From Candidatus Zixiibacteriota bacterium (GTDB lineage: Bacteria; Zixibacteria; MSB-5A5; GN15; FEB-12): a stretch of 64,000 nucleotides of DNA. A program made the position numbers and the translations under genes. The notes below the pieces were generated by a model. That model was not told the DNA's origin. It ran no database searches and saw only the letters and a program-made list of their open reading frames with translations. The stretch's first letter is position 1. Each line of letters begins with the position of its first letter. This document shows positions 1-64,000 of this stretch, piece after piece. The stretch is taken from positions 186,001 through 250,000 of the forward strand of contig JAOUBJ010000005.1 of NCBI GenBank assembly GCA_029860345.1, read 5' to 3'.

Positions 1-2
1 AC

Positions 3-1163
3 TACTGCCGCGACTGGCCGATTCGGGAAAGTCGCTACCTGAGAGTGCACGTGGATCCTACCGCCGAACGATACCTCAACCCGGTATGCTTAGAGGCGAC
101 CGATTCATTCATTGAGCAGACTGCCCGGTTGCTGAAACTATCCAAAGATCAGCTTAAGCTGCTGACCGACGAAAAGATTGACTACTTCTACTGCGGCAGT
201 GATTCAACCATCGAGCAGATCACCGGACATCTCGTTAAGGGCGTTTTCGATCTGCCGTCCAACGATCTGATTTCATCGTTCTTTCCACACTACCATGAGT
301 TGATCCACTTCCTGGTAAACCTGAAACTTCAGAAACTGCCGCTTTACACTCAGCCACTTATGAGAGAGGGGATTGCCGTAACACTCGGTGGTCGCTGGGG
401 TAAGACACCGACTTCTCTCATTGATCTGGGTGGGTTCTTGTATCGAGAGAAAATAGTCGACCTGGACAGCCTGCTGGCCATGTCGCTGTTCGAGCCCCAT
501 TCCGGTGCCGACATCGCCTACCCGGTGGCCGGCCTGTTCTGTGCTTACCTGCTCGAGCGTATGGATCAAGAGCGATTCTTCGAAGTATACCTGAAACTCT
601 CGGGCGATTTCAAAACTGTCTATGGCCAAACCACTCAGGTAGTCAAACAGATTCTGATCGAAGCAACCGAAGACGAAAACTGGGAAGAGTTTCTTGAGGG
701 ATTCGACAAGTTCATCGACGAGGTGATGGATGACCGACTGATGATTCGACCCGGCAGGCTGGCCAAGGGGAAAGAACTGATAAAGGGGGACAGCTACATC
801 GTTCGCGAAAACAAACATTGGCTCGGTTTCGAATTCAGCTTCGAGCCGGAGCAGGAGATATCCGGCAATCTGATGTTCGGTTTCGACAAGCGTCTGGCCG
901 CGGTCTCTTCGGTCTTGTTTGGAGAACAGTACGGCGTTACCACCAATGTCGACGGATATCGGTTCGGCGTTCGTTTTGACCGTAACGAAGTCGGCCTGTA
1001 TGACTACGCCACCAGTCATTTGATGGCCAAGTATATCTGGGGAATCACGCCGTCGGGCGATTATTTCGATGAAGACAACAACCGCATAACGCTGATGCTC
1101 CACAAAGACCTTCTGAAGGATCACCTGCCCGAGAAGAACGACGTCAAGTACCTGGCCAAATAG
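3..1163 (+). CDS. Putative HExxH (gluzincin-like) metallopeptidase, 5'-truncated
   Basis: The frame is open from base 3, so the gene starts before the window; the in-frame GTG at 45 is probably internal. The main landmark is HELIH (294-308), an HExxH zinc site. An EG pair follows in REGIAV, with its Glu at 366-368, 24 residues after the first His, where gluzincin peptidases place the third zinc ligand. The rest is helical and then aromatic/charged sequence that I do not recognise. A signal peptide cannot be judged because the N-terminus is missing. The stop lies 17 bases before the rmuC start, so the two probably share a transcript. Peptidase activity is inferred from the metal site alone; a non-catalytic relative is possible. 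Confidence 0.7.
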   Translation, partial: YCRDWPIRESRYLRVHVDPTAERYLNPVCLEATDSFIEQTARLLKLSKDQLKLLTDEKIDYFYCGSDSTIEQITGHLVKGVFDLPSNDLISSFFPHYHELIHFLVNLKLQKLPLYTQPLMREGIAVTLGGRWGKTPTSLIDLGGFLYREKIVDLDSLLAMSLFEPHSGADIAYPVAGLFCAYLLERMDQERFFEVYLKLSGDFKTVYGQTTQVVKQILIEATEDENWEEFLEGFDKFIDEVMDDRLMIRPGRLAKGKELIKGDSYIVRENKHWLGFEFSFEPEQEISGNLMFGFDKRLAAVSSVLFGEQYGVTTNVDGYRFGVRFDRNEVGLYDYATSHLMAKYIWGITPSGDYFDEDNNRITLMLHKDLLKDHLPEKNDVKYLAK

Positions 1164-1180
1164 CAACTGAAAAGAGATTG

Positions 1181-2233
1181 ATGGACGGCGTTAGCATAAT
1201 AATCATCGGCGGACTCGGACTGGTGGTTGTCCTGTTGGTCAGTTTGTTGGTCGGTCAACGTCGGCCTGACAGCGACGCTCCACGAAAAATCGAACTGGCC
1301 CTGGAAAAGCTCAAGAGCGAATTACTGGAGAAACAGTTGGAGGGGCTGGTCAGTTTGCGTGATTCGCTGGACAGTACCGGCCGTCTGATGAACGAACGCC
1401 TGGCCGAGGGTACCGGCGCTATCGACAAGCGTATGGAACTACTGGTCGACATCGAGCACCGGCTGGGGCAGCTTCAGACCCAGGCTGAGAATATCGAAGC
1501 GGTCGGAAAGAACATCCAATCACTCTCCGACCTACTGAAGCCACCCAAACTCCGAGGCAGCCTTGGGGAGATGCTGCTTGAGAATCTGCTGGCTCAGATA
1601 TTGCCGCGCTCGATGTTCGACACGCAACATAGGTTTGCGTCGGGCAAGCGTGTCGATGCTGTAGTAAAGCTAGCCGATAGACTCTTGCCGATAGACTCCA
1701 AATTTCCTCTCGAACCGTTTGAACGACTTCGCGCCGAACCGGATTCATCGGAAGCTCGAAAAGAGTTTGTGCGCTCGCTCAAGAAACATGTCGATGACAT
1801 CAGCGGCCGTTATATCCTGCCTGCCGAGCAGACCACCGACGTTGCGCTCATGTATATTCCATCGGAGGCGGTCTACTATCGTTTCGTTTCCGATGATCTC
1901 GAAACCGGTTTCGAGTATGCCCTGTCCAGGAACGTCATCCCCAGTTCACCGGGTCATCTGTATGCCTTCCTGGCGTCGCTGGCATCTGTGTATGCACATG
2001 CCGGTCTATCAGGCGATGGCCGAAAGCTGTCGGCCGGCTTGAACAACCTTGGCGATGCGTTGGGACGTCTGACAAAACTGCACGAACGGATGGAAGGTTC
2101 GGTTCGTGCACTCACCAGTACACTTAGTCATGGTCGTGACGAGATCAACGGCATGACCACTCAGTTACAGCAGTTGCGTGAGCCGTCGACATTGGACGAG
2201 CCGGTCGAAGAGCCGACTGTTGCAGACGGGTGA
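1181..2233 (+). CDS. rmuC: RmuC-family DNA recombination protein
   Basis: This 350-residue protein has the RmuC layout: an N-terminal membrane helix (SIIIIGGLGLVVVLLVSLLV), a coiled coil to about residue 110, then the nuclease-like core. The core shows KLRGSLGEMLLENLL and LPIDSKFPLEPFERL, both typical of the family. RmuC proteins limit inversions between short inverted repeats, probably as membrane-tethered nucleases, which suits this palindrome-rich genome. It is shorter than the E. coli protein (about 475 residues), as in many other phyla. ATG 1181 is preferred over the adjoining TTG 1178 because AAAGAGA at 1171-1177 is better placed for it. It sits in a probable operon with the upstream peptidase-like gene. 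Confidence 0.9.
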   Translation: MDGVSIIIIGGLGLVVVLLVSLLVGQRRPDSDAPRKIELALEKLKSELLEKQLEGLVSLRDSLDSTGRLMNERLAEGTGAIDKRMELLVDIEHRLGQLQTQAENIEAVGKNIQSLSDLLKPPKLRGSLGEMLLENLLAQILPRSMFDTQHRFASGKRVDAVVKLADRLLPIDSKFPLEPFERLRAEPDSSEARKEFVRSLKKHVDDISGRYILPAEQTTDVALMYIPSEAVYYRFVSDDLETGFEYALSRNVIPSSPGHLYAFLASLASVYAHAGLSGDGRKLSAGLNNLGDALGRLTKLHERMEGSVRALTSTLSHGRDEINGMTTQLQQLREPSTLDEPVEEPTVADG

Positions 2234-2245
2234 CGGTCTTGCACT

Positions 2246-2294
2246 CTTGTAGGGCGGGTCCGTCTTCGCCTGCGCGCTGCGGCGTGAACCCGCC
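2246..2294 (+). repeat. Dispersed repeat family A (TAGGGCGGGTCCGTC...)
   Basis: A 49-bp GC-rich element running from CTTGTAGGGCGGGTCC to GTGAACCCGCC, with GGCGGGT/ACCCGCC ends that can pair. Near-identical copies occur at 9697-9745 (reverse), inside the 87-bp units at 22433-22519 and 23751-23970 (reverse), at 55598-55645 and at 61502-61550 (reverse). A short form with the middle missing is at about 9406-9432. Confidence 0.8.
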
Positions 2295-2380
2295 ATCTTC
2301 GTTTATTCCACGAATGTTGCGCTGGGTCCTTCTCGCCGCAGGCGAGTGAGACCCTGCGCCGAAGAAATAACACACCCCTA

Positions 2381-2404
2381 AATCCCCTCTCAAGAGGGGA
2401 CTTT
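2381..2404. repeat. Perfect hairpin TCCCCTCT/AGAGGGGA
   Basis: Eight-base perfect arms (2383-2390 and 2393-2400) around a 2-base centre. It lies between the convergent rmuC and the unknown gene at 2472-3332. It could end transcription in either direction, but neither side has a clear T-run. The rest of 2234-2471 holds repeat A and no gene. Confidence 0.5.
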
Positions 2405-2471
2405 GAAGAAGGACTGGTTTGTCGTTAAGCCTGCTGTTGGTGTAAAGAGCGCAGAATAGCCGACTCAACCA

Positions 2472-3332
2472 TCAGGTGGTGAGAAGAAACTGCCGTATGA
2501 GTGGTTTCAGGCTGTCCTTATACTCTCTAATAGCCTGTTTGGGATCATCCAGTAGGTGTTGCCAGCGTGCTTCCGTTTGCCTCCTCGCCCTCTGGTATCT
2601 CACATTGAACTGACTATGGCGATGATAATGAGCAAACTCTGTCAGAAAGTCTATGTCGATAGAACTACCGTTGACAATCGCAATCCGATCTCTTGCATCG
2701 ATGACACCGATGTCCGGATTCTTGAGCGTTTCCAACACTCTGTACCAAAAGAAATACGGGTTTTCTAGGGTGAGAATTCCATGCGCGTAGTTCTCGAGAC
2801 AAATGAGCTTAGGCTCGGAACTGGGCTCAAAAAGGGGCTTTAGTATGGCGTAGATATCCCCCAATCGGCTTCTCGCCAGTGTCCCCCTGGCGGAAATAGG
2901 AATATTGTGAGTAACGGATATCCACGGTTTCGTTTTTATACCTGCCTCCGCTGCTTTGTCAGTAAAATCGTCTTTGACCGGGGGCAGCTTTAATAGGCTC
3001 TGAAGCGATGGCGAGCTTTGCGATTCAGTTGGAAAGTGGTCCAGAACAAAGACAATGGATAGGAGAAGCCTATAATGGAGGTGCCAGAGTAAAGGTGCGT
3101 GCAACTGGTGGTTGGCAGGATTGTGCCCAGAAGTGTCCTTGCACGTTGCACCGGCGTACAAGCGGAATAGTGTGCGATCTGAACCGTGTGAATAGTGGAC
3201 TTCATAAGACAAGCGATCCGCTAAATTGACACGATAGCCCTTGGAAAAATCGTCGCTGAAATCCAAGGACCACGGAACGGCAAACTCGGATGTATAAGTG
3301 TACTCAAAGTTCCCCGACTCTTCCTTTGTCAT
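2472..3332 (-). CDS. Hypothetical protein of unknown family
   Basis: I do not recognise this 286-residue protein. It has no signal peptide; a hydrophobic stretch near residues 85-98 (LHYRLLLSIVFVLDHF) looks more like a buried helix than a membrane anchor. The C-terminal 60 residues are Arg/Gln-rich and helical. The start is well supported: AGGAGG lies seven bases before the ATG. The gene and the 150 bases upstream look poorer in GC than their neighbours, and repeat mosaics flank the gene on both sides. Both points suggest an acquired accessory gene. It is convergent with rmuC and has no operon partner. A real coding gene is likely; its role is open. Confidence 0.65.
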   Translation of the reverse strand: MTKEESGNFEYTYTSEFAVPWSLDFSDDFSKGYRVNLADRLSYEVHYSHGSDRTLFRLYAGATCKDTSGHNPANHQLHAPLLWHLHYRLLLSIVFVLDHFPTESQSSPSLQSLLKLPPVKDDFTDKAAEAGIKTKPWISVTHNIPISARGTLARSRLGDIYAILKPLFEPSSEPKLICLENYAHGILTLENPYFFWYRVLETLKNPDIGVIDARDRIAIVNGSSIDIDFLTEFAHYHRHSQFNVRYQRARRQTEARWQHLLDDPKQAIREYKDSLKPLIRQFLLTT

Positions 3333-4157
3333 TTCATCCTCCTATTGCATTGATCGCTGTTGCTCGACCTCCAGAAATCGCCATCTCTGGCAAGATGCCT
3401 TGGTTAAGCCTTTCACACACTGTTACAAACATATACTATCAAGGACGACACTGATAATCAATAATCTACGTCTATCTTAGCCAAGCCGATTTCCAGCTTC
3501 GCCCCAGCAAAACCCCCACATCATCCCCGCAGAAACTGGCTGGCTCCCGCTTAGTAAAGGACCTTACTATGCCTACGAGTGAAAGACAAATAGCAGTCAA
3601 CCGCCACACGGCCAGTCTCATGCAACACCCGGATCAGTCCGACATCCCACCTCACTCCGGCGGAAAAGTACTTTTTCCGCAAAACAAACCCATTTCGCCG
3701 ACCATTGGCGTTCCCATTGCAAGTTGAAGATGTCTATGCAGAGAAGATGGATTCCCGTCCCAAACAAGGTTTGAGACGGCCACCCGAATCGAAGAACTGG
3801 ATTCCGGCCTTCGCCGGAATGACAAAATGCAGACGGGTCCCGCAATCGGCGGGTCCGAAAACGGACCCACCCTACAAGAACTGAGCGGAGTCGAAGCATG
3901 AATACACGGCAGATATGGACATCTGCCGGGCACAGCTGAAGTGCCTTGAAACACGGACCAAGGTCCGGGCCACCCGCCATACCGAGCGGTGTCGAGGTAT
4001 GAACGTTCTTCCTTTGGTACCCCACCCAGAGGCTTTGCGTCGGGTGGGATCATAAATGTACATGGGGCACCGGTTAGAGGCGGATCCGAAGACAGACCTA
4101 TTTCAAAGTCACCCTTCGACTCCGCTCAGGGTGAGGTGGTGAAAACAAACCCGGCAA
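3333..4157. repeat. Gene-free repeat mosaic (825 bp)
   Basis: No convincing gene. The first 150 bases are AT-rich and probably hold the promoter of the minus-strand gene. Further on are a repeat C copy (3754-3785, CCCGTCCCAAACAAGG...GAC GGCCACCC), a GGATTCCGGCCTTCGCCGG hairpin near 3800, a repeat A-like fragment near 3830-3875, a repeat E fragment (CTGAGCGGAGTCGAAGCATG, near 3882-3901) and a repeat D copy (4111-4134, ACCCTTCGACTCCGCTCAGG). All recur elsewhere in the window. Confidence 0.7.
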
Positions 4158-5300
4158 TCAGTGCTCGGTGACTTGTAGATTAATATTGCGGGCTTTCAGA
4201 TGCGGGATGAACAAGGACGGATCGACCACTATCTCCTGCGGCTTGACACCACGCTGCGTAATCTCACCCGAAGCCGCCATCAGGGCCACTATCGAAGCCG
4301 GGAAAGCTGTAAGACGCATCATCGCTGTCAGCGCGGTTTTGCTCTCCTGCCGGTCGACGATCTCGTAGATTCTGGTCTTGCTTTCTCCATCTATCAGGCC
4401 CTCAGCGGTCAGACGAACCAGGCCCAGGTCGAGGTCATCGAAAGTCAGCGATCTATTCAGTACCGCCTTGAACACGGCACGCGGTTCGACAGCAGTACCG
4501 TTGACATCGATCTCCTGACGGGAACCCAGACCTATCTCAAGCATCGGCCGAAAGAGCGCACAGTGGCCGGGATAACGGATAGTTTTATAATCCAGGAAAT
4601 CTATCTGCCCGAGGAAACTGTCCGGCAAGGTCGAAGTACCACCGGATGTATAGAACGCTTCCAGTTTACCGATACCGTCGAACTCCAGAAGCTCCACACC
4701 GGTCATCGGGTTAACGGTTTTCTTCTGACCCTCCTCGACAATAACGCACGGCTCCCAGTATTCATTGATGAGTCCTTCAGCCGCGAAGAGCATCATGTAG
4801 TTCAAGGGCGGCCTGGGTGATTGCGGCAGTCCGCCGACTCGAATTCTCATCGACTCCACTTTATCAAACCTGGTCATGGCGTCGGCGGCGAGCACCGCTA
4901 CCATGCCGGGCGCAAGGCCGCAGTCGGGGACGATGATGACATCGGCTTGCTCGGCTTCAGCGGTAAGTTGAAGTTGGGCGTCAACCATGTCGTTGTTGCC
5001 ACCCAGGTCGACCAGGTGACAACCGGCGGCGATGGCGGCTTTGGTCAGGTTCAGGTTATATCGGTAGGGAACGCATGAGATGGCAGCGTCATATCCCTTC
5101 AGAGCTGCCGCAGCAGCGGTTTCATCATCGGCATCAAGAGCCGAAGCAGAGGCTTTGCCGTAGCCAAATTTGGTGGCCATTTCGACGGCGAGGTTTTCGT
5201 CGGTATCGAATAACCCGACGCTCTGGACACTATCGTTTTGAGCAAGATCATAGACGGCGGCTCGACCCATGAGGCCGGCGCCGATAACTGCAACTCTCAT
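4158..5300 (-). CDS. Saccharopine/lysine dehydrogenase-family NAD(P) enzyme
   Basis: This 380-residue cytoplasmic oxidoreductase begins with a Rossmann fold (MRVAVIGAGLMGRAAVYDLA). It has DAAISCVPYRYN, LVDLGGN and DCGLAPGM in the spacing of the saccharopine dehydrogenase / lysine 6-dehydrogenase family. The C-terminal half (PLNYMMLFAAEGLINEY, RYPGHC) is the family's substrate domain. Length matches lysine 6-dehydrogenases (about 385). Those enzymes oxidise the epsilon-amino group of lysine, while relatives act on saccharopine or carboxynorspermidine; the substrate here cannot be read from sequence. The start at 5300 has AGGAG eight bases upstream, whereas the longer frame to 5381 adds 27 residues before the Rossmann strand. 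It is divergent from the HisKA gene. Confidence 0.85.
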   Translation of the reverse strand: MRVAVIGAGLMGRAAVYDLAQNDSVQSVGLFDTDENLAVEMATKFGYGKASASALDADDETAAAAALKGYDAAISCVPYRYNLNLTKAAIAAGCHLVDLGGNNDMVDAQLQLTAEAEQADVIIVPDCGLAPGMVAVLAADAMTRFDKVESMRIRVGGLPQSPRPPLNYMMLFAAEGLINEYWEPCVIVEEGQKKTVNPMTGVELLEFDGIGKLEAFYTSGGTSTLPDSFLGQIDFLDYKTIRYPGHCALFRPMLEIGLGSRQEIDVNGTAVEPRAVFKAVLNRSLTFDDLDLGLVRLTAEGLIDGESKTRIYEIVDRQESKTALTAMMRLTAFPASIVALMAASGEITQRGVKPQEIVVDPSLFIPHLKARNINLQVTEH

Positions 5301-5472
5301 TGATGTCTTCTCCTGTTGTCTTTCATCGGCCCAATATACACCGAGGGTCTGGATTTGCGAAGAATATTCGAGTCTGCCCACTCTTTTTAACCGGCAACTG
5401 GAGAACTTCTTCCGACCAGCCGATAATACAACAGAACTAACGAAAAACGTCCCTGTTAATGAAGGAATTCAA

Positions 5473-5814
5473 ATGGCCGGCCGGGTTCTCAAGACCCACT
5501 TACTGACTGAGAATCAGCAAGAGGAACTGGACCTCTTTGAGGCGCTAAAGCCATACCTCGGACAGTGTCTGACACTCAATCATGACCTGAACAATCCGTT
5601 GGCCGGGATAATGGGTTATGTCGAGTTTCTGATCGAAGAGTCAGACCAGTTGAGCGAAGAACACCGGGAGTTTGTTGAACAAATCAATCGCTGCGCTGAA
5701 CGGATGCGCCAGGTGCTCGACAGCCTTTGTGAAGAGAAGATTGCATTGTCCAGGAAAGTGGATATCCGCCGTGTGACCGAAGCTTACCAGGCCTGTGACA
5801 AGTCGTCAGATTAG
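5473..5814 (+). CDS. Stand-alone histidine-kinase dimerisation (HisKA) domain
   Basis: A 113-residue protein whose core LNHDLNNPLAGIMGYVEFL is an H-box of the HisKA type, with a phosphorylatable His followed by DxNNPL. A long helix continues through INRCAERMRQVLDSLCEE. No ATP-binding (HATPase) domain follows, and there is no receiver domain nearby. It may be a phosphotransfer or dimerisation adaptor for a kinase encoded elsewhere, or a degenerate kinase. Start ATG 5473 has GAAGGA at 5461-5466. Its last nine bases overlap the 3' end of the convergent VWA gene. The H-box is clear; the role is inference. Confidence 0.75.
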   Translation: MAGRVLKTHLLTENQQEELDLFEALKPYLGQCLTLNHDLNNPLAGIMGYVEFLIEESDQLSEEHREFVEQINRCAERMRQVLDSLCEEKIALSRKVDIRRVTEAYQACDKSSD

Positions 5815-7977
5815 CTGGTTTACTTTCCTTAGAAGCCACTCCACCGAAATCGCTCCCAGAAAAACAAGCAGCAGCCAAAACTGTCCCCACAGTAGATGCT
5901 CGGTGTGCGAGGTAACCTCGATAGGCGACAGATCGAGATATTCCAGCGCATCATCAAAGGCAACAGCCTGAAAGGCCTTGCCGCCGGCGCGTGAGGCCAA
6001 CGCTCGCATCCCGGCCGGGTTGCCGGATTGATCCAGTTCCTCCAGCGAGAAAGCCTCCAGCAGAATTCGACCCTCTACCCTCTTGAGAAGCCCTTGCTCG
6101 CTATGGAAACTGGCCTCGTAAGTGTATTGTCCCGGCGGAAGGTTCTCAAACCGGGCCGAGTACTCTCCCTGGCCCAGCGCCAGCAGATCAAGCTCTCGAC
6201 CTTCATCGGTACCTTCAGCCTGCAATTTGACTACACCGGTGACGCCCGGTATGGGGCGATAGCCCAGGTCGAAGGCGTACCCGTCGAAACGTACCGCTTC
6301 GCCACGCGTGAAGACTTCCTTCTCAGGCAGAATGCGGATTGGGTCGAAATCATCCCTGACCGTCAACCAGGTGACCGATCCTTCGAGAAACCGATTGTAG
6401 AAATCGGCAGAAGAACCGCGGCCAAGATCGGCGAAGCTCCAACTCCAGAAGGGCATTGCCGACGACGCCAGCAGTTTGCCGGGTCCCATTCGCCTGAAGC
6501 CCAACACCGGTGGTTTCTGAATCCGGCCAAGTGATCGGGATGCCCAAGCCAGTACTACCGCCTGCGGCGCAACCTGATCGCATGGCACCAGCTTCTGAAA
6601 AGGAGGGACTTCCATCCAAGCGGCCCGGACAGCACTCTGATCATCGGCCAACCTTACAACCGGGTGCAACAGGTTTCCTTCGGCCGGCTCAGCGTTGAAC
6701 TCAACGTACTCCACTTCGGTTCGACTGGACTGAGAAAACGGCAGCAACCGGTTGAACCAATCAAGGGGACCGGCGGCTGCGAATCTGTCACCCATCAGGA
6801 CCCACAGGGCGCCACCCCGATTGGACAGGTATGATTCGATAATATCTTTCCTGGCCGTCAGGCGATGGGGGTCGGGATCGTGCAGAATTACCAGGTCGAA
6901 CCGATTCAATTCGGTCTGACGCGATGGAAAACTTCCGGCCATATTGCCGACCCGTCCCCCGGTGGCGGCCAGTTGTATTTCGTACTTGTCGGAACGTTCC
7001 AGGAATCGTTTCAGAAACCCGACCTCGTAATCCGGCGCTTCCGACACCAGCAAGACCAACAGCTTGCTTTTGAGAATCTTGACAGCGAAGAATCGTTGGT
7101 TGTTGTCGGTAGTTTCTTCGCCCTCAACCGGCACCACCCTGGTGCTCAGCATTTTTTGTCCGGGCTCCTCCGGAATCAGTCGGAGGGCTACTTCACCGAG
7201 CCCATCACCCGAGGTCAGTTGCAACCGTTTCTGGTCGATCACTCGGCGATCATCCAGGAGCTTCACCTGTACCGTTCGGTCGCCGCCTCGTTGCCATTGC
7301 AGCTTGACCAAAACCTCGGTCGGCTGACCGACGAAGGTAATCGGGTTGTAGTTGATATCAGCCACGCCGATGTCGAAATCGCCGCCGCCGGTTGCCATGT
7401 CGATAGCCACAATCGGCGTGGACAAATCGGCCGCGACCTCGGTCGGTTCCCGTCCGGAATTGGAGTTACCGTCGCTAAACAGCAACCATAGATCGGCCGG
7501 CGCGGCCAGTTGTTGTTTGTCAAGCTCGTACATGACATCGGCCAGCGCGGTACGGTCAGCATTGACCTGATCCGGCAGGGTGGCCAGATTACCGCCGAAA
7601 TAGCGCGTCTGAGGCTCGACCTGCTGTAGCACCTGTGTGAAGTCGGGCGAGGTCAAGAGCGAGTCCATGCGCTGCCGGCGAGTCAGCCCCGCCTCCTGTT
7701 TGTCCATGCTGGTCGAATGGTCCAAAAGCATGGTCACCCGGCGCGGTCGTTCATACTCGCGGGTGAGCCTTAGCACCGGTTCCAAAAGGGCCAGGATCAA
7801 GGCCAATACCGCAACCACCCGCAGAGTGGCCAGTAGCATGCGTACATAGAATGGCAGTGGCGGGTTGGTACGACGGTAGAGCAACACTGCAAAGGCCAGC
7901 AAAACCAACATGGCCGGTAGGACCAGGTACAGGTAGTTGCTCAACAAGTCAAATGAGATGTCCTTGAGACCGGTCAT
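5806..7977 (-). CDS. Membrane protein with von Willebrand A-like domain
   Basis: 723 residues. Two N-terminal membrane helices (about 14-32 and 47-65) precede a VWA-like domain whose LLDHSTSM matches the DxSxS metal site; FSDGNSNSG follows later. A long periplasmic region comes next, with a glutamine-amidotransferase-like segment (LVILHDPDPHRLTARKDI, WVLMGDR), then a beta-rich part. A last helix (LLWGQFWLLLVFLGAISVEWLL) sits at the C-terminus. This two-plus-one helix VWA architecture is common for the final gene of MoxR/Bat-type operons, but no MoxR ATPase is in this window. It overlaps the HisKA gene tail to tail by nine bases. It probably acts in envelope assembly or stress; the exact role is unknown. 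Confidence 0.8.
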   Translation of the reverse strand: MTGLKDISFDLLSNYLYLVLPAMLVLLAFAVLLYRRTNPPLPFYVRMLLATLRVVAVLALILALLEPVLRLTREYERPRRVTMLLDHSTSMDKQEAGLTRRQRMDSLLTSPDFTQVLQQVEPQTRYFGGNLATLPDQVNADRTALADVMYELDKQQLAAPADLWLLFSDGNSNSGREPTEVAADLSTPIVAIDMATGGGDFDIGVADINYNPITFVGQPTEVLVKLQWQRGGDRTVQVKLLDDRRVIDQKRLQLTSGDGLGEVALRLIPEEPGQKMLSTRVVPVEGEETTDNNQRFFAVKILKSKLLVLLVSEAPDYEVGFLKRFLERSDKYEIQLAATGGRVGNMAGSFPSRQTELNRFDLVILHDPDPHRLTARKDIIESYLSNRGGALWVLMGDRFAAAGPLDWFNRLLPFSQSSRTEVEYVEFNAEPAEGNLLHPVVRLADDQSAVRAAWMEVPPFQKLVPCDQVAPQAVVLAWASRSLGRIQKPPVLGFRRMGPGKLLASSAMPFWSWSFADLGRGSSADFYNRFLEGSVTWLTVRDDFDPIRILPEKEVFTRGEAVRFDGYAFDLGYRPIPGVTGVVKLQAEGTDEGRELDLLALGQGEYSARFENLPPGQYTYEASFHSEQGLLKRVEGRILLEAFSLEELDQSGNPAGMRALASRAGGKAFQAVAFDDALEYLDLSPIEVTSHTEHLLWGQFWLLLVFLGAISVEWLLRKVNQLI

Positions 7978-8215
7978 GATCTACCTTATACACGCGGGTC
8001 GATGCTTCGATGAAAGATGTTGGCGCCGGGGGGGGATCTGTATCATTAATCGGTAGCAGGGCATCGTCTTCACACCAGTTTTCGTTATCGGTTTCAAGCG
8101 CCGCGTAGCGGGCGGCCTTGTGTCGCCCGAAATGACCGGCCGGAGACAAGCCCCGGCCCTGCGCAACAAGAATCGTATCTTATGGGGCAACTTGGGACGG
8201 GCATGGCCGGTAATA

Positions 8216-9199
8216 TCACGAGGCCCGTCGGGTGGCGTACTCGACGAGACTGGCCAGGCTGTCGTAGTATATCGAATTATCGATTCGGGCGATTGCCTCC
8301 AGCCCTTGTCCGCTCAACCGCTCGGCTTTCTGGTAGGCGTATTCGATGCCGCCGTTTTCGGTCACGAAATTATGCACTTTTTCAAACGATGCTTCATGAC
8401 CATCTCCCTTGAGCGATTTCATGATCTCGTTGCGTCCGGCCTTGCCTACTTTCTTGAGCGAGTGAATCAGCGGTAGAGTTACCTTGCCGGTCATTACGTC
8501 GTTGCCGGGCTCTTTACCCGTAACTTCGGGTTCGCCGACAAAGTCCAGCAGATCGTCGGCGATCTGAAAGGCGGTGCCGATTTTTTCGCCGAACTGAGCA
8601 AAGCGCTGCCGCTCACGAGCGCCTCTGGAGGTCAGGATGGAACCGGTCTCACAGCTCACGGTGAACAGAGAAGCGGTCTTGTCGGCGATTATTGAAATGT
8701 ATTCTTCTTCGGAAAGGCTGTAGTTGCCCGTTTCCTCAATTTGTCTGAGTTCCCCCACCGAAACCCGCTCGGTGGCTTTGGATACCGTGCCCATCAGTTC
8801 CATGGAGCCTGTACCAACCAAAATACGAAACGCCTTGGCGAAAAGATAGTCCCCCATCAATACCGATATCAGGTTGGTCCACTGAGCATTGACCGTTTCC
8901 TGGCCACGCCGGAGATCGGATTCATCGATCACATCATCGTGAAGAAGGGTGGCGGTATGAATCAACTCGATGGCCAAAGAGGCGCTGACCGAATGCTCGG
9001 TAAAACTGTCGGCCGCTCGTGACGACAGAAACACAAAGGCCGGTCGGATTCGTTTGCCACGAGTTTTCAACAGGTGGCGGGCGATCGATGAAATCAGCGG
9101 TGAATCCCCGCGCAAAGAGTCCGAAAGTTGCCGATCAAACTCCTGCAAGTCGGTCTCGACCGGTCCGACACATTCCATCATGCTGGTGGCATCAAGCAT
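8216..9199 (-). CDS. Trans-polyprenyl diphosphate synthase (IspA/IspB family)
   Basis: 327 residues with all marks of all-trans prenyltransferases: GKRIRPAFVFLSS, the first Asp-rich motif in LLHDDVIDESDLRRG, and the second in FQIADDLLDFVGE followed by TGKEPGNDV. The enzyme adds isopentenyl diphosphate units to an allylic primer. The length and the lack of an Asp-rich insertion suit a medium/long-chain (hepta- to octaprenyl) synthase that makes the quinone side chain. Chain length cannot be settled by eye. The ATG at 9199 is used; alternatives at 9181/9178 have no better ribosome site. The 238 bases between it and the VWA gene hold no gene. Confidence 0.9.
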   Translation of the reverse strand: MLDATSMMECVGPVETDLQEFDRQLSDSLRGDSPLISSIARHLLKTRGKRIRPAFVFLSSRAADSFTEHSVSASLAIELIHTATLLHDDVIDESDLRRGQETVNAQWTNLISVLMGDYLFAKAFRILVGTGSMELMGTVSKATERVSVGELRQIEETGNYSLSEEEYISIIADKTASLFTVSCETGSILTSRGARERQRFAQFGEKIGTAFQIADDLLDFVGEPEVTGKEPGNDVMTGKVTLPLIHSLKKVGKAGRNEIMKSLKGDGHEASFEKVHNFVTENGGIEYAYQKAERLSGQGLEAIARIDNSIYYDSLASLVEYATRRAS

Positions 9200-9303
9200 A
9201 TTATCAACTCATACGTTGTCAATTCACTCCGGACCGTGAAAATATGATGCGATTGTATGGTTGTCAATGGATTTGTAGGCTGGCCAAACAGTCGCTACTC
9301 ACT

Positions 9304-9377
9304 CCGGTTTCCAAGTGGCGCACGAGGACGTACACCACGCACAGTCTTTGGTCTTGTAGGGCGGAACCCTCTTAGTG
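9304..9377 (+). repeat. 74-bp direct repeat H, copy 1
   Basis: Runs from CCGGTTTCCAAGTGGCGCAC to CCCTCTTAGTG. By eye it is identical over 74 bases to copy 2 at 9489-9562, 185 bases away. A 28-bp inverted fragment of it, with one mismatch, is at 12401-12428. Confidence 0.85.
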
Positions 9378-9488
9378 TCATGCTGAGCGCAGTCGAAGCA
9401 TGAAGTAGGGCGGGTCCGTCTTCGAACCCGCCAGGTCGTCAGGACCACACCGAGAATCCCACCCGATGCAAAGCCTCTGAGTGGGGTA

Positions 9489-9562
9489 CCGGTTTCCAAG
9501 TGGCGCACGAGGACGTACACCACGCACAGTCTTTGGTCTTGTAGGGCGGAACCCTCTTAGTG
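9489..9562 (+). repeat. 74-bp direct repeat H, copy 2
   Basis: Second copy of the element at 9304-9377. It ends in TTGTAGGGCGGAACCC, which resembles the start of repeat A, so the families share modules. Confidence 0.85.
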
Positions 9563-9612
9563 GTTCCGCCATCGGTGGACGACAGAACCAGAATCGGTTC
9601 TGCCCTGCTTCT

Positions 9613-9635
9613 CTGTCAGGCGAGTCGCCTGACAG
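9613..9635. repeat. Palindrome F (CTGTCAGGCGA/TCGCCTGACAG)
   Basis: Eleven-base perfect arms around one base. The same element is at 32340-32362 (perfect arms) and 39900-39922 (outer 8 bases of the arms kept). It would form a strong cruciform or RNA hairpin. Confidence 0.8.
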
Positions 9636-9852
9636 CACCGGGAACTTCGGCTTGACAGGTGTCGGGCGGGGTCGCCCAACACCATGAATAGGAATTGGCG
9701 GGTCCACGCCGCGGCGCGCAGGCGAAGACGGACCCACCCTACAAGCACCGGTATAGTAGGTCAATCCGCCGCGGCGGATTGTGGTCCTGACGTGTTGCCC
9801 GGTGTCAGGTCCGTAAAGGACCTGACCTACAAGAGAACTCGCCCACAATAAG

Positions 9853-10713
9853 CTAGTCCCAATTGTCGAACTGCCGATTGATTAGAATGTTCTCTATGCA
9901 TTCACGATACGATTCAGCCTGCATATAATGCCGATCATTGTGCAATCCCTCAATTTCGACAACTCGCTTGGGGCCCATACCCTTCTCATACAGCGCCAGA
10001 CCCATCTGAAACGGGATCATATCATCCTCTTTGGAGTGAGTCACCAGCAAAGGACAGTTGACACTCTTGATCTTGTCGATGGAGGCGAATTTGTGCTTGA
10101 GCAACAGCCCAACCGGGAAGTACGGAAACATAAGATTGCCCATAGCTTTGGCCGATGTAAAAGAGGACTCCACAATCAACCCGGCGCACTCGACCTGAGT
10201 GGCTAACTGTATGGCTACCGCACCTCCCAGCGAACGACCGAAAATCATGATCTGTTCGGACGGCGTTTCCTTTGTGTCGGTCAGCCACCGGTAGCAAGCC
10301 AGAGCATCAGCGTACATGTTTTGTTCACTGGGAACGCCGCCGGAGCGACCATAGCCACGGTAATCCACCAACATAATATTGGCGCCCAGTCCGACCACCA
10401 GGTCAACCGTCGGCAGGCGATGCGATATGTTGCCGCCGTTGCCGTGGAAAAAGAGCACGGTGGGAGCGTGGCTGTTGTTACTGCCGCTATTACCGTCCGG
10501 CGCAGGTACGTACCAGGCGTGGACCTGCACGGAATCGGTCACTTCAATGAAAACGTCATCGAAAACCAGGCCGATTTCGGCCGGTGTGGTCTCCATCTCA
10601 CGACTCGGAAAGAAGACCATCCGGTCCTGCGACAAGTACAGATAGAGACCGAAGGCGACAAAAGCGCCGACAGCAACTGATCCTATAATTAACAACATCC
10701 TAAGCAGTTTCAT
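9853..10713 (-). CDS. Membrane-anchored alpha/beta hydrolase (BEM46/ABHD-like)
   Basis: 286 residues. One N-terminal membrane helix (LLIIGSVAVGAFVAFGLYLYL) precedes an alpha/beta-hydrolase fold. The oxyanion segment is VLFFHGNGGNISHR, the nucleophile elbow FGRSLGGAVAI (Ser catalytic), the acid lies in VTHSKEDDMIP, and the His in EGLHNDRHYM. This pattern fits the BEM46/ABHD12-17 group of serine hydrolases, usually lipid esterases or thioesterases. The domain probably faces the periplasm. A highly structured element lies 120-200 bases upstream (10835-10916) and could belong to its leader. Hydrolase assignment is firm; the substrate is unknown. Confidence 0.85.
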   Translation of the reverse strand: MKLLRMLLIIGSVAVGAFVAFGLYLYLSQDRMVFFPSREMETTPAEIGLVFDDVFIEVTDSVQVHAWYVPAPDGNSGSNNSHAPTVLFFHGNGGNISHRLPTVDLVVGLGANIMLVDYRGYGRSGGVPSEQNMYADALACYRWLTDTKETPSEQIMIFGRSLGGAVAIQLATQVECAGLIVESSFTSAKAMGNLMFPYFPVGLLLKHKFASIDKIKSVNCPLLVTHSKEDDMIPFQMGLALYEKGMGPKRVVEIEGLHNDRHYMQAESYRECIENILINRQFDNWD

Positions 10714-10834
10714 CCCGGTTCATCGCACCACACACTGTGTAAGCGTTATATGATTGAACATATAAATATGATAATGGTTCAGACGATCCCGAGCAACCGA
10801 CGAAATCCGGGTGGGCCGGCAGGTGGACTCTGCA

Positions 10835-10916
10835 GCCCGCCTCAGGGCAGTTACTGCGGCGTGGTGGCGGCTGAAACCACCGACGCCTTCCCACGTGATC
10901 TGAAGATCAGGCGGGC
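10835..10916. other. Cloverleaf-like structured element, candidate regulatory RNA
   Basis: An 8-bp closing stem (GCCCGCCT 10835-10842 with AGGCGGGC 10909-10916) encloses three hairpins. They are GCAG/CTGC with a 3-base loop (10847-10857), GGCGTGGTGG with CCACCgACGCC (10858-10867/10877-10887), and TGATC/GATCA with loop TGAA (10896-10909; its last base is also the first of the closing stem). On the minus strand it would lie in the 5' leader of the hydrolase gene (ATG 10713). It has scattered resemblance to cobalamin-riboswitch words (GGGAAGGCG, then GTCCACCTGCC), but conserved boxes are missing. Strand and family are undecided. The rest of 10714-11215 holds a repeat D fragment near 10968-10978 and the mreB promoter. 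Confidence 0.4.
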
Positions 10917-11081
10917 ACAAATCCTGACTACCCAATACAATTACCCATAGTACCCACCAACCTCACCCTGAGCGGAGTCTATGGGTGAATCTGTTGTACC
11001 GCCTCTTGCCTTTAGTCAGGTTCGTGAAGCACCTGAACTTCTTTGACCGAAGGCGATTTTGCAGCCAGACGGTTTTTTAAT

Positions 11082-11109
11082 TTGACCCTGAGCATTTAGA
11101 TGGTAAACT
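11082..11109 (+). promoter_or_regulatory. Promoter of mreB
   Basis: TTGACC (11082-11087), 16-base spacer, TAAACT (11104-11109). Transcription would begin near 11116, giving a leader of about 100 bases. Confidence 0.5.
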
Positions 11110-11215
11110 AAGGTCCTGATCGGTTCGATATATACGATAGAGGCGTACCAGAGCGTGCGCACCGCATCGTGAACGGAATATGAAGTCTGTATTATGACGG
11201 TAGGAAACAAGTAAT

Positions 11216-12244
11216 TTGGGTCTGTTTGACGTTCTCTCCAACGATATCGGTATCGATCTCGGCACCGCCAACACTTTAGTCTATGTCCGTCATCAGGGGA
11301 TTGTCCTGGACGAACCCTCGGTAGTAGCCGTTGAGAAATCAACCGATAAGGTTCTGGCTATCGGATCGGCAGCCAAGGAAATGATGGGGCGCACTCCCGG
11401 AGGTATCGCTGCTATTCGCCCGCTTAAGGACGGCGTGATCGCCGATTTTGAAATCTCCGAGAAACTTATCTCCGATTTCATCAGACGAGTGGTCAAACAT
11501 CGCTATCTGATGAAACCGCGCGTGATTATTTCGGTCCCATCCGGTATTACCGAGGTGGAAAAACGCGCCGTGCGCGATTCGGCCGAGAACGCCGGCGCTC
11601 GCGAGGTCTTCTTACTGGCCGAGCCGATGGCGGCCGCTATCGGTGTCGGCTTGCCGGTCGATCAACCTTCCGGAAGTATGATAATCGATATCGGCGGCGG
11701 CACCACCGAGATCGCGGTGATTGCGCTCAATGGCATTGTCAACGACACTTCCATCCGCGTGGCCGGCGATGAGCTCAACGAAGCGATCATTATGTACCTC
11801 AAGAAGAACTACAATCTGCTGATCGGCGAACTGACGGCGGAGGAAGTCAAGATTCAGATCGGTTCGGCCCATCCACTGGACAAAGAGCTTTCGATGGATA
11901 TCAGAGGACGTGATCTCGTGGCCGGCGTACCCAAAAACCTGACTCTTTCCTCGGTGCAGGTACGTGAGGCCATCTCGGAAACTATCGATATCATCGTCGA
12001 AGCTGTCCGTCAGGCGCTGGAACGAACACCGCCGGAACTGGCTTCGGACATTCTCGAACGCGGTATCATTTTGACCGGTGGGGGGGCGCTGCTGCGCGGA
12101 TTGGACAGGCGACTTCGCCAGGAAACCAACCTCCCTGTCAACGTGGCCGAGGATCCACTCACCTGTGTAGTCCGCGGGACCGGCCGGGTCCTTGAGGATT
12201 TCACCGGATTCACCAAGGTTCTGGAAAAAAGCCGAAAAGACTGA
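11216..12244 (+). CDS. mreB: Rod-shape determining actin homologue MreB
   Basis: 342 residues, full family length. The actin-fold signatures are all present: phosphate-1 loop [16 protein letters not shown], connect and phosphate-2 region [17 protein letters not shown], and adenosine motif [15 protein letters not shown]. MreB polymerises under the inner membrane and guides cell-wall synthesis, so the organism is probably rod-shaped. The start is TTG 11216, because a TAG stop lies in frame at 11201-11203 and no ATG or GTG falls between. AGGA at 11202-11205 is a weak ribosome site. The usual partners mreC, mreD and mrdA do not follow; the next gene is an unrelated sigma factor 354 bases on. Confidence 0.97.
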
Positions 12245-12598
12245 TCCCTTTACTCGATACACACCCCAAAGTGGCTTTCAAACAAGGCGCGATACTCGGT
12301 GCGTAGGGCCGGGGCTTGTCTGCGGCCAGGCAGTACACGGGCGTTGCTTTAGGTCGGCGGACACAAGACCCGCCGCTACGCGATAGAATAAACAGATTCC
12401 GTGCGTGGTGTACGTCCCCGTGCGCCACATTATCAGAGGGCATACCTATTGACCCACTCGTCAAGGTACGCACATGGGCGTCTGCCGCCCACAAAATGGG
12501 CAAAGACCCATTCATGGGCCTGTCTTTTCTTGCTGCCGACTGAAGTTTCCATTAATCTAAGGTGAGCCTCATCTGTCATAAGTGCAGAATGGACTTGT
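12245..12598. other. Gene-free gap (354 bp) with a repeat H fragment
   Basis: No gene. It holds a 28-bp inverted partial copy of repeat H at 12401-12428 and an ATGGGC-rich stretch with small inverted repeats at 12470-12520. The promoter of the sigma-factor operon should lie near its end, but I cannot assign boxes with confidence. Confidence 0.5.
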
Positions 12599-13174
12599 AT
12601 GGCATCGGAAGAATATGATGAAATCGAACAACTGGCGCAGAAGGCAAAACTGGGTGACCGGGCCGCCTTCTCTCGGATTGTGCGGATAATGATGAGTAGA
12701 ATAGTATCCCTGACATATCGTATGACCTCAGATCGCGAGAGCGCGCTGGATTTGGCCCAGGACAGTTTTGTGGCGGCCTGGGAGCAGCTAGCTGGTTTTA
12801 GGGGTGAATCAAGATTCTCCAGTTGGCTTTTCCAAATCGCTACCAACAAGTGTCTGAACTTTCTCAAGAAGGCATCGACGCGACAGAATGTCCCGCTAGA
12901 TGATACGACATCGGCCACCCTGACATCAGGCGACCCGGCCGCCAATCCGGAACGGACGCTGAAAATCAAACTGTTGAAGGAGGATGTCCTTCACTTTATG
13001 CAGAGTCTGCCTGATATGCAGCGGTTGGTGTTTGAGCTCAGATTTTATCAGGGGATGCCATTCTCAGAAATCGCTAGACAAACAGGTAAGGCCGAAGGTA
13101 CGGTCAAAACACATTATCGTCAGGCGGTCATCAAGCTGCGCGAAGTCGCCACCGCCAAAGGATGGGCGCCATGA
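12599..13174 (+). CDS. ECF (sigma-70 family) RNA polymerase sigma factor
   Basis: 191 residues with only regions 2 and 4, as in ECF sigma factors. Region 2 has ESALDLAQDSFVAAWEQL and FSSWLFQIATNKCLNFL; region 4 has LRFYQGMPFSEIARQTG and AEGTVKTHYRQAVIKLRE. A short linker joins them and no SnoaL-like extension is present. Its stop overlaps the ATG of the anti-sigma gene (ATGA, 13171-13174), so the pair is translationally coupled. It presumably switches on an envelope-stress or metal-stress regulon, probably including this four-gene operon. ECF subgroup not assigned. Confidence 0.93.
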   Translation: MASEEYDEIEQLAQKAKLGDRAAFSRIVRIMMSRIVSLTYRMTSDRESALDLAQDSFVAAWEQLAGFRGESRFSSWLFQIATNKCLNFLKKASTRQNVPLDDTTSATLTSGDPAANPERTLKIKLLKEDVLHFMQSLPDMQRLVFELRFYQGMPFSEIARQTGKAEGTVKTHYRQAVIKLREVATAKGWAP

Positions 13175-13752
13175 CCTGCGACGAATATCGACAGCAGTTG
13201 GAGCAGAGTTTTGGACAGACCCGCCTTGAGACGTCTGTTTTGGAACATCTAAAAAGTTGTGCCGAGTGTAGAAGATACTGGCAGCAGTTGGCGGGTCTTG
13301 CCGAAGATATACCGGATGACCAAGCGTTTGCGATCGATGCCGCCACTGTTGACAGGTTGGTGCAAAAGGTTGATGGCGTCATCAATCTATCGAACGGCAC
13401 AGCATCGCTAGCTCCAAGTGACTCGCGCGAGAGTTCACCGTGGAGCCTGCTGAAGTTACTGCCTGCCGCGGCGGCTCTGCTGGTGGTGGTTGGCGTTGGT
13501 GTCGGTGGCTATTTCGTGGGCCGGACCGACCTCGACCCACCCACAGCGACCAACGATCAGGCGGATGCAACACTTTCTGGCTTGGTGGACGAGAGCGACT
13601 ACGATGAACCGGACGAACCTACTTATGACATACTCCTGTCTGCGTTCACCACTGATCGACCCTATGATGCCAGTGAAAAACTGTTGGATGACATAACCGA
13701 TGAAGAGATGGAGTACTTAACTCAGAACTTTGATGTAGGAGATTTGCTCTGA
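13171..13752 (+). CDS. Membrane anti-sigma factor with zinc-binding (ZAS-type) domain
   Basis: 193 residues. The N-terminus carries Cys3 and HLKSCAEC (His26, Cys30, Cys33), the Hx3Cx2C signature of zinc anti-sigma domains that grip ECF sigma factors in the cytoplasm. A single membrane helix follows at about 94-116 (LLPAAAALLVVVGVGVGGYF), then a short acidic periplasmic tail rich in Asp/Glu. ATG 13171 overlaps the sigma stop and is preferred to ATG 13162. Its own stop overlaps the next ATG (TGATG at 13750-13754). The tail is the likely input surface for the downstream periplasmic proteins. Confidence 0.87.
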   Translation: MTCDEYRQQLEQSFGQTRLETSVLEHLKSCAECRRYWQQLAGLAEDIPDDQAFAIDAATVDRLVQKVDGVINLSNGTASLAPSDSRESSPWSLLKLLPAAAALLVVVGVGVGGYFVGRTDLDPPTATNDQADATLSGLVDESDYDEPDEPTYDILLSAFTTDRPYDASEKLLDDITDEEMEYLTQNFDVGDLL

Positions 13753-14360
13753 TGCGCAAAGTTGCTCTGATTTTTGCAACCGCAGTGTTGCTTTTCGGAG
13801 GTGGTCCGGCGCTACCGGATGACAAGCCCGAAACTGTCGTAACACAAACATGGGACGACTTCTTCTTTGAGATGCAGCACGAAATGTTCGCCCAGGTTGA
13901 AGAAGAAGGCGAGCATGCTCAAATGGAGCCGGGCAAACCGGGTCAGCGTCGTCGCCAGCGAAAACATGTCGAGCAGTTACGAATGTTGAAGATGCTCGAA
14001 CTTTTGGACCTCAATGAGGATCAAGAGATTAGTTTTTTGACCAGCTACAATAATCTCAGAGGCGACATCCGGCGGGTAGACGAAGCGCGGATGAAAGCGC
14101 TGACAAAGCTGGGTGGTAAACTGCACGATAGCACCTCCTCGGATTCCGAGATAGAAAAACTGCTTGAACAAATCGGGGCGAATCTTGTAGAGAAACAGAC
14201 TGTGGAAGCCAGGTTTCTTGAAAACGCCGCCGCTATACTCACCGTTCGTCAACTCGGTAAGCTGATTATTTTCAACGAACACTTTGAGCGGGAACTTCTG
14301 GATCGGGTACGCGTGTTTCGTGAAGGCAAGATGAACCGCCAGCGACCGGATGGACCCTGA
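13752..14360 (+). CDS. Periplasmic LTxxQ/CpxP-like protein
   Basis: 202 residues starting with a signal peptide (MRKVALIFATAVLLFGGGPA). The mature part is almost all helix, with LDLNEDQEISFL and LTVRQLGKLIIF at the positions of the two LTxxQ-type motifs of Spy/CpxP proteins. The overlap with the anti-sigma stop shows strict coupling. By place in the operon it may be the periplasmic sensor that controls the anti-sigma factor, as CnrX does for CnrY/CnrH. That comparison rests on gene order and helical character, not on alignment. Confidence 0.7.
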   Translation: MRKVALIFATAVLLFGGGPALPDDKPETVVTQTWDDFFFEMQHEMFAQVEEEGEHAQMEPGKPGQRRRQRKHVEQLRMLKMLELLDLNEDQEISFLTSYNNLRGDIRRVDEARMKALTKLGGKLHDSTSSDSEIEKLLEQIGANLVEKQTVEARFLENAAAILTVRQLGKLIIFNEHFERELLDRVRVFREGKMNRQRPDGP

Positions 14361-14414
14361 CCCTTCTTGAGACAAACAAGGATTGAATGCACGAACTATA
14401 CGAAAGGAGACACC

Positions 14415-15008
14415 ATGAAGAAACTCACCGTCATACTGTTAGTAGCCCTGCTTGTTCCAGCCGCAGGCGTAATCGGTCAGATGCAGTGGCATGAAAAGGA
14501 TGGTGACAAGGAAGTTGTCATCTTCGAAGGTAAGGCTCACGGCATGGATACCGGTAAGGGCCGCGGAATGCACGGCGACAAGATGATGAGCAAACGGGGG
14601 CACGGCGGCCACGGCATCATGGCGATGGCTGATGAGTTGGGTCTGAGCGACGACCAGAAAGAACAGATCAAGAAGCTGGCCCTGGGGCACAAACTGGCCT
14701 CTGTCGATAATCACGCCGCCGTTAAGAAAGCTGAGATAACTCTCAAGGCAATGATGCACGACGGCGATTCCGACCAAGGCAAAGTTTTTGCTGCTATCGA
14801 CAAACTGTTTGCGCTCAAAGCCGATGTCAAGAAAGCGTCCTGGAGCCATCACGAGAAGGTGAAGGGTCTATTGACCGACGAACAGCGCGACAAAATGAAA
14901 GAACTGAAACACCGATCCGGAAACGTCATGTTCTTTGGCGAACCGGGCGAACACGGCAAGAACAAAGTGATGCGTCGCAAAGTCATCGAAATCGAAGACG
15001 ACGGCTGA
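14415..15008 (+). CDS. Periplasmic His/Met-rich Spy/CpxP-like protein
   Basis: 197 residues: signal peptide (MKKLTVILLVALLVPAAGVIG), then a segment rich in His, Met and Gly (GMDTGKGRGMHGDKMMSKRG, then HGGHGIMAM). A helical domain with LGLSDDQKEQI and LLTDEQRDKM, the LTxxQ motifs, follows. The His/Met run could bind Cu, Zn or Ni, as in ZraP-like relatives. ATG 14415 follows AAAGGAGA; the longer frame from 14367 adds 16 polar residues that would spoil the signal peptide. Last gene of the sigma operon; a strong terminator follows. Confidence 0.82.
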   Translation: MKKLTVILLVALLVPAAGVIGQMQWHEKDGDKEVVIFEGKAHGMDTGKGRGMHGDKMMSKRGHGGHGIMAMADELGLSDDQKEQIKKLALGHKLASVDNHAAVKKAEITLKAMMHDGDSDQGKVFAAIDKLFALKADVKKASWSHHEKVKGLLTDEQRDKMKELKHRSGNVMFFGEPGEHGKNKVMRRKVIEIEDDG

Positions 15009-15045
15009 TACCACTCACGATCAGTCGACACACCCCCTGTCATAG

Positions 15046-15072
15046 AAAGGCCCGCTTCACGGCGGGCTTTTC
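15046..15072 (+). terminator. Rho-independent terminator of the sigma-factor operon
   Basis: GCCCGC (15050-15055) pairs with GCGGGC (15062-15067), flanked by AAA upstream and a run of T downstream. Confidence 0.85.
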
Positions 15073-15106
15073 GATTCTTCTCAGAAGCTTCCCAAGCGAT
15101 GGCTGA

Positions 15107-15862
15107 TCAATACGGACACTCCGGCGGCGGCGGTCCCGCCAAAGTCATGTAGCGCCATAAATACTCCACGTCGTCCTCGTCGATTGGATTCTTATCACCG
15201 CTGGCGTTTATATCAGCTTCTTCGATGCAGGAGGGACGTGGTCCATTATTGTATACGTAGTCTACTAAGTAGGTCAGGTCCGAGATATCCAGCACATCAT
15301 TTTCATCGCCATCGACATTGCCTCGAATCCCGTCGCAGCATCCGTGTGGCTGGCCCGGATAGGACATGTCTTCCGAAGTTGCCATGATAGCCCAGCCCGA
15401 AGCCAGCAGCACCATCGACGCCAGAGCGCGCTGAACCATACCCGGGCGAAAAATTCGAATGGTTTTGGAGTCGGGGCGTCGCAGGAACCAGTAGCTCATC
15501 GGCAGTATGTTCAGTGCCATCAGGTCGGTAGCATCCTTGACCCGTCCCGGCATCGGCCAAGTGGTCAGGCTACCCAGCCAGTCAAGCATGATCTCGACCG
15601 GGGCCAGTTTCCACAGCGCAAAACAGAGTCCGACCGCCAGGTGCAGAACAATCATCGACCGGCGGCTGTGCCACCATCGTCCAAGAACGACGGCCAGGAA
15701 CACCGGAAACACAAAGAGTCCGGAAAAATCGGACAGTTTCCCGGTAAGCCAGGACGGATAGACTGCTTTGAAGAGATGGTCATTAAGTATCAGCGCCAGC
15801 AAGGCGCCAAGAAACAGAGGGTGCGTCAACAGGTAAATCTGTTTGTTGGTGTCGGCTTTCAT
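15107..15862 (-). CDS. Multi-pass membrane protein with C-terminal dockerin-like tail
   Basis: 251 residues. Four or five hydrophobic helices occupy roughly residues 15-175 (LTHPLFLGALLALILNDHLF; FSGLFVFPVFLAVVLG; MIVLHLAVGLCFALWKL; ALASMVLLASGWAIMAT). Then comes CCDGIRGNVDGDEN, LDISDLTYLVDYVY and a second, weaker repeat ending PPPPECPY. This tail also ends six secreted proteins further along; here it follows a membrane domain and would face the periplasm. ATG 15862 is preferred to GTG 15868 because GGGAG is ten bases upstream. It starts directly after the stop of the barrel gene and is the third gene of that operon. Confidence 0.75.
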   Translation of the reverse strand: MKADTNKQIYLLTHPLFLGALLALILNDHLFKAVYPSWLTGKLSDFSGLFVFPVFLAVVLGRWWHSRRSMIVLHLAVGLCFALWKLAPVEIMLDWLGSLTTWPMPGRVKDATDLMALNILPMSYWFLRRPDSKTIRIFRPGMVQRALASMVLLASGWAIMATSEDMSYPGQPHGCCDGIRGNVDGDENDVLDISDLTYLVDYVYNNGPRPSCIEEADINASGDKNPIDEDDVEYLWRYMTLAGPPPPECPY

Positions 15863-15864
15863 GA

Positions 15865-16746
15865 TCACAACGCTCCCGACCAGTGCGTAATCTCAACGCC
15901 GAGACCCAAAGATACATCAACGCCGGTTCCGGAACCGAATTCGGGGTTATCAAAATCGAGACTAAAGACCGAGACCCGAAACGAAAGCCAAGTCAGAACT
16001 CGATGGATTCCCCCGTGGAGTTCGGCTCTGTCGAGGAGCAGGTCAAAGCGCACGGCACCCAGCGGCCGGGCTCGACTTTCGGCGTTCAGATTCCAATTGG
16101 GGTGACGGTCGTAATACTGGTGACGCTCCTCAAGCTTATCCCATCGCAGTCCGATTTGAGGTATTACGCGAAGCCCGCGGCGATCATAAAGCTGGTACTC
16201 AAGCTGCAAAAGAGTCGCTGTCGACTTAAAGTCCAGATACGACAGCGGATAACCCGACCGGCGGGAAAAACCTCGACTGACTTGGTAATGTTCAACGTGC
16301 GTGCCGTAGGAGATAGCTATCCTGCGATACCGAAAACCGACGGTAGTCAAACCCATCGCACCGTTTTCAAGAGCGTCGCCCGCACGGCCCGAATACGATA
16401 CATCGCCAAACAAGAGACTAATGTTCAACCAGGGGCCGGGCGCTTTGGACGATGTCCAGGACCGTGACGAATCGCTCCCATCGGAGCTTGTCGACAAACC
16501 CGCATTTTGTTGTGTCGGGTCCTGAACGCGCCGAAGGCGTTGTGGTGACCCGACACCTAACACCATGTTGGACTGCCGCGGCGGGTCACGCGGAGCACGT
16601 GGGTCGCAGGACCCACCGCAACAATCTGCAGAGACTTCATCAACATCCCCATCGGCCCGAGTATGCGGTGCCGCACACAAAAGCACCGCCGCCACCAACC
16701 ACGCCCGAACAAACCGCTGAGCCGTGAACAAGTGGGTACGTCTCAC
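15865..16746 (-). CDS. Outer-membrane beta-barrel-like protein with an internal repeat insertion
   Basis: 293 residues: an N-terminal signal peptide (VRAWLVAAVLLCAAPHTRA) and then, from about residue 105, alternating polar/hydrophobic strands (WLNISLLFGDVSYSG, GLTTVGFRYRRIAISYG, ATLLQLEYQLYD) ending in a strand, as in outer-membrane barrels. Residues about 42-80 are Arg/Pro/Gln-rich and are encoded by palindromic DNA of the intergenic repeat type (16505-16620). It overlaps the preceding barrel gene by four bases. The two barrel proteins look like distant paralogues. Function unknown. Confidence 0.7.
   Translation of the reverse strand: MRRTHLFTAQRFVRAWLVAAVLLCAAPHTRADGDVDEVSADCCGGSCDPRAPRDPPRQSNMVLGVGSPQRLRRVQDPTQQNAGLSTSSDGSDSSRSWTSSKAPGPWLNISLLFGDVSYSGRAGDALENGAMGLTTVGFRYRRIAISYGTHVEHYQVSRGFSRRSGYPLSYLDFKSTATLLQLEYQLYDRRGLRVIPQIGLRWDKLEERHQYYDRHPNWNLNAESRARPLGAVRFDLLLDRAELHGGIHRVLTWLSFRVSVFSLDFDNPEFGSGTGVDVSLGLGVEITHWSGAL
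16512..16616. repeat. Palindromic element inside a coding sequence
   Basis: GTGTCGGGTC (16512-16521) pairs with GACCCGACAC (16547-16556), and GTGGGTC (16599-16605) with GACCCAC (16610-16616) around a 4-base loop. Both resemble intergenic families A/B of this window, yet the segment lies in frame in the barrel gene and adds about 38 low-complexity residues. Confidence 0.6.
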
Positions 16747-17402
16747 GGCAACAACCGCCGTTCTAAGACAAAGCCAAAGCTGAAACCACGGACCGCGCCG
16801 GACCTGAGCACTTTGTCTCCGAAGTCCATTGTGGATAGAAACCCCTGAACACGGAACCAGAGGTCACTCTCACCCAACCAGGCCAGGAACTCTCGATTTG
16901 GGATCGATAGGCGCATCCCCAGAGTCAGCCCCAGAGACGCAGCCGGTCGACTCCACACCCCCAAGTCGTCGGTTACCTCCCACTCAAGCTCGCTTGGAAA
17001 ATCCGCCTCACGCACATAGTGCCATCCAACACCGGCCTTCGGCGTTATGCGGATTCGCGAATGAGCCGCAATGGCATACCCGACCTCAAGACCCCAGTAG
17101 CCTACCTGAAGGTTGACCTTTCCAGCCGGCATGCCGAAACGATCGGCGTAGCTTTGGTTCACTTTCGGTGTTCCACCGACAAACCTGGCGCCCATAGTCA
17201 GTTCGCTCCTGCGAACTCCCAATAGGACGGCAATCACATTCGACCGCTCCAACACATCCCCCGGGTCGCCGTCAAACCACTGTTCTCCAAATGATAAACC
17301 GATACAGATTCGTGGTGTTACGCGTGAGTCGCCAGAATCCCCGACGATAGGTATCTCATCGCCGTAGGCTCTGAGAGCCATTAACGTCATACCGATCACC
17401 AA
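16743..17402 (-). CDS. Outer-membrane beta-barrel-like protein
   Basis: About 219 residues with strand-rich sequence (ICIGLSFGEQWFDG, SNVIAVLLGVRRSELTMGAR, VNLQVGYWGLEVGYAI, RIRITPKAGVGWHYV) and a C-terminal strand GFSFGFVLE. First gene of the barrel-barrel-dockerin operon. The start is uncertain. TTG 17402 is the first standard codon, but GGGAGG sits six bases before an in-frame ATC at 17417. From there the protein would begin IKLKLLVIGMTLMALRAYG, a complete signal peptide with positive residues. It may be an ATC start or a mutated ATG. The length given is the conservative one. Confidence 0.65.
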   Translation of the reverse strand: MVIGMTLMALRAYGDEIPIVGDSGDSRVTPRICIGLSFGEQWFDGDPGDVLERSNVIAVLLGVRRSELTMGARFVGGTPKVNQSYADRFGMPAGKVNLQVGYWGLEVGYAIAAHSRIRITPKAGVGWHYVREADFPSELEWEVTDDLGVWSRPAASLGLTLGMRLSIPNREFLAWLGESDLWFRVQGFLSTMDFGDKVLRSGAVRGFSFGFVLERRLLP

Positions 17403-17523
17403 CAGTTTTAGCTTGATCGTTTTCCTCCCGGGTCAACGACAACTGGGTTGTCTCACGTGGTGCTTCCCTATACTAACGCAGGAACCGATTGGATTGTCAA
17501 ACGGATTCTCACTCAGCAAATCA

Positions 17524-17551
17524 CAAAAAAAAGGGCGGGGTGAACCGCCCT
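17524..17551 (-). terminator. Rho-independent terminator of glnA
   Basis: Read on the minus strand: GGGCGG, 6-base loop, CCGCCC, then eight T. It lies 30-60 bases after the glnA stop. Confidence 0.9.
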
Positions 17552-17582
17552 ATCAAAAACACGATGCCTTATCGGTGGTGAA

Positions 17583-18908
17583 CTAAAGCATCGAGAGATA
17601 CTTGCCTGTTTCAAACTGACCCACATGCATGCGATAGGCATCCCACTCGATCCGCTTGTTCAGAATCAACGCATCGAAAATATGATCACCCAGCGTTTCG
17701 CGCATCAGTGTGGACTCTTCGAATTTGCGCACAGCGTTTTCAAGTGAATTGGGCAGGATTTCAATGTCCAACTCCGCCTTCTTGTCATCGGACATGTGGA
17801 AGATGTTCTCTTCTATCGGTTCGGCCAGTTCGTATTCATTCTCGATCCCTTTCATACCGGCCGCCAGCATGCAGGCAAAAGCGAGATACGGATTGGCCGC
17901 CGGGTCGGGCGAGCGCAACTCTATCCGGGTAGCGGCCTCTTTGCCGACCCGATACATCGGTACCCGCACCATCGAGGAACGATTGCGCCGTCCCCAACTG
18001 ACATAGACCGGCGCTTCATAGCCCGGCACCAGCCGCTTGTACGAGTTCACCCACTGGTTGGTGATCAGCGTGAACTCTTTGACATGTTTCAAAATCCCGG
18101 CCGTATAATGCCGAGCCATTTTCGACAGATTATACTGAGCGCCGGAGTCGAAAAACAGATTCTTTCCACCTGAGAATATCGATTGATGGCAGTGCATGCC
18201 GCTTCCGTTCACACCGAAGACCGGCTTGGGCATGAAGGTTGCGTAGATCTCGTTGTGCATGGCTATTTCTTTGACGATAAACCGATAGACCTGAGAAAAG
18301 TCGGCCATGACCAGCGCTTCCTGGTATTTCAAGTCGATCTCGTGCTGGCTGGCCGCGACTTCGTGGTGCGAACACTCCACCGGAATATCCATCGCCTGCA
18401 AGGCCGCCACAGTGGCTTTGCGCACCTGAGTGCCGAAGTCGATAGCGTCAAAATCGAAATACCCGGACTTGTCCAGCGGTTTGGTGGTCTCGTCGTTCTC
18501 AAAATAGAAGTATTCGATTTCAGGGCCGACATAGACGGTCCAGTCTTTGTCCTGCAGCTTGGCCAGGTTGCGTTTGAGCACCCAGCGCGGGCAACCTTCG
18601 TAGGGCGTGCCGTCGGTGTTTTGAATGTCGCAAAACATCATGGCCACCCGTTCGCCGGAAATCTCCCACGGAATTATGCGAAAAGTGAGCGGGTCCGGCA
18701 CGGCCATCAGGTCGGACTCTTCGATTCGCGCAAAACCTTCCACCGAGGAACCATCGAAACCCTGACCTTCTTCGAGCACTTGCTCGATCTCTGACCGAGT
18801 GATTGACATACCTTTGATCTTGCCGAGAATGTCGGTGAAGCAGAGCCGGATATAGCGCACCCCGGCTTCGTCAATTTGTCTGAGAACATCTTCTTTGGTT
18901 CTGGTCAC
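17583..18908 (-). CDS. glnA: Glutamine synthetase type I (alpha subclass)
   Basis: 441 residues, right for GSI-alpha. Visible motifs: FDGSSVEGFARIEESDL, the metal site VGPEIEYFYF, SHHEVAASQHEIDL, NGSGMHCHQSIF, YEAPVYVSWGRRNRSS and RIELRSPDPAANPYL. It makes glutamine from glutamate, ammonia and ATP as a dodecamer and is the main entry of ammonia into metabolism. The adenylylation loop (NLYDLPPEE) of the beta subclass is absent, so control by GlnE is unlikely and feedback inhibition or GlnR-like control more likely. Single-gene unit with its own terminator; no nearby regulator. Confidence 0.98.
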   Translation of the reverse strand: MTRTKEDVLRQIDEAGVRYIRLCFTDILGKIKGMSITRSEIEQVLEEGQGFDGSSVEGFARIEESDLMAVPDPLTFRIIPWEISGERVAMMFCDIQNTDGTPYEGCPRWVLKRNLAKLQDKDWTVYVGPEIEYFYFENDETTKPLDKSGYFDFDAIDFGTQVRKATVAALQAMDIPVECSHHEVAASQHEIDLKYQEALVMADFSQVYRFIVKEIAMHNEIYATFMPKPVFGVNGSGMHCHQSIFSGGKNLFFDSGAQYNLSKMARHYTAGILKHVKEFTLITNQWVNSYKRLVPGYEAPVYVSWGRRNRSSMVRVPMYRVGKEAATRIELRSPDPAANPYLAFACMLAAGMKGIENEYELAEPIEENIFHMSDDKKAELDIEILPNSLENAVRKFEESTLMRETLGDHIFDALILNKRIEWDAYRMHVGQFETGKYLSML

Positions 18909-19212
18909 GGCGGGCTCCTTGCGGAAAGTGGTCTAAACACCTCGACGAAAGGCACAATAAACAGGCCGCTTTTTCAGAAGCAACTATAAAGTTACCCAGC
19001 CGTGTTTTTTCGTGTTTTTGGGGTGGTTGTTCCGCAGGGTCTTGCACGCCGGAGGCGGGTGTGAGAGTGGGGGGCCAACCCTGCGCGAAGCGCAAAAAAC
19101 CCATTTATGGGTCACCCCGAGCGGAGTCGAGGGGCGACAACCTCATGCTGAGCGGAGTCGAAGCATGAGCGAATTCACGTAGGTCAGGAGCCCTGCGCAC
19201 CTGACACCCCGC
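18909..19212. repeat. Gene-free gap with two repeat E copies
   Basis: No gene. The half near 18909 should hold the glnA promoter. At 19113-19134 and 19144-19167 are two copies of the CGAGCGGAGTCGA palindrome family (repeat E) in tandem. An ACCCATTTATGGGT palindrome and a GCGCTTCGCGC-type motif (near 19083-19094) precede them. Confidence 0.6.
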
Positions 19213-22200
19213 CTACTCCAGCACCAGGTTGAAGCAGTTGGTGATGTGGATATTCCTGGAAACTGCTATCCAGTCCAGGTCCAGCTGGAGCAATAGACGT
19301 CCAAACCTATGCAACTCTCGAATACTTAGATCGTCAAACGGTTTTTGATTTAGAGTACCTCTTTCGGCGGTCTTGGAAGGTTTCTTCTTCACCTGATAAC
19401 AGAATTCTCCCTTGTCATCGAACACCAGATTCGGATCAATCCCAGTTGTGGCGAATGGAGATTCCCAGCCTCTGCCGGATAGCCATCGAACCAAGGCGGC
19501 AGACTCGAACGGATGCAGCACGGAGATAGCCAACCACTTTGCGAACGACGAAGGTGGCACATACCCGGTTCCTGTGCCTACTTGTCCGGCCCGCTCCATT
19601 ATCAGAATATGGCGAGCCATCATGTAGATATTAATGAATCTTTTCATAAGACGGGGCGAGATGTTGAACCCATCGGTGTCCATGATGTTATTAATCACAC
19701 TGTACTCGGTCGGTGTGATCTTCATTCTAACTGCCTCGATCGGTCCCGGTTGATCGATTTCATCGGATAACTCAGCTTCAGGTGAAGGCGCTGCTTTCCG
19801 GGCCGGAGCAGGTCTTTCGGCTGACGGAGGAGCGGCGGTTTCAGCTATTGGTTCGGCTGTCGGCTCGGCAACATAGGGTGCTGGTTTGGCGGGGAGATCA
19901 ATAGTCTCGGAAACAGGCACCGGCTCAGGCTCCGACATTTCTTCAACCACGTATTTACTGATTACGCTGTCAATCAGTTGCCTTCGCTTGACCGCAGTTA
20001 GCGCCGGTAAGTGGAATGGCACCTGGATCATCTTTTCGAGGTAGAACCGGCCCATTTCCTCGCGGTCCTTGACTGTCTTGCACATAAACTTGTAGTGTTC
20101 ACCGATGGCGAACCGTACTACTCGCGTATCCATGGCCAGAATGAATACGAATCGTTCCGTGTCCATAAACAGTTTGATTGCTTCCATCAGTAATAGCACC
20201 TTGCCCGGTTGCACCCGGTCTATGTCGTCTATGAACACAACAAAGCGGTCGGTCGACAGGCTGGATGTGGGTGGTTGGTCTTCAGACTCCTCGGTCGGTT
20301 TGGTCTGGAGAGCAAGCCACTGAGAAACTATGGACAGGTATTGAATGACATCCTCCTGCGCCTGTGGAAGAATGTCACGGCCACCCTTCTTGACTTTACC
20401 CAGCACACCCCGAGATAATGGCCAGAACCAACCCCAGATGGTACTGATGACGGTGATCAAGCCCGTGACAACGGTCATTGCATTTTTGACACCTATCGAC
20501 TCAAAATCAATCAGGGAGTCGTTCTCTGTCTTGGGTTCTTTGACATATAGAGTCGCTGTAGTGTCGTTAGGTGGATTGTCCTCAACTACCGTGATGATCT
20601 GTCTCAGCTGATCCCCTTGAACGGTTTGGTCGGATGTAAAGTGGTCGATGATTGTGGGTACTTTACCGTAGAGGATAAAACCAAAGACTATCACACCAGC
20701 AATCCAACCGACCAGCCGTAAGGGGTGTGCTTTACGTGTAACGAATAGACGGAAACTGATCTTTTTCCAGAAGCCGAGCGAATCTTCGATACCTTTGACA
20801 ATCACGCCGAGGAAGGCGGCCCAGACGGCATTGGATTTGGAATACCTCCAGGCGTTGAAGTCAATAACTTCTGCACGTTGCTGGTCCTGCTCCGAACGGT
20901 TCTTGACCCCTTTCAGTTTGGCGTTTATGACGTTGATTTCGTCCTTAATAAACTTCATCAACGCGGTCTTGCCCCGACCCCAGGGCGCACAAATGCCGAT
21001 AGTGAATGGCATGCCTGTGGCGCTGTCGCAAATAGTGGTGGCTAAGGCCTTGGCATAACCGCCGTAGTCTAGGGCATCATTGGGTGCTTCGCTGTCGGAA
21101 TCGAATCCGAAGAACCCGGTGCTGGCGGTTTCCCGGGGAGTGGGTGAGTCAGGAGTGGGAGTTTCCTCAGTCGGAGGCGGCAATGAACGTCCCACCTTGC
21201 TCTCAATGGCCTCGATCATCCGGTCGAATTCCTCGTTGGGAACGCCCGGCTCCCAGTCCACCAGATCCGTTGTCTGGATCATCCGAAATTCCAGCGGCGG
21301 GGTCACATCGTCTATCAGCACGGGGAGAAGTTTGTCACGCTGTTTCGCTTCGCCTGCTTCCGTTTTTACCCAGTGCGATTTTATCGAATTTGCAGACCAA
21401 ACCGCGATTACACACTGCGATGCAGTCAGTGCAGATTCGATAACATCGTCGAAGCTCATCCCGGGAGGTATGTTCAGTTCCCACTCCACTGACAAACCTC
21501 GTTTTCTGAGGGCAACTATCAGTGGTATTACGCGCTCACGGTCTTCATGGGAGTAGCTCACAAATACATTGCCGGTCGAGGGAGAGTCGTCTGTTACTGG
21601 GGTCCCTTTTTTGGATGCGCCGCCGGAGCTTGCCGTCTCATCGGGGGCCTGTTGGCGTGGGTCGGGTCTGGCTGTAGACTTGGCGTGGATGTTGGGATAC
21701 TTGTCTGCAATCACCGCCAACACACGCTCAATAGCGCTGATATGATTGTCAACGCTTGGAGTCGATTCGCGGGTTGCCTGTAGGGAATCAGGAAGCGGCC
21801 ACAGCAACACGCCCTCATTCATCCTGCTTGCCCAGGAGTTAGGCAATTGATTCAGCATCTCATGAATTACCTGGTTCGGGATATTCGGTGCGTGCTCATA
21901 AAGACCGATGGCCGCAAGAACAAGGTAGGCGAAGATCGGGACGTCCGGCCCATCGACCAGTCCCATCTTGTAACCACGTCGGCTCACCACGGCCATGTAA
22001 TCTCTAAGTTGGATTGGGTCTCGTGTGAGTATCTTATCTTCCAGTATGATCTTGAGATCCGCTGTAATCACCGGATCGGCGGGCGCGCTTAGCTCTATAT
22101 CATCGATTTCATACGGTGGATTTCCTTGCCAGATAACTGATATTTCCCCCGCAAATTCAACTTGAATCACCCCACCCGATTGGGCTGTGATAAACTCCGC

Positions 22201-22272
22201 GACTTCGGGGCCGCATGTGACGCGCGGTGTGGTAAAAAGCCGGTACCGATATTCCCGTTCTTCTGCCTTCAT
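19213..22272 (-). CDS. TIR-KAP P-loop NTPase fusion, candidate immune effector
   Basis: 1019 residues. An unassigned N-terminal domain spans about 1-170. A TIR domain at 235-360 starts NVFVSYSHEDRERVIPL and has WVKTEAGEAKQRDKLLPVLI, whose Glu305 sits where NADase TIRs keep their catalytic Glu. A KAP NTPase follows from about 400: Walker A APWGRGKTALM, two membrane helices (about 518-537, 598-620), Walker B FVVFIDDIDRVQPGK and ILAMDTRVVRFAIG. A Pro/Ala/Glu-rich insert is at about 780-835. KAP ATPases have two such helices inside the P-loop fold. ATG 22272 has AGGAG seven bases upstream; the open frame to 22452 runs into repeat DNA and is not used. It may be a stand-alone phage-defence protein; this is inference. 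Confidence 0.88.
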   Translation of the reverse strand: MKAEEREYRYRLFTTPRVTCGPEVAEFITAQSGGVIQVEFAGEISVIWQGNPPYEIDDIELSAPADPVITADLKIILEDKILTRDPIQLRDYMAVVSRRGYKMGLVDGPDVPIFAYLVLAAIGLYEHAPNIPNQVIHEMLNQLPNSWASRMNEGVLLWPLPDSLQATRESTPSVDNHISAIERVLAVIADKYPNIHAKSTARPDPRQQAPDETASSGGASKKGTPVTDDSPSTGNVFVSYSHEDRERVIPLIVALRKRGLSVEWELNIPPGMSFDDVIESALTASQCVIAVWSANSIKSHWVKTEAGEAKQRDKLLPVLIDDVTPPLEFRMIQTTDLVDWEPGVPNEEFDRMIEAIESKVGRSLPPPTEETPTPDSPTPRETASTGFFGFDSDSEAPNDALDYGGYAKALATTICDSATGMPFTIGICAPWGRGKTALMKFIKDEINVINAKLKGVKNRSEQDQQRAEVIDFNAWRYSKSNAVWAAFLGVIVKGIEDSLGFWKKISFRLFVTRKAHPLRLVGWIAGVIVFGFILYGKVPTIIDHFTSDQTVQGDQLRQIITVVEDNPPNDTTATLYVKEPKTENDSLIDFESIGVKNAMTVVTGLITVISTIWGWFWPLSRGVLGKVKKGGRDILPQAQEDVIQYLSIVSQWLALQTKPTEESEDQPPTSSLSTDRFVVFIDDIDRVQPGKVLLLMEAIKLFMDTERFVFILAMDTRVVRFAIGEHYKFMCKTVKDREEMGRFYLEKMIQVPFHLPALTAVKRRQLIDSVISKYVVEEMSEPEPVPVSETIDLPAKPAPYVAEPTAEPIAETAAPPSAERPAPARKAAPSPEAELSDEIDQPGPIEAVRMKITPTEYSVINNIMDTDGFNISPRLMKRFINIYMMARHILIMERAGQVGTGTGYVPPSSFAKWLAISVLHPFESAALVRWLSGRGWESPFATTGIDPNLVFDDKGEFCYQVKKKPSKTAERGTLNQKPFDDLSIRELHRFGRLLLQLDLDWIAVSRNIHITNCFNLVLE

Positions 22273-22599
22273 GTATCGCTCCTGATTGTTGACGGACGAA
22301 AGAACACACCGGCGGCTGTGTGGGTCAACAAGTTTTGTGGTTAGGGCATGCCTCAACTGGGCTAGTGCCTGACTGCGCTCGGCATAACGTTTTGTGGCCG
22401 AGTCTGAAGACTCGACCGCCACAACGCAGGAGGTGTCGGGCGGGGTCGCCACGACACCACAAGAAATGGCGGGTTCACGCCGCGGCGCGCAGGCAAAGAC
22501 GGACCCGCCCTACATAAGGAGGTCATTCCAGCTTGCACACTCGTACCAATCCCATATATTCCCAAACATGTTTGCACATAGTAACAAGGTGTTGCAGTC
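22273..22599. repeat. Gene-free gap with palindrome J and one 87-bp unit
   Basis: No gene. Palindrome J (22394-22422, GTGGCCGAGTCTGAAGACTC...GCCAC) has an inverted relative at 55773-55798 and a shorter one near 49301-49320. One full copy of the 87-bp element (22433-22519, GTGTCGGGCGGGGTCGCCAC to CCTACATAAG) also lies here; the same unit is tandemly repeated before purN. Confidence 0.75.
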
Positions 22600-23415
22600 G
22601 TGCCGTTAGTGTCCATCGGTGAGCACAAGCTGTTCTATCGGGAAGAGATGCCACCGCCGAGTTTGGGTGGTACGCAGGAGAGTCTGATCCCCATCATATT
22701 CCTGCACGGGTTTACGCTCGACCATCGGCAGTGGAACAAGCAAGCCGAATACTTCGGCCAAACTCGGCGTGTGTTGTGCATCGATGCGATGGGGCACGGC
22801 AAATCCGATGCGCCCGAAAGTGGCTACAGCCGCGCCGACCGCGTGGAGCACTTGCGCGCCTTTGTCGAAGCGTTGGGAATCAATCGGTTTCATCTGGTCG
22901 GGCTGTCGATGGGAGGAACAACGGCAATCGGCTACGCGCTCAGGTACAGCAAGCAGCTTGAGTCGATGACACTGGTCAGTACCGCCGCCGCCGGCTGGTC
23001 CGGGAGCAACAAAGTGTCGCTGGTCGACCGGCTGGCCCGTGAAAAAGGGCTGGAAGCGGCTCGTCGTAAATGGAAACAAATCACACTATTGTACTACAAA
23101 GAGAAGCATCTGGAAATCAAGCAACTTATGGAAGAGATGGTCGACGGCCATTCCGGCGCCGTCTGGCTGGACCCGATGCGAGGCAAGTACCCGCGCGAAT
23201 ACGATCTTGAAAAAGTCCATGAGATAACTGTCCCGACCCAGATTATTGTCGGTGAGCTGGATCGCATTTTTGTTCCGCTGGCCCACACACTGAATCGGCA
23301 GATCGCTGAAAGTCGGCTCCTCGTCTACGAAAACACGGGACACATGGTCAACATGGAACAGCCCGACCGCTTCAACGCCGATTTGAGTGAGTTTCTGAAA
23401 GAAGTAGACAAGTAG
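22600..23415 (+). CDS. Alpha/beta hydrolase
   Basis: 271 residues, cytoplasmic, no signal peptide. Motifs in order: IIFLHGFTLDHRQWN (oxyanion), CIDAMGHGKSDAP, nucleophile elbow LVGLSMGGTTAIGYA (Ser), IIVGELDRIFVP (Asp) and ENTGHMVNMEQPD (His). It belongs to the large group of carboxylester/3-oxoadipate-enol-lactonase-like hydrolases; the substrate cannot be told. The start is GTG 22600 with AAGGTG 22586-22591. It is divergent from the TIR-KAP gene and not coupled to the purine operon downstream, which has its own promoter. Confidence 0.88.
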   Translation: MPLVSIGEHKLFYREEMPPPSLGGTQESLIPIIFLHGFTLDHRQWNKQAEYFGQTRRVLCIDAMGHGKSDAPESGYSRADRVEHLRAFVEALGINRFHLVGLSMGGTTAIGYALRYSKQLESMTLVSTAAAGWSGSNKVSLVDRLAREKGLEAARRKWKQITLLYYKEKHLEIKQLMEEMVDGHSGAVWLDPMRGKYPREYDLEKVHEITVPTQIIVGELDRIFVPLAHTLNRQIAESRLLVYENTGHMVNMEQPDRFNADLSEFLKEVDK

Positions 23416-23421
23416 TCGACT

Positions 23422-23550
23422 GGGTGGCCGTCTCAAACCTTGTTTGGGACGGGAATGAGCGCAACAGATTGACCCTTCGACTCCGCTCAGGGTGACACGG
23501 TCAAGCCGTGAGTGACACGCTCAAGCAGTGGGTGACACGGTCAAGCCGTG
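23422..23550. repeat. Repeat C, repeat D and a triplicated 20-bp palindrome
   Basis: Repeat C reversed (23422-23454), repeat D (ACCCTTCGACTCCGCTCAGG, from 23472), then three tandem 20-bp units (23491-23510, 23511-23530, 23531-23550) of GTGACACGGTCAAGCCGTG type. Each contains the CACGG/CCGTG palindrome; the middle unit has two changes. Confidence 0.8.
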
Positions 23551-23702
23551 TTTTTCGCGCTTCGCGCCGAAGCGTTCATTTGCTTGTCTAAACCCGCCTG
23601 CGGCGACCCTTCGGGTCGGGGGTCTCGACCTACCAACCGGCAATGTTCCTTTGCAAGATTGAGACGCCTGCCCAATACACCACCAAGTTTTCTCCAAATC
23701 AA

Positions 23703-23730
23703 TTGACACGGCCCGTGCGCAATTTATATT
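23703..23730 (+). promoter_or_regulatory. Promoter of the purN-purC-purH operon
   Basis: TTGACA (23703-23708), 16-base spacer, TATATT (23725-23730). It lies upstream of the 87-bp tandem array, so the array would be transcribed as a leader of about 250 bases. Confidence 0.65.
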
Positions 23731-23750
23731 GCCAGACCATTGGATTTCTC

Positions 23751-23970
23751 CGGCGGGTTCACGCCGTGGCGCGCAGGCGAAGACGGACCCGCCATACAAG
23801 ACCGTGTCGGGCGGGGTCGCCGCGACACCACAAGAAACGGCGGGTTCACGCCGCGGCGCGCAGGCGAGGACGGACCCGCCCTACAAGACCGTGTCGGGCG
23901 GGGTTGCCGCGACACCACAAGAAACGGCGGGTTCACGCCGTGGCGCGCAGGCGAGGACAGACCCGCCATA
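23751..23970. repeat. Tandem 87-bp repeat (2.5 copies) in the pur leader
   Basis: A partial unit (23751-23803), a full unit (23804-23890) and an almost full unit (23891-23970) of the element GTGTCGGGCGGGGTCGCC...CCTACAAGACC. The units differ at only a few bases. Unit length is a multiple of three and all three forward frames stay free of stops through the array. It contains repeat family A in reverse. Confidence 0.88.
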
Positions 23971-23988
23971 CCGGCGGTGGAGATGGAA

Positions 23989-24603
23989 ATGGAAGCGAAC
24001 AAGACCACACCGAGACTCGCCGTGTTTATTTCCGGCAGCGGTAGCAACCTTCAAGCCCTGATCGATGCTACCAAGTCGGGCATTCTGTCGGCCGAGGTGG
24101 TTTACGTGGTCAGCAGCCTGCGGAAAGCATACGGGCTGTTGCGCGCGGCCAACGAAGGAATCGAGTCGTTCGTGTTCAAATCGAAGAAGTACCCCTCGCC
24201 TGAGGCCGCCGGTGAGGATATTGTGCAGAGACTTCGCGAACGAGATATCGACTACATCGCGTTGGCCGGCTATCTTAGTTTGATCCCACCGGAAATGGTC
24301 AAGGCTTACCGCAACCGGATCGTCAATATCCACAATGCACTCTTGCCCAAGTATGGCGGAAAAGGAATGTACGGCCACCATACTCACCAAGCGGTGTTGG
24401 CGGCCAACGAAAAAGAGTCCGGACCAACGGTCCACCTTGTTGATGAAATCTACGACAACGGACGTATATTGGGACAAAAACAGGTACCTGTTCATCCCGA
24501 CGACACCCCCGACAGTCTGTCGGAGCGAGTGCTGGAACAGGAACACAAGCTATATGCACGCGTCCTACAGAAACTGATCAAAGGAGAGTATGATCTTGAT
24601 TGA
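23989..24603 (+). CDS. purN: Phosphoribosylglycinamide formyltransferase
   Basis: 204 residues. GAR transformylase motifs: RLAVFISGSGSNLQALIDA at the N-terminus, IALAGYLSLIPPEMV, HNALLPKYGGKGMYG (formyl-folate loop with the catalytic Asn-His region) and TVHLVDEIYDNGRIL. It transfers a formyl group from 10-formyl-THF to GAR in purine synthesis. ATG 23989 is preferred: GGAG (23979-23982) is six bases upstream. The frame is open back to 23740 only because the repeat array lacks stops; those 80 residues are not considered protein. It overlaps purC by 14 bases. Confidence 0.95.
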   Translation: MEANKTTPRLAVFISGSGSNLQALIDATKSGILSAEVVYVVSSLRKAYGLLRAANEGIESFVFKSKKYPSPEAAGEDIVQRLRERDIDYIALAGYLSLIPPEMVKAYRNRIVNIHNALLPKYGGKGMYGHHTHQAVLAANEKESGPTVHLVDEIYDNGRILGQKQVPVHPDDTPDSLSERVLEQEHKLYARVLQKLIKGEYDLD

Positions 24604-25498
24604 TGAAAAGGTTGTTCTGACCTCGAATATCGCCGAGTATCCGCTGATGGTTCAGGGGAAGGTGCGTGATGTGTACGATCTGGGTGACCAATTGTTGTTC
24701 GTCACCAGCGACCGTATTTCCGCTTTTGATGTCGTCCTGCCGAACGGTATTCCCGGCAAAGGCAAGGTGCTGACGGCGATGTCGCTGTTTTGGTTCGAAC
24801 TGTTGGCCGACACAGTCGAGAACCATCTTATCACGGCCGATGTCGACCAGTATCCCGAGCCGCTGCAAAAGTATCGCGACATCCTCGAAGGGCGCTCGAT
24901 GATTGTCACCAAAGCCGACCGTATCGACTGTGAGTGTATCGTTCGCGGGTATATCTCCGGCTCTATGTGGAAAGAGCTTCTCGAAGCTCGCTCAGGCGGC
25001 TTGCATGAAGTGCACGGGTTTGAATTCCCGCCCACTCTTCAGGAGTCTGAGAAACTGCCTGAGACGATTTTTACACCATCGACCAAGAACGACACCGGTC
25101 ACGACGAGAACATCAGTTATGCCCAGCTGGTCTCCACCATCGGCGACGAGCAGGCAACGATGTGCCGCGACGCCTCAATAGCAATCTACACCAAGGCGGC
25201 TGAGTACGCTCTGGCCAGGGGGATAATTATCGCCGACACCAAGTTTGAGTTCGGCTTCAAAAACGGACGGTTCATTCTGATCGACGAAGTGCTATCGCCC
25301 GACTCCAGCCGCTTCTGGCCGGTCGATCTCTACGAGGTCGGCAAAAGCCAACCATCGTTTGACAAACAGCCGATTCGCGACTATCTGGCCGGGTTGGCCT
25401 GGGACCGCAAACCACCGGGACCGACGTTGCCCGACGAAGTGGTCGACGCATCGGCACAACGATACCGCGAAGCACAAAGACTGATTACAGGAAGTTGA
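24590..25498 (+). CDS. purC: SAICAR synthetase
   Basis: 302 residues, the longer, ADE1-like form. Motifs: MVQGKVRDVYDLGDQLLFV, TSDRISAFDVVLPNGIPGKG, ECIVRGYISGSMWKE, ADTKFEFGF, LIDEVLSPDSSRFWP. It joins CAIR and aspartate using ATP. ATG 24590 lies three bases after AGGAG (24582-24586); TTG 24596 is better spaced and would cost two residues. It overlaps purN and precedes purH by four bases, so all three are co-transcribed. The three enzymes are not consecutive in the pathway; other pur genes must lie elsewhere. Confidence 0.96.
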   Translation: MILIDEKVVLTSNIAEYPLMVQGKVRDVYDLGDQLLFVTSDRISAFDVVLPNGIPGKGKVLTAMSLFWFELLADTVENHLITADVDQYPEPLQKYRDILEGRSMIVTKADRIDCECIVRGYISGSMWKELLEARSGGLHEVHGFEFPPTLQESEKLPETIFTPSTKNDTGHDENISYAQLVSTIGDEQATMCRDASIAIYTKAAEYALARGIIIADTKFEFGFKNGRFILIDEVLSPDSSRFWPVDLYEVGKSQPSFDKQPIRDYLAGLAWDRKPPGPTLPDEVVDASAQRYREAQRLITGS

Positions 25499-25502
25499 GA
25501 GC

Positions 25503-27074
25503 ATGAGCGATAAGGTGAAAATCAAGCGCGCCGTCATCTCGGTCTCGGATAAGAGTGGCGTTGAGGACCTGGCCTTGAAACTGGAAGCCATGGGCGTTGA
25601 GATTCTGTCAACCGGCGGCACAATGAAAAGACTGAAAGAGGCCGGAGTCCAGGTCATTTCGGTATCTACATTCACCGGCGCCCCGGAAATCATGGGCGGG
25701 CGGGTCAAGACGCTGCACCCGAAAATCTACGCAGGCATACTTTGCCGCCGCGACAACCCCGGCGACATGGAACAGTTGAGTGAGCAGGACTATCGCCCGA
25801 TTGATCTGGTCGTGGTCAACCTGTATCCTTTCCAACAGACCGTGGCCCGACAAGATGCAGACGACGCCGAGATTATTGAAAACATCGATATCGGCGGACC
25901 CTCGATGATCCGCGCATCGTCGAAGAACTATGAGGCCATCACAGTAGTAGTGGATCCATCCGATTACGGCAAGTTGATCGAACAAATGGAGGCCAACGAC
26001 AGCGCAACCGATCTTGAGTTCAGAAAATCATGTGCAGCCAAAGCGTTTGCACAAACCGCTGCATATGACTCAGCCATCGCCACCTACTACAAAAGCGGTC
26101 GCGGTGCAGAAGCTGACAAGTTTCCGGCCCAATTGACACCGTCGTACTCCTTCACCAGCCAGCTTCGCTACGGCGAAAACCCGCATCAGCAGGCGGCTGT
26201 GTATGCTGCCAACGACAATGTCGGTCCGACTCTTCTGGAAGCCGAGGTGCTTTCCGGCAAGGAACTATCATACAACAACTATGGCGACCTCGATGCCGCT
26301 CTTGATCTGGTTCTGGATTTCTCTGAGCCGTTTGCCTGCGTGCTGAAACATGCCAACCCGTGCGGCGCGGCCGTCGGCGCCTCTATCGCCGAGGCTTATC
26401 AAGCCGCCTATGACAGCGATCCTTTGTCCGCCTTTGGATCGATCATCGGATTAAACCGTGAGGTCGATCTTGAATGTGCCAAGGTGCTGCACGAAACGCC
26501 GTTTGTCGAGTGCGTGCTGGCGCCGTCGTACTCAGACGATGCTCTCAAACTGCTTAAGAAGAAGAAGAATCGCCGATTGTTGGCACTGCCCACGATCGCT
26601 CAGGGGATGCCTGAGGATCATTCGGTCTACAAATACATCCGTGGCGGGCTTCTGGTGCAGGCTGGTGATGTTCTTGAGTCAGCCGCCGCTGATTTGAGAG
26701 TGGTCACCAAGCGGGCACCTACCGACGAGGAAATCAAGTCGCTCTTGTTTGCCTGGAGAGTAGTAAAGCATACCAAATCCAACGCTATAGTGCTGGCCAA
26801 AGGGAACGCCACAGTCGGTGTCGGCATGGGCCAGACCTCGCGCGTCGATTCCGGATTCATGGCCGTCAAACGGGCCGGGGACCGCGCCAAAGGTGCGGTG
26901 ATGGCCTCTGACGCATTCTTCCCGATGCCCGACGGTGTGGAAGTTGCCACGGACGTTGGTGTCACGGCGATAATCCAGCCGGGTGGATCAAAAGGTGACG
27001 AGCAAGCCATCAAAGCGGCCGACAAAGCGGGCGCGGCGATGGTCTTCACCGGCGTGCGCCACTTCAAGCATTAA
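25503..27074 (+). CDS. purH: Bifunctional AICAR transformylase / IMP cyclohydrolase
   Basis: 523 residues, full length. N-terminal IMP cyclohydrolase domain: RAVISVSDKSGVEDLALKL, ILSTGGTMKRLKEAG, GRVKTLHPKIYAGIL, DLVVVNLYPF, ENIDIGGPSMIRASSKN. C-terminal AICAR transformylase domain: LRYGENPHQQAAVY, FACVLKHANPCGAAVG, KHTKSNAIVLAKG, GMGQTSRVDS and SDAFFPMPDGVE. It carries out the last two steps to IMP. It begins four bases after purC, with TTGAGAG as a modest ribosome site, and ends the operon; a terminator follows at once. Confidence 0.98.
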   Translation: MSDKVKIKRAVISVSDKSGVEDLALKLEAMGVEILSTGGTMKRLKEAGVQVISVSTFTGAPEIMGGRVKTLHPKIYAGILCRRDNPGDMEQLSEQDYRPIDLVVVNLYPFQQTVARQDADDAEIIENIDIGGPSMIRASSKNYEAITVVVDPSDYGKLIEQMEANDSATDLEFRKSCAAKAFAQTAAYDSAIATYYKSGRGAEADKFPAQLTPSYSFTSQLRYGENPHQQAAVYAANDNVGPTLLEAEVLSGKELSYNNYGDLDAALDLVLDFSEPFACVLKHANPCGAAVGASIAEAYQAAYDSDPLSAFGSIIGLNREVDLECAKVLHETPFVECVLAPSYSDDALKLLKKKKNRRLLALPTIAQGMPEDHSVYKYIRGGLLVQAGDVLESAAADLRVVTKRAPTDEEIKSLLFAWRVVKHTKSNAIVLAKGNATVGVGMGQTSRVDSGFMAVKRAGDRAKGAVMASDAFFPMPDGVEVATDVGVTAIIQPGGSKGDEQAIKAADKAGAAMVFTGVRHFKH

Positions 27075-27094
27075 CCGACAAAGCTCTGTCGTGT

Positions 27095-27124
27095 AAGCCC
27101 ATCTTTGCAGGTGGGCTTTTTTTT
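27095..27124 (+). terminator. Rho-independent terminator of the pur operon
   Basis: AAGCCCA (27095-27101) pairs with TGGGCTT (27112-27118), followed by eight or more T. Confidence 0.93.
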
Positions 27125-27363
27125 GGCATTGATTAGAATGTAGACACAACTGTTTTCGGGTGGCACCGTCACAGCTGCTTTGGGGGTGACAGGCAAGCCT
27201 GTTTTTTGCGCTTCGCGCCTTCCATGTCATGCTGAGCGCAGTCGAAGCATGAATCCATGTTGCCGGCTCCCGTCCCAAACAAGGTTTGAGACGGCCACCC
27301 GCCGGCGAACGCAGGAACCGGAGGAACTTGCCATTGGGTGGCTTGGCCGGACCGGCCGGGCAT
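27125..27363. repeat. Repeat mosaic between converging units
   Basis: No gene. It holds a GCTTTGGGGGTGACAGG motif (near 27177), AGGCAAGCCT and GCGCTTCGCGC palindromes, repeat E (27228-27251) and repeat C (27269-27300, by eye identical in its core to 3754-3785). Confidence 0.75.
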
Positions 27364-27402
27364 AAAAAAACCGGGGACCGCGCTTGCTGGCGCGGTCCCC
27401 GG
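27364..27402 (-). terminator. Rho-independent terminator of the large lipoprotein gene
   Basis: CCGGGGACCGCGC pairs over 13 bases with GCGCGGTCCCCGG around a 6-base loop. On the minus strand it is followed by seven T. Confidence 0.93.
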
Positions 27403-27426
27403 GGGAATAATCAAATCAATGTCTGA

Positions 27427-30400
27427 CTATTGAATTTCGAAGAAGGCGTTGCTCGCATCGGAAATGGAGCCAGCCATCTCAGAGATTCTAATCATACAGG
27501 CCGCCGAAACTGTCTCGGCAGGATCGATATCCCAAGTCCAGGAGGCAGCGGCCGGATCGATATCCGTGGCCAAGGTTGTCCAATCGACGCCTGCGTTGGT
27601 CGAAAGCTCAATCCTCAGCAGGCCGACGGTCGCAGTAATCACATCCCAGGTGATGTCATAGCTGTTGCCGCGAGTCCAGACATCGCCCGGACCGTTAGGC
27701 ACTCTGACGATGACACCGGCGATGGAGAAAGCGTCGCCCTGACCGACACCGGTCGGAGCTCCGGCCTTCTTGACACGCACCCAAGCCTCATCGGCCGGCG
27801 GAGCCGGTACAGGATTCCACAGCCATGAACCGGTATCCGGCACGTTGGAGGCCAGCGTGATCCAGTTCGGCTGGAAGCCTGAAGTATCGTACTTGTACTG
27901 AATGTCTACGAAGCCGCCTATCAGCGTTCCGACTGTCGTCCAGGTGACCGTTGTGCTGCTGCCCTGAGCATGGTTGCCCGAGACAGGAGCGGTAACTACG
28001 GCACCGGAGAAGGTCATAACACCACTGGTGGTGTAGACTGCGTCGGAGTTACCCCACAGGCGAATGGTGATATTGGACGAGGCCGAATTGGCAGGAACCG
28101 TCCAGTTGAGCGGGCTTCCGCCTGCATAGTTCAGGTCAATAACAGTTGAGTCAGTCACAAAACCGTCATTCGACCAGTAGAGCGAGATATTGCCGACGTT
28201 GCCAACCGAATGCCATTCGATATCCTGACCGGTACCGACCAGCCATTCTGTTCCAGCAGTCGGAGCGTCGATTACGATACCGGAGATATCGAAGTTACCG
28301 GTCGCATCGAGGGTATTCAGGTTCCACTTGTCGCGGATTCTCACCTGTGCGGAATCGTTGGCATAAGTGGTAGCCGGCACAGCCCATGTGTATTCACCGT
28401 CATTGGCAGTCGGATCGACAATGGTCATCCAGGTAGCGCCACGGTCGATCGAGTACTCAATAATGACTTCGCCGCTTGTCAGGTGCGGAGCGTAGACGGT
28501 AGTATCCCACGAGATAACGTAGTCGGCACCACCGGCAACGGCTTCGCCTGTTGACGGATCAGTCAGATCGGTGTAGTCGTTGGTCACGTAGAATTCCCAG
28601 GCAGCCTGGTCGTTCGGACGGTTATCGCCGTCCCAGTCGGCCACGCGAACCTGGCACATGTAATCCCAACCCATGTCAGGAGCATAGAAGGTGTAAGAAC
28701 CGGTGCCGCCGGTGACAGCAATAGTAGTGTCATCCATCCAGGCGGACCAGCCTTCGTCTTCATAACGATACTGGATCGTTACGCTGTCAAGACCAGCGTA
28801 ATCCCAAGTCAGCGGCACACCGGTGGAATCAACACCGCCGTCGTCATAGAACAGGCTGGTGTCGAGCCAGGCCGAGTCCGGACCGGTCACGTCGATACCG
28901 GTGTGGGTAAAGACGTCACTTTGCCAGATCCAACCGCCATTGGTGTTGGCCAAGCCAACCATTGCGGTGGTGGAGTAAACCGTATCAAGAACACTCCAGC
29001 TACCCTCATACTCACTCCACCAGTCCCATTCAAAGACTGTGTCGGTCCAGGTGACGCCACCGTCATAGGAGAAGTACAGGTCAAGATAGTCGTTGAAGCT
29101 ACCGCAGTCGCTATCCCAGATATCCCATTCGATTGTGAATGAAGGGGCCTCAAACTCGGTAGTTGCGGCGTTAGGCTCTTCGATTACGAGGTAAGGATGG
29201 ATGTCGACAGTATCTTCACTGGCGTTACCGGAGTTATCGGTAAGTGTGACGACCATGTAGTCGGCCGATCCGCACATGCCGATAGCTACCGTGCCCATAC
29301 CTTCACCATTTCTCATATCGACGTCCCAGTCCCAGGCCACGTCGGCTGAGGTCAGAACAAAGTCGGGATCACCACCCATTTCGAGGAACGCGAAGGCGAT
29401 GGTCGAAAGGTATTCGTGGTCGTCGCCTTCATCAAAGTCGCCTTCGGTGTAGATGTAGAATTCCATCGGCTCGGTGCCGGCAGTGTTGTCGGCACAGCCT
29501 TCGATGTAGGCATCGAAGTTCGGAGGTGTTTCGTCACCGACCGTAATCTCAGAGGAGAACGGACCGGCACCGGCGGAGTTAACCGCGCGCACCTGGAATG
29601 TGATCTCCGTTCCGGCACTGAACGGCGTCTGGATTGCATCATCAAAATACAAGTCAAATGACGCGTTCGCAGCATCGGCTAGATTAACGGAACCAACCTG
29701 CATGGTGTGGAAACTGATATCCTCAATGTAAGGATTGACCACGATCAGATCGGTGTTCTGCATGTTGTCTTTGGCGAAAATCTCGTAATATTCAGCACCA
29801 CCAACCGAATCCCACTGGAATCCGATCCAGGTTGTGTTGAAGTCGGCCTTCCAATCGGTGTCCATATCAAGAACAAAGTTGGTCGGAGCAGCCGGGATAG
29901 AAGCCATATTCACCGTTGTATAGGTCAGCTCGGGACTTTTTACTTCTGCATCGGTGGCAAAATCACCACGCAGAGCCGAGAAAACCTTGAAGTCCAGCAG
30001 GTACTCGCTGAAGGACTTAAGATCGTTGGACGGATTGATCGTGATGGTAGCGCCTGAAGCAGAAACCGTTGCGTTCACTTCGCGATCGTTCCATGTGTCA
30101 TATAGAACCACCCAACCGGTAAGCTCGTCACCCGGTGTCGGCAGAACAACATCCATATCGAAAGTGATAGTGATGTCGGCGTCGAGCGGGAAGAGCGTGA
30201 ACGGGTTGCTGTCGTCGCCATAATCATCAAGGTTGGTGGCTACGAAACGGATACCCTGCTGGGTCATGAGGTCGCGATCCCAGAGGTTGTTGTGGTCTTC
30301 AGAATCCCAGAGGGGGAGTCCGTCGGCAGACATACCGGAGATTTCGACGTCATAAGTCTCGTCCGGTACCAGCGACAAGGCCGGGTTGACAGTCAGCGTC

Positions 30401-31464
30401 ATGAAGCCGGCATCCCACCCAAAAGCGAAGTCCGGACCGTCGAGATCGATCTCAACTGTGGTCGGATTCATCTCCTTCGAGAAGTTGATGACCAGGTCGT
30501 CGGTAACCATAAAGCCGGGTGTGTCAAAGTTGAAGGCGAGCACTACCGGATTGTCGGTTACGTCGGCATCGTCACCACTACCGTTCAACGGAGCGTAGAC
30601 GTTGGGAATCGTGGTCGTACCCGGAAGCATGCTGATGTCTTCCAGAGTAACCGCCTCGAAGCTTTCGCTACCTACCGTAAACGGCAGAATAACCAGATCA
30701 ACTTCCCAGGCATCGGCCAAGGCTTTATTGGGGCCGCCGTCTTTGGGGGCATCTTCCCACCACGGTTCATCGGTGTTAAACACCAGCGGTACGTCTACGA
30801 AAGTGTAGGTACCGAAAGCGTCGGTGGTCGCGTTGTACTTGTCGGGGTGGATATCGAAACCATAGTCGAGAATCACTTCCACACCGGCGGCCACGGACAC
30901 GAGGTTCGGATCATCGAGGGCCAGGACAGGTTCACCGTCCTTGGCGGGCGGGGCCGGAAGAGCCGTGTAGACTTTTCCGGTGACGGTAGCAGTCATCGGC
31001 AGCATCCAAATGTTGGCGGTTGCCATATATTCAGTCCAGCCTACCGCATCGTCGTCGATATCCTCTTTGATTTCGGCGATGGTCGGGATATACACGGTTG
31101 CGGTGAATTGAGCATAACCGTTCATGGAGAAGGTCAGGACGTAGTATCCAGAGGACAACGAATCGTCTATCAGATAGTATCCATCGGCGTTCGTTGTGTA
31201 ACTGAAGTCCGCGTCGTTCTTGGTCCAAGTTACTTCCACACCAACCAATAGTGCATTGTTATAAGCATTAGCTACGACACCCTGTATGGAACCGAGGACA
31301 CGATCTTCCTCTTCCACAATCACGGTGGTGTCGTTGGTTACCGGATCGGGGAACTCAATCACGGTTGAGTCGTCGCCACAACCGCTGATGAAGTACGCCG
31401 CCATGATGCTGGTTGCGAAGATCGCAAGCAGCAACAGAAACTTCATGTTTCTTCTCATTACCAT
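27427..31464 (-). CDS. Large multidomain surface lipoprotein (Ig/FN3-like)
   Basis: 1345 residues. The signal ends in a lipobox (AAYFISGC, Cys29), so it is a lipoprotein. Then follow a carboxypeptidase-regulatory-like domain (about 57-140: SIQGVVANAYNNALLVGVEV), Ig-like modules with bacterial-Ig style NFSKEMNPTT, a fibronectin III-like module (VGGAEYYEIFAKDN ... FQVRAVNSAGAGPFSSEI), and about four Kre9/KNH-like repeats at the C-terminus (ISWDTTV, IEWHSVGNVG, VTWTTVGTL, ITWDVITATVG). It is strongly acidic, as expected for a Ca-binding extracellular rod. No catalytic motif seen; an adhesive or scaffold role is likely. It has its own promoter and terminator. ATG 31464 follows AAAGGAG. Confidence 0.88.
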   Translation of the reverse strand: MVMRRNMKFLLLLAIFATSIMAAYFISGCGDDSTVIEFPDPVTNDTTVIVEEEDRVLGSIQGVVANAYNNALLVGVEVTWTKNDADFSYTTNADGYYLIDDSLSSGYYVLTFSMNGYAQFTATVYIPTIAEIKEDIDDDAVGWTEYMATANIWMLPMTATVTGKVYTALPAPPAKDGEPVLALDDPNLVSVAAGVEVILDYGFDIHPDKYNATTDAFGTYTFVDVPLVFNTDEPWWEDAPKDGGPNKALADAWEVDLVILPFTVGSESFEAVTLEDISMLPGTTTIPNVYAPLNGSGDDADVTDNPVVLAFNFDTPGFMVTDDLVINFSKEMNPTTVEIDLDGPDFAFGWDAGFMTLTVNPALSLVPDETYDVEISGMSADGLPLWDSEDHNNLWDRDLMTQQGIRFVATNLDDYGDDSNPFTLFPLDADITITFDMDVVLPTPGDELTGWVVLYDTWNDREVNATVSASGATITINPSNDLKSFSEYLLDFKVFSALRGDFATDAEVKSPELTYTTVNMASIPAAPTNFVLDMDTDWKADFNTTWIGFQWDSVGGAEYYEIFAKDNMQNTDLIVVNPYIEDISFHTMQVGSVNLADAANASFDLYFDDAIQTPFSAGTEITFQVRAVNSAGAGPFSSEITVGDETPPNFDAYIEGCADNTAGTEPMEFYIYTEGDFDEGDDHEYLSTIAFAFLEMGGDPDFVLTSADVAWDWDVDMRNGEGMGTVAIGMCGSADYMVVTLTDNSGNASEDTVDIHPYLVIEEPNAATTEFEAPSFTIEWDIWDSDCGSFNDYLDLYFSYDGGVTWTDTVFEWDWWSEYEGSWSVLDTVYSTTAMVGLANTNGGWIWQSDVFTHTGIDVTGPDSAWLDTSLFYDDGGVDSTGVPLTWDYAGLDSVTIQYRYEDEGWSAWMDDTTIAVTGGTGSYTFYAPDMGWDYMCQVRVADWDGDNRPNDQAAWEFYVTNDYTDLTDPSTGEAVAGGADYVISWDTTVYAPHLTSGEVIIEYSIDRGATWMTIVDPTANDGEYTWAVPATTYANDSAQVRIRDKWNLNTLDATGNFDISGIVIDAPTAGTEWLVGTGQDIEWHSVGNVGNISLYWSNDGFVTDSTVIDLNYAGGSPLNWTVPANSASSNITIRLWGNSDAVYTTSGVMTFSGAVVTAPVSGNHAQGSSTTVTWTTVGTLIGGFVDIQYKYDTSGFQPNWITLASNVPDTGSWLWNPVPAPPADEAWVRVKKAGAPTGVGQGDAFSIAGVIVRVPNGPGDVWTRGNSYDITWDVITATVGLLRIELSTNAGVDWTTLATDIDPAAASWTWDIDPAETVSAACMIRISEMAGSISDASNAFFEIQ

Positions 31465-31731
31465 CTACTCCTTTGAGATTCGGTTAAAACTTTGTTTACG
31501 TTCTGAAGATTATTTTTCGTGGTTATTAAATTCCTAGCCCTCATCTCGGATAAAGGGGCTGCTACTACGGGCTGGGTCCAGCCGTCTGTTGCACCAACAA
31601 AACCTCCTTTGTTCGGCCTAAGAGAATCCTTTCTACTTGTCTTCATCCTATAGAATCCAGTATCGGCGTTTTTACCTAAATCCTTATACGGTAGCCTTTT
31701 CAAATAAAGACTTTTTGCCAAGTTGGGGCAT

Positions 31732-31760
31732 AACATAAAATTCGCGTTTCTTACTGTCAA
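31732..31760 (-). promoter_or_regulatory. Promoter of the 1345-residue lipoprotein gene
   Basis: On the minus strand: TTGACA (31760-31755), 17-base spacer, TATGTT (31737-31732). It leaves an AT-rich leader of about 260 bases. Confidence 0.6.
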
Positions 31761-32426
31761 GAATAAAAAGGACACCTTAGTGACTTTATTCTCAAGTAGT
31801 TATCCTCCGCCAGAGCGTTGTTGCGATCCGCTTAAATCCCTGCGGGAGCGCAAAATAGCAGCAACAGCACATGAACGTCCGTTTTCAAGGCTGGACTATA
31901 AGCACGTTTGGCATCAAAAGCAAGAAAAAAGCGGCTTTTTCAGCCTATCGCCCGCGGCGGGCAGATTCGACCAAAGGGAGGAGTGAAACAGTTTCGATGA
32001 GCACAAGCGCGTCCGGTTATGCACCACGACCGATGGGTCACACTCTCGCCTATGGCGTACAGGACCCAGCCGGCCTCATGTTCTGCAATGGCGGAACCGC
32101 TAGCCCGCCGCAGACGCCCCGCGTGAAGTCGCTCACCGATGGTCACCCTCCGACTCCGATCAAGATTAGGCGCAAGTTCTCATACTTGTCATTCCCGCGA
32201 AGGCGGGAATCTATCTTCATGTTTGATGCTGTAGGACTGAATCGCGTCTGGAGCAAGCGCTCACCGATGGTCACCCTTCGACTCAGATCAGGATGAAATT
32301 GGGGGATGCTCAGGATGAAATCGCGGGGTGCTCAGGGTGCTGTCAGGCGACTCGCCTGACAGCCAGTGGGTGCGACAGCAAGTGTCGGGCGTGGTCGCCC
32401 AACACCACCTGAGATGCCGATGCTTA
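31761..32426. repeat. Gene-free gap with repeat copies
   Basis: No convincing gene. The first half is AT-rich and contains AAAAAAGCGGCTTTTTCAGC (31925-31944). The second half holds ATTCCCGCGAAGGCGGGAAT (32191-32210), repeat D-like CCCTTCGACTCAGATCAGG fragments, palindrome F (32340-32362) and repeat B (GTGTCGGGCGTGGTCGCC, near 32381). A 141-codon open frame over 31871-32296 is low-complexity and repeat-derived. Confidence 0.6.
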
Positions 32427-32455
32427 TTGACCCGCAGGCAACCCTTGTCTATACT
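32427..32455 (+). promoter_or_regulatory. Promoter of the methyltransferase gene
   Basis: TTGACC (32427-32432), 17-base spacer, TATACT (32450-32455), 44 bases before the ATG. Confidence 0.6.
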
Positions 32456-32498
32456 GACAGCAAAGACTTACAACCGCATATAGACGGAGCGTGTTTTA

Positions 32499-33506
32499 AT
32501 GTCCATCCTTACCCTGGATAAACTGCCCAAACAAGTCCTGGCCAAAATCGATCTGCAGACTGCGTTCCTGGCCTCGCGATGTGTTATCGCAGCGGAGCGT
32601 CTACAACTGTTTCGCAAGCTTCATGGCAAATCACTTACATCCACGGAGATCGGTCGTAAGACCGGTATCCGTCAACCTCGGCGTGAGTTCTTCCTCGCGA
32701 CTCTGATCAGTCTGGGGTTACTCAGAAAAAAGGGCAATACCTACAGCCTGACGCCGCTGGCTCGGAAGTACTTTGTTGAGGAACGGTCCATATACTGGAC
32801 CACTCTCCGTTCCGAAGAGTTAGTGGACGAATACCAAGCCTTCCTGCCTCTGGAAGAAGTGCTTACGACCGGCCAAAGCTACCAGTCCATTCTGGGCATT
32901 AAGCGTCCCAGCTACACTGAAAAAATGAAGAAGAACCCGAAATGGGCGCACGACTTCACGCACATGCTTTACTATCATCATCAGGACAACGCCAAAGCAC
33001 TGGCAAAGCATCTCGATTTGTCCGGATACCGACGGTTGCTGGACATAGGTGGTGGCTCCGGTGTGATGTCTATGGCGTTGTTGCGCAAGTATCGGAGTTT
33101 GTCAGCGACGATTCTCGACTTTCCCCCGGTGTGCAAAGCTGCCACGAAGATCATCCAGAAAGAGGGTCTCGCGAAACGGCTTGACACTCAACCGGGCGAC
33201 TTGAACAAGCGGTTGCCGAGCGGATACGACGTCATCATGTTCTGCGATATCGGCGAGACCGATCCTGAGGTGCTTAAACGAGCCTATCGAGCCTTACCCA
33301 AAGGGGGTAAGATCGTTGTGGCTGATTACTTTGCCAAAGAAGACTGGTCGGGGCCGCTGCTAAGATTCATGTGGCAACTCAGGTCGGATACCCCCTGGTT
33401 GATTACGGCCAGTCGGGCGGCGAAACTGGTGCGATCGGTTGGATTCAAGTCGGTAAAACGTCGAGAACTGAGGGCGGATATCATAATGGTGACGGGTATC
33501 AAGTAG
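32499..33506 (+). CDS. SAM-dependent methyltransferase with winged-helix dimerisation domain
   Basis: 335 residues. The N-terminal 100 residues form a winged-helix dimerisation domain like that of plant-type O-methyltransferases (FLASRCVIAAERLQLF, TSTEIGRKTGIRQPRREFFL, GLLRKKGNTYSLTPLARKYF). Next comes a class I Rossmann domain with motif I RLLDIGGGSGVMSMALL, acidic LDFPPVCKAA and KGGKIVVADYF. Such enzymes methylate oxygen of small secondary metabolites, or act in hydroxyneurosporene/quinone-like pathways. No biosynthetic cluster is nearby, so the substrate is open. It is a single gene with a clear promoter, flanked on both sides by repeats. Confidence 0.85.
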   Translation: MSILTLDKLPKQVLAKIDLQTAFLASRCVIAAERLQLFRKLHGKSLTSTEIGRKTGIRQPRREFFLATLISLGLLRKKGNTYSLTPLARKYFVEERSIYWTTLRSEELVDEYQAFLPLEEVLTTGQSYQSILGIKRPSYTEKMKKNPKWAHDFTHMLYYHHQDNAKALAKHLDLSGYRRLLDIGGGSGVMSMALLRKYRSLSATILDFPPVCKAATKIIQKEGLAKRLDTQPGDLNKRLPSGYDVIMFCDIGETDPEVLKRAYRALPKGGKIVVADYFAKEDWSGPLLRFMWQLRSDTPWLITASRAAKLVRSVGFKSVKRRELRADIIMVTGIK

Positions 33507-33798
33507 TCGCCGGGTCGTGTCACCATTCGACTGCGAGCCACCACGATCCGTCATGCTGGACTTGATCCAGTATCCAGGCGACAAATCGCTCTTTCGCGCT
33601 ACGCGCTGACCAGTCACTTCTTCAGACTTTGTCAGTGCTGGTTCCTGCATGGGAGATGACTGGATTCCGGATCAAAGCCCGGAATGACAGCGTAGGGATA
33701 TTTTGCTGTGTTCACCCTCCGACTCAGCTCAGGGTGACACGGTCAAGCCGTGTTTGTCACGCCCTGCGTGCTGTCTCCTCCAAACGTCGCTCATCGGA
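33507..33798. repeat. Repeat-filled gap (292 bp)
   Basis: No gene. It holds a TCATGCTGGACTTGATCCAG element near 33550, GCGCTACGCGC near 33596, a GGATTCCGGATC...CCGGAATGAC inverted pair (33661-33690) and repeat D with the CACGGTCAAGCCGTG palindrome (33715-33752). Confidence 0.6.
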
Positions 33799-34296
33799 TC
33801 AAGTAGTCTCAGCTTCGAGTTTGCGTATGTAATTACGAACAAGCCACAACGGCAAGATGCCGATTACACCGAACGAACAGTCGATCACACGCCAACTGAG
33901 CGGGATACCTCGAACGTATCCGAATATCAGCGCGTATGGCACGACCAGTACGCATGCGATCATGCCGAACTGAATCACCCAGACATTCTTCACAGGATCG
34001 CGCAACGGTCCGACGAAGGCCAGCGCCAAAACAAAATGCCCGAAAGCGAGCCAGTCGGTGCCATAGGCCAGAAACGGATATTTGATACTGGTTTCCTGCA
34101 CGCCGTTGTTTACAAACGTGCACCACTCTGCCATCCCCGGCCACATTTCCCCGAAGCTGCTTCCCACCCCGAACGTTTCGTGCAACCAGGTTGCTCCGTG
34201 CGTGAGCGGTATTGCTGTCAGTCCGCTTAAGAACAGACCTACGATGAAAAAGCCGATGAGTAGTTTGACACGTTTTCTTATTTGTGTTTGGTCCAT
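33799..34296 (-). CDS. Small four-helix membrane protein
   Basis: 165 residues with four likely membrane helices (about 11-31, 76-94, 107-128, 135-154) and a short positive C-terminus. An extracytoplasmic loop between helices 1 and 2 carries WLHETFGVGSSFGEMWPGM. I do not recognise the family with certainty; similar small proteins are annotated only as membrane proteins. The promoter -10 box lies so close that transcription should start within a few bases of the ATG, so the mRNA may be leaderless; no ribosome site is visible. Single gene. Confidence 0.75.
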   Translation of the reverse strand: MDQTQIRKRVKLLIGFFIVGLFLSGLTAIPLTHGATWLHETFGVGSSFGEMWPGMAEWCTFVNNGVQETSIKYPFLAYGTDWLAFGHFVLALAFVGPLRDPVKNVWVIQFGMIACVLVVPYALIFGYVRGIPLSWRVIDCSFGVIGILPLWLVRNYIRKLEAETT

Positions 34297-34304
34297 TGTC
34301 TACT

Positions 34305-34333
34305 TATACAACCAGAGATCAAAACATTGTCAA
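34305..34333 (-). promoter_or_regulatory. Promoter giving a probably leaderless mRNA
   Basis: On the minus strand: TTGACA (34333-34328), 17-base spacer, TGTATA (34310-34305; TATAAG overlaps it). The start codon is at 34296, about nine bases beyond the -10 box. Confidence 0.55.
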
Positions 34334-34405
34334 GATAGTTGATGGGGGGTGGGCCAACCGTTGCCGGTTACCCAGTGCAAACTGTGGCCGCCTGAGGAAC
34401 CTGGT

Positions 34406-35620
34406 TCAATGGCTCACTTTTCCGTGGGCGTCGGTCTTGATAAGATAGATATCGGCATAAGTGTTGTGCCCGATTTCCGGCGAGTGCGTCACCCCGGCAA
34501 CAATGTAGCCGCCGTCGGGCGTTAAGGCCACGGCCATACCAAACTCGCCGCCTGAGACTCCATGGAGCTGTGTCCAGAGACTGTCTCCGGCCGCATCAAG
34601 CTTGATCAAATAGACTTCGCGACCGTTCGAGAACAAGGTACCTACGACGATACAGCCACCGTCCGGGGTCGCCGCCACCGACCGTCCATGATCCCAGTTT
34701 GCTTCTCCGAAGGTCCTCTCCCAAATAAGTTCGCCTGTTGAACTGAACTTGACCACCCAGATATCTTTGCTCCCAGCTCCCGAGGACACAGTGTGACCTA
34801 CCGCGACATAGCTCCCATCGACCGTTTCTGTAACGGAATTGACAATGTCCTCCTCCGCACCGCCAAATGTCCTGGTCCAAACAGTGTCACCTATGGCATC
34901 AGTCTTGACCAGATAGCCGTCATATCGGTTGTATCCGTTGGAACTGGCGCCCGCCAGTACATAACCGCCGTCACGCACAGATATGACGGATGTGGCCACT
35001 TCTGCGCTGGCCTTAGCATATTTCCTGGTCCACAGGGTGTCGCCTTGGGAGTTGATTCTCACCAAGTATGCCCAGCTACGATGATGTGGATCACTGGTGT
35101 AAAGCCCACCGGCCAAAACGAAGCCGGAATCGTTGGTTTTGGCAACGGACATCGCCCACTGGCGCTCTCCGGGACTGAGTGTCTTTTCCCAGACCGTACC
35201 ACCGGCACCGTCGATCCTGGCCATATAGATTTCGTCTATGCCGGTAGCTTCAGATTCGGTCATGCCCACCAAGAGGTAACCGCCGCTGCCGTCGGCCACT
35301 ATCGACATACCAATGTCTTCGGCCGAGTTACCCCAAACGCGGCTCCAGAGGCTGTCGCCCTTGGCGTCGGTAGCCAGTAAGCAGAAATCAGCCGAACCCG
35401 GGGTCATGTTTTGTGTGTAGCCGGCTATCAGGTAACCGCCGTCACTGGTCAAGGCAACCGATTGGCCCTGCTCGATCTGATTACTTCCGAACGCTCTGGT
35501 CCAGGTAATGACCGGCTCGTCCTTCTTGACCGGGTTGCGTTTGTGGCAGTGAAGCAGTGCGCCCGTTGCCACAAAGAGGGCCAGCATCGGCACTACCAAT
35601 CGAACCTTGTTGTTTGACAT
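34406..35620 (-). CDS. Beta-propeller-like lipoprotein
   Basis: 404 residues. A signal with lipobox-like GALLHC (Cys25) is followed by about seven repeats of 45-55 residues. The repeats have the pattern DGGYLIAGYT...GDSLWTRVWG (for example DGGYVLAGASS, DGSYVAVGHTV, DGGCIVVGTLF, DGGYIVAGVTH). They match the family seen in many FCB genomes that probably folds as a propeller. No enzyme motif is visible; binding or structural roles are likely. The promoter lies at 35656-35684, and GGAGGG sits eleven bases before the ATG. Monocistronic. Confidence 0.82.
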   Translation of the reverse strand: MSNNKVRLVVPMLALFVATGALLHCHKRNPVKKDEPVITWTRAFGSNQIEQGQSVALTSDGGYLIAGYTQNMTPGSADFCLLATDAKGDSLWSRVWGNSAEDIGMSIVADGSGGYLLVGMTESEATGIDEIYMARIDGAGGTVWEKTLSPGERQWAMSVAKTNDSGFVLAGGLYTSDPHHRSWAYLVRINSQGDTLWTRKYAKASAEVATSVISVRDGGYVLAGASSNGYNRYDGYLVKTDAIGDTVWTRTFGGAEEDIVNSVTETVDGSYVAVGHTVSSGAGSKDIWVVKFSSTGELIWERTFGEANWDHGRSVAATPDGGCIVVGTLFSNGREVYLIKLDAAGDSLWTQLHGVSGGEFGMAVALTPDGGYIVAGVTHSPEIGHNTYADIYLIKTDAHGKVSH

Positions 35621-35655
35621 CGCGGTATATTCCCTCCAGATTCTGACTCTGTAGC

Positions 35656-35684
35656 AAGGTAACGTCTGGTGGGCAAATTGTCAA
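35656..35684 (-). promoter_or_regulatory. Promoter of the propeller lipoprotein gene
   Basis: On the minus strand: TTGACA (35684-35679), 17-base spacer, TACCTT (35661-35656). Confidence 0.55.
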
Positions 35685-35809
35685 ACCGGGCTCGACTGGG
35701 TGGCGCCCTCAAAGCCGCTTTGGGGGTGGTTCTTCTCAACATCCGCCCCAATCAAGGTCTGAGACGACCAGCCGACGTTGGCAACCACTAATCGAAGACG
35801 GTCAGTAGC

Positions 35810-36637
35810 CTACACCTTCACGAAGTACTGCTCGGCGTGGATCTGGCCCGGTTCGCGTTTGGAGTGTTTGATGAATCCTTCCGCGACTAAGATGTCGGTC
35901 ATCTCTTCGATCATCAGAGGGTGACCGCAAAGAAAGACATGGGTGTTGTCAGCCGTAGGATGAAAACCCCAGGCCTTATCGAGAACACCGTTGGTCCAGA
36001 GCTTCTGCACAAAACCGGTGTGACCGTTCCAGGGTACTTGTTCTTCGTGCGGATGACTCAGGGTGGGCAGGTAGGCAAACTGCTCGGAGACGGCATCGAG
36101 TGTCTGCAACTCCGAGTGATATCCCAGATCGGTCGAATGGTAGGCGCCGTGAAATACAGCGAAACGTCGTTTTAGTCCGGATGCAATCTCGGTGCGGATC
36201 ATGCTCATGTACGGCGCCACACCGGTGCCGGTGGCGACTAAGACGGCATTGAATTGTTCGGGTACTTCAGCCAGCGTGAACATGCCCTTGAACTTTTCAG
36301 ACATCCACAACCGGTCACCGACTTTGAGACCCAGTATACGCGGCGACAACCCGCCGGTGTGCACCAGGCCAACATAGAATTCGACAAACTCCTTGGCTCG
36401 TGACGAAGAAGCCACCGAGTATGCACGAATCATCAGCTTGGCGGGGTCTTTGGGCGGTCGTTCTTCGGGAAGTTGGGTCCCCACTCTCGGTGTCGTACCC
36501 GGTAGTCCCAGGGAAGCAAACTGTCCCGGTGTGAAGTTGGGCAACTCCCAACCATCGGGAATGACCCGCAGCTTTATCAGTTCGGGGCCAACTTCGATTC
36601 GTTGGCTGACTATCGCATTCGGCTCTTTGGTGGCCAT
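35810..36637 (-). CDS. Ferredoxin-NADP+ reductase
   Basis: 275 residues with the FNR fold. FAD-binding: FTPGQFASLGLPG, then the RxYS motif in MIRAYSVASSS and the flavin-phosphate loop GGLSPRI. NADP-binding: VATGTGVAPYMSMIRTE and HVFLCGHPLMIEEMTDIL; the C-terminus ends EQYFVKV. The enzyme moves electrons between NADPH and ferredoxin or flavodoxin in the cytoplasm, as bacterial Fpr does. ATG 36637 has AGGAG seven bases upstream; the frame to 36691 would add 18 residues. Its promoter is back to back with that of the first fibre gene. Confidence 0.9.
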   Translation of the reverse strand: MATKEPNAIVSQRIEVGPELIKLRVIPDGWELPNFTPGQFASLGLPGTTPRVGTQLPEERPPKDPAKLMIRAYSVASSSRAKEFVEFYVGLVHTGGLSPRILGLKVGDRLWMSEKFKGMFTLAEVPEQFNAVLVATGTGVAPYMSMIRTEIASGLKRRFAVFHGAYHSTDLGYHSELQTLDAVSEQFAYLPTLSHPHEEQVPWNGHTGFVQKLWTNGVLDKAWGFHPTADNTHVFLCGHPLMIEEMTDILVAEGFIKHSKREPGQIHAEQYFVKV

Positions 36638-36700
36638 CGATGACTCCTGCACAAAACAGATGGGGCAAAACAACACCGTCAACGGTTTCAACAGGAGGTC

Positions 36701-36728
36701 ATAATAGCGGCACGATTTATTATGTCAA
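36701..36728 (-). promoter_or_regulatory. Promoter of the ferredoxin-NADP reductase gene
   Basis: On the minus strand: TTGACA (36728-36723), 16-base spacer, TATTAT (36706-36701). Confidence 0.65.
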
Positions 36729-36794
36729 GTCCTTTGCAGGGCCAAGCAACCAAAAATAGGTTTTGCTTTACAACATGGGTCTAATTATCCCAAA

Positions 36795-36822
36795 TTGACA
36801 AACGCCCTCATATCGCTATATT
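36795..36822 (+). promoter_or_regulatory. Promoter of the His-rich fibre gene
   Basis: TTGACA (36795-36800), 16-base spacer, TATATT (36817-36822); leader about 75 bases. Confidence 0.65.
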
Positions 36823-36901
36823 ACAGCAATCAATAGTTCTGCATCAAACCATGAACGGTTGGCTTCAGCCATTCATTAGGCTCAACCAGAAGAGGATTGC
36901 C

Positions 36902-39796
36902 ATGAAACACCACACTTATACAACCGCTATGTTGACCCTCATTTGCCTGTTGTTTGTCGCCGCGGCAAGTGCCGATGTACCGCCGTTGATCAATTACCAG
37001 GGTCGGCTGTTGGACGTCGGTGGAAGTCCGGTGGCCGATGGACCGTATCAGATCAGTTTCAAAATCTACGGCAGCGAGACCGGCGATGACTCACTTTGGT
37101 GGTCCGGTTTCCAGACCGTACAGGTGCAGGACGGGCTGTTCGATTACCAACTGGGGTCGACCAATCCTATTCCGGCGGACATTTTCGGACCGACCAGTGA
37201 ACCGTATTTGGGGATCACTGTCGATGCCAATCCGGAGGCGGTGCCGCGCACACAGATCAGTTCTGTGGCCTTTGCATTCTATGCCAACACGGCCGATACG
37301 GCAACCGTTGCCGCAATCGCTCAAGACATCACTTGTTCCGACTGTGTGACGACGAACGAAATCGCCGACGGGACCGTTTTGTTTTCAGACATTGGCCAAA
37401 ACGGAGCCAGCTTCGATCAAATCATGAAATGGAACGGCTCGGCCTGGATACCAGCCGACGATGAAATCGGAACTGGGGGAAGCGGTGACATTTCTGCGGT
37501 CCATGCCGGGAACGGTCTGCTTGGCGGCGGTGAGACCGGTGATGTCGGTCTTGATATTGACAGCGCATGGGTCGACGCCCTTGTCGACACGAGCAATACC
37601 CGCTATGCCGACAGTGCAGGTTTGGCCGCGGTATCTCACTCAGCCGAAGAGGCCGGGCACTCAATCAATGCCGACACGGCCGGGTTTGCACATGAAGCTG
37701 CTCACGCCGCCAATGCCGACACGGCGGGGTTCTCGCATGAAGCTGCACATGCCGAAATGTCTGAGAATGCCGGACATGCAACGCACGCGGATACGGCCGG
37801 GTTTGCACATGAAGCTGCTCACGCCACCAATGCCGACACGGCCGGGTATACGCATGAAGCTGCACATGCCGAAATGTCTGAGAATGCCGGACATGCATTG
37901 CACGCGGATACGGCCGGGTTTGCACATGAAGCTGCTCACGCCACCAATGCCGACACAGCCGGGTTCTCGCATGAAGCAGTGCATAGCGAGGCATCGGAGT
38001 ATGCCGGCCATGCAGTACATGCCGACAGCGCCGGATTCGCTCCGATGGCGACTTATGCCGACACGGCCGGCTACGCCCTGGCAAGCCCCGGCGGCGGGCT
38101 GAGCCTGCCCTACAGCAGTACAATTACCGACCCCGGGCCGGCCTTCTTCATCGCCAATAGCGGAACCGGTGCCGGGACTGCAATACATGGGTTGAGCGAT
38201 GAAAACGACGGTGTCGTTGGATGGTCGGGCGTCTCGGGCAAGAGCGGCGTGTATGGTTACAACGCCGCAGGAACCGGCATCACCGGGCGAAGCGAGGGTG
38301 ACGGGAACGGCGTCTATGGCGAAACCGGCAGCCTTGATACTCTACACGGTGGTGTCAAAGGAATAAACCTGGGCGTTGGGGCCGGTGTACGGGGCGAAGG
38401 TTTTAACGTCGGCGTCGAAGGAATTGCCCAGGGAATCGGTACCGGCGTTGTTGCCGCCGCTCCGTTTGGTGGCATCGGCCTGTCAGCCCACGCTGATGGG
38501 TTGGCTGCATGGGGTGGCCATATTTCGGTTTCAGATGCATCCAGCATTGGACTGGTTGCAGCCAATGCCGATGGAGGCGTTGCGGGCTCCTTCCTCGGAG
38601 ACTTGCAAGTCCTTGACGGTACCAGCTACTTTGAGGTCGACACCCTTACCAACTCAGACTCTGCTGTCCTGCACGTGGAATACCACGGACCCGTGCCGAC
38701 CAGTTTATCCGCCGTCGGCGTTAGGTCTATCTGTATAGCCGAAGATAGTATAGGCACGGGAGGTCTCTTTAGGGGTGGGCAAACCGGTGTTGCCGGTTAC
38801 GTTTTGGACCCGGGCCCGAACTTTATGGTCTTCGGCGTAGATGGAGCTGTCCGGGACCTCGGAGGGTCGGGTCCGACTGGAATCTACTTCGGCATTACCG
38901 GGTCGGTAATGAGTAGCGGGAATGCGGTCAACGAGGCAATCATCGCAGACGCCGATGGAGCGTCACTAAACGTCGGCCTGTATGCCAAGGCGGCCGATGT
39001 CAATGGTTATGGGGTCACCAACTACGGCGTATATTCCTTTGCCGGCGGAAATGGACCATCTAACCTGGAAAACTGTTATGGCGTCTACACTGACGTCGAG
39101 GACTGTGATACCGCCTATGGGTTCTATGCTTATGCTATTGCGGACGATGTCAGTTATGGAGCATACTGCGAGGCCGATAGCGCCGCGCGGAACTACGGTA
39201 TCTATGCCAAGGCTCCGTTGGGTGCATCGGATTGGGCTGGGTATTTTGAAGGCGACGTTGGCATCAGCGGTACTTTGTATGGTGGCAAGTCGGCGATACG
39301 AATCGATCATCCTCTCGATCCGGAGAATAGATATCTGCAGCATTCCACCGTTGCCTCACCGGACATGATGAACGTCTACAACGGTAACGTCACGGTCGGT
39401 TCCACCGGCGAGGCGGTAGTGACTCTTCCCGACTACTTCGAGGCGCTTAACACCGACTTTCGCTATCAACTGACGGCTATAGGTGCTCCGGGGCCCAACC
39501 TGTACATCGCCGAGGAGATTGTAGGCAACCGATTTGTCATTGGCGGCGCCATGCCGGGATCAAAAGTGTCCTGGCAGGTGACCGGTGTGCGCAAAGATGC
39601 CTCGGCGATAGCTCATCGGCAGCCAACTGTAATGGACAAACCGGAGATCGAAGTGGGTGCCTACCAAGACCCGCAAGCGTTTGGGTACGGAGAAGAAGCG
39701 GGCATCGGTCACCGTCTGCATAAACAAGGAGATGCCGGGAGGGAACGCGACCGGAAACTGCTGGACGAGACGAACCGCAAGCGAAGCGAAAGGTAA
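36902..39796 (+). CDS. Secreted surface fibre 1 with His-rich ADTAG repeats
   Basis: 964 residues. Signal peptide ends AAASA; then the shared N-terminal domain of this island (INYQGRLLDVGGSPVADG ... TQISSVAFAFYANTADTA). Residues about 246-386 are a repeat of units such as NADTAGFAHEAAHA and EMSENAGHA, very rich in His and Ala. Tail fibres use ADTAG runs of this kind in trimeric helical stalks. A glycine-rich region with GVYG/GVxGxS repeats follows. The last 160 residues hold the IDHPLDPENRYLQHS...ASPDMMNVYNGNV domain, also found at the end of the 45883 protein. ATG 36902 follows AGAGGA. A trimeric adhesin is likely; no ligand known. Confidence 0.85.
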   Translation: MKHHTYTTAMLTLICLLFVAAASADVPPLINYQGRLLDVGGSPVADGPYQISFKIYGSETGDDSLWWSGFQTVQVQDGLFDYQLGSTNPIPADIFGPTSEPYLGITVDANPEAVPRTQISSVAFAFYANTADTATVAAIAQDITCSDCVTTNEIADGTVLFSDIGQNGASFDQIMKWNGSAWIPADDEIGTGGSGDISAVHAGNGLLGGGETGDVGLDIDSAWVDALVDTSNTRYADSAGLAAVSHSAEEAGHSINADTAGFAHEAAHAANADTAGFSHEAAHAEMSENAGHATHADTAGFAHEAAHATNADTAGYTHEAAHAEMSENAGHALHADTAGFAHEAAHATNADTAGFSHEAVHSEASEYAGHAVHADSAGFAPMATYADTAGYALASPGGGLSLPYSSTITDPGPAFFIANSGTGAGTAIHGLSDENDGVVGWSGVSGKSGVYGYNAAGTGITGRSEGDGNGVYGETGSLDTLHGGVKGINLGVGAGVRGEGFNVGVEGIAQGIGTGVVAAAPFGGIGLSAHADGLAAWGGHISVSDASSIGLVAANADGGVAGSFLGDLQVLDGTSYFEVDTLTNSDSAVLHVEYHGPVPTSLSAVGVRSICIAEDSIGTGGLFRGGQTGVAGYVLDPGPNFMVFGVDGAVRDLGGSGPTGIYFGITGSVMSSGNAVNEAIIADADGASLNVGLYAKAADVNGYGVTNYGVYSFAGGNGPSNLENCYGVYTDVEDCDTAYGFYAYAIADDVSYGAYCEADSAARNYGIYAKAPLGASDWAGYFEGDVGISGTLYGGKSAIRIDHPLDPENRYLQHSTVASPDMMNVYNGNVTVGSTGEAVVTLPDYFEALNTDFRYQLTAIGAPGPNLYIAEEIVGNRFVIGGAMPGSKVSWQVTGVRKDASAIAHRQPTVMDKPEIEVGAYQDPQAFGYGEEAGIGHRLHKQGDAGRERDRKLLDETNRKRSER
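37639..38090 (+). repeat. His/Ala-rich coding repeat
   Basis: Imperfect DNA repeat encoding HEAAHAxNADTAGF-type units. A larger period of 40 codons is visible (GCCGGGTTTGCACATGAAGC recurs near 37679, 37797 and 37915). Confidence 0.85.
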
Positions 39797-39899
39797 TATC
39801 TCCACCACCTCATGCTGAGCGGAGTCGAAGTATGCTACCGAAGCATCACTGTGGTGGCATTGGGCGACCCCGCCCGACGCCCCGGCACCAACCAGACGG

Positions 39900-39922
39900 C
39901 TGTCAGGCGGTTCACCTGACAG
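39900..39922. repeat. Palindrome F, third copy
   Basis: CTGTCAGGCGGTTCACCTGACAG without its last bases changed: outer arms CTGTCAGG/CCTGACAG. Repeat E (39812-39832) and a reversed repeat B fragment (39857-39878) lie just before it. Confidence 0.7.
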
Positions 39923-39946
39923 CACCAAACACTCATCGGCGACCGA

Positions 39947-40960
39947 TCACGGTGCTTCGTCCGGGCATGGCGGTGGTGGTGGTCCATCGTTGAACATGTA
40001 GTCTACCAGATAGACTAAGTCACCTATGTCCAGTTGCAGGTTGACTTCAAGGTCGACCTCTTCAAAGCACTTGGGCGGCCCGCCCCCGGTGAACATGTAA
40101 TCAACCAGGTAGACCAGGTCTGAGATATCAACTATCTCCGAACCATTGTAATCGGCATCGCCACGACCGGCACCCAGACAAGGAAAGCGCGCGATTGTCG
40201 GCGTCCAATGCTCTCCGTCGTCATCGCCGACTGCAAACGGATAGTGTGAGTATCCCTCGGTTTGTGACGGCGACAACGAATCCCATTCGATCTCGATCGG
40301 TCGCCACACCAGCGGAAGAGAAGGCATGGTCAGATGCACATAGCCATACTCGTAAGTACCGGGAGGAATGTTGTGCGCCGGTTGCATGGAGATCAACCCG
40401 ATTGAGACCTTGCCGTCAGTGTGATCCACCTTGCTTACATATTGAAAGGTGGTGTTACTTCCCTCAGGCAGGGTGACTGAGTCGATGGTCGGAATCTGGC
40501 CGCCAACTCTGATATTGAAAGCCAGAGAGGCTACGGTCAGTTCGGTGTCGGTGGTCAGATGAAAGTGCACGGCGAATTCGTCCTCACCCTGTGGGAAGTA
40601 CTCATCGGCCGGAAAAGATGTCTCGAAAGTGTGCAGGAAGATGTTCCCGTTGGTCGTTCCGCCCAAGGGCGAATTGGTCGGTGGACACTGTGCCGGTGCG
40701 CCCAACACAAACAACATGCGAACAAGTACGGCCCAGTCGTTGATGGTGTATATCTCATGGCCGTCGCAATCGGCAAAGTCATAGTCGGCCGGTGGGTCGC
40801 CGTCGAGATACAGATAATTCAAGCCGGCGATGAAGTCCGGTATACTGGCCATCATGTCGCCGTTGAAGTCGCCGCACATCTGAGCCCGGGCGACAGGTGT
40901 AAAAGTCAGTGTCAACAAAACTGCGATGACGCCGATCAATAGTTTGTTATTACTCATCAT
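39947..40960 (-). CDS. Secreted protein with cohesin-like domain and dockerin-like repeats
   Basis: 337 residues. A signal peptide (LLIGVIAVLLTLTFTPVARA) is followed by one dockerin-like pair near the N-terminus (CGDFNGDMMASIPDFIAGLNY, then IYTINDWAVLVRML). A beta-rich middle (about 110-260: FAVHFHLTTDTELTVASLAFNI, GTYEYGYVHLTMPSLP) resembles the cohesin/CARDB-like sandwich. The C-terminal tail pair is VDISDLVYLVDYMF and LDIGDLVYLVDYMF. Having an Asp-repeat pair at both ends is unusual. AGGAGG precedes ATG ATG at 40960/40957. It faces away from the neighbouring fibre genes. The cohesin comparison is weak; the dockerin-like repeats are clear. Confidence 0.78.
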   Translation of the reverse strand: MMSNNKLLIGVIAVLLTLTFTPVARAQMCGDFNGDMMASIPDFIAGLNYLYLDGDPPADYDFADCDGHEIYTINDWAVLVRMLFVLGAPAQCPPTNSPLGGTTNGNIFLHTFETSFPADEYFPQGEDEFAVHFHLTTDTELTVASLAFNIRVGGQIPTIDSVTLPEGSNTTFQYVSKVDHTDGKVSIGLISMQPAHNIPPGTYEYGYVHLTMPSLPLVWRPIEIEWDSLSPSQTEGYSHYPFAVGDDDGEHWTPTIARFPCLGAGRGDADYNGSEIVDISDLVYLVDYMFTGGGPPKCFEEVDLEVNLQLDIGDLVYLVDYMFNDGPPPPPCPDEAP

Positions 40961-41249
40961 TCTCTCCTCCTAAAAAGTCAAAGTACCGTTCAGCCTCACG
41001 GGAGACGATTCTCTCGATATTATTTCTTCGTCTATTAACAATTGCCGGCAGCCCAGTGATATTGTGGGACCACGGGCGAGCGAAAGCTCAAAAACGTAAG
41101 ACAGTGCTTGTCAAATCAGACAAGAGGACAATACCCAAGCCTCCAGGCGGGTGAGAATGTCCTCGTGACTCCAAAGTAGTAAAAAACGGTCGCTTTTTCA
41201 AGCGGTTTTTGAGTTTCTGGGAGCGCTTATCGGATTAACCGAATCCATG

Positions 41250-41278
41250 TTGACACATTTATAGGTTTGGGTTATATT
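41250..41278 (+). promoter_or_regulatory. Promoter of the MFNPQPEPP fibre gene
   Basis: TTGACA (41250-41255), 17-base spacer, TATATT (41273-41278). The leader would be about 225 bases, the longest among the fibre genes. Confidence 0.65.
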
Positions 41279-41348
41279 CACAGAAGCAATCGAAAAACGC
41301 CCTATTGACGCCCGAAAACCAGATACTGTAAGCAGCGTTTGTAATCAC

Positions 41349-41444
41349 CTAAAGGAGCCACCGGTGGTCTAGCCCCTTTAGAAAAAACCGAACCATTTCT
41401 GATCGCATTGGACTAACGCACTATGATCAGGTCTAATGCGATCA
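41349..41444 (+). other. Two stem-loops in the leader of the 41511 gene
   Basis: Stem 1: CTAAAGG (41349-41355) with CCTTTAG (41375-41381), enclosing palindrome CCACCGGTGG and followed by A-runs. Stem 2: TGATCGCATTGGAC (41400-41413) with GTCTAATGCGATCA (41431-41444); 14 bp with one G-T pair and a 17-base loop. Both fall between promoter and ATG. They may act as a 5' stabiliser or a protein or ligand site. Confidence 0.6.
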
Positions 41445-41510
41445 ATCTGGACGTTGTACTTATCCGCAAGATAACAGTTTTCCGCATGGCAACACACTGG
41501 AGACATACCC

Positions 41511-43394
41511 ATGAAATATCGTAACCTTGGTTTAACCGGTCTAATCGTCCTGGTGACCGTATTGGCGATGGCCCCACCGATCTCGGCTGCTGTAGTCAGC
41601 TATCAGGGAGTACTCACAGACGCCGGGGGTGATCCGGTGGCGGATGGCAACTACTCGCTACACGTTGCTTTCTTCGATGACTCATTGGGCGGAACGAAAC
41701 TGTGGGAAGAGACTCATCCCAATGTGTTAGTTACAAATGGCGCCTTCAACCTGCTTCTGGGTTCGATAGACCCGATTAGTGATGGTTGGTATGGTGCTCA
41801 ATCCGCCTTTGATGTCTTCTTCGAGGTTGATGTCGATGGGAACGGTCCGTTCACTCCGAGGACTCAGATAACGTCGGTGCCTCAAGCGATGAATACCCAC
41901 CGGGTGAGCGGCGACATTCTGACCGGGCCGGGACTGCTTGAGATGCACCCGCCCGAGCCGGGAGTAGTCGGCGGACCCATGTACCCCGGCTTCCGCCTCA
42001 GTGCCGATTCACTCGTTTCCAAATGGAAGCTGTTTGTGCCCGGAGCTGCGGGGGAAGACGACACCTGCGGCGGCATGGAGGGAACAGTGGAAACCGAGTT
42101 AGTGGAGCTCAATCTGAGCATGGATACAGATCCTGCAGATCCCTGCGACAGCTTACCGGGCCTCAAATTGGCGGTCGATGCCGACAAGGCCAGACTGTTT
42201 ATGCAGCGGCATAATGGCGGATCGTCGGTCGATATCACATCGAATGTCGGTCCGGATTTGGTCATGACGGAGCCTGTCTCGATGACCGAAATCAACCTCG
42301 GCGCCGCTCCGAGCCAGGGTGGTCTATTGGCTATGAGCAGCAAGTCGGCCTCGAGTAACGACTCCAATGCTGTTGAGGTGATGACCAGTTCATCCGGAGC
42401 GGAAATCAACATCAACCACATTCCGGGCGGACCAACCCACAGTTCGACGATGGCCATAAGCACAGGGCCGACCAGCGGGGTGAGCATGTTCATGTTCAAT
42501 CCGCAACCGGAACCGCCGGCCGATCCGTCCGACGCTGCCATTCTGCTCAACACCACACCCGGTAGCGGCGCCAGTATGCTGATGTTCAACCCCCAGCCGG
42601 AACCACCGGCCATGCCGTGGCTGGCTATCGGAACTGATCTGGGCGGAGCCAAGGACGCAAATATCGGCGGTAACATAGGTCTCCTCATGTTCAACCCGCA
42701 GCCGGAACCACCGGCCGAGCCTCAGCTTGAAATGCTCAGTTCTGCCATGGGTGGACGTTTCAGTTTGGCTGGAGCAGAGTCGGATAATACAGACGGCAAC
42801 TCGGCCTTGCGAATGATCGCTGAGGAGGCTCAAGCCAGCCTCACCGTCGCTCACGACTTCATGCCTCCCTTTGGTGGCAATGACAGCAACAAGGTGGAGA
42901 TTCACACCGACTCTGCTCAGGCCTCCCTGAGCCTGTTTGGGGGACCGGCTGATGTTATTCCTGATATCGTGATGACAGCCAACAGCAGCGACGGCGGCAT
43001 GGTTGGCATTAACACCGATGCACCGACCGAAGCGCTCTACGTGGTGGGCAACATTATCGCTACAGGTAACATTACAGCCCTGACAGACACCAAAGTAAAG
43101 ACCAATGTCGAAACGGTTCAAGGCGCTCTGGACAAAGTGTCTGCGCTGCGCGGAGTTACCTATGACATGAGGCGGGACGAGTATCCCGAACTCAAACTCT
43201 CTGACGAGCGGCAGCTAGGTTTCCTTGCGGATGAAGTTGAACAGGTCGTGCCACAAGTAGTGCTGGGTGAGGGCGATAATCTAAAGTCGGTCGACTACGG
43301 ACGCCTGACACCTTTGTTGGTGGAAGCAATCAAAGAACTCAAGCAACAGAACGAACAACTGAAGCGACGTATCGAACAACTGGAATCGCGATGA
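41511..43394 (+). CDS. Secreted surface fibre 2 with MFNPQPEPP repeats and S74 tail
   Basis: 627 residues. Signal peptide (LIVLVTVLAMAPPISA), shared N-terminal domain (VSYQGVLTDAGGDPVADG ... TQITSVPQAM), then a Ser/Asn/Met-rich shaft. The nonapeptide MFNPQPEPP occurs three times (residues 328, 358, 393). From residue 525 comes an S74 intramolecular-chaperone domain (LTDTKVKTNVETVQGALDKV, RQLGFLADEVEQVVPQVV, VDYGRLTPLLVEAIKELKQQ) ending in a coiled coil. S74 domains trimerise fibres and cut themselves off with a Ser-Lys pair; here the Ser position is Thr525, with Lys530 kept, so cleavage may be altered. RBS not strong. Confidence 0.88.
   Translation: MKYRNLGLTGLIVLVTVLAMAPPISAAVVSYQGVLTDAGGDPVADGNYSLHVAFFDDSLGGTKLWEETHPNVLVTNGAFNLLLGSIDPISDGWYGAQSAFDVFFEVDVDGNGPFTPRTQITSVPQAMNTHRVSGDILTGPGLLEMHPPEPGVVGGPMYPGFRLSADSLVSKWKLFVPGAAGEDDTCGGMEGTVETELVELNLSMDTDPADPCDSLPGLKLAVDADKARLFMQRHNGGSSVDITSNVGPDLVMTEPVSMTEINLGAAPSQGGLLAMSSKSASSNDSNAVEVMTSSSGAEININHIPGGPTHSSTMAISTGPTSGVSMFMFNPQPEPPADPSDAAILLNTTPGSGASMLMFNPQPEPPAMPWLAIGTDLGGAKDANIGGNIGLLMFNPQPEPPAEPQLEMLSSAMGGRFSLAGAESDNTDGNSALRMIAEEAQASLTVAHDFMPPFGGNDSNKVEIHTDSAQASLSLFGGPADVIPDIVMTANSSDGGMVGINTDAPTEALYVVGNIIATGNITALTDTKVKTNVETVQGALDKVSALRGVTYDMRRDEYPELKLSDERQLGFLADEVEQVVPQVVLGEGDNLKSVDYGRLTPLLVEAIKELKQQNEQLKRRIEQLESR
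42492..42716 (+). repeat. Triple MFNPQPEPPA coding repeat
   Basis: Copies start at 42492, 42582 and 42687. The ten residues are unchanged while the DNA differs at a few third-codon positions, which points to selection on the peptide. Spacers between copies are unrelated to each other. Confidence 0.9.
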
Positions 43395-43539
43395 TGATCG
43401 CCACGATGTAAGCACCACACTTTAGGGAACGAATGAAATTGGCCGGAGTGTGTCATTCGCACACGCAGAATATGGAGTTTATTGACCCAATAACACCATT
43501 ACTAAGAAATCAAAGGACCCAAGCTTGCAAGGAAACCCA

Positions 43540-45774
43540 ATGCGCAAAACTCTCTTAGTCACGAGCCTGCTATCTGTTTTTCTGACAGCATCGACATCAG
43601 CCGCTGTCCCAACAGCCATCAACTACCAAGGTCTTCTGTTGGACAATGCCGGTGAGCCCGTTGCCGATGCCGCCTACTCGGTCGTGTTCACAATCTACGA
43701 CGCTGCCGCGGCCGGTAATTCCAAATGGACTGAAACCCAAAACGTAAACACGTCGGGCGGTCTGTTTTCGGTCCTGCTTGGATCGATCAACCCGATTCTG
43801 GACACCGTCTTCAACGGCAGTACCCGTTACCTGGGAATCAAAGTTGGCGTGGACCCGGAGATCAGCCCGCGAACGGCAATGGTAACGGTTCCATATTCAT
43901 TTCGCACCGCTACTGTTGACGGCGCCAGTGGGGGCAACATTACCAGTAAAGTTACGATTGGTCCCGGCCACACCAACAGTGGCGCCGACGCCTTCGTGGC
44001 CGGTGACGGCAACATTGCCTCAGGTGATCAGTCTACGGTTGGCGGCGGTACCGGCCATGATGCTTCAGGTACGCAGTCTACGATCGCGGGTGGCCGGAGC
44101 AGCACTGTTTCAGCCACCGTCGGTACCGTCGGTGGTGGAATTGGCAACACCGCCTCGGGAACGCTTGCTTCGACGGTCGCCGGTGGTGAGAGCAACACAG
44201 CCTCGGCCAGCCGGGCTACAGTCGGAGGCGGCTCGACCAACGAAGCTACAGGTGAGCGCAGCACTATCAGCGGCGGCTCACACAACGATGCTTCCGGGGA
44301 AGCCTCAACTGTTGGCGGTGGACGAAACAACTACGCTCGAGGGGACTTCTCCACGATTGCCGGTGGCGGAAGCGATGTCCCGGCCGACTCCAATTATGCC
44401 GAGGGTATCTACTCAACAGTTGGCGGTGGAGCCGGAAATGGGGCCACCTCCGGGCGGACCACAGTCGGTGGAGGAAGGGACAACATCGCCTCGGGTTACA
44501 CGGCAACGATCGCGGGTGGCTACAACAACTCCGCGAGCGATCAATACTCATCAGTAGGTGGCGGCTCCGGAAACATCGCGTCTGGGTTCATGGCAACGAT
44601 AGCAGGGGGCCAGAACAATGAAGCCGACGGCACAGAGGCAGCCATCGGGGGCGGGAATGGTAACACTGCCGACGGGTCACGGGCAGCCATACCCGGAGGT
44701 CAGAACAATGAAGCCAGCGGTGCTTACTCATTGTTGGCCGGTCTAAGCAACACCACCCACGCTGAAGCAGATTATTCCATGGCAGTCGGACGGGACAACA
44801 TAGCAGGCCGCCCCTATGCCGTTGCACTGGGGAACTTCTGCTTGAGTTTTGGAGAGAGTTCCTTTGCGGTCGGTGATCATTCCCAAACCTTCATTGGAGC
44901 CAATTACTCCGTCGCTATGGGCAGGAACGCCTTTGCCGAACAAGCGGGGACCTTCGTGTTTGCCGACAGTACCGACGCCCTCTTCGATTCCCACGCCCCC
45001 AATGTTTTCATCGTTCGTGCTGCCGGTGGAGTGGGGCTGGGCACGGACAACCCGAACGGAAAAGCGTTGGCTATCGACAATGAATTCACCGGTTCGGGGA
45101 ACGTCATGCTTGACCTGAATGCATCGGTCGATATCACCTCAAGTGGCCGCGATGTTCTTCAGATCGAGGTCGGCGGGTCGGCCACAACTATCCAATACAT
45201 CGAATGCGAGCGCGGCAGTGACATAGAATTCCGCGTGCACGGTGACGGCGATGTCACAGCCGATGGCGCCTTCACCGGCGGCGGCGCCGACTTCGCCGAA
45301 CTGATACATGTAAGCTCCGGCGCTCACTCGGTCGAAGCCGGGGACGTTATGGTCATCGATCCGAACAGTCCGCGGTCGATTGTAATGTCAACACAACCGC
45401 GCTCGACTCTGGTGGCCGGAATCTTCAGCACCTCCCCGGGCTACATGGCATCCGAACATGACTGGGATGCAATCGAACTGGCCAGGTCCGGAAAGAGTGG
45501 CAACGAAGCCGACGACACCGATCTGGAATACACACCGGTGCTCGAACTGGCCGCTGAGATGGATGAAGTACCGCTTGCCGTTGTCGGGATTGTACCCTGC
45601 AAAGTGAGCGCGGAGAACGGACCGATTCAAGTCGGCGATCTCTTGGTAACCTCGTCCACGCCCGGCCATTCGATGCGTGATGAAGACCCCAAGACCGGGA
45701 CCGTGGTCGGCAAGGCGCTTGAATCGTTGAGCGCAGGTACGGGAATAATCAAGGTGCTGGTCAGTCTGAATTAA
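43540..45774 (+). CDS. Secreted surface fibre 3 with YadA-like beta-roll
   Basis: 744 residues. Signal peptide (TLLVTSLLSVFLTASTSA), shared N-terminal domain (INYQGLLLDNAGEPVADA ... TVPYSFRTATVDGA), then about fifteen repeats of 20-24 residues such as STIAGGRSSTVSATVGTVGG and GNIASGFMATIAGGQNNEA. These have the left-handed parallel beta-roll signature of YadA-type heads. The C-terminal part has ADFAELIHVSSG, EAGDVMVIDPNSP and VGDLLVTSSTPGHSM, resembling G2-type fibre-processing domains; that match is tentative. ATG 43540 follows AAGGA. No membrane anchor of the trimeric-autotransporter kind is present. Whether it shares the transcript of the 41511 gene is unclear. Confidence 0.87.
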   Translation: MRKTLLVTSLLSVFLTASTSAAVPTAINYQGLLLDNAGEPVADAAYSVVFTIYDAAAAGNSKWTETQNVNTSGGLFSVLLGSINPILDTVFNGSTRYLGIKVGVDPEISPRTAMVTVPYSFRTATVDGASGGNITSKVTIGPGHTNSGADAFVAGDGNIASGDQSTVGGGTGHDASGTQSTIAGGRSSTVSATVGTVGGGIGNTASGTLASTVAGGESNTASASRATVGGGSTNEATGERSTISGGSHNDASGEASTVGGGRNNYARGDFSTIAGGGSDVPADSNYAEGIYSTVGGGAGNGATSGRTTVGGGRDNIASGYTATIAGGYNNSASDQYSSVGGGSGNIASGFMATIAGGQNNEADGTEAAIGGGNGNTADGSRAAIPGGQNNEASGAYSLLAGLSNTTHAEADYSMAVGRDNIAGRPYAVALGNFCLSFGESSFAVGDHSQTFIGANYSVAMGRNAFAEQAGTFVFADSTDALFDSHAPNVFIVRAAGGVGLGTDNPNGKALAIDNEFTGSGNVMLDLNASVDITSSGRDVLQIEVGGSATTIQYIECERGSDIEFRVHGDGDVTADGAFTGGGADFAELIHVSSGAHSVEAGDVMVIDPNSPRSIVMSTQPRSTLVAGIFSTSPGYMASEHDWDAIELARSGKSGNEADDTDLEYTPVLELAAEMDEVPLAVVGIVPCKVSAENGPIQVGDLLVTSSTPGHSMRDEDPKTGTVVGKALESLSAGTGIIKVLVSLN

Positions 45775-45790
45775 AGCCCATAGGTCTGCA

Positions 45791-45819
45791 TTGACAAAAA
45801 CGCCATTTACGCCTATATT
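45791..45819 (+). promoter_or_regulatory. Promoter of fibre gene 4
   Basis: TTGACA (45791-45796), 17-base spacer, TATATT (45814-45819); 64 bases before the ATG. Confidence 0.7.
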
Positions 45820-45882
45820 TAGGGTCAAATACGCGTCAATGAATTACTTACCGGTTCTTGTAAACCATCCGAGGAGGATGAC

Positions 45883-48420
<2,538 letters not shown>

Positions 48421-48471
48421 CCAAAACCAACAAGTTACTCAAGTACGGCCGCAGGTCCGGCCACTACAGGG

Positions 48472-48499
48472 TTGACGAAAACCGGTTTTGGAGTATCTT
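48472..48499 (+). promoter_or_regulatory. Promoter of the 48551 dockerin-tail gene
   Basis: TTGACG (48472-48477), 16-base spacer, TATCTT (48494-48499). Confidence 0.55.
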
Positions 48500-48550
48500 A
48501 TGTGGAAGCTCAAAAAGAATAGGATATTTGTCTCATATAAAGGTGCAGCA

Positions 48551-49120
48551 ATGAAAAAACTCCTGATCATCCTCACCGTCGTGGTAGCCGTGTCGGCGCT
48601 TGGCCTCACCGTCGCAGCTGAAAAGTCCGGCAATAAGTCCGACCTGCCTATCAGCAAGACACAGTTGGCCGATGTCGATCAGATGATTGAGCAGGCGCGG
48701 GTGGCTATCAAAGCACGAGCGGGCGAAGAGATTAACTGGCAGGTAATCGCTTCTGGCGGCACTGACGGCAGTTCGGCCAGTTACAATCTCAAAGGAACCG
48801 CCGGACAGCTTACCGTCGGCGAAGGTAGTTCCGACAACTACGGTCTGCGCCATGGCTACTGGCAGGATTTCACCACCGGCGGTGGCGGCTGTTGCATGGG
48901 TGCGATACGAGGCAATGTCGACTACGATCCGGGTGACGCTATTGACATATCCGACTTAGTCTACCTGGTCGACTTTATGTTCTCCGGTGGTCCCGCGCCC
49001 GTCTGTTTCGAAGAGGGTGATGTCGACGGCAGTAATGTGGCACCGATTGACATTTCCGATCTGGTCTATCTGGTCGACTACATGTTCACCGGTGGCCCCC
49101 CGCCCCCGGCTTGTACATAA
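48551..49120 (+). CDS. Small secreted protein with dockerin-like tail
   Basis: 189 residues. Signal peptide (LLIILTVVVAVSALGLTVAA), a helical segment, then a conserved-looking core INWQVIASGGTDGSSASYNL and GTAGQLTVGEGSSDNYGLRH, and the tail pair CCMGAIRGNVDYDPGD, IDISDLVYLVDFMF and IDISDLVYLVDYMF ending PPPPACT. The core resembles short modules seen before such tails in other FCB proteins (SSASYxLxGTxGQ). ATG 48551 follows AAAGGTG; the frame from 48488 would add 21 residues. The last 78 bases and 31 bases of 3' flank are repeated exactly at the end of the next gene. Confidence 0.85.
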   Translation: MKKLLIILTVVVAVSALGLTVAAEKSGNKSDLPISKTQLADVDQMIEQARVAIKARAGEEINWQVIASGGTDGSSASYNLKGTAGQLTVGEGSSDNYGLRHGYWQDFTTGGGGCCMGAIRGNVDYDPGDAIDISDLVYLVDFMFSGGPAPVCFEEGDVDGSNVAPIDISDLVYLVDYMFTGGPPPPACT

Positions 49121-49151
49121 CAGGTGATAAATCACTTTTTGCGCCTCGCGC
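49043..49151 (+). repeat. 109-bp exact duplication, copy 1
   Basis: From CCGATTGACATTTCC through the stop codon to TTTTTGCGCCTCGCGC. By eye identical to 50931-51039, 1888 bases downstream. It spans the end of a gene plus 31 non-coding bases. Confidence 0.9.
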
Positions 49152-49364
49152 TGAGATATCACTTGGTGAGTAGGGCAGTCCGCCGCGGCGGACTGTGATC
49201 CTGCCATCTTCGGCGGCATCGCAGGGATGCTGCCCTACGGTCTGCCGCAAACCAATGGCGGAACCACTATGAGGGTCCCGCCCTGCAGATATCACAAAAT
49301 CCGAATCTGAAGATTCGGCTATCACAATACGAAGACACAGAACTTACTCCGCTGGAGAGTGCTC

Positions 49365-51008
49365 ATGAAGACAAAGATGATTATTTCGACCTTAGTGGTA
49401 TCGGTACTACTGGCGAGTGGAGTCTCACCAGCCAATGCCGAGGGCTCACAGATGGCCCTGTCTATTGCCAACAGCTTATTACAGATGCCGCTTGCGGAGA
49501 AGCAAAACGCCGTAATCGAACTAATCCTCGAAGAGTATGCAAGCGAACGAGCCCTGGCCATTGCCCGGGCGATCGAAGAGCGCTGGAACAAAGGTGAATT
49601 TGATGCCGCGCTTGAGTTGTTCAACCAACTCGCCTTGTTGACCGATTTGAAATTGGCTTCACTTTACGGCGTCTGGCGTACACCGGTACCGACAACCCAA
49701 CCCGACAAATTCGGAACAGATGTGCTGATGAGCAGTCGTGATTCGGTTCTCCAAATAGAATATGAGTCGCACCTAACGTCGGGCAATCTGATTGGGATAA
49801 TACTAATTGAAGGCGAAGGTGTCACCAACAAGATGTTCTCCGTCCGATCCACCGATGGTGGCCTCAACTGGTATGAAAAGACATTCATAGTATCGGGTTC
49901 GGCTTTCCAGTCAATCTCAGCGGCTATGTTGAACGACTATTGCTATGTGACGTACATTCACAACAACGCGATCAAAGTTATGCGCTACCGTTGGGATACC
50001 GGACACAAAGAAGATTGGTCCGCCGGCGTGTTTGAGCTTACGCTCCATTACGGTGACTTCGGCGACGTGAAAATCGTAACCAACGATGACTACGCCGGGA
50101 CGAATTATCTCTACGTGGTGATAAGACATCTGACCCGTGAACTGACGCTGTATCGATTTGATCCTACTGCGCAAACGGCCTTCGGGCTGAACACCAGTAT
50201 CACCGACTGTGACAGAGGTCTTGATGTGGTCGCGTCGCATTCGGATTGGTTCCCCGTGTTTATATCATACTATAGCCAGAGCAACATCATGAAGATCTGT
50301 CGATATGAGTTAACGCAGTCGCGGTTTGTTCAAGTTTACAGTAACGGGGTACCGAATAGTACTCCGGACGCGACTGCCATTGGTCTTTATGGAATCGATA
50401 TTATTTGTGTATATGAAACTTACTACAGCACCGCTAGTACGACCTTCTTTATGGGTGCCTACAGCGATGATATCGGTGTTAACTGGGGTACCCAGGCTGT
50501 CACAGCAAGCGATGCCAACAGGTACGAGCCGGACCTCACCATGAGAGATGGTGGTGGTGTGGCGTTGGCTTACGGCAAACGAACAACGTTTACTAAAGTC
50601 GGTCGATACAAGTGGCGGCCGTATGATAACCCATCCCTTGCGAGTGCATCACCCACGGCGTATGCCGATCATTGGATCACCGGGTCGTCGGACATAGAGT
50701 ATATCGGCGCTGGTGAGCACGGTATCGCCTACATCAGTAGCACCGACTACAGACAGGCTTGGTTCGACAAGGGTTCTATGTGCTGTGCCAACCGAGGCGA
50801 CATCGACCACAGCGGAGGCAGTACGCCTATCGATATCTCCGATCTCGTGTACTTGGTCGACTACATGTTTACCGGCGGTTACGCACCACCTTGTTTCACG
50901 GAAGGGGACGTGGACGGCTCCAGTGTAGCGCCGATTGACATTTCCGATCTGGTCTATCTGGTCGACTACATGTTCACCGGTGGCCCCCCGCCCCCGGCTT
51001 GTACATAA
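49365..51008 (+). CDS. Secreted sialidase/BNR-like propeller with dockerin-like tail
   Basis: 547 residues. Signal peptide (STLVVSVLLASGVSPANA), a helical segment (about 30-95), then a beta-propeller-like region with BNR-type SVRSTDGGLNWYEKTF, IALVTYIHNN-like strands and SDDIGVNWGTQAVT. The tail pair follows (CCANRGDIDHSGG, IDISDLVYLVDYMF twice, PPPPACT). Two Asp-box-like motifs are too few to call an active sialidase, and the catalytic Arg triad cannot be assigned. ATG 49365 is chosen over GTG 49359 since GGAG (49354-49357) is seven bases upstream. Upstream repeats (49121-49364) include the 3' flank duplication and a CCGAATCTGAAGATTCGG palindrome. Confidence 0.8.
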   Translation: MKTKMIISTLVVSVLLASGVSPANAEGSQMALSIANSLLQMPLAEKQNAVIELILEEYASERALAIARAIEERWNKGEFDAALELFNQLALLTDLKLASLYGVWRTPVPTTQPDKFGTDVLMSSRDSVLQIEYESHLTSGNLIGIILIEGEGVTNKMFSVRSTDGGLNWYEKTFIVSGSAFQSISAAMLNDYCYVTYIHNNAIKVMRYRWDTGHKEDWSAGVFELTLHYGDFGDVKIVTNDDYAGTNYLYVVIRHLTRELTLYRFDPTAQTAFGLNTSITDCDRGLDVVASHSDWFPVFISYYSQSNIMKICRYELTQSRFVQVYSNGVPNSTPDATAIGLYGIDIICVYETYYSTASTTFFMGAYSDDIGVNWGTQAVTASDANRYEPDLTMRDGGGVALAYGKRTTFTKVGRYKWRPYDNPSLASASPTAYADHWITGSSDIEYIGAGEHGIAYISSTDYRQAWFDKGSMCCANRGDIDHSGGSTPIDISDLVYLVDYMFTGGYAPPCFTEGDVDGSSVAPIDISDLVYLVDYMFTGGPPPPACT

Positions 51009-51039
51009 CAGGTGATAAATCACTTTTTGCGCCTCGCGC
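50931..51039 (+). repeat. 109-bp exact duplication, copy 2
   Basis: Copy of 49043-49151, again at the end of a dockerin-tail gene and its 3' flank. Confidence 0.9.
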
Positions 51040-51071
51040 CTTATCAACGTCATGTTGAGGGCAGGTAGCAG

Positions 51072-51141
51072 GTAGGTCGAAACCTCTGGTCCGAAGGGCA
51101 TAAATGCCTTTTAGGACCGCCGAAGGCGGGTTTCGACCTAC
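51072..51141. repeat. Inverted repeat GTAGGTCGAAACC/GGTTTCGACCTAC
   Basis: Thirteen-base perfect arms (51072-51084, 51129-51141), with smaller inverted repeats inside. Fragments with GTAGGTCGAGACC or GTCTCGACCTAC occur near 23620, 58410 and 61471. Confidence 0.8.
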
Positions 51142-51209
51142 GGTTACTGAGCCCAGTCGAAGCATGAATAAACGATGCTCCGCGCAACATCGAAGCCCCC
51201 TAAAACGTC

Positions 51210-51238
51210 TGGACATGGACGTCTCTGTCTGGTATATT
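51210..51238 (+). promoter_or_regulatory. Promoter of the 51277 gene
   Basis: TGGACA (51210-51215), 17-base spacer, TATATT (51233-51238); the ATG is 38 bases on. Confidence 0.55.
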
Positions 51239-51276
51239 GCAGGTGTCGCGAAGCACACCTGGACAGAGGAGGATTC

Positions 51277-52167
51277 ATGAAAACTATATGCATCACTGCA
51301 ATAACCGTTGCGCTATTGCTGTCATCATCATTTGCGCAGTCCGGAATCAGTTTGGAGGAGGTCATCGGCAGTTGGGAGAACATACCGGATGAGTATCTCT
51401 GCACCGGCACTCAGGTGATCTTTACATTCCGCCTTACCAATGAAACGGGAAGTTCGATTACAGGTATGACGAATGGTTTCCAGATTTATTCTCCCGACGG
51501 CGCCACGTGGACCAATGCCACCGGCGCCTGGCTTATTCCTTGCATGGACTGGTTTGATCTTACCTGCGGGGTCTATGACGACGGGGCATCCGGCTCAGGA
51601 ACGGATATCGTCGGATTCTATGGGTCCAGACTGTTCAGTGACGGGTTTCCGGATGGGTATGACTCCGTCGTATTTCTCTTGGCGGTCGGACCGATTGCGG
51701 ATGGTGAGGCCGGTGGCACCCTTTGCATCGATAGTTCGTGGTACCCTCCCGGCGGCACCTGGGCCTGGTCTGCCGGAGGAAGTTTTATACCCGGATGGGG
51801 CGGGCCATATTGTTATCAAATTGAGATCATCCCGTGCGGTGATCCGGATGGCGACGGCGTCTACTGCGGATGTGACAACTGCGACGGCACGTACAATCCC
51901 AACCAGGATGACTCGGACTATAACGGCATAGGCGACGCCTGCCAGGGTTACTGCTGCGAAATCCGAGGCGATATCGATCACAGCGGATCAACGCAGATTG
52001 ACATCGCCGACCTGGTGTTCACGGTCGACTTCATGTTTACCAGTGGTCCCCCTCCGATATGCGGCGGCGAGATGGACGTGAACGCAAGTGGCGCTTTTGA
52101 CATCAGCGACTTGGTGTACCTGGTCGACTACATGTTCACCGGCGGCCCGCCACCGGTGCCGTGCTGA
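51277..52167 (+). CDS. Secreted protein, TSP3-like linker and dockerin-like tail (paralogue 1)
   Basis: 296 residues. Signal peptide (ITAITVALLLSSSFAQ), then a domain also found in the 54684 protein: YLCTGTQVIFTFRLTNETGS, TNGFQIYSPDGATW, DWFDLTCGVYDD, GPYCYQIEI. A thrombospondin type 3-like Asp loop follows (DPDGDGVYCGCDNCDGTYNP, then DDSDYNGIGDAC), then CCEIRGDIDHSG and the tail pair. The shared domain is unknown to me and looks like a beta sandwich. The Asp-rich parts should bind calcium. AGAGGAGG is just before ATG 51277. Secreted, probably held at the cell surface by its tail. Confidence 0.85.
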   Translation: MKTICITAITVALLLSSSFAQSGISLEEVIGSWENIPDEYLCTGTQVIFTFRLTNETGSSITGMTNGFQIYSPDGATWTNATGAWLIPCMDWFDLTCGVYDDGASGSGTDIVGFYGSRLFSDGFPDGYDSVVFLLAVGPIADGEAGGTLCIDSSWYPPGGTWAWSAGGSFIPGWGGPYCYQIEIIPCGDPDGDGVYCGCDNCDGTYNPNQDDSDYNGIGDACQGYCCEIRGDIDHSGSTQIDIADLVFTVDFMFTSGPPPICGGEMDVNASGAFDISDLVYLVDYMFTGGPPPVPC

Positions 52168-52207
52168 GAGCATTGAGAGCAACAAACAGTATGCATGGGC
52201 AAATCCT

Positions 52208-52235
52208 TTGACACCCCACGGGCATCCACTATATT
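52208..52235 (+). promoter_or_regulatory. Promoter of the C25 protease gene
   Basis: TTGACA (52208-52213), 16-base spacer, TATATT (52230-52235), 33 bases before the ATG. Confidence 0.7.
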
Positions 52236-52268
52236 GGGTGTGAGGTCCACGAAGACTCAAGAGGTGTC

Positions 52269-54566
52269 ATGTCCAGATTTGTGTTGCTCGGAGTTTCCCT
52301 CACAACTCTCCTGATCGCTCCAACGATTGTCGCGGATCGCATCGATCAGGATTATCGGTTTGCCGCGCCGCAGATAGAAACGCTGACTTACAATGTGGTA
52401 ACTTTTGACCGGGTAACGGTTGCCGGTGCACCGTCCGGTGGGCAGATCGGCGAACCATCGCTGCCGGTCGGCGCTGCCCGTATTCTCCTGCCGAATGGTC
52501 ACAAGCTCGACAGTGTCGTTGTTGTAGCGGAGAATCCCCGACGTCTGCGATCCAACGACAGAGTGCTACCGGTTATGGCGCCTGTACCCTATTCGCTTGT
52601 CGCCACACGATCATCCCCGCCACGACCCGACGCCAAAATCTATGCGAGCGACAATCCGTTTCCCGTGCGTCGACATACTGCGGTGGGCACCTATCTGTTT
52701 CGCGGTTACCGGATACTGGTCTTGAAACTGCACCCGGTGACATACCGACCACTGTCCGGAGAACTCACCGGCTACACGCAACTGACAGTCAGTGTGTTCA
52801 CTTCGCCCGGAAATGCTGACACTGAAATGCTTCGGGGGTTGTCGACAGATACGGAGGAAGTCCTGCGTCGCGTAGACAACTCAGAAGCGCTGGCCAGCTA
52901 TCAGGCAGCGTCCAAAGGCGGCGACCGTAGCTATGATCTGCTGATACTCACCACACCTTCGCTCGCTGCCGCCTTTCAGCCGCTGAAGGACTTCCACGAC
53001 TCAACCGGCATTCCTACCGAGATTCATACCATCGCCGATATCGGCAGCAACGACCCCGACGACGTGCGCGACTACATCCGCGAAAGATACCTGGCCGACG
53101 GAATCCAATACGTCCTGATCGGCGCCGATGACGATGTCATTCCGGCCAAGGATCTGTTTGTACAATCATGGGTGGGGATCATCCACGGCGATCCTCCATG
53201 GTACGAATTTGCCATGCCGGCGGATGTCTACTTTGGCTGCCTCGACGGTACATACAACTACGATGGTGATCAATACTGGGGTGAGCCGACCGATGGGGAT
53301 GGGGGCGGTGATGTTGACCTAATGGCGGAAGTCTACATCGGGCGGGCAACAGTCGATAACAACACCGATGTCGGGCACGTCGTGCACAAGACAATTGCCT
53401 ATCTCACCAATCAACAACCTTACCTCGACCGCGTCCTTACGGTCGGTGAGCGTCTGGGCTACGGCGGCGACGTTGAGTTTGCACAGCCTTATGTGGATGA
53501 GTTGATCGATTCCAGTTTCCATCACGGTTACTTTACCCATGGAATTCCGACGGATGCTTACACAGTCGAGAGACTCTATGACTACGATTATCAGCCTAAC
53601 GGTTGGGAATTGTGGCGTCTGGTACAAAAGATAGAAAACGGACGGCACATGATTCATCACCTGGGGCATTGCAACTATCAGATCGTACTGAAGATGTACT
53701 CCTACCAGGTAGCCTCTCTGACTAACAACGGCCTCTTCTTCCTCTACTCACAGGGTTGTCACGGCGGTGAGTTCGATCATGTGACCGACTGTTGGGCGGA
53801 GTATGCCACGGCGGGGACGGACTACGCAGCATTTGCCTCGATTCAGAATGCGCGTTACGGTTGGGGCACCTCTCGCACAACATGGGGGACCACCGACGCA
53901 CCCAACCAGCGTTTTCACCGAGAATTTGTTGACGCCCTGCACCACCCGACCGATCCGATCCGTGAATTGGGACGCGCCAACCAGGACTCCAAGGAGGACA
54001 ACCTCTATCGAATCGATGAACCGTCGATGCGATGGTGCGTCTACCAGTTGAATCTGTTCGGGGATCCAACGGTGGCAATACGGGACGGCTATACCTGCAC
54101 GGATATCGATGCCGACAACGTTTGCGACAGTCTCGACAACTGTTCCGAGGTCGCAAATCCACACCAGGAGGATTTGGACAGCGACGGTATCGGCCACGCC
54201 TGTGACGACTGTGTCGATTCCGACTACGACGGCTACGCCGATTCAGGCTTCGCCAATGGCGACTGTGCGGAGGACAACTGTCCGTTCGTTTACAATCCGG
54301 CTCAGGAGGATGCCGACGGCGACGGGGTCGGCGATGCCTGTTGTTGTCTGATGCGCGGGAATATCAATCACGATATCGGACCGCTGATCGATATCGCCGA
54401 TTTGGTTTACCTGGTTGACTACATGTTCTCAGGCGGTCCGGAACCGCTATGCCCCGAAGAATGTAATGTCGATAGTTCATCATCGACCCAGGCGGACATC
54501 GCCGATTTGGTCTTTCTGGTTGATTTCATGTTCAACGAAGGTCCACCGCCCCCGGCGTGTCCGTAG
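52269..54566 (+). CDS. Gingipain-like (C25) cysteine protease with dockerin-like tail
   Basis: 765 residues. Signal peptide; N-terminal prodomain with GGQIGEPSLPVGAARILLPN, as in C25 propeptides. The caspase-like catalytic domain includes YDLLILTTPSLAAAFQPL, IQYVLIGADDDVIPA and the probable dyad His467 (HHLGHC) and Cys497 (SQGCHGGEFD), 30 residues apart, near the 33 of RgpB. A GDPTVAIRDG Ig-like edge leads into TSP3-like Asp loops and the tail (CCLMRGNINHD, IDIADLVYLVDYMF). Gingipains use a type IX secretion tail; here the dockerin-like tail takes that place. It may process the neighbouring surface proteins; that is inference. Confidence 0.9.
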   Translation: MSRFVLLGVSLTTLLIAPTIVADRIDQDYRFAAPQIETLTYNVVTFDRVTVAGAPSGGQIGEPSLPVGAARILLPNGHKLDSVVVVAENPRRLRSNDRVLPVMAPVPYSLVATRSSPPRPDAKIYASDNPFPVRRHTAVGTYLFRGYRILVLKLHPVTYRPLSGELTGYTQLTVSVFTSPGNADTEMLRGLSTDTEEVLRRVDNSEALASYQAASKGGDRSYDLLILTTPSLAAAFQPLKDFHDSTGIPTEIHTIADIGSNDPDDVRDYIRERYLADGIQYVLIGADDDVIPAKDLFVQSWVGIIHGDPPWYEFAMPADVYFGCLDGTYNYDGDQYWGEPTDGDGGGDVDLMAEVYIGRATVDNNTDVGHVVHKTIAYLTNQQPYLDRVLTVGERLGYGGDVEFAQPYVDELIDSSFHHGYFTHGIPTDAYTVERLYDYDYQPNGWELWRLVQKIENGRHMIHHLGHCNYQIVLKMYSYQVASLTNNGLFFLYSQGCHGGEFDHVTDCWAEYATAGTDYAAFASIQNARYGWGTSRTTWGTTDAPNQRFHREFVDALHHPTDPIRELGRANQDSKEDNLYRIDEPSMRWCVYQLNLFGDPTVAIRDGYTCTDIDADNVCDSLDNCSEVANPHQEDLDSDGIGHACDDCVDSDYDGYADSGFANGDCAEDNCPFVYNPAQEDADGDGVGDACCCLMRGNINHDIGPLIDIADLVYLVDYMFSGGPEPLCPEECNVDSSSSTQADIADLVFLVDFMFNEGPPPPACP

Positions 54567-54683
54567 ATCGTAGATTGGGAGGGCTGACCCTCCAACCGTC
54601 ACGCCGACATTCCACTGGAAAAAACGTGGATTGTCGCAAATATTGTGAGGGCGACAGAGGCCATCCACGCTGAGGTAGTAAAG

Positions 54684-55586
54684 TTGAAATCTACACTTAT
54701 TTTCACCATTGCGATTGTACTGTTGCCGATTGCTGTGGCTCCCCAGAATAACCACGGCAGTGTCACACTCGATGAACTCCAGGGACAGCATTCCGGTGGC
54801 TATCTCTGCACCGGCACCAATGTGATCTTCAAGTTTCGCATTCACAATGACTGGGATTACAGGGTCAAAGGTTTGACCAACGGTTTTAGGGTCTACTCTC
54901 CCGATGGCGCCCAGTGGGACACCACTACCGGAGAGTGGCGTTTCGATTGCAGCGACTGGTTCGATCTTATCTGCGGCGTCTGGGAATTCGGCGTGACCGG
55001 GTCGGGCGCGGATACCATCGGATTCGGTGGTAGTATAATGACCAGTCCAGGGATCGCGCCCGGCGAGAACTTCGTGGCTTTCATGGTTTCGGTCGGTCGC
55101 TTCGACGACAGTCAGGCTGGGCGTACGCTCTGTGTAGACAGTTCTTACTGGCCACAATCGGGCATCTGGGCGTGGACCTTTCAGGGTCCGGACGTGCCTA
55201 TCATACCAGTTTGGGGCGGCCCGTACTGCTACGAGATAGCAGTATTTCCGGGCGACGATTCCGACGGTGACGGCGTCTACTCAGGCTGCGACAACTGCGA
55301 AGAGGTCTACAATCCCGACCAAAGCGACAGCAACTACAACGGCCTCGGTGACGCCTGCGATGACTACTGCTGCGTTCGCAGGGGCAACGTCGACGGCATA
55401 GGCTATCACCGGCCAAACATTGCTGACATGTACTATATGGTGGATTATATGTTCAACCAAGGTCCCGCGCCTACATGTTTGCATGAGGCAGACCTCGACG
55501 CCAACGATGTAATTGAAATCGTCGACCTTGTATATCTCATCGAATATGTTTTCTACATCGGCCCGCCGCCGGAGCCGTGTTGGTAG
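54684..55586 (+). CDS. Secreted protein, TSP3-like linker and dockerin-like tail (paralogue 2)
   Basis: 300 residues. Same layout as the 51277 protein: YLCTGTNVIFKFRIHNDWDY, TNGFRVYSPDGAQW, DWFDLICGVWEF, GPYCYEIAV, TSP3-like loop SDGDGVYSGCDNCEEVYNP, then CCVRRGNVDG and a tail pair (the second half IEIVDLVYLIEYVF is more diverged). The start is TTG 54684, eight bases after GAGG (54672-54675), giving signal peptide MKSTLIFTIAIVLLPIAVAP. The GTG at 54645 would put 13 polar residues before it. The two paralogues flank the protease gene, which suggests duplication around it. Confidence 0.83.
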   Translation: MKSTLIFTIAIVLLPIAVAPQNNHGSVTLDELQGQHSGGYLCTGTNVIFKFRIHNDWDYRVKGLTNGFRVYSPDGAQWDTTTGEWRFDCSDWFDLICGVWEFGVTGSGADTIGFGGSIMTSPGIAPGENFVAFMVSVGRFDDSQAGRTLCVDSSYWPQSGIWAWTFQGPDVPIIPVWGGPYCYEIAVFPGDDSDGDGVYSGCDNCEEVYNPDQSDSNYNGLGDACDDYCCVRRGNVDGIGYHRPNIADMYYMVDYMFNQGPAPTCLHEADLDANDVIEIVDLVYLIEYVFYIGPPPEPCW

Positions 55587-55822
55587 CTAATACAATCTTG
55601 TAGGGCGGGTCCGTCTTCGCCTGCGCGCCGCGGCGTGGACCCGCCGTCGTTCACCCTTCGACTCCGCTCAGGGTGACACGGTCAAGCCGTGTCTTTCGCT
55701 CTTCGCACACAATCACCTCATTGTGAGCTTAAGTTGTCACACGACTACTGTACAACCATGACTATCGTTGTGGTGGTCGAGTCTTCAGACTCGGCCACAC
55801 GTGCAACAAGCCCCGCCAAAGT
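55587..55822. repeat. Repeat-filled gap
   Basis: No gene. Repeat A (55598-55645), repeat D with CACGGTCAAGCCGTG (55650-55690), and palindrome J (55773-55798, GTGGTCGAGTCTTCAGACTC...GCCAC). Confidence 0.75.
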
Positions 55823-55851
55823 TTGACAAGACGGCATCTATCCCGTATCTT
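55823..55851 (+). promoter_or_regulatory. Promoter of fibre gene 5
   Basis: TTGACA (55823-55828), 17-base spacer, TATCTT (55846-55851). The whole leader to the ATG is nearly the same as that of fibre gene 6. Confidence 0.75.
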
Positions 55852-55928
55852 GCTGCCGTACAATACATCAAGCGCTCGGCGCTAACTACCGACACTACTG
55901 CATAAACCACTTTTAACGGAGACAAAAC

Positions 55929-58046
55929 ATGCAACGGAGTTCCTGGACGATTCTGCTCAATTCAGCCATCATTCTGATCCTGATATCGGCAACTGCCATG
56001 AGTGCGGTTCCACCCTACATGAACTACCAAGGCCGACTGACCGATGATGCCGGTAATCCGTTAGATACCACTGTGAATGTTACATTCACGGTTTACGATG
56101 ACTCTACCGGAGGCACTCCGCTCTGGAGCGAAATCCACCCGTCCGTGACCGTAACCGATGGACTCTTCAGTGTACTATTGGGAACAGTGATTCAGATGGG
56201 TCCCAACGTGTTTGATGGCACCGAAAGGTATCTGGCAATCCGGCTCAGCGATGGCCCGGAATATAATCCTCGCGTACCGATCGTTTCTGTAGCTTACGCC
56301 CGGCGGGCGACTCACTCTGACACCGCGGCCTTCGCTTTGGCTGCGCCTGCGTCCGGTTCACCCTGGACATCGAACGGCAGCGCCGCCTATCTGAATAACT
56401 CCAGCTTGAACGTCGGTATAGGAACCAGTTCGCCTTCATCCAAATTGGTAGTAGACGGCGATATTTGGGCTACCAGCACCGGCGCCTTTGGCGGGCCGGT
56501 TTTTGGCAGAAAGAGTATCGCCGCTTATGCTTCCGGAACCGGAGACAGTTTTGCCGTCTGGGGTACCAACAGTAACGGAACCGCCGCAGGATTCTACTCG
56601 GGCACCAACGCCAACGTAGCACCCGGCACGCCAACCGCCGTGTATGCCCGAGCCGGTGGCGATGCAACGGCTGGAAACTTCTCGGCTGTGGGAGATGGCT
56701 TCGGCCTCTATGCTTTTTCGGCGGGCTCCAGAGATGCATTCAGGGCACAGACCACCGGCACTCAGTATGCCGGTCGTTTTCTTGGTGGTTTGGGTGTAAA
56801 AGTTGATGGAAACCTCGATGTGGCCGGTTCATTCAAACTACCCACCGGTGCATCGGCCGGCCACGTGTTGACGTCCGACGCGACCGGAGTTGCTGCTTGG
56901 CAGGCTTCAACGGGAAGCTCACCCTGGTCGGCCAACGACACGGTGGCATATCTCACTGATACATCTTCGCGGGCGATGATTGGAGTGTCGGATCTTCCAT
57001 CGGCCAATAAAATGAGCATTTTAACTGACGGCATAGATGACAACATGGCTCTTTGGACAAGGAATGTCACTGGTACCGCAGCCGGCTTCTTTTCGGCAGA
57101 TGGGGGCAATACTTGGCCTTCCCCACCGGCCGCCGTCTATGCCCGTGCTGGAGGGGACAACTATGCCGGTCGGTTTGATGCTAAAGGAAACGGAGACGGT
57201 ATCTCAGTCTCGGCAATGGGAATCGGAACAGCTCTATACTCCAGTGCTTACGGCACCGGCTTTTCCGGTATCTTCAGCGGTGGTTCAGGCGTTTTGGTGG
57301 ACGGTGATCTGGGAGTCACCGGTACCGCGGTGGGGGATGGAGCCGTCAATCTGCCGGATAGTTCCGTCAGCTCGGATGAGATTCTCGACGAGCCGGGAAT
57401 CGCCGTTCAGTTTCGCACTACCTCGGTCTCTCTGCCTATCGCAGGTGTAGATGTGGAAACAGTTACTTTGACCACCCCAGCGGCGGGCTATGTTCATATT
57501 ACAGCATTTTGCACAGCCCAGCTCTATAGTTACACAGGCAAATTCTATGCGGCATTCCAAATCAACGATGTCGCAGACGGTGCTGTGGCGGCACCGTATG
57601 TGACGGTAGGAATGCCAGGATACTCAAGCAATGATATTCACAAGTACTCGGTTGCTGTGAACAACGTTTTCTACAAAGAAGCTGGCACACATACATTCTA
57701 CCTGCGAGGCCGTCGGAATACACCTGGTGGAACCGAAGTTGGCACAGCTTCCGCCGATGATGTCAGAATGGTTGCGGTATTCTACCCATCCTCTTACGGT
57801 GAAGTGGCGACAACGATTGCTGCGGACGATGCGGGCCGCTTTGACAACACAGAGTTGATACCGTTAGATCACAACAGTGACGATGCTATTGCGAACAATT
57901 CTACACCACTCTACAAGGTCGATCTCCGCGAATTGGAACTAAAAGCGGCTCGTGCTCGAGCAGAAGCCGAGAAAGCCGAGCGCGAACTAATCGAGGCGCA
58001 GATGCGTGAGCAAAGAGAGGCGATGTCGGAGGAAGTGGGACGGTAG
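55929..58046 (+). CDS. Secreted surface fibre 5 with C1q/TNF-like domain
   Basis: 705 residues. Signal peptide, shared N-terminal domain (MNYQGRLTDDAGNPLDTT ... VPIVSVAYARRATHSDTA), a shaft with repeats such as GTAAGFYSGT, AVYARAGGD and FKLPTGASAGHVLTSDATGV. The latter segment recurs in fibre 6. Residues about 490-620 look like a C1q/TNF jelly-roll (VQFRTTSVSLPIAGVDVETV, AGYVHITAFCTAQLYS, AGTHTFYLRGRR, VRMVAVFYPSS), a trimeric fold. It ends in an Ala/Glu/Arg coiled coil (LKAARARAEAEKAERELIEA). No S74 domain. The first 135 residues are very like fibre 6, a recent duplication. GGAGAC precedes the ATG. Confidence 0.86.
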   Translation: MQRSSWTILLNSAIILILISATAMSAVPPYMNYQGRLTDDAGNPLDTTVNVTFTVYDDSTGGTPLWSEIHPSVTVTDGLFSVLLGTVIQMGPNVFDGTERYLAIRLSDGPEYNPRVPIVSVAYARRATHSDTAAFALAAPASGSPWTSNGSAAYLNNSSLNVGIGTSSPSSKLVVDGDIWATSTGAFGGPVFGRKSIAAYASGTGDSFAVWGTNSNGTAAGFYSGTNANVAPGTPTAVYARAGGDATAGNFSAVGDGFGLYAFSAGSRDAFRAQTTGTQYAGRFLGGLGVKVDGNLDVAGSFKLPTGASAGHVLTSDATGVAAWQASTGSSPWSANDTVAYLTDTSSRAMIGVSDLPSANKMSILTDGIDDNMALWTRNVTGTAAGFFSADGGNTWPSPPAAVYARAGGDNYAGRFDAKGNGDGISVSAMGIGTALYSSAYGTGFSGIFSGGSGVLVDGDLGVTGTAVGDGAVNLPDSSVSSDEILDEPGIAVQFRTTSVSLPIAGVDVETVTLTTPAAGYVHITAFCTAQLYSYTGKFYAAFQINDVADGAVAAPYVTVGMPGYSSNDIHKYSVAVNNVFYKEAGTHTFYLRGRRNTPGGTEVGTASADDVRMVAVFYPSSYGEVATTIAADDAGRFDNTELIPLDHNSDDAIANNSTPLYKVDLRELELKAARARAEAEKAERELIEAQMREQREAMSEEVGR

Positions 58047-58531
58047 GTGACAAGTCGCTTCTTTGCGCTTCGCGGCCCCTTCTCCCCGCGAAGGCGGGAA
58101 TCCATCTTCTCTTGCGTGGTGCGTCTGTGGCCGAAACCGCCATCGTTCACCCTTCAACTCCGCTCAGGGTGAGGTTAATGGGTGGCACTCTCAAGCCCGG
58201 CTTGGGGGTGATTTTTCGCGAGATGATTGCATCCGCCCCAAACAAGGTTTGAGACGGCCACCCGACGCCGAAGGCGGGTCGCGACATTTCGGAACTATTC
58301 ACGATAACCAGGACTTATGGTGAGTCCGTTTGACAGATTTCTGTTTTCCATTAGCGGATGCAGATGCAGAAAAGAGAATCGCGCTTCGCGCGATGTCGAA
58401 ACCACAGGGGTCTCGACCTACGGTATTTGTCATGGTGAGCGCAGTCGAACCATGAAACGGGAACCGCTCAGCAGCTCCCCCTCTGTCATGCCGAGCGGAG
58501 TCGAGGCATGGGTCCTCCCGCTCCCCAACAT
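58047..58531. repeat. Gene-free repeat mosaic (485 bp)
   Basis: No gene. In order: GTGACAAGTCGCTTCTTTGC with GCGCTTCGCGG (58046-58076), CCCGCGAAGGCGGGAATCC (58085-58103), repeat D (58148-58174), a GCCCGGCTTGGGGGTGA motif, repeat C (58236-58263), GCGCTTCGCGC (58381-58391), and two repeat E copies (58431-58454, 58488-58510). Confidence 0.7.
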
Positions 58532-58560
58532 TTGACAACCACGCCTTTATCCCCTATCTT
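58532..58560 (+). promoter_or_regulatory. Promoter of fibre gene 6
   Basis: TTGACA (58532-58537), 17-base spacer, TATCTT (58555-58560). From here to the ATG it matches the fibre gene 5 leader closely, including GCGCTAACTACCGAC and GGAGACAAAACATG. Confidence 0.75.
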
Positions 58561-58638
58561 GTCACCGTACAACAGATCAAGCGCCCGGCGCTAACTACCG
58601 ACTATACTGCATAAACCATTTCCTTACGGAGACAAAAC

Positions 58639-61425
58639 ATGCGACAGAGTAACTGGACAATTCTGCTCAACTCAGTGATCATTATGCTCATAACATCCGT
58701 GGCTGCCCTAAGCGCTGTGCCACCCTATATGAACTACCAGGGTCGATTGACCGATGATGTCGGCAACCCGATCGACACGACGGCAGCCATGACCTTTACT
58801 CTATACACCGACGACGGCACCAATACTGTCCTCTGGACCGAGACGCATCCACCGGTGACGGTTACCGACGGGCTCTTTCAGGTGTTTCTGGGAGCCTACA
58901 ATAATCTGAGCCCGGACCTGTTTGATGGGTCAACGCGACTCTTAGGTGTCCAACTCGGGGCCGGACCGGAGAACAGCCCACGCACCACAATTGTATCGGT
59001 AGCTTATGCACTGGTTGCGGCTAAGGCCGATACAGCGGCATACGCGTACGCAGCCCCAGGAAGTGGTACTAACCCCGGTTGGGTCGATGATGGGGCCACC
59101 GTACGGTTGACATCCTCCGGTGACAACGTCGGGATTGGCACATCCACACCGACCGAAAAACTCGATGTCAACGGTAACGCTCGTGTCGGCGGCGTTCTCG
59201 ATGTCGATGGTCAACTACACATAAGTGGAGGTACTCCGGAAATAACATCTGAGCTGGATTTCATCAACTTCGACTCGACAAGGCTTAATATACTCGGTCG
59301 TGTTACCATGGGCTCAGCCTTCGGCAACCGGCGTCTACAGGTCAGCACCGACGGCACAATGGACACCATAGCCTTCCAGGCCGTGAACCTGACCGGGACG
59401 GCTGGTTCATTCTTTTCTGGTGCTGATGGTCTAAGCTACTCGAGCATTTCTGCGGCGGTAAATGCATACGCCGACGGCCCATCCTATGCCGGTCGATTTC
59501 GTGCAGCGGGCGAGGGTCTCGGTTTGTTTGCTCGCACCGACGGGGCCGGTAGCGCCGTTCACGGCAACGCCGCCGGAACCGGTTACAGCGGCTACTTCGA
59601 GGGTGGACTCGGATTCAAAGTTGACGGTGACTTTGAAGCCACTGGTTCACTCAAGCTACCCACCGGAGCAGGTAATGGTCTGGTGTTGACTTCGGACGCT
59701 TTGGGTGTTGCTTCCTGGCAATCGGCCGCCGGTTCACCATGGAGCTTCAATGGGTCGACGGTTTACCTGAGCGACACTGCAACCAAGGGAGCTGTCGGGA
59801 TTACTGCTCCCCTTACCAATAAGAAGTTCAGCGTCCAAACAAAGGGGACAAACACCACCATGGCTCTCTGGGTACGAAACAGCCTCGGAACCGCGGCGGC
59901 TTTCTTCTCGGGCGATACCGGTACGACCTCGCCCGGTGTACACTCAGCTGTTTATGCCAGATCCGGTGGTGATAACAACGCCGGTTTTTTCTCTGCAGGC
60001 GGAAGCGGCGAAGGTATAGTCGCGACTTCGAGTGGCAGTGGGGAAGCGCTGCGCACTAATGCATACGGTACTGGTTACTCCGGAAGGTTTAGTGGCGGAC
60101 AAGGTGTTTTAATTGATGGTGACCTTAAAGTTACTGGCCCGCTCACGCTACCCTCAGGGGCAGCAATCGGGCACGTGTTGACGTCCGACGGCTTTGGCAA
60201 CGCTTCCTGGCAGCCCGGAGTTGATGCTTCACCCTGGACTCAGCAAGGGGACTTCATAGATCAGGTCGATACCAGTGCTCAGGTGAGGATCGGCAGTAGG
60301 TTAATCACCGATGGGCCCAAGCTTATTGTCGAGAAGAACGGCGTAGGCGCCGCGACCGCACTGAGGGTAAGGAATACCATGGGCACAGCGGCCCGATTCT
60401 ATTCTGGAACTACACAGAGCTCTGTTTCCGTCTGGAACGCCGCCTTGCATGCTTACGGGCACAATGGTAGCCACGCCGGAATATTCCAGGCCTTAGGTGA
60501 CGACGTCGATTGTGTCAAAGCGGTACTGACCGGTACTGGAAACGCCATATACGGTGAGAATACTGGTTCCGGTTATGCGGGGCACTTCAAAGGAACGTCC
60601 GGTGTATATGTCGAGGGACCTATCGAAGCTACTGACGATGTTGTCGTTCAGAGTAGTTTAACAGTCGGGTACTCGTCCCCGAGTTCCAACGGTCGCCTGG
60701 ATGTCACCGATGCCGCCGATGGTATCGCCTTGCATATCTCAAATGCCGACCGCGATATTGCCTGGCCTACCGGCCAGTCACTGCAGTTCGGAGACTGGAA
60801 CGGATCGATATTTAATCCAAGAATGAGAATCACTGCCGATGGCAACGTAGGGATCAGAACCACCGCTCCCGCCGGTGCTTTGCATGTCAGACCGAACGCC
60901 GATGGCGTGGCATTGCACCTGTCGGGAGCATCGGCCGATATCAGTTGGCCAACCAACAACACTCTGAATATGGGCACCTGGAACGGCTCAACTTTCGACG
61001 AACACTTGCGTATTACCGCCGGAGGTAATGTTGGGATAGGAGTGTCGTCGACACCGAACATCCTGACCGTGCAGCAGTTTTCATCCACCGATCCGATAGC
61101 CGATTCATGGGGGACTTACAGCTCCCGCCGCTGGAAGGAAAACATCCAGCCACTTGAAGGCGCGCTTGACCGTGTACTGCAACTTCGGGGTGTATCATAC
61201 GACTGGAAGAAGACCGGTGAACACGATATCGGTCTCATCGCCGAAGAAGTTGGACAGATCGTACCCGAAGTCGTCCACTACGAAGAAAACGGTGTCGATG
61301 CTCAGTCTGTCGACTACGCCAAACTGACCACACTGCTGATCGAAGCGGTCAAAGAACTCAAGAGTGACAACGAGGCCTTGAAGCGCCGCCTGGAGGCGGT
61401 TGAGAAAACCGGTTCGGGCAACTAA
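58639..61425 (+). CDS. Secreted surface fibre 6 with S74 chaperone tail
   Basis: 928 residues. Signal peptide, shared N-terminal domain (MNYQGRLTDDVGNPIDTT ... TIVSVAYALVAAKADTA), and a shaft of repeats (AARFYSGT, GYSGYFEGGLGFKVDGDFEA, LKLPTGAGNGLVLTSDALGV). Two copies of an ISWPTNNTLNMGTWNGSTF-type unit with NVGIG-T-P follow. The C-terminal S74 domain (from residue 828, SSRRWKENIQPLEGALDRVL; IGLIAEEVGQIVPEVVHYE; SVDYAKLTTLLIEAVKELKS) keeps Ser828 and Lys833 in the spacing of the autocleaving pair. It ends in a coiled coil. Unlike the 41511 protein, self-release of the chaperone is expected. Confidence 0.88.
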   Translation: MRQSNWTILLNSVIIMLITSVAALSAVPPYMNYQGRLTDDVGNPIDTTAAMTFTLYTDDGTNTVLWTETHPPVTVTDGLFQVFLGAYNNLSPDLFDGSTRLLGVQLGAGPENSPRTTIVSVAYALVAAKADTAAYAYAAPGSGTNPGWVDDGATVRLTSSGDNVGIGTSTPTEKLDVNGNARVGGVLDVDGQLHISGGTPEITSELDFINFDSTRLNILGRVTMGSAFGNRRLQVSTDGTMDTIAFQAVNLTGTAGSFFSGADGLSYSSISAAVNAYADGPSYAGRFRAAGEGLGLFARTDGAGSAVHGNAAGTGYSGYFEGGLGFKVDGDFEATGSLKLPTGAGNGLVLTSDALGVASWQSAAGSPWSFNGSTVYLSDTATKGAVGITAPLTNKKFSVQTKGTNTTMALWVRNSLGTAAAFFSGDTGTTSPGVHSAVYARSGGDNNAGFFSAGGSGEGIVATSSGSGEALRTNAYGTGYSGRFSGGQGVLIDGDLKVTGPLTLPSGAAIGHVLTSDGFGNASWQPGVDASPWTQQGDFIDQVDTSAQVRIGSRLITDGPKLIVEKNGVGAATALRVRNTMGTAARFYSGTTQSSVSVWNAALHAYGHNGSHAGIFQALGDDVDCVKAVLTGTGNAIYGENTGSGYAGHFKGTSGVYVEGPIEATDDVVVQSSLTVGYSSPSSNGRLDVTDAADGIALHISNADRDIAWPTGQSLQFGDWNGSIFNPRMRITADGNVGIRTTAPAGALHVRPNADGVALHLSGASADISWPTNNTLNMGTWNGSTFDEHLRITAGGNVGIGVSSTPNILTVQQFSSTDPIADSWGTYSSRRWKENIQPLEGALDRVLQLRGVSYDWKKTGEHDIGLIAEEVGQIVPEVVHYEENGVDAQSVDYAKLTTLLIEAVKELKSDNEALKRRLEAVEKTGSGN

Positions 61426-61679
61426 GTAAGGACATGTCATTCCGTGCTTGACACGGAATCCACTCTTCGTAGGTCGAGACCCCTTGCGGTCCTGACGATG
61501 TGGCGGGTTCCCGCCGCGGCGCGCAGGCGAAGACGGACCCGCCCTACAGGAAAGATCTCAGTAGGTCGGGGCTCCTTGCGGTCCCGACTTTGACGTCGGG
61601 TCTCTAAGAGAAGAGAGACCTGACCTGCAAGAGATGCAGGTTGCGTTCTGACCCTGTTGTGGGAATACAACGGACGAAG
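61426..61679. repeat. Repeat-filled gap between converging genes
   Basis: No gene. GTAGGTCGAGACCCCTTGCG (near 61471), repeat A reversed (61502-61550), GTAGGTCGGGGCTCCTTGCG (61562-61581) and CTCTAAGAGAAGAGAG hairpins near 61603. Confidence 0.65.
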
Positions 61680-62246
61680 CTACACCGGCTCTTCGACCAA
61701 CTCGAAAGTTGCTCGCACTCGTTCAAAAAGATCGACTGCTTCGTTATCGTAGAAATCAGCCGGCGTCCAGGGCAGACGCACAAATCGTCCCTGCGACCAA
61801 ACCAGCATGAGTTCGTTGTAGACGCCGTTGGTCAGATAGATACTGTGGCCGTACTCATGATGCGAGGCCATCACCAAATTGTTCGGCGTCATAATACCGG
61901 GGTCGATATTGACCGTGCGAAAATGAAAGTCGTCGACATGGTCGGAGAAGTTGGGCTCGATTTTGTGACAGGTCCCTTTGATCGAGGTCAGGGCCGAGCG
62001 CGGCGTGTGTTGCTCAAACGAAAAGAATCGTCGAAAGATGTTGTTCCCCATCTCCTCCTTGTATCGCTCCGCAACGGCGCACTCGATTTCGGCGGTTTCA
62101 AACTGAACCCGCCCGAAGCGGCGTTCCAGTGTCTTTAGACAGTCCGAAAGAGCGTCCATCGAAGAATAGATGATCGACAGGATCAGCTTGCCGGGAGGTG
62201 GTTCCATCACTCGCGCCATACAGGACAATTCGACGTAAAGCGGCAT
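61680..62246 (-). CDS. DUF4416 family protein
   Basis: 188 residues. The protein follows the DUF4416 pattern: PPPGKLILSIIYSSMDAL at the N-terminus, FETAEIECAVAERYKEEMG, IKGTCHKIEPNF, FRTVNIDPGIMTPNNLVMAS, HHEYGHSIYLTNGVYNELML and LPWTPADFYDNEAVDLF near the end. Proteins of this family occur mainly in deep-branching Gram-negatives and have no known activity; the conserved His and Asp residues could bind metal. The start is uncertain: ATG 62246 gives the full frame, ATG 62219 (MARVMEPPP) would suit the family better, and neither has a clear ribosome site. Convergent with fibre gene 6. Confidence 0.85.
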   Translation of the reverse strand: MPLYVELSCMARVMEPPPGKLILSIIYSSMDALSDCLKTLERRFGRVQFETAEIECAVAERYKEEMGNNIFRRFFSFEQHTPRSALTSIKGTCHKIEPNFSDHVDDFHFRTVNIDPGIMTPNNLVMASHHEYGHSIYLTNGVYNELMLVWSQGRFVRLPWTPADFYDNEAVDLFERVRATFELVEEPV

Positions 62247-62408
62247 AAATCAACCAAAAAAACTACTGCAAAGCGCAAAAACCCTACTATCGGGCCGATT
62301 TCGCGGATAGCCAATCTGTCAATAGCTCAGATAAATCCTTGCCAGAGGCAACCGCTCGGTGGATATTGCGTATCTTACGGGGTATGAACATACCCTGAGA
62401 AGCAGCTT

Positions 62409-63137
62409 ATGAATTTAAGAAAAGCAATACTCGGAATCGCCTTAGTACTTATCGGTCTACTGTTGTTGGCACGGACTACCGGGCTGTTCTGGTTTTCTCA
62501 CGATGGTATCTTTAGCCTATTACTGCCGTTCTTGTTGATCGGTGTAGGGATTTGGTTGGTGATTCGCAAACGTCAGCAGGCCTACGACTGTTGCGACATT
62601 CACTTTACAGTAGGCACCGACCACGATCGACCGGCCGAGACGCCGCCTGGTGGCAGGACTGACGATCCCGCCAGGTTTGCCGAACGTCAGGCAAGTGACG
62701 CTTCGACCGCCTTTGTCGGCGATGCCGGGCCGACGGTTTCACAGGCGCCGCATGTCGACCCGTCGGGCAAAATCAAGTACAGCAAGCTGCTCGGTGACAT
62801 GGTGGTCGATCTAAACGGACGCTGCCTGCAGAATGTCGAGATGTCTTTGGGTATCGGCGATCTTGAGATCAGATTGGCCGGGGGGGAGTTGTCGCCTGGT
62901 TTGAACCGAGTGGTGATCTCGGGGTTCATTGGTGATGTGCGTGTCTTCGTACCGCCGGACATGCCGTTCTTTGCTTGTTGTTCCAATTTCATCGGGGATG
63001 TCGAACTGACCGACCGGCGTGCTTCCGGGTTCGGAAACAATATCGATTTTCAGACCGCCGACTATGCCTCAGCCGAGCGCAAGCTGTACATCGCCGCGCA
63101 CAACTTCATCGGCGACATCAAAGTGCACAAGGTGTAG
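62409..63137 (+). CDS. LiaF-like membrane protein
   Basis: 242 residues. Two membrane helices (ILGIALVLIGLLLLARTTGL and FSLLLPFLLIGVGIWLVI) are followed by a polar linker. A C-terminal beta-helix-like domain then shows three IGD(V/L/I) turns (SLGIGDLEIRLAGGEL, ISGFIGDVRVFVPPDMPFF, NFIGDVELTDRRA) and ends AHNFIGDIKVHKV. This is the layout of LiaF/YvqF cell-wall-stress proteins, which modulate LiaSR-type two-component systems in Firmicutes. No liaRS genes are present here. AAGCAGC is the only ribosome-site candidate before the ATG. Membrane-bound; role in envelope stress sensing is inferred from the family. Confidence 0.85.
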   Translation: MNLRKAILGIALVLIGLLLLARTTGLFWFSHDGIFSLLLPFLLIGVGIWLVIRKRQQAYDCCDIHFTVGTDHDRPAETPPGGRTDDPARFAERQASDASTAFVGDAGPTVSQAPHVDPSGKIKYSKLLGDMVVDLNGRCLQNVEMSLGIGDLEIRLAGGELSPGLNRVVISGFIGDVRVFVPPDMPFFACCSNFIGDVELTDRRASGFGNNIDFQTADYASAERKLYIAAHNFIGDIKVHKV

Positions 63138-63203
63138 ATGGGGGTTAGTGTTTCTGGGTCAGCGGACTGCCAGCCGAGTATAGACTGACTGGTCGGCGAA
63201 GCA

Positions 63204-63998
63204 TCAGTAAATATCAGCTATCACCCTGTCCATATGGGGCGGTTCGTCAGAGCAATCGCAATTGAAGAGCATTTCTCGATAGAGTTCAGGTTCGTGTCGC
63301 TGAGCGTTGACAAGGTCCGGATCCGTTCTTTGGTGTCCACAGAAATTTGCGCCGTTGGCGTCAAAGGCCATCTTGAGAAGATAAATCGATTTCCGTCGCG
63401 ACTCCGGTGTGTTCTGCAACGACCTTACGCAGGCGAGGTTGTAAAACGCGAACCCCAGGTTGGGAGACGGGCTTTCACCTGATTCATCGGATATCCGAAT
63501 GGCATGGGTGAGAGCAACCTCTGCCGAGTCAAGACAGGCGCCGATATCTGCCCCGGGAAGACCACGCTTGATTTCAATCCGGTAATCCGTAAGGATGACT
63601 GCGGCGCGATTGATGTAAAAAGGAGGATACACGTCATTGGAGCGAATGCCCTCCATCAAGATAGAATCGGCTTGTGAGTTCACCCGTCTAGCCTCTTCCA
63701 AATGCTCCTTTTCCAACCACATCTTGGCCAGGGAGTTTTTTGACAGGGCGAAATTGTTGCGTGTTACCGGGCAACTTGAGGATAGCGAAAGGGCAGCCTC
63801 GAACAGTCTATAGGCGCTATCGAAGTATATCATGACATCGGGCATCATAGCCGGTATTTTCATCTCCGTATTCACAGTGTCGCGGTTAGCTACTGTGACT
63901 TCCACGGTATCAGCTATTGAACGAAAAAGGTGCTCACCCTTCCTCATTTCGACAACCGCAGCCGATCTCAGAAAAGCTACCGAGCTGTCAGCTTTGTC
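63204..63998 (-). CDS. TPR-like helical protein, 5'-truncated by the window edge
   Basis: The frame is open from the ATG at 63947 to the end of the window (upstream residues DKADSSVAFLRSAAVVE precede it), so the true start lies outside. The visible 264 residues are helical repeats: FDSAYRLFEAALSLSSSCP, LSKNSLAKMWLEKEHLEEAR, INRAAVILTDYRIEIKRG and FAFYNLACVRSLQNTPESRR. These have the small/large residue pattern of tetratricopeptide repeats, and the C-terminus (DPDLVNAQRHEPELYREML) closes like TPR proteins with a 'DPDL...L...P.F' end. It is probably a protein-protein interaction module; other domains may lie in the missing part. Confidence 0.7.
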   Translation of the reverse strand, partial: DKADSSVAFLRSAAVVEMRKGEHLFRSIADTVEVTVANRDTVNTEMKIPAMMPDVMIYFDSAYRLFEAALSLSSSCPVTRNNFALSKNSLAKMWLEKEHLEEARRVNSQADSILMEGIRSNDVYPPFYINRAAVILTDYRIEIKRGLPGADIGACLDSAEVALTHAIRISDESGESPSPNLGFAFYNLACVRSLQNTPESRRKSIYLLKMAFDANGANFCGHQRTDPDLVNAQRHEPELYREMLFNCDCSDEPPHMDRVIADIY

Positions 63999-64000
63999 CA

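Follow-up and report, generated by a model that had tools for sequence, protein, structure and literature searches.

An in-frame MITE-like element in a predicted exported-protein gene of a Candidatus Zixiibacteriota bacterium and its likely IS1182-type partner

In the stretch of DNA analyzed here, 64,000 nucleotides long and referred to as the window, the gene at 15865-16746 contains a palindromic segment that is open in the reading frame. The question raised by this locus is whether an element of intergenic type has been inserted in frame into an existing gene, as proposed in the initial annotation, and, if so, what kind of element it is and how it was moved. The palindromic arms reported there are exact, with GTGTCGGGTC at 16512-16521 and GACCCGACAC at 16547-16556, and each occurs only once in the window. 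Perfect hairpins with 10-bp arms gave 10 seed hits in the window, located at 6 separate places once overlaps were merged, as compared to 0-4 seed hits in each of 10 mononucleotide shuffles. A lone hairpin of this kind is only mildly unusual, and it is the repetition that makes the observation real.

With positions 16495-16640 as the query, the own genome (4.76 Mb in 35 contigs) yielded at least 54 matches at E<=10 and at least 37 at E<1e-4, the query counted; both numbers are lower bounds, based on 40 scored candidates out of 60 found at first look. Nearly all of the matches are intergenic, which agrees with the initial view of an intergenic-type element with similar DNA elsewhere in the genome. 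The element was present in 12 of the 61 genomes searched, the own genome included, and in six of the seven genomes of the genus. At least 41 matches were found in G026, which belongs to another genus (40 of 86 candidates scored). Scans of genome contigs for the element hairpin gave no match in a scanned set that possibly did not include the own genome. A search for an Rfam identity of positions 16300-16800 returned a single match, rejected because its 18.3 bits fell below the gathering score of 75. The suggested likeness to repeats in other gaps of the window found no support: the best other match in the window was 19 nt long (E 0.085), and the GGGTC/GACCC palindromes near 3850 and 9700 did not align with the element. 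Palindromes belonging to several other families, among them GGGTC/GACCC hairpins and CTGTCAGGCGAGTCGCCTGACAG, are dense in the intergenic DNA of the window at 3757-3880 and 9380-9850.

The element and its parts were placed in the window as follows:

16484-16650, no strand assigned: MITE-like element of 167 bp, placed from own-genome matches, alignments and ends
16480-16483, no strand assigned: left copy of the target-site duplication ATCG
16651-16654, no strand assigned: right copy of the target-site duplication ATCG, with a period of 171 bp, or 57 codons
16484-16494, plus strand: left terminal inverted repeat GAGCTTGTCGA (family form GGGCTTGTTGA)
16640-16650, plus strand: right terminal inverted repeat TCAACATCCCC (family form TCAACAAGCCC)
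16509-16556, plus strand: hairpin 1, GTTGTGTCGGGTC through GACCCGACAC, containing the 10-bp arms
16571-16625 (ends approximate), plus strand: hairpin 2, a related unit inverted, from copy alignment and folding

The initially proposed extent of 16505-16620, with about 38 residues, was thus too short; the element and one copy of its ATCG duplication account for 57 residues. The 11-bp terminal inverted repeats of the window copy are eroded, and its hairpin 2 is 12 alignment columns short of most copies. Folding of the minus strand of the element was better than that of shuffles (z -4.1). A common design was evident in most of the 30 best oriented copies, which begin with the left end GGGCTTGTTGAnAA, followed by the hairpin GTTGTGTCGGGTC...GACCCGACAC, a spacer, the second related hairpin in inverted orientation and the right end TCAACAAGCCC; several of the 30 are truncated, altered or have a longer spacer. 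Both ends were recognized in 13 copies, with lengths of 167-180 bp (151-180 bp before the right end of copy L029 was re-placed); seven of these are exactly 179 bp long, and the window copy is 167 bp. A long-spacer variant with about 40-50 extra bp between the hairpins was observed in L019, L021, L024 and L030, and the copy in L102 (G000:C1:400576-400857) is split by another palindromic repeat family.

The ends of the element behave as transposon ends. With at most one mismatch, GGGCTTGTTGANAA occurred 73 times in the own genome, as compared to 14 times for the reversed control. Identical flanking 4-mers were found in seven of the 13 end-recognized copies, the window copy counted, with p 5e-5; this value is the floor of 20,000 permutations, 17 of the 30 copies having been dropped with unrecognized ends and the right end of L029 having been misplaced by the script. 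An earlier, looser test on 13 copies had given p 2e-4. Among all elements with paired terminal inverted repeats in the loci retrieved from the own genome and its relatives, a set with several interior types and two IS copies, 31 of 58 had identical flanking 4-mers, whereas permutations gave a mean of 1.5 and a maximum of 7 identical pairs. The window copy is not part of this set, its ends being too divergent.

In the 31 duplicated cases the flanks were complementary at 4.5 of 7 positions, as compared to 3.2 expected (p 2e-4, the floor), and thus the duplicated 4-mer is often the loop of a small hairpin. An IS copy in G016 is flanked by CCCACAG-CAAG-CTGTGGG, with the loop 4-mer duplicated. Insertion into the loop, with duplication of the loop, was also observed at hairpins resembling CCCGGAC-NNNN-GTCCGGG, in G016:C351 (L133:372-1785), L125, L154, L230, L032 and others. 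At the window copy the flanks pair at 3 of 7 positions, which is not above chance, and no hairpin target is visible there. The own-genome elements in L108, L109, L110 and L112 have very different interiors and the same GGGCTTGTTGA ends, and L109 has two left ends in series. Since differing interiors share these ends, several MITE families may have been moved by a single transposase.

A candidate for such a transposase was found in related genomes. In G003, a member of the same genus, a 1413-bp IS has the same GGGCTTGTTGA ends and a transposase split by one stop, which matches the IS1182 family (NF033551); its two pieces, scored apart, reached 148 and 218 bits, neither of them attaining the cut-off of 270 that applies to the whole protein. 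A relative with 74% identity, intact over a frame of 450 codons and with the same GGGCTTGTTGA ends, was found in G016. A PF01609 transposase search of the own genome gave no match, nor did a search of it with the N-terminal half of the G003 transposase, which probably leaves the own-genome copies stranded. The only facing pair of terminal inverted repeats 1-2 kb apart in the own genome, as judged by eye (C7:14773/15943), was rejected as an autonomous copy, because its left end is inside an ordinary ORF and an element of 189 bp accounts for its right end. The element is thus a MITE, a small transposon without a transposase of its own: it is short, has many copies and no transposase ORF, shares its terminal inverted repeats with the IS in G003 and G016, and is flanked by target-site duplications, both in 31 of the 58 paired elements and, as ATCG, at the window copy.

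The insertion lies in one of three adjoining reading frames:

15865-16746, minus strand: host gene, 293 codons when read from GTG, the first possible start, with a signal-peptide-like N-terminus, the insert and a predicted exported domain
16743-17402, minus strand: upstream tandem homologue, 219 codons, without the inserted segment
15107-15868, minus strand: downstream ORF, with a 4-bp overlap with the host gene if the first possible start is used

The insert corresponds to residues 33-89 of the host protein and is in frame within the ORF, with the signal-peptide-like part upstream of the element. The 167 bp of the element and the 4 bp of the duplication sum to 171 bp, which preserves the frame and lengthens the protein by 57 residues; if these 171 bp are excised, the frame also stays open. 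When first possible starts are taken, the host gene shares 4 bp (GTGA, minus strand) with each of the neighboring ORFs, and therefore the host gene starts before the element and ends after the exported domain. The downstream ORF has what we take to be dockerin-like repeats near its C-terminus.

The host protein had no match in Pfam, the upstream homologue had a sub-threshold match to autotransporters, and a single-sequence structure model of the host protein was too poor to use (mean pLDDT 36); the barrel nature ascribed to its domain is unproven. No convincing orthologue of the host gene was found in the 53 other genomes of the family, and the empty site was thus not seen directly. The only homologue of the domain worth naming in the 54 family genomes, the own genome counted, is the upstream tandem gene (E 6e-4), with about 20% identity over part of the domain; weak matches to the C-terminal part alone were found in G015 (E 0.002) and G068 (E 0.05). 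Scans of genome contigs for the exported domain gave no match, here too in a set that possibly did not hold the own genome. The upstream homologue runs from signal peptide to domain without the segment, as judged from a comparison of the N-termini by eye; in the MAFFT alignment its signal peptide was set against the element, and this alignment does not place the gap.

Codon scores, in bits per codon, were -0.26 for the first 32 codons of the host gene, -0.19 for the element and +0.11 for the domain, as compared to +0.14 for the upstream homologue and +0.24 for the downstream gene. From the negative score of the element and the positive scores of the domain and the homologue, from the lack of the segment in the homologue and from the 4-bp overlaps, we infer that a gene was already present when the window copy arrived. 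The host protein is presumably produced and functional, and the insert presumably neutral.

The host gene could instead be a decaying pseudogene or an unexpressed ORF, with a frame left open by luck in G+C-rich DNA, an explanation that we consider unlikely. Consistent with it, an open frame through the element is not special (22 of 78 frames are open in the full copies, as compared to 19.6 in shuffles, for which reason a special coding design of the element was also rejected), the score of the first 32 codons is low, an antisense frame is likewise open across the domain, and the 53 other family genomes have no convincing orthologue. However, the domain after the element scores best of the six frames in the proposed frame, the open antisense frame being next at +0.04, and the gene has its 4-bp overlaps with the ORFs on both sides. 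Moreover, the net insertion is a multiple of three despite the eroded ends, suggesting that the insertion is old and that the frame has been kept open.

In-frame insertion was shown for a sister copy in G026, located in the following gene:

G026:C62 (L161:564-2201): reductive-dehalogenase-like Fe-S gene with an in-frame element

The copy at G026:C62:2626-2798 is in frame in an Fe-S ORF of 545 codons, and a coding signal is present on either side of it. Matches of the protein include Fe-S domains and solved proteins of the reductive dehalogenase type, and 21 of 53 genomes, G026 counted, have a match to it. Of the 20 other genomes with a match, 17 were aligned; G021, G065 and G072, with partial matches, were left out. 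Exactly 59 residues are absent at the element in all 17 aligned orthologues, in agreement with a footprint of 173 + 4 = 177 bp, or 59 codons. The flanking 4-mers, CACA and CATA, are identical at 3 of 4 positions. The gap in the orthologues corresponds to residues 224-282 and the element to approximately residues 222-279 of the G026 protein, a shift within the ambiguity of the alignment. Together with the tandem homologue that lacks the segment, this sister copy supports the reading of the window copy as an in-frame insertion, which we regard as strongly indicated.

Copies within genes are rare. We examined 150 element-bearing stretches (44 from the own genome and 106 from relatives), 148 of them distinct and 17 close to the end of a contig or locus. 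A rule that required coding signal on both sides was passed by the G026 copy only, and missed the window copy, the upstream part of which is too short; in total, two of the 148 distinct copies are in frame inside genes. No gene broken out of frame was flagged among the 150 stretches by the same rule, which ignored frame. Thus, the few copies that survive in genes keep the frame, a pattern to be expected if insertions into genes are mostly lost. Judged by eye, the own-genome copies in L006, L025, L026, L029 and L102 were rejected as genic, the element being at the 5' end of a stop-to-stop frame, before a plausible start or in a frame that is not protein-like, and L190 in G026 was rejected likewise. 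The footprint is divisible by three in 10 of the 13 full copies, which share descent, and the commonest footprint, 179 + 4 = 183 bp, is a multiple of three.

Two further explanations concern the origin of the segment. The element might be a REP/BIME pair mobilized by a RAYT (Y1) transposase and not a MITE moved by a DDE transposase, which we find very improbable. The own genome has five Y1_Tnp genes, the interior of the element consists of two inverted G+C-rich hairpins as in a BIME, and the locus L064:1883-1940 has a hairpin of similar design to hairpin 1. Still, this match is weak (E 0.02) and the best among the five RAYT loci (L061-L065), all of which match the element only weakly. The palindromes that adjoin several of the RAYT genes differ in sequence and have a GTAG tag in L061-L063, whereas the foot of the element hairpin is GTTG; neither a GTAG-type tag at the hairpin foot nor a position as a REP beside a RAYT gene was found for the element. 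The family has common GGGCTTGTTGA ends and 4-bp duplications, features that REP elements are not known to have. The five RAYT-type genes of L061-L065 lie beside palindromic repeats of different sequence. That the segment is an ancestral protein linker, from which the repeat arose or on which it converged, can hardly be credited: no orthologue shows an empty site for the host gene, but dozens of intergenic copies with transposon ends, the duplication at the window copy, the tandem homologue without the segment and the sister insertion with 17 of 17 empty orthologues all argue against it.

We therefore consider it highly probable that a MITE of about 180 bp, moved by an IS1182-type transposase, was inserted in frame into an existing gene, which thereby gained a linker of 57 residues. 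As read from the sequence, this non-autonomous element would once have depended for its movement on an IS1182-type DDE transposase acting in trans. Such an enzyme would recognize GGGCTTGTTGA ends and favor the 4-nt loop of small hairpins as the site of insertion, with duplication of the loop. In the 15865-16746 gene, one copy would have entered between the parts for the signal peptide and the exported domain, where its sequence and its footprint of 171 bp would happen to permit translation, and the linker gained by the host protein is probably unstructured.

The process is best known from the Rickettsia palindromic elements (RPEs), which measure about 105-150 bp and are described both from intergenic DNA and, in frame, from within protein-coding genes (PMC2229807, PMC10969869). 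The window element is similarly palindromic, mostly located between genes and also present in frame inside a protein gene, and for the G026 copy the orthologues lack the insertion. Unlike the RPEs, the family belongs to an unrelated lineage, has 4-bp duplications and an IS1182-type partner in relatives, and is rarely genic, whereas RPEs often are. The parallel with Rickettsia drawn in the initial annotation thus holds for in-frame insertion into genes, as in G026, but not as a full equivalence, the family being almost always intergenic. The element thus works in the manner of an RPE, but it represents a MITE family that is new, and we set it apart from the RPEs for the rarity of its genic location.

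Occasional inclusion in a host ORF is also described for the MITEs ERIC/IRU, YAPL and QMITE2, which are short, lack autonomy and are bounded by terminal inverted repeats (PMC2229807, PMC5896051). In all of these respects the window element resembles them. Its ends and partner presumably differ from theirs. IS1182-family relatives such as IS1272 are reported to prefer inverted-repeat targets, IS1272 replacing the target stem-loop without duplication, and duplication of the loop alone is drawn there as a model of an alternative pathway (PMC5678879). The match of the partner to NF033551 and the preference for inverted-repeat targets fit the IS1182 family, but unlike IS1272 the window family often duplicates the 4-nt loop. 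No description of the element was found in the open-access papers searched.

New protein segments have been proposed to arise by in-frame insertion of small mobile palindromes, for which Rickettsia offers the best documentation and enterobacteria and Coxiella further cases (PMC2229807, PMC10969869, PMC5896051). We tentatively suggest, as a possibility, that selfish palindromes outside Rickettsia also donate peptide segments, here by two independent in-frame insertions in two genera and in opposite orientations, from a MITE with a commonest footprint of 183 bp and through an IS1182-type transposase that inserts in hairpin tetraloops and duplicates them. With a case in a new lineage, a second insertion verified in orthologues (n=17) and a likely partner transposase, the process looks general and the family provides a tractable example. 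A hairpin-tetraloop target would help to explain why such elements are mostly intergenic.
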